Source: a virus
Virus record (IMG/VR): IMGVR_UViG_3300037010_003290
Location: 1 to 34,191 of that record
Strand: one strand, 5' to 3'
Length of the DNA stretch: 34,191 nt
Shown here: in pieces, positions 1 through 34,191 of the stretch
Layout of the letters: each line of letters starts with the position of its first letter
Numbering within the stretch: the first letter of the stretch is position 1
Made by a program: the position numbers and the translations under genes
The notes under the pieces: model-generated
Databases searched by the model: none
Told to the model about the DNA's origin: nothing
Seen by the model: only the letters and a program-made list of their open reading frames with translations

Positions 1-1
1 G

Positions 2-607
2 AGAGGTTTTACCATACGCTCGGCGGTGTCGGACGCCTGGCTGACGCGCCAGATCTGGTTCGGGCGCGGCGATCGCGCCACCAAGGCGCGGCTCAGCGCC
101 ACCATCACCGTGCGCCCACAGCCCGGCAAGGGGCGCAGCAGCTTGCTCCCGCTGCTCGAGGACGGCTTCCTGCGTCGCAGTCAGCGCCTCATCGGCAGCG
201 AGCGCATCTTCAGTATCGGCTCGATCGCCATCCCCAACCGCGGCCGCAATGCCCTGCGACAGATCGACCGCTCCCTCTACCCGAGCATGCTCGGCCTGCA
301 GGAGCGGCTCGGTCCCAGCGGGCTGCAGAAGGTGAAGGTGCGGGTCGGCAAGAAGACGCGTGAGCAGTACGTTGGACTCAAGGGCAAGCGCCGCACGTTC
401 GTGGTGCGCACTGGTCCCAACACCGGACAGGTGCGTCAGCGCATCGGCAGCGACAAGCGCGCCACCATCCTGCTGTTTCGTATCCGCCCGCCGAAGCCGG
501 TGACGGGGCGCCGCTTCTTCTACGAGACCGCGCAGCTCGTGGCACAGGATCGGTTCGCTCTGAACTTCCGTCGCGGGTTTGCGGAAGCCATGGCGACAGC
601 GCGATAG
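2..607 (+). CDS. Phage structural-type protein, 5' end possibly outside window
   Basis: The reading frame is open from the first bases of the window. The first usable start inside it is a GTG at 26, which has no convincing ribosome binding site at normal spacing, so the gene probably begins upstream. The product is basic and has a C-terminal pattern (RFFYETAQLVAQDRF followed by FAEAMATAR) that resembles a family of uncharacterised phage morphogenesis proteins, which end in a similar aromatic FYE..AQ..V...F stretch and an ALATAR-like tail. It lies just upstream of the terminase genes, which fits a late-region role. I cannot name its place in the virion; minor tail or neck protein is a guess. 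Confidence 0.55.
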   Translation, partial: RGFTIRSAVSDAWLTRQIWFGRGDRATKARLSATITVRPQPGKGRSSLLPLLEDGFLRRSQRLIGSERIFSIGSIAIPNRGRNALRQIDRSLYPSMLGLQERLGPSGLQKVKVRVGKKTREQYVGLKGKRRTFVVRTGPNTGQVRQRIGSDKRATILLFRIRPPKPVTGRRFFYETAQLVAQDRFALNFRRGFAEAMATAR

Positions 608-634
608 TAGGAACGACTTCAACTTGGAGAGGGC

Positions 635-1027
635 ATGAAGCAGGACGATGTACCGCAGAGTCTCATTGATGCTGCCCAGGTCACGGCGCCGGGACATGAC
701 GAGCAGGGCCACTCCGACAGCGACACCGGCTACTGTGTCGGCTGCCTTCGGCTGAAGATTGCTGCCGTCCTCTCGCATCCCGATGCCAAGCCGCTAATCG
801 ACGACCAGCGTGAAGCGATCGATCCCGCTGATTCATCCATCAGGCTGGTCGACAACAGTAGGCACATTTGCCCGGAGTGTGGACGTCCAGCCTTCCTTCA
901 CGTTGTCACCATCACCGCTGAAGAAGCCGCAAACGGGCCGTGCTCAATGAGCGAGGCGCATGTGCTCTATCTGCTGCTGGACCAGGCACTGCTCGCGCTC
1001 GAGTCGCATCGCGAGCCGCCTCGATGA
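635..1027 (+). CDS. Small CxxC zinc-ribbon-like phage protein
   Basis: A 130-residue acidic protein. The ATG follows a good GGAGAGGGC ribosome binding site. It has two CxxC knuckles about 40 residues apart (CVGC near residue 34 and CPECG near residue 80), spacing compatible with one structural zinc site, and an alpha-helical, leucine-rich C-terminus. No enzyme motif is visible. It sits between the upstream structural-type gene and the terminase small subunit, a place where phages often carry small accessory proteins. The function is unknown. Confidence 0.6.
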   Translation: MKQDDVPQSLIDAAQVTAPGHDEQGHSDSDTGYCVGCLRLKIAAVLSHPDAKPLIDDQREAIDPADSSIRLVDNSRHICPECGRPAFLHVVTITAEEAANGPCSMSEAHVLYLLLDQALLALESHREPPR

Positions 1028-1120
1028 CACGCGACACTCGCTGTCGTGAAGCCCGACAGCCTGCCATCGCGGCGGGTCCTTCCGGGGCGTTCCACTCGCG
1101 GGTGTCGACGACCTCGATCT

Positions 1121-1149
1121 TTGCGTATACGCCAGCGCGCACATAAATG
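1121..1149 (+). promoter_or_regulatory. Candidate promoter upstream of terminase
   Basis: TTGCGT at 1121-1126 and TAAATG at 1144-1149 are separated by 17 bp and lie about 50 bp upstream of the terminase small subunit start. The 1028-1199 gap has no convincing gene and is the largest break before the packaging genes. The -10 box is weak, so this is a motif reading only. Confidence 0.3.
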
Positions 1150-1199
1150 GGGACTTGTACTGCCACACCGACGCGTCCCCTGCAGAGGACCGATAGGGA

Positions 1200-1760
1200 G
1201 TGACGAAGAAGAAGGCGCCCGCGCGCGCTCGATCGAGTGCGAAGCCGAGGGCGAAATCGAAGCCAGTGAAGGAGGGCTACATCACCGGCACCGAGTTCGC
1301 GTTGCGCATTGGCGTCTCGAAGAACGCGGCCAGCTACATGGCGCGCGAGGACGGTGCGCCGGTCGACTCAAACGGCTGGCGGTGGCCCGAAGCCAACCAC
1401 TGGTTCATCCGTCGGGAGAGGGCGCGCGGGCGTCCGGTCGGTGGGGGCAGCGACGACGCCATCACCGAGATCCGTCGCCGGCGTGAGCTCGCACAAGCCG
1501 AACTCGCCGAGCTCGACCTCGCCGCCAGGCGTAGCGAAACCATGACGGTGACGCAGTTCGTCGATGCCGTCGGGTCGGCGTTCTCCCGGGTGCGCGCGCG
1601 CGCGCTCAACCTCCCGGGCAAGATCGCCGGCGAGGGTGAGCTGAAGCCGCGTGAGGAGCTGCTCGAGATCGCGGAGCGCTACGTACACGAGATGCTCGAG
1701 GAGCTGTCGAGCGGTGAGGACGTGCCGCTCAGCCTGGACGAAGAGGCGGAGGCCGCCTGA
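1200..1760 (+). CDS. Terminase small subunit (Nu1-like, winged HTH)
   Basis: A 186-residue protein. After a lysine/arginine-rich N-terminal extension of about 25 residues comes a MerR/Nu1-type winged helix-turn-helix (GYITGTEFALRIGVSKNAAS, ending near GWRWPEANHWFIRRE). Next is a helical segment starting RRRRELAQAELAELDLAAR, and an acidic C-terminus that would contact the large subunit. In lambda-type packaging this subunit recognises the packaging site and assembles with the ATPase/nuclease. The GTG at 1200 is the likely start, with AGAGGA about 12 bases upstream; the GGGAG directly before it is too close to serve. The stop overlaps the start of the large-subunit gene, so the two are translationally coupled. 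Confidence 0.85.
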   Translation: MTKKKAPARARSSAKPRAKSKPVKEGYITGTEFALRIGVSKNAASYMAREDGAPVDSNGWRWPEANHWFIRRERARGRPVGGGSDDAITEIRRRRELAQAELAELDLAARRSETMTVTQFVDAVGSAFSRVRARALNLPGKIAGEGELKPREELLEIAERYVHEMLEELSSGEDVPLSLDEEAEAA

Positions 1761-3745
1761 GCACCGGCGCCCTCGCCAATCTACAGGGCGCGCAGGTCGC
1801 ACTCGCGCGCGAACGGGAGCTGCGGCGCACGGCGCTGCGGCCGCCGCCGAAGCTGACGATCTCCGAATGGGCGGACCGCTTTCGCGTGCTGAGCCGCAAG
1901 GCGAGCGCCGAGCCCGGGCGCTGGCGCACGTCGCGCGTGCCGTACACGCGCGAGATCATGGACACGCTGAGCAATCCCCGGGTGCAGCACGTCTGCTGGA
2001 TGAAGTGTTCGCAGATCGCGGCGACCGAGGTGATGACAAACTTCATCGGCTACCACATGCATCAGGATCCGTCGCCGATCCTCGTCATGCAGCCGACCAT
2101 CGACATGGCGCGCGCGTGGTCACTCGATCGACTCGACCCGATGCTGGCCGAGTCGCGCGAGCTGCGGTCGCTGGTTGCCAAGTCGAACCGCCGCGACAAG
2201 GGCGACACGATTCTGCACAAGGTGTTCGATGGCGGCCAGCTCGACATCGTCGGCTCCAACTCCACCGCCAGCCTGGCGTCGCGCCCAAAGCGTATCCTCG
2301 GCGCCGACGAGGTCGACCGCTTCACCGACGACGCCGGGGATGAAGGCGACCCGCTCACCCTCGGCGAGCGCCGTCTCGACACCTTCTGGAACCGAAAGAT
2401 CTTCGTTCCGTCGACACCGACGATTCGCGGCCTATCGCGCATCGAGAGCCTGTTCGAGTTGTCGGACCAGCGCCACTACCACGTACCGTGCCCACACTGT
2501 GGGCAGCTGCTCATTCTCCGCCGGCGCCGCCTGCTCTGGGACTCTGGCAGGCCGGACACCGCGCATTACGTCTGCCAGCAGCCCATCAATCCCGAGGGGC
2601 AGCCGATCGTCGAGCCGAGTAACACTGGCAAGGAGGGCGACGCAGCGACTGGTGCGCTGACGGCTGGATGTGGTGGGGTGATCGAGGAGCGGCACAAGTC
2701 GCGCATGCTCGCGGCCGGGCGCTGGATCGCCGCACGCCCTGGGCGCCAACGCGTCGGCTTCCACATCAACGCGCTGTACTCGCCGTTCATTCGATGGAGC
2801 GAGTTCGCCACGCTCTGGCTCGAGGCGCAGGGACGCCCGAAGAAGCTGAAGGTGTTCGTGAACACCTACCTCGCCGAGACGTGGAATGAGAATGCGGTGG
2901 GCGCCAACGCCGACACGCTGAAGGCGCGCCGGCAAAAGTTCGCCGCCGAGGTGCCGGCGGGCGTGGGCATTCTGATCGCGGCCGTAGACGTGCAGGGCGA
3001 TCGCTGCGAAGTCGACGTGTGGGGGTTCGGCGAGGGTGAAGAGTCGTGGCTGATTCGCCATGAAGTCATCTGGGGCGATCCGGCCATGCGCGCTACCTGG
3101 GACCGCGTGCAACTCGTGATCGCTCGCCCATGGCAGCATGAAGGCGGCGCAACCATCCGGGCGTCGGTCGCGTTCGTGGACTCCGGTGGCCACCACACCG
3201 ACGCCGTGTACTCCTTCTGCCGCCGGCGTATCGGCATCCCGCTCTGGCCGGTGAAGGGCGTCGGCGGCCCGGGCGTCGCGCCGCTCCGGATGCCGCTGCG
3301 GAAAACCAAGGCAAAGGCAAAGGTCGTCATCCTCGGCTCCGATGCGCTCAAGGATCTCGCGTTCGCCTACCTTGGCACCGAGCTCGCGGGCCCTGGCTAC
3401 ATCAACCTGCCCGACGACGCCACGAACGAATGGATCGAACAGCTGACCGGCGAGGAGGTGCGCGTCAGCCATGCGCACGGCAAGACGGTACGCCGGTATG
3501 AAAAGAAGCCCGGCGCCCGCAACGAAGCGCTCGACATGTTCTGCTATGCCCTCGCCGGCCTGATGTACTTCGGCGACACGCTGCGCGAGTCGCTGGGCAA
3601 GCGCGCCGCGGCGCTCATGGTGAAGGGGGAGACGGCGCGCGCCTTGGCCGCGGCGGCCGCCGATGGCGCGGCGGCGGAAGCGGAGGAACCGACGAAGAAG
3701 AAGCGGCGCAAACCTCGGCGATCGAGCTACGTGCACAACTATTGA
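1757..3745 (+). CDS. Terminase large subunit (GpA family), probable CTG start
   Basis: A packaging ATPase/nuclease of the lambda GpA type, 662 residues from the proposed start. The N-terminal signature KLTISEWADRFRVLS followed by AEPGRWRTSRVPYTREIMD lies partly upstream of the first GTG (1886). The frame is open back to 1718 and contains no ATG, GTG or TTG before 1886. The CTG at 1757 overlaps the small-subunit stop as CTGA, and GGAGG lies at 1748-1752. The ATPase Walker A region is around residues 82-91 (MKCSQIAATE). A Walker B-like ILGADEVDRF is near 180-189. A zinc-ribbon insertion includes CPHCG near 245 and GCGG near 304. The C-terminal nuclease has AAVDVQGDR near 408 and FVDSGGHHTDAV near 474. 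The C-terminus is lysine/arginine-rich. Confidence 0.93.
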   Translation: MSTGALANLQGAQVALARERELRRTALRPPPKLTISEWADRFRVLSRKASAEPGRWRTSRVPYTREIMDTLSNPRVQHVCWMKCSQIAATEVMTNFIGYHMHQDPSPILVMQPTIDMARAWSLDRLDPMLAESRELRSLVAKSNRRDKGDTILHKVFDGGQLDIVGSNSTASLASRPKRILGADEVDRFTDDAGDEGDPLTLGERRLDTFWNRKIFVPSTPTIRGLSRIESLFELSDQRHYHVPCPHCGQLLILRRRRLLWDSGRPDTAHYVCQQPINPEGQPIVEPSNTGKEGDAATGALTAGCGGVIEERHKSRMLAAGRWIAARPGRQRVGFHINALYSPFIRWSEFATLWLEAQGRPKKLKVFVNTYLAETWNENAVGANADTLKARRQKFAAEVPAGVGILIAAVDVQGDRCEVDVWGFGEGEESWLIRHEVIWGDPAMRATWDRVQLVIARPWQHEGGATIRASVAFVDSGGHHTDAVYSFCRRRIGIPLWPVKGVGGPGVAPLRMPLRKTKAKAKVVILGSDALKDLAFAYLGTELAGPGYINLPDDATNEWIEQLTGEEVRVSHAHGKTVRRYEKKPGARNEALDMFCYALAGLMYFGDTLRESLGKRAAALMVKGETARALAAAAADGAAAEAEEPTKKKRRKPRRSSYVHNY

Positions 3746-3753
3746 CCGATGTA

Positions 3754-3782
3754 TTGCGCGGCGGCGACCGACGCTCTATCTT
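3754..3782 (+). promoter_or_regulatory. Promoter-like sequence of leader element A
   Basis: TTGCGC at 3754-3759 and TATCTT at 3777-3782 are separated by exactly 17 bp, just downstream of the terminase stop. Transcription would begin near 3789 and meet the terminator ending at 3866, giving an RNA of about 75-80 nt, or would read through into the head genes. Leader element B (17501-17529) has the same arrangement with a 17-bp spacer. Confidence 0.4.
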
Positions 3783-3804
3783 CTCGCCGCGCAACAGATG
3801 CGCG

Positions 3805-3832
3805 ACAACTGACAAACCGGTTCGAGGCCGGT
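3805..3832 (+). ncRNA. Leader element A: conserved box plus tRNA T-arm-like hairpin
   Basis: ACAACTGACA (3805-3814) is followed after one base by a 5-bp stem with a 7-nt loop: ACCGG, TTCGAGG, CCGGT (3816-3832). This has the geometry and TTCGANN loop of a tRNA T-arm. The same box, spacing and hairpin occur at 17536-17563. There the outermost pair is G-C instead of A-T, so the stem is kept by covariation. The 3' side of the hairpin is shared with the following terminator stem, so the two folds exclude each other. Whether it acts as RNA is inference. Confidence 0.45.
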
Positions 3833-3866
3833 GCCGCGACTCCCAGAGTCGCCGCACCGGCCTTTT
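3826..3866 (+). terminator. Intrinsic terminator in leader element A
   Basis: A 17-position inverted repeat with one mismatch has arms at 3826-3842 and 3846-3862 and a 3-nt loop, followed by TTTT at 3863-3866. It lies between the terminase gene and the joining-protein gene, which starts at 3885. Its 5' arm overlaps the T-arm-like hairpin, which suggests an attenuator in addition to simple operon insulation. Confidence 0.8.
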
Positions 3867-3884
3867 CGCGTTTCCAGGAGTGTC

Positions 3885-4424
3885 GTGGCCCCATCGATTC
3901 CCACCGCCGAACCTACCGTCCTCGTCACCAACTCGACGTGGACATGGGCGCCGTCCTTCGCTGATTTCCCGGCGCGTGATGGGTGGGGGTTGACGTATCG
4001 ATTGGTCGGCCCGGTGGTAAAGGAGTTCAGCGCGACAAACGATGGCACGGGCTTCCTCGTTGCCGTCGACTACGGCGAGACGAATCTCCCTCCGGGCACG
4101 TACACGCTCATCGGCATGGCCACCCTCGCCGGTCAGCGCTTCCCGACGACCAAGCAGATCGTCACGGTCATTGATGGCGCGGGCGCCGAGCAGAAGGGCG
4201 CGGCGCGCACGCTGTGGGCCGAGCAGATGCTCACGATCATCGAAGCCGTACTGGTCGGCAAAGCGAGCGCCGACATGGTCGAGTACAGCATTGCCGGCAA
4301 GTCCATCAAGTCGCACACGATGGAAGAGCTGTGGAAGGTGCGCGCCTCGCTCCGGCAAGAGCTGTACAAGAAGCGCACCGGCCGCAGCAGTCAGGTGGTG
4401 CGGGTGAGGTTCGGCAATGGGTAG
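3885..4424 (+). CDS. Head-tail joining protein: Ig-like N-domain plus gpW-like C-domain
   Basis: A 179-residue protein between terminase and portal, the position of gpW in lambda. Start chosen at GTG 3885 because AGGAG lies at 3876-3880; frames reaching further upstream run through the terminator hairpin. Residues about 5-95 are beta-rich (PTVLVTNSTWTWAPSFADFP, then TYRLVG..., then LPPGTYTLIG) and look like the Ig-like phage domain that often begins with a W-x-W plus LADYP motif. Residues about 125-175 (ADMVEYSIAGKSIKSHTMEE, then LWKVRASLRQELYKKR) match the pattern of gpW-type joining proteins: a short beta hairpin and a helix with alternating basic residues. The two-domain arrangement is inferred from sequence pattern. 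Confidence 0.7.
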   Translation: MAPSIPTAEPTVLVTNSTWTWAPSFADFPARDGWGLTYRLVGPVVKEFSATNDGTGFLVAVDYGETNLPPGTYTLIGMATLAGQRFPTTKQIVTVIDGAGAEQKGAARTLWAEQMLTIIEAVLVGKASADMVEYSIAGKSIKSHTMEELWKVRASLRQELYKKRTGRSSQVVRVRFGNG

Positions 4425-5970
4425 CCTGCGCCGCCTCCTGCACGCGTCGTCGCGACGCGATGCCTTCGATGGCGCGCAACAGGGGCGCCTCTTCGCGGAC
4501 TGGCAGGGCTACATCCAGTCCGCTACGCAGGAGATGCGCTACGAGCTGCGCACGCTGCGCGGGCGCTCACGCGAGCTGGCCCGGAACAATCCGCACATGC
4601 GGAAGTTCATCAATGCGCTGACGACCAACGTTGTCGGACCCAAGGGAATCCGGCTGCAGCCGACGAACCTCGGCCGCGACGGGAAGCGCGATCGACTGGC
4701 GAACGGCCTGATCCTCGCCTCGTGGCAGCGCTGGGGACAGCGCGACACCTGCACCCTCGAAAAGCGGTTGCGCTTCACGGACGTCGAACGGCTGGTGCTC
4801 GCCACCATTGCCATCGACGGCGAGGCGTTTGTGCGCGAGGTGCCGTTCGCCGACAACCCATTCGGCTACGCGCTGCAGCTGCTCGACGCCGACCTGCTCG
4901 ATGAAAACTACTTCGTCGAGCGTGGCCCGAACGGCAACCCGATCAAGATGGGCGTCGAAGTCGACCGTCTGACCAATGCCGCCCTCGGCTATTGGTTCTG
5001 GACGCGCCACCCGCAGGATATGACGTCGGGGCTCGCGCTGCAGCGCGTCTTCATCCCGGCCAGCGAAGTGCATCACCTGTTCCTCGTGTGGCGCATCGGA
5101 CAGCTGCGGGGCATCCCATGGGCCGCCCCGGCGATGAAGGCGCTGCGTCATCTCGGGGGATACGTCGACAACGAGCTCGTCGCCTCTCGCACCTCGGCGG
5201 CCAAAATGGGGTTCATCGAGCAGTCGCCTGCCGACGGCGCGAGTGGACCCGATCCCGATGCGGTGGACGGCGAAGACGAGCAGGCGCCATACCTCGAGGC
5301 CGCGCCCGGCATCATCGAACGCCTCGGCCCGGGCGAGAAATTCAGCAGCTGGAATCCGGAGCACCCGACCGGCCAGTTCGCCGCCTTTCTGAACGCGATG
5401 CTGCACTTCATCGCCGCCGGCGTAAACACCGCGGCGGTGACGCTGTCCGGTGATCTCAGCCAGGCAAACTACAGCTCGCTGCGCGAGGGCAAGAACACCG
5501 AGCGCGATGCGTGGGAAATCCTGCAGGACTGGTTCGCGGGAATCTTCCACGAACCGATCTACAGCACGTGGCTGCCCATGGCGCGCGCGACGGGTGCGCT
5601 GGCCCTTGCCGGTAACATCGGTCGCTGGCTCCTCCACAAGTGGCAGGCGCGCGGCTGGCGCTGGGTCGATCCCCTCAAGGACGTGCAGGCGTCAGAGCGC
5701 GAACTCGCGCTGCGCCTGACCACGCGCACCCGACTCGCCGCCGAGCGCGGCGATGACTTCGAAGAACTCCTGGTCGAGTGGAAGGCGGAGCAAGAGCTGG
5801 CCGCCGAGCTCGGCGTGGATCTCCCTGACGTTCAACCCTCCCCCATAGCCCCGGGAACCTATGACAGCATCGACTCTGGTGTCGGCGCCTCCGGATCTGA
5901 AGGCGCTGCCGGTACAGCGTCGTCGGGTAGCGGTCGCGCTCGACTCGTCGCGCTTCGCAACACGCGCTGA
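4417..5970 (+). CDS. Portal protein (lambda gpB family)
   Basis: A 517-residue portal. The dodecameric portal forms the DNA channel at the unique vertex and docks terminase and the neck. Typical of the lambda-B family are the N-terminal SARRD-like segment (LRRLLHASSRRDAFDGA), the helical LRGRSRELARNNPHMRKFIN followed by NVVGPKGIRLQP, the conserved EVHHLFLVWRIGQLRGIPW segment, and the DLSQANYSSLREGKNTERDA segment followed by a tryptophan-rich clip region. It overlaps the preceding gene by 8 bases. The last about 35 residues are a Gly/Ser/Ala-rich tail, and this stretch is overlapped by the start of the protease-capsid gene. Confidence 0.93.
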   Translation: MGSLRRLLHASSRRDAFDGAQQGRLFADWQGYIQSATQEMRYELRTLRGRSRELARNNPHMRKFINALTTNVVGPKGIRLQPTNLGRDGKRDRLANGLILASWQRWGQRDTCTLEKRLRFTDVERLVLATIAIDGEAFVREVPFADNPFGYALQLLDADLLDENYFVERGPNGNPIKMGVEVDRLTNAALGYWFWTRHPQDMTSGLALQRVFIPASEVHHLFLVWRIGQLRGIPWAAPAMKALRHLGGYVDNELVASRTSAAKMGFIEQSPADGASGPDPDAVDGEDEQAPYLEAAPGIIERLGPGEKFSSWNPEHPTGQFAAFLNAMLHFIAAGVNTAAVTLSGDLSQANYSSLREGKNTERDAWEILQDWFAGIFHEPIYSTWLPMARATGALALAGNIGRWLLHKWQARGWRWVDPLKDVQASERELALRLTTRTRLAAERGDDFEELLVEWKAEQELAAELGVDLPDVQPSPIAPGTYDSIDSGVGASGSEGAAGTASSGSGRARLVALRNTR

Positions 5971-7774
5971 CGGCGATACCCGCCTTCCGATCTGCCTGTC
6001 GTCCGAGGCCCCGTACCAGCGCTGGTGGGGCACGGAAATCCTCGGTCACGACGCCGGTGAAGTGGACCTCGCCTACTGCGAACGCGGCCTCGCGTTCTGC
6101 GCCGATCACGACACCGAACGTCAGATCGGCGTGCTCGAGGAGGTCACGGTCGACACGGACGGCTGCATTCGCGGATTGCTGCGCTTCGGCGCGCACCCCG
6201 ACGCCGCATGGATCGAGAAAGACATGCGCGACGGCGTTCGACCCTACGTCTCGGTGGGCTATCGCATCAACGCGATGCTGCTCACCGAGTGCGATGAAAA
6301 TGACAACTGCACCTACCGCGTGACGAGCTGGACCCTGCTCGAGGGTTCCTCGGTCGCGGTGCCGGCGGACGTCTCCGTCGGTGTTGGGCGTGACGCGGAC
6401 CTGGACGCGTTCCCGCTCGTGATTGTTCGCCAGGCCAACCTCACGCCCCGCAAGGGCAAGGAGAAGGAGGATTCCATGGGCACTTCTGCAGCCCCGGCTC
6501 CCGCCCCCGCGGCGGCGCCGACCAATCCCGACGCGATTCGCATGGCTGTCGAGGCCGAGCGCGAACGCGCCAGCACCATCCGCTCCATGGCCTCCGAACT
6601 CGGCGTCGCCGACACGGACGTCCAGCGGTTCATCGATGACGGATCGGACGTCGGCGCGGCCGGTCGCGCGCTGATTGCGCTGAAGCGCACGCAGGGCGCC
6701 GGCCGCCCCGCCGCCGTCGTCACTACCACGCATGACCGCGCGGGCGACCGCCCGTGGGACAACGCGGGCGACTTCTTTCGCGCCGTCATCGACGCCGGTC
6801 GCGGACGCGGCGTGGACCCGCGTCTCTCGACGCGCGCCGCGTCGGGCGTGGGAGAGGGCATCGGATCGGAAGGCGGCTTCTGGGTCGCTCCGCCGGCCGT
6901 GATGGACACGCTGCTCGAGCGCATCACCGGCCCGCAGGGTGGGGAGATCCTGCGCCGCGTGAACCAGATCCCGGTCACCGTCGGCAACGGTACGAAGGTA
7001 CCGGGCATCGACGAGTCGAGCCGGGCCAGCGGTTCCCGCTGGGGCGGCGTCTCGGTCACCTACGGCGACGAAGGTGGCACGATCGCCACGTCGAAGCCGA
7101 AGGCCCGCCAGGTGGAGCTCAACCTCAAGAAGGCTGTCGGCGCCTGCGTGATCACCGAGGAAATGCTCGAAGACTCGCCGATGGCGACGACGATCATCGA
7201 GCAGGCGTTCGGCGAGGAATTCACGTTCGTGATCGAGGACATGATCATGAACGGCACGGGCGCTGGCACGCCGCTCGGCATCATGAACTCCGGCTCTCTC
7301 GTCACGCAGACGAAGGAAGCTGCGCAGGCGGCGAACACCTTCAACGCGGCGAACGCGGCGAAGATGTATTCGCGCTTCGGCGGCAAGACGGCGCGCGGTG
7401 CCTGGCTGGTGGACCAGTCGGTGCTCGCGCAGCTGATGCAGATGACGGTCGGCCAGTCGCCCGTCTTCCTGCCCCCGGGCGGCCTGAAGGACTCGCCCTA
7501 CGGCTTCCTCCTGGGGATGCCGGTCATCTTCACCGAGTACAACGCCGCGCTCAGCTCGCTGGGCGACGTCGTGCTCGCCGACCTCGGCTACTACCTCTTC
7601 GCGGTGAAGGGTGGGCTCCGTCAGGCGCAGTCGATGCACGTGCGGTTCCTGCAGGACGAACAGGTTCTGAAGTTCGTGCACCGTCACGATGGTCAGCCGT
7701 CGATCAACGCGCCACTGACCCCGAAGAACGGCGGCGCCACGCGCTCGCCGTTTGTCACGCTGGAAGCGCGCTAA
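5861..7774 (+). CDS. Prohead protease-major capsid protein fusion (HK97-type)
   Basis: One 637-residue ORF carries two phage functions. Residues about 40-175 match an S78-type prohead protease: SSEAPYQRWWGTEIL, ADHD with candidate catalytic His83, PYVSVGYRI with Ser131, and the closing LLEGSSVAVPAD around residues 159-170. Residues about 205-300 form a low-complexity and helical delta/scaffold-like segment (APAPAPAAAP, then AVEAERERASTIRSM). From about 330 on is an HK97-fold capsid protein: GSEGGFWVAPPAVMDTLLE, the ELNLKKAVGACVITEEMLED spine region, and the C-terminal GDVVLADLGYYLFAVKGG. The ATG at 5861 overlaps the portal gene by 110 bases; no better start lies before the protease motifs. 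A strong internal start at 6476 could yield capsid protein alone. Confidence 0.92.
   Translation: MTASTLVSAPPDLKALPVQRRRVAVALDSSRFATRADGDTRLPICLSSEAPYQRWWGTEILGHDAGEVDLAYCERGLAFCADHDTERQIGVLEEVTVDTDGCIRGLLRFGAHPDAAWIEKDMRDGVRPYVSVGYRINAMLLTECDENDNCTYRVTSWTLLEGSSVAVPADVSVGVGRDADLDAFPLVIVRQANLTPRKGKEKEDSMGTSAAPAPAPAAAPTNPDAIRMAVEAERERASTIRSMASELGVADTDVQRFIDDGSDVGAAGRALIALKRTQGAGRPAAVVTTTHDRAGDRPWDNAGDFFRAVIDAGRGRGVDPRLSTRAASGVGEGIGSEGGFWVAPPAVMDTLLERITGPQGGEILRRVNQIPVTVGNGTKVPGIDESSRASGSRWGGVSVTYGDEGGTIATSKPKARQVELNLKKAVGACVITEEMLEDSPMATTIIEQAFGEEFTFVIEDMIMNGTGAGTPLGIMNSGSLVTQTKEAAQAANTFNAANAAKMYSRFGGKTARGAWLVDQSVLAQLMQMTVGQSPVFLPPGGLKDSPYGFLLGMPVIFTEYNAALSSLGDVVLADLGYYLFAVKGGLRQAQSMHVRFLQDEQVLKFVHRHDGQPSINAPLTPKNGGATRSPFVTLEAR
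6459..6478 (+). promoter_or_regulatory. Internal ribosome binding site and in-frame ATG for separate capsid protein
   Basis: AAGGAGAAGGAGG ends at 6470, five bases before an ATG at 6476-6478 that is in frame with the protease-capsid fusion (codon 206). This is one of the best Shine-Dalgarno sequences in the window. Initiation here would give a 432-residue delta-domain plus capsid product, by analogy with nested scaffold genes such as lambda C/Nu3. Confidence 0.6.
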
Positions 7775-7782
7775 CCACTGCG

Positions 7783-7811
7783 GGGGAGCGGGCTACGCGG
7801 CCTGCTCCCCT
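7783..7811. other. Hairpin downstream of capsid gene
   Basis: GGGGAGC pairs with GCTCCCC, with further GGC/GCC pairs inside after one mismatch. There is no T-tract on either side, so it is not a classical terminator. It sits directly after the capsid stop codon and may stabilise the 3' end of capsid mRNA. A similar element follows the next gene. Confidence 0.35.
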
Positions 7812-7866
7812 ACGCTGGGCTGTCTCCCGATTCGATTCCTTCGCCCTCTCCTGAGGATCCCGTTCC

Positions 7867-8349
7867 ATGCTGAATCTCAGCCTTCCCGAAAACTTCAAGA
7901 TCGTGCGCGCGCTGAAGCCCGCGACCGATGCGGCGGGGCGCACGGGCACGCGCGTCTCGCTGAAGGGTGCGCACAAGCTTTTCGTCGTCGCCTCGATCGA
8001 CCAGGGCAACGCCGCCACCATCGCCCTGACGCTCGAACAGTCGACCAACGTCGCCGGCGCCGGCGCCAAGGCCGTGTCGGCCGTCGTCCCGATCTGGGCG
8101 AACACCGACCTGTCGGTGAACGACACGCTCACGCGCCAGACCGACGCGGCCTCCTTCACCACCGACGCCGGGTTGAAGGAAAAGCTCGTGGTGTTCGAAG
8201 TGCGCCCCGAAGTGCTCGACATCGCCGGCGGCTTCGACTGCGTCGCGATCAAGACGGGCGCGTCGAACGTCGCCAACCTCACGCAGGCGCTCTACGTGCT
8301 CGTGCCGCGGTACCAGCAGGCGGCCGTGCCCTCGGCGATCACGGACTAG
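7867..8349 (+). CDS. Putative head decoration/capsid-associated protein
   Basis: A 160-residue protein directly downstream of the capsid gene. It is beta-rich with the pattern FKIVRALKPATDAAGRTGTR, then VSLKGAHKLFVVASIDQGNA, then TIALTLEQSTNV, then VVPIWANTDLS. I recognise this as a widespread phage protein pattern (KNAHK, DQGNAATVALTL, VPIWAN) that usually lies next to HK97-type capsid genes. Position and compact beta character suggest a capsid decoration or stabilisation role, but no experimental assignment is recalled. It is bracketed by two hairpins (7783-7811 and 8358-8389). Confidence 0.6.
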   Translation: MLNLSLPENFKIVRALKPATDAAGRTGTRVSLKGAHKLFVVASIDQGNAATIALTLEQSTNVAGAGAKAVSAVVPIWANTDLSVNDTLTRQTDAASFTTDAGLKEKLVVFEVRPEVLDIAGGFDCVAIKTGASNVANLTQALYVLVPRYQQAAVPSAITD

Positions 8350-8357
8350 CACTCGGC

Positions 8358-8389
8358 TGAGGGAGCGCAGCCGAAGCGACGCTCCCTCA
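8358..8389. other. Hairpin downstream of the capsid-associated gene
   Basis: A perfect 10-bp inverted repeat, TGAGGGAGCG at 8358-8367 and CGCTCCCTCA at 8380-8389, starts nine bases after the stop codon of the preceding gene. There is no T-tract. An alternative smaller hairpin (CGGCT/AGCCG) overlaps it. It resembles the hairpin after the capsid gene. Confidence 0.45.
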
Positions 8390-8401
8390 CCCGGTCCCGT
8401 C

Positions 8402-8611
8402 ATGCGGATCGTCTTCGCGTTCGGCCCCAGGAAGGGGGAGATCCACGATGTCTCGGTGCCCATCGCACGCGCGATGATCGCCGATGGCCGTGCCACGCCG
8501 GTGCCGCTCGATGGAGCGGCGCCGGCGCCCGGCGCGGTCGCCACAACCGCCACCACCCCGCAGACGCGCGACCCGGTTATTCCGACGTCGCGTCGCGGCC
8601 GGAGGCGCTAG
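8402..8611 (+). CDS. Small head-region protein, unknown function
   Basis: A 69-residue protein that begins as a compact beta/alpha unit (MRIVFAFGPRKGEIHDVSVP, then IARAMIADGRATPV) and ends in a disordered Ala/Thr/Pro and Arg-rich tail. Small proteins with a K-G-E-V...A..L...G pattern are common between capsid and head-completion genes in siphoviruses. It is separated from the next gene by three bases. No function can be given. Confidence 0.55.
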   Translation: MRIVFAFGPRKGEIHDVSVPIARAMIADGRATPVPLDGAAPAPGAVATTATTPQTRDPVIPTSRRGRRR

Positions 8612-8614
8612 CCA

Positions 8615-8959
8615 ATGTCCACCCTCACCGTGCGCCACCTCACCGGCATGCTCAACGGCCCGCTCGGCTCCGACGTCATCAGCGGCGACGATCTCGTGCG
8701 CGGGCTGCTGGTGCGCGAGGAGCGGCCGCAGGACGATGGCAGCGGCTTTGGTGTCGTGGTGTGGGTCACGACGCTCACCATCAGCGCCGAGACCCTCACC
8801 GACCTCAAGCAGGACGACGTCATCGAAGTCGGCCCGCAGCGTGCCATGCACAACGCCATGGCGGCGCGCAGTGCCTTCAAGCGCTACAAGGTTCGGAAGA
8901 TCGGCCGCGAAGATGACTTCGGCGCGCGCGAGCTCACCCTGGCGGAGGTCGGGCGCTGA
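8615..8959 (+). CDS. Head completion / head-tail attachment protein (FII-like)
   Basis: A 114-residue protein in the position of lambda FII, between capsid accessory genes and the tail terminator. The C-terminal half, with LKQDDVIEVGPQ and then KRYKVRKIGREDDFGARELT, follows the FII-like pattern of a charged loop (LRRGDTLTIG in lambda) followed by a strand with W/Y-x-V and a D-D-G/F turn. Such proteins close the head after packaging and form the tail docking surface. The match is a pattern reading, not an alignment. It is coupled to the next gene by a TGATG overlap. Confidence 0.5.
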   Translation: MSTLTVRHLTGMLNGPLGSDVISGDDLVRGLLVREERPQDDGSGFGVVVWVTTLTISAETLTDLKQDDVIEVGPQRAMHNAMAARSAFKRYKVRKIGREDDFGARELTLAEVGR

Positions 8960-9516
8960 TGCATGCGGAAGTCGTGCAGCTCATCGCCAACGCACTCGCC
9001 GATTCCACCATCGGCGTGGAAGCGGTGCTCGACGTGGTGCCGCGCGGCGATGAACGGCGGCCGCCGGCATGCCAAGTCTACGACGAAATGCGCGACGGCT
9101 GGGTGACGCGCCTCGAGCTCGAAGAGAAGCCGCCGGAGAGTGTGACGCTGCCCGGGCTCATCGTGGTGCTCGGCGGCCCCATCGGCTGGAAGTATCCGCG
9201 CGGACGGCCGAGCCGTCACACCGAGTCGCAGGAATACACCGAAGTCACCGTCGGCATTCACTCGATTGCGCATGACGATGATACCGCCGAGGGCGCGCGC
9301 GATGTCGCCAAGCGCCTGCAGGCCGTGCGCGGGTCGTTGAACACTCTCGCGCAGCCGAACAGCCACACGCTGCGCACGATGAACGGCGTCTCCCTCGAGC
9401 GCCTCGTCGAAGTGCAGTACGCCAAGCTCTTCACCCCGATCGACGACGTCATCATCGCCGGGGCCGTGCTCACCACCTGGACAGTACGCGAAGTGCTGCC
9501 CCTCTACATGCCCTGA
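8959..9516 (+). CDS. Putative tail terminator / minor tail protein (gpU position)
   Basis: A 185-residue protein whose ATG overlaps the upstream stop. It starts with a helix (MHAEVVQLIANALADSTIGV), then alternates strands (CQVYDEMRDGWVTRLELEEK; TLPGLIVVLGGPI; EVTVGIHSIAHD) and a helix (GARDVAKRLQAVRGSLNTL). This is consistent with the gpU/gp17 tail terminator fold. It sits immediately before the tail tube gene, as expected for a protein that caps tail polymerisation and joins the neck. Assigned mainly from gene order and secondary-structure pattern. Confidence 0.55.
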   Translation: MHAEVVQLIANALADSTIGVEAVLDVVPRGDERRPPACQVYDEMRDGWVTRLELEEKPPESVTLPGLIVVLGGPIGWKYPRGRPSRHTESQEYTEVTVGIHSIAHDDDTAEGARDVAKRLQAVRGSLNTLAQPNSHTLRTMNGVSLERLVEVQYAKLFTPIDDVIIAGAVLTTWTVREVLPLYMP

Positions 9517-9530
9517 CGGAGGGCCACGCG

Positions 9531-10079
9531 ATGCCAATCACCGGTTACTCCTCTGATCTCCCCACCGACGTGCTGCTCGACTCGGGCGTGCTGTATGTGG
9601 GCTCCAATGTCGTGGGCGTCAGCCGCGGCGGCCTGAACTTCGATCCCGGGAAGGAATACGGGAACATCGGGTTTGACGGCAAGCGCTCGAAGGTGAAGGG
9701 CCTGGACCGCGTTACGGGCTGGGATCCGAAGATCTCCGGCACCCTGCTCGAGTTCGGCACCGAGGAAATGCCGCAGCTCGAGCCGGGCTCGGTGAACGAC
9801 GCCGCCTCGCCGACGGCCACCATCACGCCGAAGGCCGCGAGCACGTTGCTGGCCGCCGGCAACTACCTCGACAACGTGCGCCTCGTCTTCGAACGCGGCA
9901 ACGGCAAGTACGCCGCCGTCCTCTTCACCTGTGGGCTGCTCACGCAGTGGAGCCTCAAGGGGAGCGACAACGGCGAAGGCGAGATCGCCGTGACGATCGA
10001 GGCGCGCCTCGACATCACCGGCGGCGCCGTGCCGGGCACCTGCCCGTACAAGATCGAGCTGCGCGACGCGCTTCCCTGA
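9531..10079 (+). CDS. Major tail tube protein
   Basis: A 182-residue protein between the terminator and the tail chaperones, the standard place of the tail tube gene in siphoviruses. It is beta-rich with a long acidic/glycine loop: VLLDSGVLYVGSNVVGVSRG, then FDPGKEYGNIGFDGKRSKVK, then VTGWDPKISGTLLEF. The C-terminal strand-rich part ends GEGEIAVTIEARLDITGG, resembling the closing strand pattern of tail tube subunits (E-I-x-V-T-x-E). It would polymerise around the tape measure protein into the DNA-conducting tube. Confidence 0.7.
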   Translation: MPITGYSSDLPTDVLLDSGVLYVGSNVVGVSRGGLNFDPGKEYGNIGFDGKRSKVKGLDRVTGWDPKISGTLLEFGTEEMPQLEPGSVNDAASPTATITPKAASTLLAAGNYLDNVRLVFERGNGKYAAVLFTCGLLTQWSLKGSDNGEGEIAVTIEARLDITGGAVPGTCPYKIELRDALP

Positions 10080-10094
10080 GCCACCGAGTAACCC

Positions 10095-10439
10095 ATGAAG
10101 AAGATCATTTCCCTGGCGGCGCTCGAAGAGCCCTGCCCCAGTCTCTCGCTGGCGGATGGGCGCGAAGTCGCCATCCGCCAGATCGACGGCGTCGGCATGC
10201 AGCTCATGCAGGAGGCGGAGAACAATCCCGTCATCTTCTGGGAGGTGGCCGCGCGCTGCCTTCCCGACGTGCCGCACGCTGAGGTGCACGCGTTCACCAT
10301 CAACCAGGTGCGCAAGGTCGTGGAGATCGCGTGCGGCGCGGCCGAGCGAGTTATTGCCGCCCTGGGGGAAGGCAGCGCGCCAGCCGAGGCGACTCCGCTG
10401 GCGCCGACGTCGAGCACCCCGATCCCATCGGGCTCATGA
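10095..10439 (+). CDS. Tail assembly chaperone, G-like
   Basis: A 114-residue protein directly after the tail tube gene and overlapping the next gene in the -1 frame, the arrangement of lambda G/GT. It begins with a beta segment (SLADGREVAIRQIDGVGMQL), continues with helices (MQEAENNPVIFWEVAARCLP, then AFTINQVRKVVEIACGAAER) and ends in a Pro/Ala/Ser tail. Its role would be to hold the tape measure protein soluble during tail assembly. The overlap region contains a run of five G at 10364-10368 that could support a -1 shift. Confidence 0.7.
   Translation: MKKIISLAALEEPCPSLSLADGREVAIRQIDGVGMQLMQEAENNPVIFWEVAARCLPDVPHAEVHAFTINQVRKVVEIACGAAERVIAALGEGSAPAEATPLAPTSSTPIPSGS
10364..10370 (+). other. 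Candidate -1 frameshift site in tail chaperone overlap
   Basis: The zero frame reads CTG GGG GAA at 10362-10370. A tRNA on GGG can re-pair perfectly one base back on GGG, although the A-site codon (GAA to GGA) fits less well than in lambda's GGGAAAG. Shifting here joins the G-like N-terminus (through IAALG) to the T-like frame, giving a product continuing GRQRASRGDSAGADVEHPDP. The alternative is the ordinary ATGA overlap at 10436. Confidence 0.35.
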
Positions 10440-10786
10440 TCGCGCGTGTCGCGCGCGCGTTCGGGCAATCGCCGCTGGCGGTGGCCCGGGCGCCGTTCGC
10501 GGAGACCGCGTGGACGTTCGCGCAGCTCATCGATGTGGAGCGCGACGAAGCGCTGCTGCGTGAGTCCGAGGAGCTGCGCGCGGCCGACCTGCAGGCGTGT
10601 TCGTTTCACGAACCCAAGAAGCTCGAGACGCGACGCCTCGACTTGCTGGCTCGCGTCAAGCGTGGCGCCGCGCCGGCACGCGCCACGCCGGCCGCGGCGC
10701 GCGCGCGCGCGCGGGCGATGATCGCGCGCATGGAGTCGGGCGGAGTGCTCAACGATCTCGCAGCCACTCCCCCACTGGAGCAGTAA
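10436..10786 (+). CDS. Tail assembly chaperone, T-like (separate or frameshifted)
   Basis: In the -1 frame relative to the G-like gene. From ATG 10436 (ATGA overlap with the upstream stop) it is 116 residues; as a G-T fusion it would supply about 140 residues. It is helical with WTFAQLIDVERDEALLRESE, a central EPKKLETRRLDLLARVKRG, and an Ala/Arg-rich region before MIARMESGGVLND. It is placed immediately upstream of the tape measure gene, as for T domains that bind the tape measure protein. The frame is open upstream of ATG 10436, which keeps the fusion option. Confidence 0.65.
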   Translation: MIARVARAFGQSPLAVARAPFAETAWTFAQLIDVERDEALLRESEELRAADLQACSFHEPKKLETRRLDLLARVKRGAAPARATPAAARARARAMIARMESGGVLNDLAATPPLEQ

Positions 10787-10789
10787 GCC

Positions 10790-12352
10790 ATGACCGCCCC
10801 GGTCCGCACCGTTGGCGTCAAGTTCGAGGCGCAGGGCGTCCCCGAAGTGCAGGCGGCGGTGCGGCAGGTCTCGGCCGCCACCGCCGCCGCTTCGGCGTCC
10901 GCGCGCGCTTCGTCGCGCCAGGGCATCGAGGCCGCGGCCGATGGCGCGCGCGACAAGTGGAATCTCGCCGGGCGTGAGATCTCGAAGACGTTCGCCGACT
11001 TTGGACGCAACGGACAGGTGGCCGGCCGCGACCTGAAACAGCTCGTCATCCTCGGCGGCGAGATGGCGATGACGTTCGGGCCTGCAGGGCCCATCGCCTC
11101 GGCGGTGGGCCTGCTCACGCTCGGCATCGTGTCGATGTTCAAGCGCGCACGCGACGAGCAGACCGAAACGCAGCGCCAGTTCATGAAGGGACTGAGCGAC
11201 ATGGGCGCCGCGGCCGACTATGCCGCGCTCAACGCGCAGGCGGCCAAGCTGTGGCGCGGCACCTTCGACGCCAAGTCGCGGTCGTTCAAGGGCGGCGTCA
11301 GTGCGCTCGGCGCGCAGGAGCGGCAGCTGCGCGGGCGCGGCGCCAATCCGTTCGACCTCGCCGCGCCCGGCGCCCTGAAGGACTTCTACCGTCAGACCGT
11401 CACCTCGCCGCTCGATGGCAAGGAAGTAACGGTGCAGCAGCTGCTCGAGCAGTACCGCAGCACGATCGATCTACTGCAGAATCCGCTCGAGAGCCCCCGG
11501 GGACCGCGTGCTGTTATCGGCATCACCGCCGATCTCAGCGCCGACAAGAAGGCCGCGGGCGCCGCGGCCTCGGCGGCGGCGCAGCGCGCCATGCTCGACT
11601 ACGCCGGGCAGCGCCGTGCCAACGACACTGCCGCGTACCAAGCGAACCCGTACATCGATCCGTCCATCACGTCGGTCGGCGCTGCAAACCTGAGCGCCGG
11701 GTACACCGTCGACGACGCGAAGAAGCAGATTGCCAAGGGCATCCTTCCCACGCAGGACGATCTGAGCAGGCAGATCGCCGCGTCCATGAAGGGGATGAAG
11801 TTCCCGACGCCGCAGGAGATCGCCGGGCTGTTCCACCCGGTCGGTCAGGCCATCGCGATGGGCATTACGGAGTCGCTGCAGGAGGGGCTGCGCCAGGGCA
11901 TCGCGCAGGCGCTCAGCGGCGACATCGGCGGCGCCGTGAAGACGGCCACGTCGACGATTCTGCGCGGACTCGGCGACATGTTCGCGCAGATCGCCGTGAA
12001 GGCGCTGATGATGTCGGAGTTGATGAAGAGTTTCACACTCTGGCTCACTACCAACCCGTGGGCAGCCGCGGCGGTGGCGCTTGCCATGATGGCAGCGGCC
12101 ACGGCCATGGGCGGCAGCGCGCACGGCGGCCGCGGTGGTGGTGGATACGGCGCGAGCTCAGGCGCCGCCGCCGCGGTGGCTAACGGCAGCGCGGAAAGTA
12201 CCACCCGCCTGCTCTGGGGTGGTGACTCGTCGACGATGGCGGCCGGGCTCAACCCGCGCAGCGCGACGAACATCACCGTTATTGGCCCGAACGATCCCAC
12301 GGCGCAGCGCGCGATCCAGGAGCTGCTCAACAAAGCGGGCCGGAGGGGATAG
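10790..12352 (+). CDS. Tail tape measure protein
   Basis: A 520-residue protein three bases after the T-like gene. It begins with an Ala-rich coiled-coil-like region (EVQAAVRQVSAATAAASASA). A hydrophobic segment lies near residues 84-113 (VILGGEMAMTFGPAGPIASA). A second hydrophobic region lies near 400-445 (MFAQIAVKALMMSELMKSF; WAAAAVALAMMAAATAMGG), followed by a glycine-rich stretch. The hydrophobic helices fit tape measure proteins that insert in the host membrane on ejection. At roughly 0.15 nm per residue the tail would be near 80 nm, a short siphovirus tail; this length is an estimate. Confidence 0.85.
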   Translation: MTAPVRTVGVKFEAQGVPEVQAAVRQVSAATAAASASARASSRQGIEAAADGARDKWNLAGREISKTFADFGRNGQVAGRDLKQLVILGGEMAMTFGPAGPIASAVGLLTLGIVSMFKRARDEQTETQRQFMKGLSDMGAAADYAALNAQAAKLWRGTFDAKSRSFKGGVSALGAQERQLRGRGANPFDLAAPGALKDFYRQTVTSPLDGKEVTVQQLLEQYRSTIDLLQNPLESPRGPRAVIGITADLSADKKAAGAAASAAAQRAMLDYAGQRRANDTAAYQANPYIDPSITSVGAANLSAGYTVDDAKKQIAKGILPTQDDLSRQIAASMKGMKFPTPQEIAGLFHPVGQAIAMGITESLQEGLRQGIAQALSGDIGGAVKTATSTILRGLGDMFAQIAVKALMMSELMKSFTLWLTTNPWAAAAVALAMMAAATAMGGSAHGGRGGGGYGASSGAAAAVANGSAESTTRLLWGGDSSTMAAGLNPRSATNITVIGPNDPTAQRAIQELLNKAGRRG

Positions 12353-12355
12353 CAG

Positions 12356-12790
12356 ATGGCCTCGATCACCTTCAACGATGGCGTCGCCGCCACCCTCGAC
12401 AACGGCCTCACGGCAATCGCGAGTGGGGCGGCCAGCCGCTTTGCCGGCTGGACGCCCTTCACGCGGAAGGTCGGCCACTCGGCCCACAGCCTGGCCACCG
12501 GCGCGCGCTCGATGTTCACGTTCCGCACCGAGTACGGGGCCACGTTCGAACTGCGCGAGCTCCCGGCCGCCTCCCTGTCCGTCGCGCTGCGCCTCAAGCG
12601 TCACCTCGAGGGCGGCGGCACGTGCACCGTGAACACCGGCGACAGCGCCGCGCGCAGCTACGCCACGTGCGGGCTGAACGACGGCGCCTCGGTCGGCATC
12701 TCGCCGCAGGACATGCAGCAGTTCACCTACACGGTGTCGCTGTCGCTGATCAATCTCGGCGCGGCCGCCGACATGCTCTGCGAGTACTGA
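12356..12790 (+). CDS. Distal/minor tail protein
   Basis: A 144-residue beta-rich protein just after the tape measure gene, the position of lambda M or of distal tail proteins. Its sequence (VAATLDNGLTAIASG, then TFRTEYGATFELRELP, then DMQQFTYTVSLSLINLGAAA) suggests a compact beta sandwich; the C-terminal TYTVSLSLINL strand is like tail tip adaptors that interact with the tube. No L, K or I counterparts follow; the large hub gene begins four bases after its stop codon. Confidence 0.55.
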   Translation: MASITFNDGVAATLDNGLTAIASGAASRFAGWTPFTRKVGHSAHSLATGARSMFTFRTEYGATFELRELPAASLSVALRLKRHLEGGGTCTVNTGDSAARSYATCGLNDGASVGISPQDMQQFTYTVSLSLINLGAAADMLCEY

Positions 12791-12794
12791 GCGC

Positions 12795-15700
12795 GTGGAT
12801 CTCGAGTACCGCCTTCGCATCCGCGACGCCTCCACCCTGGCGAACCCGGACGGCACCACCGACGCGCTGACGATCACGTCGGTGGCCGGTGGCACCAATC
12901 CGTACATCAGCGAGCCGCCGTCGGGCGACGGGCAGGAGGTCAATCCGATCACGGGCGCCGTGCGCGAAGGCAGCTACAGCGTGCGGGTCATCGACCCGAT
13001 CACCGGCACCGACGGCACCGGCACGCTGCGCCTCATCACGAACCAGCTCGAGGACGCCGGCTATCGCCAGCAGCTGCTCTCGCGGCGCTGCTATGTGGAG
13101 TACCGGCAGAACGGCGGCGCCTGGGCGACGCTCACCGCCGGCTACCTGAGCGCGCTGCGCCTTGTGACGGCGATCGAGTACGAGTTCAGTATCAGCGACT
13201 CGCGCCGCATCGGGCGCACGCGGAAGATCTTCGCCAGTGGGCTTCCCACGTGGGCCTCGCGCGGCGCGATCATCGGCGGGCCGATGATCACGGGCTCCGG
13301 AGTCGGCTCTGCATTCCTCGGCATCAAGAACCGCGGCGGCTGGCAGTTCCGCGTAACAGCAGTGACCGGGCGCGAAATCAGCTGTGAGTTCGTCAACGGC
13401 TACGCGGGACCCACCGGAAAGACCACCACGAAGATCGTCGAGGCGCTGGCGGCCAGCGGTCCGAAGGGGCCAAACTCCGTCACCGACATCACGGGGAAGT
13501 ACCGCACCGACGAGCGTTACACCGAGGACAACGCCACGGTCACCTACTCGGCGTACAACGCGCTGCGCTTGTACGTGGTCGGGAATGCCGGCACGCACAT
13601 TCCCCGCGAGTCGTACTGGGACGGCGACGCCGGCGTGTCGCACTTGATTGGCGCGTACAAGTCGTTCCCCTCGCTGTCGTTCTGGTGGGACACGGTTGGC
13701 GGCGGCGCGGTGCCCTCGGTTGGCGACGTTCTGACGGTGCATCTCTACGTCGACGCGGTGACGGAGGACTCGCCGATGTACGTGGACATGCACCCCGTCG
13801 ACCTGCTCACGCAACTGTGGACGGATGCGCGCATCTCCTACGATGCCGCCACCGCTGCCACGGTGAAGGCGCGCATTGGCGCCGACGTGCGGCTCGCGCT
13901 ACGCATCACCGCGCCGCAGAATCTGAACGAGTTCCTGCAGGAGGCCATCTTTGGCCCCTTCGGCTTCTCAGCGCGCATGAACGCGAGCGGCCAGCTCGAG
14001 TGCTTCACCACGCGCCTGAAGGACACGGGGACGCCGGCGTACACGATCGCCAGCACGGATCTCCGCTCCGCTGAACCAGTCGCGTTCGACATCGCCGAAG
14101 AGACGGTGGTAACGGCTGTGACGCTGTCGCACCAGGTGTACACCATCGCCCCGGACAGCACGCCGGAGCGCCCGCAGCCGCGCGACGGAGTGCTCTTCGC
14201 GACGCAGCGCGTCACCAACGCGTCGGCCGACACCACGGCGTTCGGCACGAAGGAAGTGAGCCTCGATATTCCGGGCATGGTGCACCTCGCCACCTCGCTC
14301 GAGGCCGACCTCTCGGCACTGGTGGCCGCGACGGCGCTCGAGGTCTTCGACCGCTTCGGGCGTGGCGCGTCAAGCGGTGAGTTCGAGCTGCTCGCCACTG
14401 CGGCCGCGGCGGCGGCCAAGATCGGCGAAGAGATCTACGTCACGGCGCCGCACTACCCGAACAAGAACTACCGCATCGGTGAGTCCTCGGTGGGCGCGCG
14501 CATCATGCAGCTCGTGCGCCGCACCGAGTCTCCCGCCGGTCCGGTGTTCAAGCTCGTCGACTCGGGACTCGCGCAGCAGCCGATCGCGCCAGCCGCGACC
14601 ATCAGTATCGCCGCGAGTTCAGCGGACGCGCGCACGATCGCGCAGTTCACCATCACCAACGCGGCGGCTATCAACGCCGCCACGGTGCTCGGCGTGGCCG
14701 TCGAGTGGGCGACGGGTGCCGGCAGCCCCGCTGGCAACGGCCAGCTGTTCAAGCGCTACGCCGCCGCGAGCTGCCCTACCGGCGCCGTGCCACTCCCGCC
14801 CGTCGATGCCGGCGCGAAGGTGTGGGTGCGCGCGCGCACCGAGCAGGATGGCCGCCGCCCCTCGGCGTGGACCGCATGGACCAGCGTCACGCTCACGGCG
14901 TTGTCGGCGCCGGCAGCACTGACGGTCTCGAACATCAAGCAGACCGCCGCCACCCTCAGTTGGACGAACGGCTCGGCGACGGACGACACCGAGGTTTTCG
15001 TCTATCTCGGTGGCGCGCCGCCGGCCGATTGGGCGCCGTACAAGGTCGCGCGGCTGCGCGCGGGATCCACGCGCACCATCGTGCGCAGCCTCTCCGGCCC
15101 CGCCATCACCTACCAGGTGGCCGTCTGCCACGTCGATGCCGGCGGCACGCGCTCGGCGATGGCTACGAGCTCGGTGGTCACTAACGGCACGCTCGATGGC
15201 TGCCCGCGCCCGGCGGGCTTCTCCGTGCTCGCAAACCGCGAGAACGCCGAGGGGCGCACGGGCATCGCGCTCGCGCTGTGGGCCGCCGACACCACCATCG
15301 ACATCGCCATCGAGCGCGCGCCTGACGTGGCCGGCGTGCCGGGCGCGTGGGTGGAGATCACGCGCGTGCCGGGCACGACGTCGGTCTACGTCGACGACCT
15401 GCCGAGCAACGGCCTCACGTACTGGTATCGCATTCGCCACAGCCTGGGCGGCCTCGGCGACTCGTCGTACACTGCCGAGCAGTCCGGCACGCCCGGTGCT
15501 ATTCCGGATGGGCTGGTGCGCCCCGATCCCATCGCGCCCATCATCGAAGTCTCCGACACCGAGTCAGGAACCACCGGCACGACAACGCTCACGATCACCG
15601 ACCCGCAGGGGCGCGTGACGCTCGTCGAGTTTCGCACGCAGACGGATCCCGGCGCCTGGTCGGGATGGGTGGCCGATGGCAGCGTCCCCTATTCGACGAC

Positions 15701-17147
15701 GGTCACGATCCCGACCGGCAGCGGCCAGTGGGGGCGCATCGGCTACCGCGTCACGGGCTACGATGGGCTTGGCGTCGAACGCGTGCTCGCGACAGGGACC
15801 GAGATTTTCGACCTCAACCAGGTGTCGAACCTCGTCGTCATCGACGTCTCCTTCTCGCACGATGGCTCCGCAATCGTGAAGGTGACGGGCGACTCCGACA
15901 CCAAGTCGATTCGCATGGCGGTCTCGACGTCGGCGTATCCGTCGAGCGCGACCGTCGGCGCCGCTGCGGCTGTCAACGGGCGGCAGGTGGAGACCACCTT
16001 CACCGGCCCCTTCAACGTCGGCACCACCCTGTACTGCTCGGCCATCGGCTACTCAGGGCTCGCCGGCGCCGGCACGGCCAGCGACAAGATGGACTTCAAG
16101 ATGATCCGCGAAGGGCAGGACGTGCGGGTCCAGGAGAAAACCAGCGAGACCGGCACCACGGGCACCGTGCAGCTGGTGGTAACCGACCCCAACAGCCGCA
16201 TTTCGAGCTACGAGTACCGCACGATGGTCGGTCGCGGCGCGTGGTCGGGGTGGGCGGCAATGACCAACACCGCGCCGAACACCTACGAAGCCAGCGTCTC
16301 GCTCATCGAGAAGGTGCCTTCGAAGATCGGCTGGCGCATTATCGGGACCTCGCTCACGGGGCAGATCGGTGTTGGGCTCTTCGAGAACGTCGTCACGTTC
16401 ACCATGGGTCCGGTTCCCATGGAGCCCGTGATCGAGGCCACGGTCCGCGAGGACGGCAAGGTCGACGTCTCGGTGATCGGCGACACGGACACGGCATCGC
16501 TGCAGGTCGGATTCAGCACCGTCAGCCAGGCGGCCGCCGATGCAGCACTCGGCAGCACCGTGAACGCACGACAGACGACGTTTTCAAACATCGGCACGCT
16601 CACGCTCGGCCAGCGCGCCTACATCTCAGTCAAGGCGTGGTCGGGCACCGGTGCGTCGGGCTCCGGCTCGATCATCGCGCAGACGAACATCATCTACTCG
16701 AGCACGCTCGGCACGAAGTACTTGAACCTCTCGGCGGGGGGCATGACGCCCTACGCCAGCAATACGACGATCGGGCGCACGAACAGCGCCGTATACGTGA
16801 CCAACGCCGGCCCCGTGTCGGGCCAGTTGGTCGCCGAGTTCGATCTGCCCGAAGGCTGCACGATCACGAACTTTCAGGCCGATCTCTACGACGACGGCAC
16901 GGCGGGCTCGCGCGCGACCGCGCGGCTGGATCGTGCCGACGCGACGGGCGGCATTTCGACGCTCGGCTCGGTGACAGCCGGCGGCTCTGGCTGGCAGAGT
17001 CTGACGGTTGGTCTCAGCGAGTCGACGACGAGCCGCCGCTACCAGGTCATCATCACGCTCGCCAACACCGCCATCCTCGCGACAGCGGAGCAGGCCGCCG
17101 GCGTCGTGATCACCTACGACACTCCCAACATCTTCCGGACCAAGTGA
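12795..17147 (+). CDS. Tail hub/tip protein with FN3-like domains (J-like)
   Basis: The largest gene, 1450 residues, from GTG 12795. The N-terminal about 600 residues form the structural hub (DLEYRLRIRDASTLAN; LISTRR-like turns; DRFGRGASSGEFELLATAA around 515-535). Two FN3-like domains follow at about 704-800 (APAALTVSNIKQTAATLSWT) and 802-905. Then comes a tandem duplication of about 194 residues (about 917-1110 and 1111-1310) beginning ETGTTGT...TDP...R and containing GAWSGW. The last about 140 residues form a beta-rich module with GQLVAEFDLPEGCTITNFQA, possibly receptor- or sugar-contacting. In siphoviruses such hubs tip the tail and contribute to host recognition. Confidence 0.8.
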   Translation: MDLEYRLRIRDASTLANPDGTTDALTITSVAGGTNPYISEPPSGDGQEVNPITGAVREGSYSVRVIDPITGTDGTGTLRLITNQLEDAGYRQQLLSRRCYVEYRQNGGAWATLTAGYLSALRLVTAIEYEFSISDSRRIGRTRKIFASGLPTWASRGAIIGGPMITGSGVGSAFLGIKNRGGWQFRVTAVTGREISCEFVNGYAGPTGKTTTKIVEALAASGPKGPNSVTDITGKYRTDERYTEDNATVTYSAYNALRLYVVGNAGTHIPRESYWDGDAGVSHLIGAYKSFPSLSFWWDTVGGGAVPSVGDVLTVHLYVDAVTEDSPMYVDMHPVDLLTQLWTDARISYDAATAATVKARIGADVRLALRITAPQNLNEFLQEAIFGPFGFSARMNASGQLECFTTRLKDTGTPAYTIASTDLRSAEPVAFDIAEETVVTAVTLSHQVYTIAPDSTPERPQPRDGVLFATQRVTNASADTTAFGTKEVSLDIPGMVHLATSLEADLSALVAATALEVFDRFGRGASSGEFELLATAAAAAAKIGEEIYVTAPHYPNKNYRIGESSVGARIMQLVRRTESPAGPVFKLVDSGLAQQPIAPAATISIAASSADARTIAQFTITNAAAINAATVLGVAVEWATGAGSPAGNGQLFKRYAAASCPTGAVPLPPVDAGAKVWVRARTEQDGRRPSAWTAWTSVTLTALSAPAALTVSNIKQTAATLSWTNGSATDDTEVFVYLGGAPPADWAPYKVARLRAGSTRTIVRSLSGPAITYQVAVCHVDAGGTRSAMATSSVVTNGTLDGCPRPAGFSVLANRENAEGRTGIALALWAADTTIDIAIERAPDVAGVPGAWVEITRVPGTTSVYVDDLPSNGLTYWYRIRHSLGGLGDSSYTAEQSGTPGAIPDGLVRPDPIAPIIEVSDTESGTTGTTTLTITDPQGRVTLVEFRTQTDPGAWSGWVADGSVPYSTTVTIPTGSGQWGRIGYRVTGYDGLGVERVLATGTEIFDLNQVSNLVVIDVSFSHDGSAIVKVTGDSDTKSIRMAVSTSAYPSSATVGAAAAVNGRQVETTFTGPFNVGTTLYCSAIGYSGLAGAGTASDKMDFKMIREGQDVRVQEKTSETGTTGTVQLVVTDPNSRISSYEYRTMVGRGAWSGWAAMTNTAPNTYEASVSLIEKVPSKIGWRIIGTSLTGQIGVGLFENVVTFTMGPVPMEPVIEATVREDGKVDVSVIGDTDTASLQVGFSTVSQAAADAALGSTVNARQTTFSNIGTLTLGQRAYISVKAWSGTGASGSGSIIAQTNIIYSSTLGTKYLNLSAGGMTPYASNTTIGRTNSAVYVTNAGPVSGQLVAEFDLPEGCTITNFQADLYDDGTAGSRATARLDRADATGGISTLGSVTAGGSGWQSLTVGLSESTTSRRYQVIITLANTAILATAEQAAGVVITYDTPNIFRTK
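15545..16705 (+). repeat. Tandem duplicated beta-domain pair inside tail hub gene
   Basis: Two protein-level repeats of about 194 residues lie back to back. The first starts at TESGTTGTTTLTITDPQGR and the second at TSETGTTGTVQLVVTDPNSR. Both continue with ..EFRT/EYRT..GAWSGW. and close with ...V.GDSDTKS / VIGDTDTAS..., N(A/G)RQ and SA/SVK..SG. DNA identity is much lower than protein similarity, so the duplication is old. Confidence 0.65.
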
Positions 17148-17149
17148 CC

Positions 17150-17497
17150 ATGACCAACGAGAGCCGCGCGTTCTTCGATGCCGTCACGCCGACGGGTGAG
17201 TCGTCAGCACTCACCGATGCTCTGTATGAAGCGACGGCGCAGCTGCACGTGCTCGCCGCCGAGACGCAGCGGAAGATCGCCGACCTGCGCCTGCAGCTCG
17301 CCCGCGCCGACGCGCGCGAGTCGGACGTGAGTGTGTACGCCAAGTTCGAGCGCTTCCAGCAGACGTTCGACACCATGGAGCGCGAGCTGCGCAACGTCGG
17401 GCTCGCCGTGCGCGGGCTCACGGATGCGAGCTTTCAGCTCGATCGCTACGGGCACGAGGCGCAGGCCGTGTTCGCGGCGCCGGCGATCGTGCCGTAG
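17150..17497 (+). CDS. Small coiled-coil protein after tail hub
   Basis: A 115-residue protein starting at ATG 17150, three bases after the hub stop codon. The central part is a strongly predicted amphipathic helix (ALYEATAQLHVLAAETQRKI, then ADLRLQLARADARESDVSVY, then FQQTFDTMERELRNVGLAVR). There is no signal peptide or membrane segment. It lies between hub and fibre and is followed by leader element B. It may be a small structural linker or fibre chaperone; neither is shown by the sequence. Confidence 0.6.
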   Translation: MTNESRAFFDAVTPTGESSALTDALYEATAQLHVLAAETQRKIADLRLQLARADARESDVSVYAKFERFQQTFDTMERELRNVGLAVRGLTDASFQLDRYGHEAQAVFAAPAIVP

Positions 17498-17500
17498 CTC

Positions 17501-17529
17501 TGGCGCGTTCTGCTCGACGGCATTAGTAT
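17501..17529 (+). promoter_or_regulatory. Promoter-like sequence of leader element B
   Basis: TGGCGC at 17501-17506 and TAGTAT at 17524-17529 are separated by 17 bp. Transcription would start around 17536, at the conserved ACAACTGACA box. The -35 box is imperfect. The arrangement repeats that of leader element A at 3754-3782. Confidence 0.35.
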
Positions 17530-17535
17530 CTCCGC

Positions 17536-17563
17536 ACAACTGACACGCCGGTTCGAGGCCGGC
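17536..17563 (+). ncRNA. Leader element B: conserved box plus tRNA T-arm-like hairpin
   Basis: ACAACTGACA (17536-17545), one base, then GCCGG, loop TTCGAGG, CCGGC (17547-17563). Box, spacing, loop and inner stem are identical to leader element A. The outermost pair is G-C here and A-T there. Surrounding sequence is not similar, which points to selection on this 28-base unit. Downstream it overlaps an intrinsic terminator just as in element A. Confidence 0.45.
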
Positions 17564-17595
17564 CAGATCCCTTCGGGGGGTCTGGCCGGCCTTTT
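17557..17595 (+). terminator. Intrinsic terminator before tail fibre gene
   Basis: A perfect 11-bp inverted repeat, GGCCGGCCAGA (17557-17567) and TCTGGCCGGCC (17581-17591), continues inward with three G-C pairs and one G-T pair, and is followed by TTTT at 17592-17595. It separates the hub region from the fibre gene at 17616 and shares its 5' arm with the T-arm-like hairpin. Confidence 0.82.
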
Positions 17596-17615
17596 CGTTT
17601 CCCCTCGGACCCATC

Positions 17616-19628
17616 ATGACTCAGGCTTCGCTCGCCAACCGCGTCTACGAGACCACCACCAGCACCGGTGCTGGCGCGGTGACGCTGGCCGGTGCGGCGA
17701 CGCCCCGGCATCGCACCTTCCTCGGCGCTCTGGGCGCAGCGGCGACCACGTTCTACTGCATCGCGCATCGCGCGGCCGCTGAGTGGGAAGTCGGTGTGGG
17801 GCTGGTGAATGGCGACGGCACGCTCACGCGCACGACGGTCATCAAGAATCACCTTGGCACGACGGCGACGGTAAACTTCAGCGCCGGCACCAAGGACGTG
17901 TTCCAGGACGTCCCGGCCGAGAAGCTGCTCACGCTCGACGCCGACAGCAGCGCGCTGACGGTGCCCGGAGCGATCAAGCTCAACGGCCTGTCGTACACGT
18001 TCCCGGCCAGCCAGGCCGCGAACCGATACCTCAAGACCGACGGCGCCGGCAACCTCACCTGGGCGAGCATCCTCGAGACGCTCGGCCTGACGGACCTGTC
18101 GGACGTGCTGCTCACGGCGCCTGGCGCCGGCGAGATGCTGCGTTACAACGGCGCCGCCTGGGTGAACTCGACCGACGGTTCGGCGCTGACCGCGCTCAAC
18201 GCCTCGAGCCTCGCGAGCGGCACGGCCGCCGTCACGCGCGGCGGCACGGGCCTCGGCCTGTACGCGGTGGGCGACCTGCTGTATGCGTCCGCCACGACCG
18301 CGCTCTCGAAGCTCGCCGCGGCGGCGAACAACACGGTGCTGTCACTGGTGGGCGGACTTCCCGCCTGGGTGACCGCGCTCGTGCTGGCCGGCAGCGTCAC
18401 CGCGGCGTCCTTCAGCGGCCCGCTGACGGGCAACGTCACCGGCAATGTCTCAGGGAACGCCGGCACCGCGACCGCACTGCAGACCGCGCGCGCGATCAAC
18501 GGCGTGAACTTCGATGGCACGGCGCCGATCACGGTGACTGCGGCGGCGGGGACGCTGACGGGTACGACGCTGAATGCGACGGTGACGGGGTCGAGCCTGA
18601 CGAGTCACGGCACCCTGGTTTCTGGGGCTGTGCCCGCCTCCCTAGTGACTGCGGGGACATTCGGCACTGGGGCGTACACGTTCCCCGGTCTCGTCTCTAT
18701 GAACGGAGCGCTCACGGTAAACGCTTCCGGATCGTTGTTCAATGCTGGGGCAGACGCCTCGACGACGACGACGATCGGCAATGGCGGCGGCGCGCCGACC
18801 ACGTACAGGAATGCCTTCCTCTCGCTTAACGCACCGTCCAGTGTCAGCTTCCCCGGCAGCGCGCAACTGCGTCTGTATCGAAATAGCGGCTCTCAAATAT
18901 GGGACGCCGGACTGGACGCTACGATAGCAGGAATGAAAACCGCAGATACCGACTTCGCATGGCGATACAATGCGACGACGTTTGTTGCTTCGCTGACCAC
19001 TGCTGGGCAGCTACGAACGGCAGCTGGCGTCTACACAATGAGCACTATTCAAGTCGGTGGCACGTTCACCGCATCTAGCGGCATTCTGATCTCACAGACG
19101 CAAACGGCCTCTGGTGGCGTCGCGCGTGGTCTCTATGTGACGCCTATTCTCACGGCAGCGGCGAATGCTGATACCCTCGCGTTCGCCGTCATTGGGGGCA
19201 CCTTCTCGGCAGGTGCACTGACAGGCGTCATCGCGCGGGGCATCAGCATCACTGCGATGTCGACCGCGGCGTTCACATCGCCAGCCAATCCAATCGCTCT
19301 CGAAATAGGCGCGTTGACGGGAACCGGCGCAACCGCCGCATATGGCCTCTCCATCGCCAGTGTGACCGGAGCCGCGACGAACTACGCGATTGCGACAGGC
19401 CTCGGGTTGGTGCTGTTTGGCGACCATGTAGACCTAGCCGCAGGAAAAGTCTATCGGGTCAACGGGACCCAGGTCGTCGCCGCCCGCGACACCGGCTGGA
19501 CCGCCATGACCGGCAGCCCCGACAAAGCAACCGCCTACGCCACTGGCACCGTCACGCTCGCCCAGCTCGCCGGCCGCGTCGCGCAGCTGCAGGCGTCGCT
19601 CACCACACACGGCCTCATCGGCGCCTAA
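17616..19628 (+). CDS. Tail fibre / receptor-binding protein
   Basis: A 670-residue repetitive protein rich in Ala, Gly, Thr and Ser. The N-terminal part (ETTTSTGAGAVTLAGAATPR, then NGDGTLTRTTVIKNHLG) resembles virion-attachment segments of fibres. The middle has fibre-type repeats (LTDLSDVLLTAPGAGEMLRY, then NGAAWVN; AASFSGPLTGNVTGNVSGNA) and TLNATVTGSSLTSHGTL-type beta repeats. It closes with a short coiled coil, TLAQLAGRVAQLQASLTTHG, typical of trimeric fibres. Residues about 330-615 (nt about 18600-19460) have visibly lower G+C and different codon use than the ends, suggesting an exchanged receptor-binding segment. It is preceded by leader element B. Confidence 0.8.
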   Translation: MTQASLANRVYETTTSTGAGAVTLAGAATPRHRTFLGALGAAATTFYCIAHRAAAEWEVGVGLVNGDGTLTRTTVIKNHLGTTATVNFSAGTKDVFQDVPAEKLLTLDADSSALTVPGAIKLNGLSYTFPASQAANRYLKTDGAGNLTWASILETLGLTDLSDVLLTAPGAGEMLRYNGAAWVNSTDGSALTALNASSLASGTAAVTRGGTGLGLYAVGDLLYASATTALSKLAAAANNTVLSLVGGLPAWVTALVLAGSVTAASFSGPLTGNVTGNVSGNAGTATALQTARAINGVNFDGTAPITVTAAAGTLTGTTLNATVTGSSLTSHGTLVSGAVPASLVTAGTFGTGAYTFPGLVSMNGALTVNASGSLFNAGADASTTTTIGNGGGAPTTYRNAFLSLNAPSSVSFPGSAQLRLYRNSGSQIWDAGLDATIAGMKTADTDFAWRYNATTFVASLTTAGQLRTAAGVYTMSTIQVGGTFTASSGILISQTQTASGGVARGLYVTPILTAAANADTLAFAVIGGTFSAGALTGVIARGISITAMSTAAFTSPANPIALEIGALTGTGATAAYGLSIASVTGAATNYAIATGLGLVLFGDHVDLAAGKVYRVNGTQVVAARDTGWTAMTGSPDKATAYATGTVTLAQLAGRVAQLQASLTTHGLIGA

Positions 19629-19642
19629 CCCGAACCCTCCCC

Positions 19643-19912
19643 ATGGTCAACCGCATCCGCTGGACCATCCTCGAGGCGAAAGCCATCCCCGGCGACGACG
19701 TCCCCTGCCTCGTGCAGGAGAACATCCTCGATCTCCCCGCGGGCGTCGATCTGCCAGGCGTCACGCTGCCCGTCGTCTGCGAGGGGCTCAACCTGAATCC
19801 CGCCTGGTCGAACGACGACGTCGTGAAGGCCATCACGGCGATTGCCCCGGCCTACGTCACCGACGTCCAGTGGGCGCCGGCTCCCGTCGCTGACCCCATC
19901 CCCACCGAGTGA
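19643..19912 (+). CDS. Small protein downstream of tail fibre
   Basis: An 89-residue protein with hydrophobic/acidic composition: RIRWTILEAKAIPGDDVPCL and a C-terminus rich in Pro and Ala. It starts at ATG 19643, 14 bases after the fibre stop, and its stop overlaps the next possible start (GTGA). The location suggests a fibre accessory or assembly protein, but there is no recognised motif. Confidence 0.5.
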   Translation: MVNRIRWTILEAKAIPGDDVPCLVQENILDLPAGVDLPGVTLPVVCEGLNLNPAWSNDDVVKAITAIAPAYVTDVQWAPAPVADPIPTE

Positions 19913-19914
19913 CC

Positions 19915-20340
19915 ATGTCCGACATCACGCTCACCGTCCTCGCCCTTTCGTTCCGGCGTCTCATCGCGATCCACGATGCCCTGAAGACGCTCGGGAATCG
20001 CAAGCTCCCCTCGATCACGTCTGACTTCAAGGTGGCGCGTCGTCTCGACGCCGTGAAGCCGGCCGTCGAACGCTTCGAGACGCTGCGGAAGAAGACCATC
20101 GCCGAGCACACGGAGACCGATGACCAGGGCGAGGGCAAGCTCGTGCGCGCCATCGCCCTGCAGCAGACGCTCGACGCGCTGCTCGACACCGTGGACGAGA
20201 TCCCCGCCCCGAAGTCGAAGCTCACCGAGGCCGATCTGCCCAAGCCCATGAAGGGCGACGACGGCGAGAAGAACGCCGCCGGCCTCGGCGCGATCATCGC
20301 CGACCTCGGCCCCGAGTTCTTCGAGACCCCGGAGGAGTAA
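19915..20340 (+). CDS. Helical protein of unknown function in fibre-lysis interval
   Basis: A 141-residue charged, helical protein (LSFRRLIAIHDALKTLGNRK; LDAVKPAVERFETLRKKTIA), acidic at the C-terminus (ADLGPEFFETPEE). The start could be ATG 19915 or the overlapping GTG 19909; neither has a strong ribosome binding site. It is coupled to the following small gene by a TAATG overlap. Role unknown; a tail-fibre assembly helper would fit the position only. Confidence 0.5.
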   Translation: MSDITLTVLALSFRRLIAIHDALKTLGNRKLPSITSDFKVARRLDAVKPAVERFETLRKKTIAEHTETDDQGEGKLVRAIALQQTLDALLDTVDEIPAPKSKLTEADLPKPMKGDDGEKNAAGLGAIIADLGPEFFETPEE

Positions 20341-20495
20341 TGCTGGGTTTCGAGCCGATCGCCTGCGAGCCCATCTGCAGCCACTACACCAGCTCCGGCC
20401 TCTTCGCCGGGCTGCTGGGTGCGCTGCGCGTGCGCCTGCGCGCGATCGGCCCCCGGCTTCGCGTGACCGTCTTCCGGTTCGGGCCACGTGGCTGA
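20340..20495 (+). CDS. Very small Arg-rich ORF
   Basis: A 51-residue ORF whose ATG overlaps the upstream TAA (TAATG) and whose end overlaps the GTG of the next gene, so it fills the gap exactly. It has three Cys/His residues near the N-terminus (ACEPICSHY) and a hydrophobic-basic C-terminus (LFAGLLGALRVRLRAIG). The tight packing argues that it is translated; function is unknown. Confidence 0.45.
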   Translation: MLGFEPIACEPICSHYTSSGLFAGLLGALRVRLRAIGPRLRVTVFRFGPRG

Positions 20496-20841
20496 CGACG
20501 TCCGCGTCCCGCTCGGCACCGACTGGGAGGTCGATCTCGACCTCTCCGCGCTCGATCAGCTCACGCGCCAGCTCGTCGAGGTCGCCGGCGAGACGCTCAC
20601 GTTCTTTTTCGCCGCGACCGCATCGGGTGCGGCGATCAACGCCGGCGTCAGCATCACGCTCACGGACCTCGGCAACGGCCGGTACTACGGCTTCGTCCCC
20701 GGCGCCTCGATGACCACGCACCTGGCGAGCTACGCCGGCCAGCAGATCTACCCACGCCTCTCGGCCGGGAGCTCACGCCTCGACGCCGTCTTCGGCCAGT
20801 CGCGCTACATCGTCGCGCAGGTCGCGGAGGTGGCCACGTGA
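20488..20841 (+). CDS. Beta-rich small protein of unknown function
   Basis: A 117-residue protein from GTG 20488, overlapping its neighbours at both ends. It has an N-terminal acidic segment (TDWEVDLDLSALDQLTRQLV), then strands (TLTFFFAATASGAAINAGVS, ITLTDLGNGRYYGFVPG) reminiscent of small Ig-like or tail-accessory beta domains. Its position between fibre and lysis genes suggests a virion accessory role, but nothing diagnostic is present. Confidence 0.5.
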   Translation: MADDVRVPLGTDWEVDLDLSALDQLTRQLVEVAGETLTFFFAATASGAAINAGVSITLTDLGNGRYYGFVPGASMTTHLASYAGQQIYPRLSAGSSRLDAVFGQSRYIVAQVAEVAT

Positions 20842-21104
20842 AGCAATGGATCACCGCGCACTTCCTGCAGCTGCTCGGCTACGCAGTGGCGGTCACCGCC
20901 GGCGTGGTCACGACGACGGCCGCAGTGCACAACAAGGCGGAGAAGGCCGACGTCGTCGCGGTCCGCACCGAGTTTGCCTCCACGCGCGACTCGCTGCGCA
21001 ACGAAATCTCCGCGCAGAACAAGGACGTCGCCAACGAGCTGCGCTTGCTGCGCCTCATGCTCTGCCGCCAGACCCCGCAGGACTCCTACTGCGCCCCGAA
21101 GTAG
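20838..21104 (+). CDS. Rz/i-spanin-like membrane-anchored coiled-coil protein
   Basis: An 88-residue protein starting at GTG 20838 (GTGA overlap). One N-terminal transmembrane helix at about residues 8-30 (FLQLLGYAVAVTAGVVTTTA) is followed by a charged coiled-coil region (KAEKADVVAVRTEFASTRDS, then LRNEISAQNKDVANELRLLR) and ends with two Cys. Topology and position directly before the holin and endolysin fit an inner-membrane spanin or holin-associated regulator. No outer-membrane spanin lipoprotein partner is recognised nearby, so spanin is tentative. Confidence 0.5.
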   Translation: MKQWITAHFLQLLGYAVAVTAGVVTTTAAVHNKAEKADVVAVRTEFASTRDSLRNEISAQNKDVANELRLLRLMLCRQTPQDSYCAPK

Positions 21105-21124
21105 TCCCTTCACTCGAGGATCTT

Positions 21125-21544
21125 ATGCACGCCCATCTCGTGTCGCCGTTCCTGTTGCTGCTCGTCGCGCTGCCCGGCTTTCTGCTCAGCCCGCTGCTCA
21201 GCCTTCTCTCCGGCCCCATCGCCGGCACGCTGCAGGCCGCGCTCTACCAGCTGTTCAAGAAGTCCCTCACGCCGGCCATGGACCGGTGGCCGAGCTGGCT
21301 CAACCAGGCGGCCAACGCCTTCATCGCGCTGCTGGTCACCTACCTCACGACGCAGAAAAGCATCGGCATTCCCGCCGACGTGACGGGGTGTCTCAGCGAT
21401 CCCGGCGTGCTCGTGAAGGCCAACTGCGCCGTCGGTCTCATTGGGTTCGCCGTGCAGTTCATCATGACGTGGGTCACTGCGCACATCACGCACTCCGGCA
21501 TCCGCACCGCCGCGCTGAAGCGCGCCGGCAAGCTCCCGGCCTGA
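21125..21544 (+). CDS. Putative holin
   Basis: A 139-residue membrane protein starting at ATG 21125. Three hydrophobic segments are visible: about 5-32 (LVSPFLLLLVALPGFLLSPL), about 60-77 (ANAFIALLVTYLTTQ) and about 97-120 (AVGLIGFAVQFIMTWVTAHI), with a basic C-terminus ending KRAGKLPA. It is immediately upstream of the endolysin gene (start three bases after its stop). A three-helix protein next to endolysin fits a class I holin that permeabilises the cytoplasmic membrane at lysis; sequence alone does not prove pore formation. Confidence 0.65.
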   Translation: MHAHLVSPFLLLLVALPGFLLSPLLSLLSGPIAGTLQAALYQLFKKSLTPAMDRWPSWLNQAANAFIALLVTYLTTQKSIGIPADVTGCLSDPGVLVKANCAVGLIGFAVQFIMTWVTAHITHSGIRTAALKRAGKLPA

Positions 21545-21547
21545 GTC

Positions 21548-22057
21548 GTGACGCCCGGGTCGGTGTACTCGCCCGCCTTCCTCGCCGCCGTGGCCTTCAC
21601 GCTGCGGCAGGAAGGCGGCTACGCCAACAGCGCCGCCGACCCGGGCGGCGAGACCAACTTCGGCATCAGCAAGCGCCAGTATCCGCAGCTCGACATCGAG
21701 GCGCTCACGCGCGACGCCGCGATCGCCATCTACCATCGCGACTACTGGCAGCGCGTGCGCGGAGATGAGCTCCCCTTCCCCATCGCCGTGGTGCTCTTCG
21801 ACACGGCAGTCAACGGCGGCGCGCCGGTGCGCTGGCTGCAGCTCGCACTCGGCGGTCTCACCGTGGACGGGCAGCTCGGCCCCGCCACCATCGTGGCGGC
21901 CCAGCGCGTGCCGGACCCCCTCAGCGTGGCGCTGCGCGTGCTCCGTCGGCGCATCGTCTTCAACGCCGGGCTCGCCACGTGGAAGGACTTCGGCGCCACC
22001 TGGGTGCAGCGCGCGCTCGAGTGCGCGGTCCTTGCGGCCTCGACGAGGCCCGCCTGA
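21548..22057 (+). CDS. Endolysin, GH108-type N-acetylmuramidase
   Basis: A 169-residue protein from GTG 21548. The signature EGGYANSAADPGGETNFGIS near residues 22-41 contains the catalytic Glu22 of the EGGY motif and is typical of the GH108 (zliS-like) muramidase family. It continues with the YHRDYWQRVRGDELP motif near 63-77 and a C-terminal putative peptidoglycan-binding-like segment with LGGLTVDGQLGPATIVAA. It would cleave the glycan backbone of peptidoglycan. There is no signal peptide, so export depends on the adjacent holin. The stop overlaps the next start (TGATG). Confidence 0.9.
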   Translation: MTPGSVYSPAFLAAVAFTLRQEGGYANSAADPGGETNFGISKRQYPQLDIEALTRDAAIAIYHRDYWQRVRGDELPFPIAVVLFDTAVNGGAPVRWLQLALGGLTVDGQLGPATIVAAQRVPDPLSVALRVLRRRIVFNAGLATWKDFGATWVQRALECAVLAASTRPA

Positions 22058-22890
22058 TGCCCATTCCCGAACGCGCGACCTTCAACTGCATTCCCGACGC
22101 GCATGACGCGCGCGACTTTCGCGTCACCGCCCCACCGCCGGCGCTGCGCGCGCTCCCGCCGCGCGTGGACCTCTGGGAGCAAGGCATCGTGCCGGAGATC
22201 TGGAATCAGGAATCGCTCGGCAGCTGCACCGGCCACGGCGGCGGCCGCGCGCATGAGATCGAGCGGCGGCGCCAAGGGTTCGCGCCGCGCCGCCCGTCGC
22301 GCCTCGCGCTGTATTACTTCGCGCGTCAGCTCGAGGGCACCATTGACCAGGACGGCGGCGCGCAGATTCGCACGTGCATCAAGGCGATGGCGCAGTTCGG
22401 CGTGCCCGACGAACCGCTGTGGCCGTATAACATCGCGCAGTGGCGCACGGCACCGCCCGCGGCCGCCTACGCCGACGCCGAGCAGCACCAGCTCGTGCGC
22501 TACACCCGCCTCGGCACCGTCGAGCAGATCTGCGCCTCCATCGCCGCCGGACGCCCGGTAGTGTTCGGGTTCTTCGTCTTCGCGAGCTTCCAGAGTGCCG
22601 AGACCGCGCGCACCGGCGTCGTCCCCATGCCGCGCGCTGGCGAGCCCACGCTCGGCGGCCACTGCATGTGCTTCACCGGCTACGAGATCACCGATGCCGG
22701 CAAGCCGCGTGGCGGGCTCTTCGGTGCGCTGCTCGATCGACTGCTCGGCGTGCGCAAACAGGACGGCTACCTCATTGCCGACAACAGCTGGGGCGTAGAC
22801 TGGGGGCGCGGCGGCCGCTGCCAGCTCTCCTTCGACTTCGTGAAGGCGCACGCGTGGGACTTTTGGACTGTCGAGGCCGTCGAAGCGTGA
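22057..22890 (+). CDS. Papain-fold (C1 family) cysteine peptidase
   Basis: A 277-residue protein starting at ATG 22057 and overlapping the endolysin stop. Complete papain-type active site: oxyanion-hole Gln51 six residues before Cys57 (NQESLGSCTGHG), His202 (TLGGHCMCFTGY) and Asn243 (ADNSWGVDWGRGG). RVDLWEQGIVPEIWNQESLG matches the N-terminus of mature C1 peptidases (R-x-D-W...V..Q). No signal peptide and no classic propeptide are visible, so it appears to be made as a short, mature-like cytoplasmic form. Possible roles are virion protein processing, help in lysis, or attack on a host protein. Placement in the lysis block favours the first two, but there is no direct evidence. Confidence 0.88.
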   Translation: MPIPERATFNCIPDAHDARDFRVTAPPPALRALPPRVDLWEQGIVPEIWNQESLGSCTGHGGGRAHEIERRRQGFAPRRPSRLALYYFARQLEGTIDQDGGAQIRTCIKAMAQFGVPDEPLWPYNIAQWRTAPPAAAYADAEQHQLVRYTRLGTVEQICASIAAGRPVVFGFFVFASFQSAETARTGVVPMPRAGEPTLGGHCMCFTGYEITDAGKPRGGLFGALLDRLLGVRKQDGYLIADNSWGVDWGRGGRCQLSFDFVKAHAWDFWTVEAVEA

Positions 22891-22891
22891 C

Positions 22892-23092
22892 ATGCCGCGT
22901 CCGCTCATAACGCGTCTCACGAACCGTGAGCTCGCCGACCTCCTCGAGCCGGTGCGCCGAGGCATCCCCACACTGCCGTCGGTGGTGCTGCTCGAGCGCT
23001 GCCCCGTCTGCAGCGAGTGGTTGCCGCAAGGGTCGCGCGAGACGGGCCAGTGCCGGGCGTGCGAGGCGTGGATAACGCCGTTGGTGCGATAA
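22892..23092 (+). CDS. Small zinc-ribbon protein
   Basis: A 66-residue protein with a two-knuckle zinc ribbon, CPVC (residues about 37-40) and CRAC (about 54-57), after a helical N-terminus (LTNRELADLLEPVRRGIP). It starts one base after the stop of the peptidase gene and is the last gene of the rightward late operon before the non-coding segment. Function unknown. Confidence 0.55.
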   Translation: MPRPLITRLTNRELADLLEPVRRGIPTLPSVVLLERCPVCSEWLPQGSRETGQCRACEAWITPLVR

Positions 23093-23160
23093 AGCGGGCC
23101 CTAGCGGGCCCTCCGTGTCAGGCCAAGAGCGGAGACCGTTGTATCGTTTTCTTGCTAAGT

Positions 23161-23176
23161 TGTTCCACGTGAAACA
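23161..23176. promoter_or_regulatory. parS-type site (ParB/Spo0J binding)
   Basis: TGTTCCACGTGAAACA at 23161-23176 matches the 16-bp bacterial parS consensus TGTTNCACGTGAAACA at every position. It lies in non-coding DNA and is flanked by near-symmetrical GCTAAG (23154-23159) and CTTAGC (23177-23182), extending the dyad. parS is the loading site for the CTP-dependent clamp ParB. The phage also encodes a ParB-family protein (32669-34132). Confidence 0.75.
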
Positions 23177-23254
23177 CTTAGCGCACCCGAAGCATACCCG
23201 AAGTGCTCTTGCCGGCCACGCAGCGAGTGTTGTACGTTCATTTGTCGGCAAACG

Positions 23255-23286
23255 AAAAACCTCGCCGAAGGTCATCATCGGCGAGG
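23255..23286 (-). terminator. Leftward intrinsic terminator
   Basis: Read on the minus strand: stem CCTCGCCGA/TCGGCGAGG, 9 bp perfect, 9-nt loop, followed by TTTTT and CGTTT. It would end transcripts coming from the right, such as the leftward cassette or an RNA from 23290-23530. It does not serve a rightward transcript. Confidence 0.8.
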
Positions 23287-23533
23287 CGTTCGCGAGAAGG
23301 GATACGGCCCTGCAAGGCCCCCGACTCATTGGCTCTGAACCTAGGTCACGTGACACCGTGACCGCACTGCGAGAGGACAACATCGCCGCGCCAGCCGAGG
23401 CGCGCAACCCCTGTGCCGTGCAGAACTCGAGCTGCATGGCGATCGACACATCGAGCCGGAACCGCGGGTCTCGCGGGCCGCGATTCCGGTCTCCATCGCG
23501 AGGCATGTTGTTCTTTCCAGAGGGTTTTCAGCA

Positions 23534-23797
23534 ATGGCTGCAACATCAGGATTGCTCGGCCTGCTCGGTTATCACGGAGTGGGAGTCATCACGTACAAGA
23601 AGGTGAACTCGATCATGTGGGCGAACAGCTTGAACGGGGTCGAACAGGCCTCGCTCCACTACACTCAGCACGATGCAGCGGCCGCTGGCCGACTGCTCGC
23701 CATCGCCTACAAGACCGAGCACACCATCAAGGATGAACACGGTCGAATCCGCGAGAAGAACTCCTACGGCAACGATCCGCGCAACATCCACGGATAG
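23534..23797 (+). CDS. Small protein of unknown function between late region and leftward cassette
   Basis: An 87-residue protein from ATG 23534. The sequence begins with a hydrophobic stretch (GLLGLLGYHGVGVITYKK), then a helical part (AAAAGRLLAIAYKTEHTIKD) and an asparagine-rich end (YGNDPRNIHG). Base composition is less GC-biased than the late genes. It stands alone between non-coding DNA and a 14-bp perfect hairpin, so it looks like an independently transcribed accessory gene. Family not recognised. Confidence 0.5.
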   Translation: MAATSGLLGLLGYHGVGVITYKKVNSIMWANSLNGVEQASLHYTQHDAAAAGRLLAIAYKTEHTIKDEHGRIREKNSYGNDPRNIHG

Positions 23798-23815
23798 TCT
23801 TTCGAGGATGAAGGA

Positions 23816-23849
23816 CCACGGGGCCCTGCGACGATGCAGGGCCCCGTGG
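23816..23849. terminator. Strong hairpin between convergent genes
   Basis: CCACGGGGCCCTGC (23816-23829) and GCAGGGCCCCGTGG (23836-23849) form a perfect 14-bp stem with a 6-nt loop, between a rightward gene (ends 23797) and leftward genes (ending 23905). There is no T-run, so termination efficiency is uncertain, but the position fits a bidirectional terminator or mRNA end. Confidence 0.6.
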
Positions 23850-23904
23850 GCATATCTAAGTCGTCGACCTCTTTAGCGGGCATGGTGGCGTGCCGGACCA
23901 GCCG

Positions 23905-24159
23905 TCACGGTCGCCCGAATCCCAGCACACTGCCAGCCAGGTACAGTACCACCACCCCCACCACCCAGATCAGCACGGGCAGCACGAACAACCACCAGGC
24001 GAAGGCGCGCAGCCGTCGGTGCAGTCGTTCCTCGCGCGCATCGGCGATCGCGACCTTGGCCCGCTCAGGCTCCGACAGGTGTCGATCGACGTGCCGCCGA
24101 CTCGACTGCTGCTCGCGGGCGAGATCCTCGTCGGAGGAGAACAGCGAGAGGTCGGACAT
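23905..24159 (-). CDS. Small single-TM membrane protein of leftward cassette
   Basis: An 84-residue leftward protein. The N-terminal half is highly charged and helical (DEDLAREQQSSRRHVDRHLS; AIADAREERLHRRLRAFAWW). The C-terminal half is one long hydrophobic helix (WLFVLPVLIWVVGVVVLYLA). It is likely tail-anchored in the cytoplasmic membrane. The start follows AAGGGG-type sequence and lies one base from the stop of the lipoprotein gene, so the two form an operon. Small membrane proteins carried with lipoproteins in prophage cassettes often alter host surface or exclude other phages; here that is only an inference. Confidence 0.65.
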   Translation of the reverse strand: MSDLSLFSSDEDLAREQQSSRRHVDRHLSEPERAKVAIADAREERLHRRLRAFAWWLFVLPVLIWVVGVVVLYLAGSVLGFGRP

Positions 24160-24160
24160 C

Positions 24161-25288
24161 TTAATTCCCCTTGGTCATGACAAACGTCGTCCCTGCTGCG
24201 CCGACATTGAGCTCGACGCTCTCACTCGGCATGCACCACGATGCAGAGCTCTGCCCAGACCCGAAGTCATTGGAACCGGGTGCGGTGCGCACGAAGGTCC
24301 AGGTCTTCAGACTGTAGCTGGGCGGAGGCGTCTGCCCCACGTAGAGTCGCCCGTCCCCGTTTGCGGCGCCTGACGGTACGCCGAGCTGCAGCGAGTCCGC
24401 CCAGGCGCGCCACAACAGCAGCTCGCGGCGGACGGAGGCCGGCGCGCCACCGGTGGGCGTCGCGGTGCCTGAGGCGAAGAAGACGCCCAGCGCCTGCGGG
24501 CCGGGCCACAGCGTCGACTCCGAGCGATAGCGCACGCTGTCGACGGTGAGCGCGTACCGCGTGAGCAGGCCGGAGGCCTTCGCGGTACACGCATATCGCA
24601 CCGTCCACTTTGTCGCGCGCCAGTCCTCAACGGCCCACGCATCCACGTTGGTCGACTTCGTGCCGATCGTCACCGTGAGGCGGTTGGTCTCCCACGCTCT
24701 CGAGGCCGTGAAGATCGTGCGGACATTCGTCCAGGTGCCTTGTTGCGTGACGCTGCTCTGGTAGCCTGTGACGGCGTTGCCGTAGCGATCTCGCACCGTG
24801 CCGGCGAGCAGCTCCATCGCGTCGCGCGCGCGCCCGACAATCCATGCGGCCGCCGGGTCGGACGCCGACGACGCCGACAGCGAGAAGGTCTCCGGCACTC
24901 CCGGCTTCACGTCCGCCGATGCCGTGCCGAGCACCACCGCGGAGCCAGTGGGGCTGATGGTGCGCAGCTCAACGACCTGCGTGCCAGCCACCGTGCCCAG
25001 CGTCCAGGAGTTCCGCGCGTGCCCGGTGCCGTCAGTTGTCACCGCCGGCGCAAAGATCGATCCGCCACCGGACGTCACCACAAAGTTCACCACCTGCCCA
25101 GCAACGGACTTCTGTTCGGCGTCGAGCGCGACGATGTCGATCGAGACCGTTGCACCGACGGCATCAGCGATCGGGCCTGATGCCAGACGCGCCGAAACTG
25201 CGACCTTCGCGGCTGTCGGCGCCGACGCCGTATCGCCTCCGCATGCGGTCGCCAACCAGATAACGAGCGTCAGAGCGCTGCGATTCAT
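24161..25288 (-). CDS. Ig-like lipoprotein, probable lysogenic conversion gene
   Basis: A 375-residue leftward protein from ATG 25288, with an excellent GGAGGGG site six bases upstream. Signal peptide with lipobox: hydrophobic LTLVIWLATAC ending at Cys16, followed by GGDTASAPT, so it is likely an outer-surface or periplasmic lipoprotein. Residues about 30-110 look like a bacterial Ig-like (Big-1/invasin type) domain: VSIDIVALDAEQKSVAGQVV, then SGGGSIFAPAVTTDGTGHAR. The remaining part contains WVRYAC-like and SWCMP segments with two Cys that could pair. It is oriented against all neighbours, between terminators, as expected for a moron expressed from the prophage. A surface or receptor-blocking role is inferred. 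Confidence 0.75.
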   Translation of the reverse strand: MNRSALTLVIWLATACGGDTASAPTAAKVAVSARLASGPIADAVGATVSIDIVALDAEQKSVAGQVVNFVVTSGGGSIFAPAVTTDGTGHARNSWTLGTVAGTQVVELRTISPTGSAVVLGTASADVKPGVPETFSLSASSASDPAAAWIVGRARDAMELLAGTVRDRYGNAVTGYQSSVTQQGTWTNVRTIFTASRAWETNRLTVTIGTKSTNVDAWAVEDWRATKWTVRYACTAKASGLLTRYALTVDSVRYRSESTLWPGPQALGVFFASGTATPTGGAPASVRRELLLWRAWADSLQLGVPSGAANGDGRLYVGQTPPPSYSLKTWTFVRTAPGSNDFGSGQSSASWCMPSESVELNVGAAGTTFVMTKGN

Positions 25289-25349
25289 CGAAAACCCCTC
25301 CGAGGATGCTGGCGCAATAGTGCAGCATCAGGACTTGTAACGACAGTCG

Positions 25350-25386
25350 TTTTTGTGCGCGTTAACCTATAGATGCGCGCACAAAA
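25350..25386. promoter_or_regulatory. AT-rich 11-bp inverted repeat
   Basis: TTTTGTGCGCG (25351-25361) and CGCGCACAAAA (25376-25386) are perfect inverted arms around a 14-bp spacer containing GTTAAC/TATAGA-type sequence. It lies between the leftward lipoprotein gene and a possible rightward gene. The dyad could be an operator for either direction, or a recombinase-type site; sequence cannot decide. Confidence 0.45.
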
Positions 25387-25442
25387 GCGCGTGACGCGAT
25401 GGTGGCGCGATACGTCGTGACAGGAGCCACGGCGAGGACGAC

Positions 25443-25886
25443 GTGCGTGAGAGCGTGCAGGCCGTTCCCTTGCGTTTGGAGGTTGGCGCCGCTGTTGTCA
25501 GTATGAGCGACCAATCATCGCCCCTGCGGCGCCTACTCTTCGACGTGGTCCAGCCGATCCGGACACTCGCCCTCTACGTGGGCGACCTGGTCAGCATCGA
25601 CCTCGACGACTCGACGTCCATTGTCGGATCCAACCAACCGCCCGGCGGTGAACTCTGGGCGGAGGAGATTCGAACAACTCCCGCCCGGCTGCTTCGCGAA
25701 CTCGAGGCCGGTACGCTCGCGCCAGTTAACTACGGCGGCGAGATGGCGCGGCAGCTCCTTTATCGCCGGAGCGGTCGGTCTTCCTCTGCTTCAAAGCGGC
25801 ACGCGCGGCAGCGTCCTGGTCAAGCTTCTCGGCGATCCGACCGCCCTCCCCTTCCACCTCCGCGCGCTGGCCTAGCTCGTAACTGA
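25443..25886 (+). CDS. Possible rightward gene, uncertain
   Basis: A frame of 147 codons from GTG 25443 (an alternative ATG is at 25504). The first about 100 residues read like a plausible acidic, folded protein (LFDVVQPIRTLALYVGDLVS, then IDLDDSTSIVGSNQPPGGEL). The last about 50 are antisense to the leftward HTH gene and are low-complexity Arg/Pro sequence. Without it the interval 25289-25725 would be non-coding. I would keep it only as a candidate. Confidence 0.35.
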   Translation: MRESVQAVPLRLEVGAAVVSMSDQSSPLRRLLFDVVQPIRTLALYVGDLVSIDLDDSTSIVGSNQPPGGELWAEEIRTTPARLLRELEAGTLAPVNYGGEMARQLLYRRSGRSSSASKRHARQRPGQASRRSDRPPLPPPRAGLARN

Positions 25887-26295
25887 CGCGCTGCTGCTGC
25901 GCGGCGGCAGAGGCAATCTGGTTCGCGAGCTCTGCGATGCGACCGGCAGTGAAGAGCACATGCTCGACAAAGGTCGGCGGCGCGGATTCCGCCACTCGAG
26001 ATCCAGATGCCGGCGGGTCAAAGGAAAACTTTGCCTGCTTCATCGGTACGCTGGGTGCGTTCATCGGCGCCTCCGCCTCCTCGAGTCTTGCGAGCAGCTG
26101 CTTCATCGCCGCGCGCCGATGAGGATCCATGCGCCCAGGTCGCCATCCACCCCGCAGCTTCCCTACGAGAGAGGCGGTGACGCCTCCCCACGCTTGGGCC
26201 AGCTCGACGTGGGAATACTCCTCCGCCAGTTCGAGCAACCGGTCGATTTCGATCTTGAGTTCGCGAGACTGAGACATGGGGGCTTGCGGGAACAT
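25726..26295 (-). CDS. HTH protein, putative phage repressor
   Basis: A leftward protein of 189 residues from ATG 26295, or 183 from ATG 26277. The N-terminal region (IDRLLELAEEYSHVELAQAW, then GGVTASLVGKLRGGWRPGRM) has the shape of a helix-turn-helix with the recognition helix around TASLVGKLRGG. The C-terminal part is a long helix rich in Ala, Gln and Glu (ELANQIASAAAQQQRVSYEL), suited to dimerisation. It is transcribed away from an AT-rich operator-like region and the divergent ribbon-helix-helix gene. This is a typical immunity-region layout. The start at 26295 would overlap the operator; 26277 may be the true start. Identification as the lysogeny repressor is inferred from position. Confidence 0.55.
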   Translation of the reverse strand: MFPQAPMSQSRELKIEIDRLLELAEEYSHVELAQAWGGVTASLVGKLRGGWRPGRMDPHRRAAMKQLLARLEEAEAPMNAPSVPMKQAKFSFDPPASGSRVAESAPPTFVEHVLFTAGRIAELANQIASAAAQQQRVSYELGQRAEVEGEGGRIAEKLDQDAAARAALKQRKTDRSGDKGAAAPSRRRS

Positions 26296-26345
26296 TACCG
26301 GAATATTACCGTAATGGAGCGTTCCCTATTAGTGAGGTTCCCGAA
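26284..26345. promoter_or_regulatory. Divergent operator/promoter region of immunity locus
   Basis: One of the few AT-rich stretches in the window, between the divergent HTH and RHH genes. ATTACCG occurs twice 11 bp apart (26294-26300 and 26305-26311). ATTACCGTAAT (26305-26315) is a palindrome. GGGAAC (26288-26293) and GTTCCC (26321-26326) form an outer inverted repeat, with another GTTCCC at 26337-26342. A rightward promoter could use TTGCGG (26284-26289) with a 17-bp spacer, but its -10 is poor. Confidence 0.55.
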
Positions 26346-26347
26346 AG

Positions 26348-26551
26348 GTGGCATCCGTCAAGAAGGTCCGAAAGGCGCGTGAGCGCGGAACGGTCGTTTC
26401 GCTATGGCTCCCCGCCCATATCGCCGAGGCGTCGGACCGCCTAGCACGCCGCGCCGGCCAGAGTAGAAGTGGGTACGTGCGAACGCTCGTGGAGCGTGAA
26501 GTGAAGCGGGAGACGGACGAGAATCGGCCTGCGCTCCCCGCAGCCAGCTGA
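26348..26551 (+). CDS. Ribbon-helix-helix (CopG/Arc-like) regulator
   Basis: A 67-residue protein from GTG 26348. After a basic N-terminus (VKKVRKARERG) comes a typical ribbon-helix-helix: strand TVVSLWLPAHIAEA, helix SDRLARRAGQSRSGYVRTLV and a basic tail. These proteins bind DNA as dimers through the strand. It diverges from the putative repressor gene and begins at the operator region, so it is a good candidate for a Cro-like or early-gene regulator. Its exact role is not shown. Confidence 0.65.
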   Translation: MASVKKVRKARERGTVVSLWLPAHIAEASDRLARRAGQSRSGYVRTLVEREVKRETDENRPALPAAS

Positions 26552-26614
26552 TGGTGGTGCACGTGCAGGCGTAGTCGAGGTCATGCAGCAAACCTGATCA
26601 CCCCGAGGAGACCT

Positions 26615-27106
26615 ATGTACCAGTCACGCAACCAGCCGCTGGCACCGGCCGGTTCCTTCCGAGACATCGTGCGTCGCGCCGCTCAGGCGGCCGAGCGCGC
26701 GCCCACCCTGACGGGTGGGGACCGACAGCTGCTCTGGGACCTCGCACGGGAGGAATCCCGCTACCAGTTCTCCACGCTCGATCGCCTCGTCAGTGCGCTG
26801 GCGCAGCTGCCGGACCGTGATGCCGCGATCGCCTTCGCGGACGATCTGCGCGATCTGATCGTGGCGCGCCTCGACCAGCGCACGGGCGAGCTGTATCCCG
26901 CCTTCCAGACCGTGGCGCTCGAGGAAACTGACGCTGAGTGCGCCGCCGACCCGCTGCAGCAGCGCGTTGCGTTCACCGACGATGCGCCGCTCTCGCTCAT
27001 TGAAGCCGCGCTCTTGGCTACCCGCCGGCACGTGGAGTCTGGGCGCCGCATGATGCGCGCGCTGTCGGCGATGCGTTTCGCCAAGCTGCATCGGGGGCGC
27101 GCGTGA
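26615..27106 (+). CDS. Early-region protein of unknown function
   Basis: A 163-residue, mostly helical protein from ATG 26615 with a GAGGAG ribosome binding site. Segments SFRDIVRRAAQAAERAPTLT, LWDLAREESRYQFSTLDRLV and IEAALLATRRHVESGRRMM give three helical units; the C-terminus is basic. It begins a run of four compact genes with GTGA overlaps ending at 27590, following the immunity regulators. It may be a phage regulatory protein, but no diagnostic motif is present. Confidence 0.5.
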   Translation: MYQSRNQPLAPAGSFRDIVRRAAQAAERAPTLTGGDRQLLWDLAREESRYQFSTLDRLVSALAQLPDRDAAIAFADDLRDLIVARLDQRTGELYPAFQTVALEETDAECAADPLQQRVAFTDDAPLSLIEAALLATRRHVESGRRMMRALSAMRFAKLHRGRA

Positions 27107-27321
27107 GAGTGCTCCGCGTCCGGTCGGCGAAGGCCGCAGCGCCAGCGCCGGCGATCACCGCCGAAGAGGCGGCCGCATGGGAGGCGCGCGTCGAACGCGC
27201 GCTCGAGGCGTACTGGGCGACGCGGGCCGAACTCGGCTACTCCCACGGCGCGCGCGAGCTCGTCGAGTCGGCGCTGCGCGCCGGATTCCCCGACGCCCGA
27301 TTTCCCGTGGAGGTCGAGTGA
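27103..27321 (+). CDS. Small helical early-region protein
   Basis: A 72-residue protein from GTG 27103, overlapping the previous stop as GTGA. It has one long helix (AITAEEAAAWEARVERALEA, then YWATRAELGYSHGARELVES) and an acidic C-terminus. It is linked by another GTGA overlap to the next gene. No function visible. Confidence 0.5.
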   Translation: MRVLRVRSAKAAAPAPAITAEEAAAWEARVERALEAYWATRAELGYSHGARELVESALRAGFPDARFPVEVE

Positions 27322-27590
27322 CTGCGCCGGCCATCGCCCCCGCCGAGTCCATCCGGTCGTCGCGCGCCACGCTCGCGCGCGACATGGCGCGGTCGAAGGC
27401 GCGCATCGGCGAGCTCACGTCGCTGATTCGTGCCGAGGTTTCGCAGCTCGCGAAGCTGCAGGTCATGGCCGAGATCGTCGGCATCACCGACGTCGAAGTC
27501 GAGACGCGCCAGCCCGACGTCATCGACGCCGGCGTCGATGGCCAGAAAGCGGAAGCCCCCCCGGCCGTTGGCACGCCGGGAGGGCCCTGA
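27318..27590 (+). CDS. Small coiled-coil early-region protein
   Basis: A 90-residue protein from GTG 27318 (GTGA overlap). The central helix (SKARIGELTSLIRAEVSQLA, then KLQVMAEIVGI) is amphipathic and likely oligomerises; the C-terminus is Pro/Ala-rich and probably disordered. The three small ORFs 26615-27590 appear to form one translational unit. Function unknown. Confidence 0.5.
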   Translation: MTAPAIAPAESIRSSRATLARDMARSKARIGELTSLIRAEVSQLAKLQVMAEIVGITDVEVETRQPDVIDAGVDGQKAEAPPAVGTPGGP

Positions 27591-27668
27591 TTCCGAGGGC
27601 GATACGCTCGCGCGCACCGCCTTCGCAATATAGCACCGACTGCCCACACCGAACAGACGAAACCCCCT

Positions 27669-28202
27669 ATGCCATTCACCAAGATCAAGTACTCGCAGAA
27701 AGACGGTGTGACCCTCGAGTGGCAGGATTCGGAGCTGCGTCAGTCGATCGAGCATCGCCTGGTGTCGTCGCAGGATCCTCGGCCGGAGTTTCACGCGGCG
27801 CTGCAGGAGTTCAATCGCTTCGTGCGCCAGCTGCTCGATCTGCCGATGAGCTGGGAAACCGGCCTCACCATCCAGTCGGTCTCGATCAGCCAGAGTGACG
27901 CGCAGGGGCGCGGGCTCGTGGTTACCGCACTCAAGCGACTGAGCGGATGCAACGCACCACTCGTGCTTAACACGCCCCACCTTCCTGAAACGGCGTCGAG
28001 CGAGGATGGCCCCGCGTTGCCGGCCTTCGCGATTCGCATGCTCGACGCGCTCGAGGAGGAGGCGGCAAAGTACCGCGCCGGCGAGCGCGCCCAGGGCGAC
28101 CTCTTCGCGGCGAAGCAGGGGAGCATTGAGTTGGTCACGCTGGCGAGCGGCGGCAAAAGCGTCACGCTCACGGGACGCTCGGCGCGGATGTCGCTGGTAT
28201 GA
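27669..28202 (+). CDS. Conserved phage early protein (TALK...LVLNTPHL type)
   Basis: A 177-residue protein from ATG 27669. Start FTKIKYSQKDGVTLEW, middle EFHAALQEFNRFVRQLLDLP and especially VTALKRLSGCNAPLVLNTPH resemble a family of phage proteins of unknown function that have an ITALK..L..SNAPLVLNTPHL motif. The C-terminal third is helical plus strands (AAKYRAGERAQGDLFAAKQG). It is preceded by a 78-bp gap that could hold a promoter, and overlaps the next start (ATGA). Role not known to me; such genes sit in early recombination/replication regions. Confidence 0.6.
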   Translation: MPFTKIKYSQKDGVTLEWQDSELRQSIEHRLVSSQDPRPEFHAALQEFNRFVRQLLDLPMSWETGLTIQSVSISQSDAQGRGLVVTALKRLSGCNAPLVLNTPHLPETASSEDGPALPAFAIRMLDALEEEAAKYRAGERAQGDLFAAKQGSIELVTLASGGKSVTLTGRSARMSLV

Positions 28203-28342
28203 AGCGCACCATCACAGTCAGCTGCCCGCGCTGCCACGGCAAGAGAGTGGAACCCGATCATCCCGTGTGCGGTGAGTGCATGGGCATCGGCCCTGTGGAC
28301 GAGAATCCTCAGCCAGCGCGCGTCGGAGGCGCGGAAGCATGA
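28199..28342 (+). CDS. Tiny zinc-knuckle protein
   Basis: A 47-residue protein whose ATG overlaps the previous stop (ATGA) and whose stop overlaps the next start. The sequence has two pairs of cysteines, CPRC and CGEC (residues about 9-12 and 29-32), separated by 16 residues, which can form one zinc site. Overlaps at both ends argue that it is a real gene. Confidence 0.6.
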   Translation: MKRTITVSCPRCHGKRVEPDHPVCGECMGIGPVDENPQPARVGGAEA

Positions 28343-28683
28343 GTGAACACCTCGAGGAGGTGCTGGCGGACGCGAAGTCCGACGCGGACCGTCTCGCACG
28401 GCTCGGCTTCGACCGTGAGTCGTCCCTGCTGCGCGACTTCGCGCAGCGCGTCGAGCGCGCGTCCCTGCCCTGGCTGAACTATCTGTCCGAGGCGGATGCG
28501 GCGCTGTTCAGCGCGCTGCAGCCGCGCGTGCTCCGCCGCCGCTTCCCTGAGTGGGAGCGGCGCGGGTTCGCGCGCAAGCAGGGGCGCACGCGCTTTTACT
28601 GCGAGGCGATCTTGCCGCGCCGCGCCGAGCTTGTGCTGGCTCGCAACGAAGGGCGCGCCGCCGCCCGGGGCACGGCCGCATGA
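28339..28683 (+). CDS. Putative excisionase/HTH partner of integrase
   Basis: A 114-residue protein from ATG 28339, overlapping the integrase start by the ATGA junction. The C-terminal half (LFSALQPRVLRRRFPEWERR, then GFARKQGRTRFYCEAILPRR) resembles a winged-HTH pattern seen in small phage proteins encoded next to integrases, where an RRF.EWE...AR..GR.R.Y segment forms the recognition part. An excisionase/recombination-directionality role is suggested by position and the basic surface, not proven. Confidence 0.45.
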   Translation: MSEHLEEVLADAKSDADRLARLGFDRESSLLRDFAQRVERASLPWLNYLSEADAALFSALQPRVLRRRFPEWERRGFARKQGRTRFYCEAILPRRAELVLARNEGRAAARGTAA

Positions 28684-29981
28684 CGACGCGCCGGAAGGTG
28701 CTCATCGTGCTCGGCTCGCACGGCGACCGCGTGAAGGCGGTCGAGGATCGGAGCGAGCATCGCGTGGTCGTGTACTATCGCGATGCGGCGGGCGTCGCCC
28801 ATCGCCGGTGGTATCCGCTCACGGCCACCGGCCGCGCGGAAGCCAAACAGTTCGTGCAGGGATGGCACGAGACGCGGAAAAAGCTTGCCGCCGCGACGGC
28901 CGCGCCGACGCTCGCGCCGGAAGTCACCACCGAGGACCTCTGGGCGCAGTTTTCCGGTTCTGAGATGTCGCACCTGCGCGGGGCCACGATTCTGAACTAC
29001 CGCTACCACTGGCGGCGGTGGCAGGCCTTCATCGGCCGTGAGACGCTGGCCGCGCGCGTGACCCACGCCGACCTCGGTCGATTTCGCACGGACGCCGCCA
29101 AGGCGGGGTTTGCCAGCAACCAGGTGCGCCAGACGTTGCAGATCGTGCGGGGCATCTATCGATGGGCGGTCGGTGCGCGCCTGTTCGTCGAAGGTGGCGT
29201 GCTCGCCTTCCGCTGGAAGAAGGGCAAGGATGAAGCGGGCGCCATCGAGCCCGCGGAGTACTCGACGGCGGAGTACGAACAGTTGCTCGCCGCGTTCGAT
29301 CGTGAGGATCCGGGGCAGTGGCGCGCGTGGGTGTTCTTGATGCTGGCGGGGCACCATGGGCAGCGTGCGCAAGCCGTCCGCCACCTGCGCTGGCGCGACA
29401 TCGACGAGGAGGCGGGCGTCATCCGCTGGCCGGCGCTCTACCAGAAGCAAGGCGTCGAGCTCGTGCAGCCCATCTTGTGGGAGACGCTATCCGCGCTAAC
29501 GACGGCGCGTCAGTGGCGCGCGCGCGCCGCGACGTACCGCGTGCGCGCGCACCACAAGAGCAAGCATGCCGGGCCGGATGCGCTGGCCGCTGCCGACTGG
29601 GTGATCTTCGGCACCCGCAACAAGACGGAGGCGCTCGCGTACAGCGCGCTGCACTACCACCTGCGCCAGGGCGAGGCGCGCGCCGGCGTTCCCCATCTCG
29701 ACTACCGTGCCGCGCATGGGTTCCGCCGCATGGTGGTTGGTGAGATCGGCGAACGCTCGGGCGAGCCCATGCTCGGCCTCGAGTACGTCGGCGACACCGA
29801 CCCGAAGATGCTGAAGAAGTACGACAAGCGGCGGCAGGGTCGCATCGACCGTGCATCGGCACTGATCGAAAGTGTCCGGCCAATGTCCGGAGCTTCCGGA
29901 AACGAAAAAGCCGACGCGCTGGCGTCGGCTTCGGATGATGCTAACTCGAATTCACACAAGGACTTGGGAACCGATGTGTAA
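28680..29981 (+). CDS. Tyrosine recombinase (phage integrase)
   Basis: A 433-residue integrase from ATG 28680. The N-terminal arm-binding-like and core-binding domains run to about residue 185. The catalytic domain has Arg229 (HHGQRAQAVRHLRWRDID), the box II motif His346-x-x-Arg349 (HGFRRMVVGEIGERSG) and nucleophile Tyr381 (KMLKKYDK). At the usual second His/Trp position the sequence is EYVGDTDP with Tyr369, a variant I recall from other phage integrases. After Tyr381 a C-terminal tail of about 50 residues is encoded by DNA containing the left arm sites and a leftward terminator, and the stop lies at the edge of the tRNA-like core. The gene-core junction is typical of site-specific integration modules. 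Confidence 0.93.
   Translation: MTTRRKVLIVLGSHGDRVKAVEDRSEHRVVVYYRDAAGVAHRRWYPLTATGRAEAKQFVQGWHETRKKLAAATAAPTLAPEVTTEDLWAQFSGSEMSHLRGATILNYRYHWRRWQAFIGRETLAARVTHADLGRFRTDAAKAGFASNQVRQTLQIVRGIYRWAVGARLFVEGGVLAFRWKKGKDEAGAIEPAEYSTAEYEQLLAAFDREDPGQWRAWVFLMLAGHHGQRAQAVRHLRWRDIDEEAGVIRWPALYQKQGVELVQPILWETLSALTTARQWRARAATYRVRAHHKSKHAGPDALAAADWVIFGTRNKTEALAYSALHYHLRQGEARAGVPHLDYRAAHGFRRMVVGEIGERSGEPMLGLEYVGDTDPKMLKKYDKRRQGRIDRASALIESVRPMSGASGNEKADALASASDDANSNSHKDLGTDV
29903..29931 (-). terminator. Leftward terminator inside the 3' end of the integrase gene
   Basis: Minus strand: AAGCCGACGC, 4-nt loop, GCGTCGGCTT followed by further T and CGTTT, a 10-bp perfect stem with a T-run of five. It would stop transcription entering the integrase gene from the right, for example across the integration site. 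Rightward it lacks a T-tract. Confidence 0.65.
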
Positions 29982-29983
29982 AG

Positions 29984-30008
29984 AGCCACAGGTCGGAATT
30001 GAACCGAC
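29984..30008 (-). other. tRNA 3'-end fragment (probable integration core)
   Basis: On the minus strand: T-stem GTCGG, loop TTCAATT, CCGAC, then acceptor 3' strand CTGTGGC and discriminator T. The complementary 5' acceptor strand GCCACAG and the D and anticodon arms are absent upstream, so this is a fragment and not a tRNA gene. A U at position 73 occurs in many bacterial tRNA-Thr genes, so tRNA-Thr is a guess. Integrases commonly use the T-arm/acceptor end of tRNA genes as attB. Confidence 0.65.
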
Positions 30009-30142
30009 GACCGCTGCTTTTCTAACGAAGCGGTCGCTCGCAGTTACGGGCGCTTCCCCGAGGGAAGATCGGTCGCAGGATGGTTCGCCGAGCGCCCGAA
30101 TTGACGCCAAAGCGACCGCCGAAAGTGTCCGGAAAACGTCCG

Positions 30143-30158
30143 GGTTCCCCGTGGAACA
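30143..30158. promoter_or_regulatory. Degenerate parS-like palindrome next to attP
   Basis: GGTTCCCCGTGGAACA differs at two positions from the symmetrical parS version TGTTCCACGTGGAACA, including one in the CACGTG core. It starts at the last base of the right arm site and is followed by TTTTT, so it could instead be a small terminator-type hairpin (GTTCC/GGAAC). Weak evidence for ParB binding. Confidence 0.25.
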
Positions 30159-30215
30159 TTTTTCGACGCGTTTCGGTCTCCGAATCGGGCCGAAAGCTGC
30201 GGCGCGAGGGGTGCC

Positions 30216-31034
30216 ATGCGAATGAGCGCCCTCCCCCTCGCGGCCGTCGCCGCACTGGTCGCCTCGCAGAAGCCCGGCGTGCCGGTCGTGGCGCCGACGC
30301 AGCGCCGCTACTACCACCCGGGCGAGCAGTCGAACGCGCGGCGCTACAGCGCAACCCCGGCCTACGTCCCGAAGGAGCCATCCTCGTCCGCTGACTTCGC
30401 CGCGCTTGCCCGGGCCGGTTCCAAGCGGGCACGCCAGGCGGCAAAGCGCTCGATGCAGCAGGGGCGGGGGAGGGCGAGGACCGTGCACACCTCGGTGCCG
30501 GCGTCGACGATCCCCTGCCCCGTCCCTGCGGCATCGCCGCTGCGCCCGGTCATCTACCTCGACATCGATGACACGCTGGTGACCTTCCCGCCGCATCAGA
30601 CGCCCGAGTGGTGGGCAGAGCACCCGGATGGCGGTCTCGCCGATGGCGCCGTCGCCTTCCTCACCTGGGCGCATGAGCACTGCGAGGTGCGCTGGCTCAC
30701 GTACTGGTGCGGCCGTGGCTACCTCGCCGAGCAAGACATCGCGAAGCTCGAGCGCATCGGACTGCCGCGCGAGCTCACGAGGCGCATCGTGAACCCAATG
30801 CGCTGGTTCGATGTGAAGACCACGGGCATCAACTGGGAAGAGCAGCGCCTCGGCCGCGAGTGGGTCTGGCTCGAGGATGGTCTGCTGACCGCCGAACTCG
30901 CCGAGCTCGAGGCGCGTGGTTGCCTGTTCCGGTACCTGCGCACGAACTCGTCCGAGGATCCCGACGCGCTGCGCCGCTCGTGGAACCAGCTCGCCGCGAT
31001 GCTGCAGCTCCCGCTGCCGGGAGGTGTCGCGTGA
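30216..31034 (+). CDS. HAD-like phosphatase-family protein
   Basis: A 272-residue protein from ATG 30216, with GAGGGG upstream. The N-terminal about 100 residues are low-complexity, basic and probably disordered (KPGVPVVAPTQRRYYHPGEQ; Arg/Lys-rich RARQAAKRSMQQGRGRAR). From residue about 110 is a HAD-superfamily motif I, YLDIDDTLV, with Asp116, Asp118 and Thr120. Then come a TWAHEHCEVRWLTYWC segment and a second region, GREWVWLEDGLLTAELAELE, that could carry a motif IV-like acidic site. HAD proteins are usually phosphatases or nucleotidases; the substrate is unknown. It is the first gene after attP and opens the rightward early operon. Confidence 0.65.
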   Translation: MRMSALPLAAVAALVASQKPGVPVVAPTQRRYYHPGEQSNARRYSATPAYVPKEPSSSADFAALARAGSKRARQAAKRSMQQGRGRARTVHTSVPASTIPCPVPAASPLRPVIYLDIDDTLVTFPPHQTPEWWAEHPDGGLADGAVAFLTWAHEHCEVRWLTYWCGRGYLAEQDIAKLERIGLPRELTRRIVNPMRWFDVKTTGINWEEQRLGREWVWLEDGLLTAELAELEARGCLFRYLRTNSSEDPDALRRSWNQLAAMLQLPLPGGVA

Positions 31035-31201
31035 GCCTCTTCGGAAAGCTGGTGCGCACCACGGTCAACGTCGCGATCCTGCCGGTGGCCATCGCGCGTG
31101 ATGCGGTCTGTGTGGTCGCTGATGCCGGCGAGGGCAAGTTCGGGCCGGCCACGAAGGGTGCGCTCGCGCAGCTGAAGCGCGAGGCGGAGGACGATCAGTG
31201 A
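31031..31201 (+). CDS. Small phage protein (MSLFGKLV type)
   Basis: A 56-residue protein from GTG 31031, overlapping the upstream stop as GTGA. It begins VSLFGKLVRTTVNVAILPVA, then IARDAVCVVADAG, with a short hydrophobic helix and a charged C-terminus (QLKREAEDDQ). Small phage proteins starting with MSLFGKL..TTVNV..LPV are common and usually unassigned. The stop overlaps the next GTG start. Confidence 0.55.
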   Translation: MSLFGKLVRTTVNVAILPVAIARDAVCVVADAGEGKFGPATKGALAQLKREAEDDQ

Positions 31202-31521
31202 AGAACTCTGCCCTCAACGTGATCGACGCCTACCGTGCTGATGCTGCCGAGCGCGCCGTCGCCATGAGCAACCTCACGCGCGAGAACCACGCGCTACTGC
31301 AAGCCAACGGGATGTACCTGCGAGGGCTCGTCGGGGCGCAGGACCGCGAGCAGTCGGCGTTCGTGTTCGGCGCCCTCTTCGGCTATGCCGCCAACGGTCT
31401 TGTCATGGCCGTCGGCGACTTCAGCTGGGAGGCCATCGTCGTGTACGGCCTCATCGGCGCCGTCGGTCTGCTCGGTCGCTGGTTCATTCGCCGCGCCTTT
31501 AAGCGCACGGAGGCGAAGTGA
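31198..31521 (+). CDS. Small membrane protein of early operon
   Basis: A 107-residue protein from GTG 31198 (GTGA overlap). The N-terminal half is helical and soluble (AYRADAAERAVAMSNLTREN). Two transmembrane helices follow, about 54-74 (FVFGALFGYAANGLVMAVGD) and 80-100 (AIVVYGLIGAVGLLGRWFI), then a basic end. Placement in an early operon next to attP fits superinfection exclusion or membrane-anchored accessory roles, but no motif identifies it. Confidence 0.55.
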   Translation: MKNSALNVIDAYRADAAERAVAMSNLTRENHALLQANGMYLRGLVGAQDREQSAFVFGALFGYAANGLVMAVGDFSWEAIVVYGLIGAVGLLGRWFIRRAFKRTEAK

Positions 31522-31727
31522 ACTTTGCCGACTACCAGGCCGACCGGCGCAAGCAGCTCACGGAGGGTGCCCTCGGATTGCTGCGGCAAGCCGAGCGACC
31601 GCTCACGGCGTCGCAGTTGCGCGTGATGCTCGATGCCGGCATGCGCGAACTCGATGCCGTGTTGCAGACGCTGCGCACGGCGGGGCTGATCCAGACGCAC
31701 CGCCGGAAGTGGAGCCTCGTCCCATGA
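31518..31727 (+). CDS. Small winged-helix-like protein
   Basis: A 69-residue protein from GTG 31518 (GTGA overlap). The sequence LLRQAERPLTASQLRVMLDA, then LDAVLQTLRTAGLIQTHRRK and a closing WSLVP, follows a wHTH plan: helix, recognition helix and a beta wing ending in a basic HRRKW. It is probably a small DNA-binding regulator. The stop overlaps the next start (ATGA). Confidence 0.55.
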   Translation: MNFADYQADRRKQLTEGALGLLRQAERPLTASQLRVMLDAGMRELDAVLQTLRTAGLIQTHRRKWSLVP

Positions 31728-32143
31728 AGTGGCTCATCATCCAGCGCCGCCGTGGGAGCCCGAAGAAGTACGGCCCGTCGGTCGAGCTGCCCGGCGTAGT
31801 CGCGCCGCACCAGGTGGAGGCGCCAGACAAGGGCGCCGCCATGCTGGCCGCCCGGGGCGCCTACCCGGGCGTGACGGTTGATGTCGTGGCGCAGGTGTCG
31901 TGGAACCAGATGTCGGCCGCCGAGCGCAACCGCTATCTCGGCAACTACGAGAAGCCCGACGAGACGCACGAGATGCGCAGTGCCCGTCTGGCGGTGGCCG
32001 TTGAGTTGGACCCGCAGGAGACCGGGGCGCAACACGCCGAACAGACGGGCGTCCACTGTGCTCGTAAGGGCCGTCGCACCAACATCCACGGCGATACCCT
32101 CGCGGTCCTGCGTGGTCCCACTCGGCCGAAGAGGGTGAGCTGA
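31724..32143 (+). CDS. Early-operon protein of unknown function
   Basis: A 139-residue protein from ATG 31724 (ATGA overlap). It starts with MKWLIIQRRRGSPKKYGPSV, has strand-helix repeats in the middle (DKGAAMLAARGAYPGVTVDV) and a basic C-terminus (RKGRRTNIHGDTLAVLRGPT). A helical YLGNYEKPDETHEMRSAR region with charged residues suggests interaction with another protein or nucleic acid. No family recognised. Its stop overlaps the next ATG. Confidence 0.5.
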   Translation: MKWLIIQRRRGSPKKYGPSVELPGVVAPHQVEAPDKGAAMLAARGAYPGVTVDVVAQVSWNQMSAAERNRYLGNYEKPDETHEMRSARLAVAVELDPQETGAQHAEQTGVHCARKGRRTNIHGDTLAVLRGPTRPKRVS

Positions 32144-32667
32144 TGGCCCACCACAACGCCACGGCTCGCGACCTCGAGTCGGACATTGTCGGCACGAAGC
32201 CGGCGCGCCCGGCCGCCGTGCTCGACTTCGGCCCGCTGTTCAGCACCGCCGCGTCGCCACCACTAGAGCCGCCGCGGCCGCGCTCATGGACCGAACACTA
32301 CGCCGCGCTCGCCGCCAACTCGCGCGACGGGGCCAAGCTGAACGAGCTCGGCGCCGCGGTGATGAACCGATTACTCGACGCGTTCGGCAGCGCCGCCGTG
32401 TGGGAAGTGCGACTCGCCCTGGGCGCGCAGAAGAAGATCGCGAACAATGGAAAGGAAACGCTCGACGGGCTCGGTGGGCTCGGCACCGGTATGGGGCTGC
32501 AGGCCGTCGACCGCGAGCGCCCGCCTGCCTGGGCGCGCGAGGAGCTGGAGAAGTCCCACGGCAACGTCAACACCGTCTGGGTGCGGCCGTCGCGCGTGGC
32601 GCAGTACGACGCGGCGGCACGGCGCCGTCGCCTCGCGCAGGAAACCCCTGATTCCAAGGAGAACTGA
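32143..32667 (+). CDS. Early-operon protein upstream of ParB-like gene
   Basis: A 174-residue protein from ATG 32143 (TGATG overlap). The N-terminal about 45 residues are Pro/Ala-rich and probably disordered. The middle is helical (WTEHYAALAANSRDGAKLNE, then LGAAVMNRLLDAFGSAAVWE), and the C-terminus is charged with WVRPSRVAQYDAAARRRRLA. It is immediately upstream of the ParB-like gene and may belong to a partition or replication unit; no motif proves this. Confidence 0.5.
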   Translation: MAHHNATARDLESDIVGTKPARPAAVLDFGPLFSTAASPPLEPPRPRSWTEHYAALAANSRDGAKLNELGAAVMNRLLDAFGSAAVWEVRLALGAQKKIANNGKETLDGLGGLGTGMGLQAVDRERPPAWAREELEKSHGNVNTVWVRPSRVAQYDAAARRRRLAQETPDSKEN

Positions 32668-32668
32668 G

Positions 32669-34132
32669 ATGTCTGCACTGGCACTGCAGATGCTCCCCAT
32701 CGGGAGCATCCATGAGTCCCCCCTGAACCCGCGCAAGCACTACGACGCGGCCGCGATCGAGCAGCTGGCCGACTCACTGCGCAAGGTGGGCGTGCTGAAC
32801 GCGCTGACCGCCCGCCCACGCAAGGTGGGCGGCGGCTACGAGCTAGCCGCAGGGCATCGCCGGCTGCGCGCAGCGAAGATCGCCAAGATGGCCGAGGTCC
32901 CGGTGAACGTCCGCGAGATGGATGACGCGACCTTCATCGAAGTGATGACCATCGACAACCTGCAGCGGGACGATCTGCATCCGCTCGAAGAGGCGCAGGG
33001 TTTCCGCTCGCTGATGGAGAAGTCCATCGGCTATGACGTGGCGAAGATCGCCGACCGCGTTGGGCGTTCCGCTGGCTACGTCTACGACCGCCTGCGTCTG
33101 CTGCAGCTCACCCCGAAGGCGCAGGACCTGTTCCTTGCCAAGCGGTTCACGCTGGCGCATGCGGTGCTGCTATCGCGCTTGAACGCCGAGCAGCAGGAGA
33201 AGGCGATCGAGATCCGTGGGGACGGTTTGTTTCGCATCGAGCACACACGACAGTACGAGCTCGAAGGCGAAGATTCCGAGGACGACTATGCGAACACCAA
33301 GCCCTGCAGCGTGCGGGAGTTCTCGGACTGGATTGATCGGCACGTGCGCCTCGACCTCGAGGCGGAGGACATTCCGACGCTGTTTCCTGCGTTGAGCCAG
33401 CAGCTCGCGCTCGCTGATACGTCAGCCGCCAAGGTGCTCGAGATCTCGCTGGAGTCGCAGCTGCACCCCGACGCGAAGTCCAGCAGCCGCACGCTCGGCC
33501 CGCAGAGCTGGCGCCGGGCGGAGAAGCCATGCAAGAGCCAGGCGCTTGGCGTGGTCGTCGCGGGCATCCGCCGCGGCGAGTCGTTCATGATCTGCACCGA
33601 CAAGAAGAAGTGCACGACGCACTGGGGGAGCGAGATTCGCGCGGCCGCCGCGCTCGAGAAGGCGAAGCTGACGGGCAGCAAGACGGCGGTCGAGACGGCA
33701 CAGCGCACTGTGACCTCGAACGAAGATCGCTGGAAGAAGGAGATGGAAGAGCGGCGGCGCTACGACGAGGCGGTGCCGGCCATGGTGGCCGCGCTCTCCG
33801 CTGCCATCCGGAAGGCGCCGACCGGGCCGAAGTCGGCGGTCGGGCTCTTGCTCACCGAAGAGTTTCGGCAGGAGCTCGACTGCGACTACTATGCGGATGA
33901 CACGATGTGGACCGCGAAGAACGATGCCGACCTGGTGCGCCTGACGGCGTTGATGTTGGTCGTGCGCTCGATCGACAACTCGTATGCGGCGAAGAGCGGC
34001 GCCAAGGTGGCGAAGCAGTTCGGCGTGGACATCATGAAGATTGTGAAGGACCTGGCGGCGGCCGAGAAGCGGGCGGCGGAGAAGCCGGCGCAGGCGAAGA
34101 AGGGAGTCGCGAAGAAGAAGGGTGTGCGCTGA
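32669..34132 (+). CDS. ParB/Spo0J-family DNA-binding protein
   Basis: A 487-residue protein from ATG 32669, with AAGGAGA upstream. The N-terminal ParB/CTPase-type domain has MLPIGSIHESPLNPRKHYD, then LADSLRKVGVLNALTARPRK and the signature GHRRLRAAK at about 62-70, where the GxxRxxA box binds CTP in ParB clamps. IDNLQRDDLHPLEEAQGF (about 94-111) is the second ParB box. A KorB/HTH-type domain follows (AKIADRVGRSAGYVYDRLRL). A long C-terminal region carries a Cys/His cluster (CTDKKKCTTHW) and ends in a Lys/Ala tail. No ParA gene is seen in the window. ParB proteins spread from parS and organise segregation; in phages they can also act as regulators. The phage carries a consensus parS site at 23161. 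Confidence 0.87.
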   Translation: MSALALQMLPIGSIHESPLNPRKHYDAAAIEQLADSLRKVGVLNALTARPRKVGGGYELAAGHRRLRAAKIAKMAEVPVNVREMDDATFIEVMTIDNLQRDDLHPLEEAQGFRSLMEKSIGYDVAKIADRVGRSAGYVYDRLRLLQLTPKAQDLFLAKRFTLAHAVLLSRLNAEQQEKAIEIRGDGLFRIEHTRQYELEGEDSEDDYANTKPCSVREFSDWIDRHVRLDLEAEDIPTLFPALSQQLALADTSAAKVLEISLESQLHPDAKSSSRTLGPQSWRRAEKPCKSQALGVVVAGIRRGESFMICTDKKKCTTHWGSEIRAAAALEKAKLTGSKTAVETAQRTVTSNEDRWKKEMEERRRYDEAVPAMVAALSAAIRKAPTGPKSAVGLLLTEEFRQELDCDYYADDTMWTAKNDADLVRLTALMLVVRSIDNSYAAKSGAKVAKQFGVDIMKIVKDLAAAEKRAAEKPAQAKKGVAKKKGVR

Positions 34133-34191
34133 TGCCACGGATCCGCAGCCTGAAGCCTGAGTTTCCCACCGATGAGAAGATGAGTGTCGTC
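34132..34191 (+). CDS. Start of replication-type protein (MPRIRSLKPEF), 3' partial
   Basis: Only the first 20 codons are in the window. MPRIRSLKPEFPTDEKMSVV is closely like the conserved M(A/P)RIR(T/S)(I/L)KPEF start of phage replisome organiser or replication-initiator HTH proteins. The ATG overlaps the ParB-like stop (TGATG), so the two are coupled. The rest, including the expected winged-helix domain, lies beyond the window. Confidence 0.7.
   Translation, partial: MPRIRSLKPEFPTDEKMSVV

Follow-up and report, generated by a model that had tools for sequence, protein, structure and literature searches.

A candidate conserved internal start between the protease and capsid parts of fused phage capsid genes

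A T=7 phage head is built from 415 capsid subunits, which raises the question of how phages that encode their prohead protease and capsid protein in one fused gene avoid placing a protease on every subunit. The question is posed by a virus record of 34,191 bases with a GC content of 67% (IMG/VR record IMGVR_UViG_3300037010_003290, whose whole length is called the window here), in which an S78-like prohead protease domain is followed by a capsid domain in ORF 5861-7774. Protease-capsid fusions of this kind and their lambda-type neighbours are already known; the new part is an internal start, which is not peculiar to the window. No description of an internal start in protease-capsid fusions was found in the open-access literature searched, where absence is not proof. 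A second start between the protease and capsid parts, present in dozens of distantly related phage genes, probably serves to make far more capsid than protease. A conserved start at this place would be a simple answer to the protease-dosage puzzle for the whole superfamily, and would imply that many annotated major capsid proteins (MCPs) carry the wrong N-terminus for the main product.

Architecture and surroundings of the fused gene

The ORF encodes 637 aa without an internal stop, and upstream of the ATG at 5861 the reading frame is open for just four codons (open frame of 641 aa). Profiles match both of its parts, bearing out the original prediction that an S78-type protease and an HK97-fold capsid are carried by a single uninterrupted frame. 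The capsid part scores well above the curated cut-offs of PF05065 (1e-26; 94.4 vs 24.2 bits) and TIGR01554 (3.6e-38; 131.7 vs 27.5 bits), and its best match is phrog_10. The protease region matches NF045541 (3.9e-38), phrog_617, and phrog_4523, with the NF045541 score of 131.5 bits lying below the curated cut-off of 525 bits and the alignment confined to residues 43-294. The profile for HK97-type S78 proteases, TIGR01543, gives 24.5 bits over residues 75-174, below its 59-bit cut-off, and no Pfam protease match to the window protein was found at 1e-3. Within the protease part, His83, Ser131, Glu161, and Asp170 are invariant across 39 relatives, His83 and Ser131 being the putative catalytic pair.

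An AlphaFold model built with the same number of relatives (39) is confident for the protease at residues ~40-166, of low confidence from 168 to 222, including residue 206, and again confident for helices between 223 and 279 (Table 1). The capsid part is modelled poorly (pTM 0.34), so that the HK97-fold capsids ranking first in a Foldseek search with this model, whose capsid part is of low confidence, carry little weight. By analogy with phages R4C and HK97, the delta-like segment is presumably lost from the mature capsid, and the delta region may reach from residue 206 to near 325.

Table 1. Positions of the fused capsid gene, its parts, and its neighbours in the window
Feature	Position	Strand	Basis or remark
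Terminase large subunit, lambda gpA type	1886..3745	+	
Head-tail joining (connector) gene, between terminase and portal	3831..4424	+	phrog_5774, 7e-19
Lambda-family portal gene	4417..5970	+	
Tripartite capsid gene, 637 aa: S78-like prohead protease, linker, delta-like segment, HK97-fold MCP	5861..7774	+	
Protease part, residues 1-177, C-terminal end VPADVSVGVGR	5861..6391	+	confident fold ~40-166
Linker, residues 178-222, disordered and poorly alignable; houses the internal start	6392..6526	+	
Shine-Dalgarno AAGGAGAAGGAGG	6458..6470	+	
Internal ATG, codon 206, putative delta-capsid start	6476..6478	+	sequence features and conservation
Putative nested product, delta + capsid, 432 aa	6476..7774	+	reading frame and conservation statistics
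Helical delta (scaffold)-like segment, residues 223-280	6527..6700	+	predicted helices 223-246, 251-259, 264-279
HK97-fold capsid domain, residues ~331-637	6851..7771	+	profile matches and Foldseek

The 3′ end of the portal gene overlaps the start of the fusion by 110 nt, and translation of the full-length fusion may therefore depend on coupling. The original prediction had singled out the placing of HK97-type capsid logic beside a lambda-type terminase and portal. The arrangement is present, but we rejected it as unusual, since phiHAP-1, Jilinvirus, Foxunavirus, Cronusvirus, and others place the fusion next to the same kinds of genes, an order that is ordinary for the family. Elsewhere in the window, a weak minor-tail match (phrog_1924, 2e-7) lies ahead of the terminase at 26-607, and a 561-aa protein encoded at 32447-34132 contains a ParB-like region (phrog_4715, 2e-38) and gives a weaker match to a DNA-methyltransferase family. 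On the minus strand, a 670-aa open frame (5675-7687) runs antisense to the capsid gene and is probably a shadow ORF arising from GC-rich coding sequence.

The junction start and its conservation

Within the linker, AAGGAGAAGGAGG is separated by a 5-nt spacer (ATTCC) from the in-frame ATG at codon 206, in agreement with the original description of a strong Shine-Dalgarno (SD) sequence at ideal spacing before this codon. Pairing with the 16S tail is predicted at -11.7 kcal/mol for 6476 vs -4.3 for the annotated start; among all + strand ATGs in the 34-kb window, 6476 is one of just two that reach -11.5 with a spacer of 4-9 nt. A very strong SD (AGGAGGTGCG, -15.4) also precedes the ATG at 3471, which lies out of frame inside the terminase gene and begins none of the listed ORFs of at least 60 aa. 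Taken by itself, the window gene gives no significance, as its SD strength does not stand out in a synonymous shuffle (p=0.29); the peptide K-E-K-E-D by itself favours an SD-like site, so that an SD seen only in the window could follow from the protein sequence. The site is called more than chance because it is conserved across relatives.

The closest relative, 62% identical to the window protein, keeps the SD as GGGAAGGAGGA together with the ATG, and its flanking linker has diverged. When 15 fusions were aligned, most of them sharing 22-25% identity with the window, nearly every one had a Met at the equivalent position, in a linker that is otherwise unalignable. A profile search returned 80 IMG/VR loci, giving 87 ORFs once phage records were added, and nearly all of these show the junction-start pattern. 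The window protein has no relative in a collection of genome contigs, and NF045540 gave no hit above its cut-off in control genomes.

For statistics, the main set comprised 51 fused ORFs with less than 60% identity to one another. The junction ATG was picked by position alone, without regard to the SD, taking the first one that occurs 8-55 codons beyond the protease motif. Such an ATG is present in all 51 nonredundant genes, and it falls within codons 8-40 in 94%, vs 59% expected from Met frequency. Mean SD pairing at the junction ATG is -7.4 kcal/mol, vs -2.9 at 728 other in-frame ATGs (MWU p=9e-19), -3.2 at 249 nearby out-of-frame ATGs (p=5e-15), and -5.0 in synonymous shuffles (Wilcoxon p=3e-8), where these and the following p-values should be taken as a ranking of strength because related genes are non-independent samples. 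The spacers between SD and junction ATG cluster at 4-8 nt. Local mRNA folding at the junction ATG is weaker in 49 of the 51 genes (-6.0 vs -14.0), with the caveat that a low-GC, K/E-rich linker alone would lower structure and raise purine content. The residue following the junction Met is Pro, Ser, or Thr in 34/51 vs 111/545 (20%; p=2e-11). A further 25 loci, collected with a different profile and the same signature motif, were less than 60% identical among themselves and to the first set; here the ATG is present in 24, SD pairing again stands out (p=2e-7), structure is weaker in 23 of 24, and the preference at residue 2 is weaker than in the first set (p=0.01).

At locus L086 the junction ATG is replaced by a GTG after AAGGAG. 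Among the exceptions to the pattern, L261 is without the ATG and offers only a weak GTG as candidate. The Met is kept without a convincing SD in the Synechococcus phages S-LBS1 (L010) and S-CBS1 (L018), perhaps because their hosts rely less on SD sequences, and also in phage Murka and at locus L203.

A nested gene and the competing explanations

Judged from sequence, ORF 5861-7774 would very probably be a nested gene that yields few protease-delta-capsid fusions and many delta-capsids. We infer initiation at 6476, dominance of the short form, and the assembly and cleavage steps that would follow. Ribosomes starting at 5861 would produce the minor protease-delta-capsid fusion, while those starting at the internal SD and ATG 6476 would produce delta-capsid as the major product. 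Both products share the capsid C-terminus, and the fusion would thus co-assemble as a small fraction of the subunits, bringing the protease into the procapsid to cut off the delta segments and release itself by self-cleavage. A predicted excess of capsids from an internal start over a few fusions, as first proposed, is the best-supported reading given a start-like site conserved family-wide. In 16 genes where the inner and outer SD were compared, the internal one is stronger in nine, tied in one, and weaker in six, so that the SD alone does not reveal the ratio of products, in which coupling with the portal may play a part as well. Extended to the superfamily, it is likely that most fused protease-capsid genes are two nested genes, with an unannotated conserved internal start setting the ratio of capsid to protease-capsid, and ClpP-type (mEp460/Gifsy-2-like) fusions may have evolved this solution too or come to share it.

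The virion of R4C, a member of the family, fits the nested-gene reading; its head holds 415 copies of the capsid protein (PMC10276861). The chain modelled in the R4C capsid structure (PDB 8gta) comprises residues 362-629 of the 629-aa fusion, and the protease and delta are therefore absent from the modelled virion chain. The internal start of R4C, at codon 189, lies upstream of residue 362 and would give a product of 441 aa made up of delta and capsid. The mature R4C capsid would, however, look identical after cleavage if only the full-length fusion were made and the protease of every subunit later removed itself and delta, the junction Met and purines being incidental to a charged linker. The full-length protein is indeed the sole annotation in all records, and a K/E-rich linker tends to encode SD-like DNA. 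We nevertheless consider this unlikely, as it leaves unexplained an SD beyond synonymous expectation, the clustering of spacers, a Met held in an unalignable linker, the Pro, Ser, or Thr that follows it, and replication of the pattern in the second set.

Very improbable is an internal start that persists as an unused relic of protease and capsid genes once separate and later fused. HK97-type and other phages do encode the two separately, and a Pro, Ser, or Thr second residue would suit a former start too, but a relic would be expected to decay, yet the site persists in genes less than 60% identical with very different linkers, and a split protease/capsid gene was not seen among 74 loci. Equally improbable is the idea that the SD-like stretch, which sits just past the protease fold, slows elongating ribosomes and lets the protease fold first, as pausing requires no ATG at start-codon spacing, no Pro, Ser, or Thr second residue, and no weak local structure.

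Comparison with known capsid gene arrangements

The nested-gene reading can be set against several known systems. Fusions of the NF045541, phrog_617, and phrog_4523 families have the same order of S78-like protease and capsid in a single ORF beside a gpA-type terminase and lambda-type portal; these families describe the fusion only, leaving an internal start unmentioned, and the window, at 131 bits, falls well short of the 525-bit cut-off of NF045541. In lambda, Nu3 is made from an internal in-frame start. The lambda C/Nu3 pair works alike in that this start, within the protease gene, yields an abundant assembly protein, whereas the nested product there is scaffold only, with the capsid protein gpE encoded by a separate gene, and the nested product in the window would be delta plus capsid. 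The analogy to nested scaffold translation drawn in the original prediction thus stands for the in-frame internal start with its ribosome binding site and the shared C-terminus, but fails in that the frame runs on through the capsid domain to 7774, with no separate scaffold. The C and Nu3 genes overlap (cited in PMC8508860). HK97 has the same kind of protease, a delta segment that is removed in maturation, and the same capsid fold. Its protease gp4 and capsid gp5 are encoded by two separate genes (PMC8508860).

The three-in-one genes of MD8 and mEp460 likewise combine protease, scaffold, and capsid in one gene, with a ClpP-type protease vs the S78 type in the window. Gifsy-2 also has a three-in-one capsid gene with a ClpP-like protease. 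For Pseudomonas phage MD8, the gene has been described as joining a ClpP-like protease, scaffold, and capsid (PMC8508860), and a term search of that paper returned nothing on an internal start. In ClpP-type genes of mEp460 and its kin, at L100 (4352-6310) and L101-L181, the protease is closely followed by an ATG in an EEFxKMP-like context that has GAGGA 9-10 nt before it, which is only suggestive because the protein context there is conserved. One gene bridges the two types: in Paenibacillus phage Pd_22F (locus L019, 2384-4426), an S78-like protease as in the window is joined to an mEp460-like capsid part that matches mEp460 residues 210-649, a chimera which suggests that protease modules have been swapped near the junction start.
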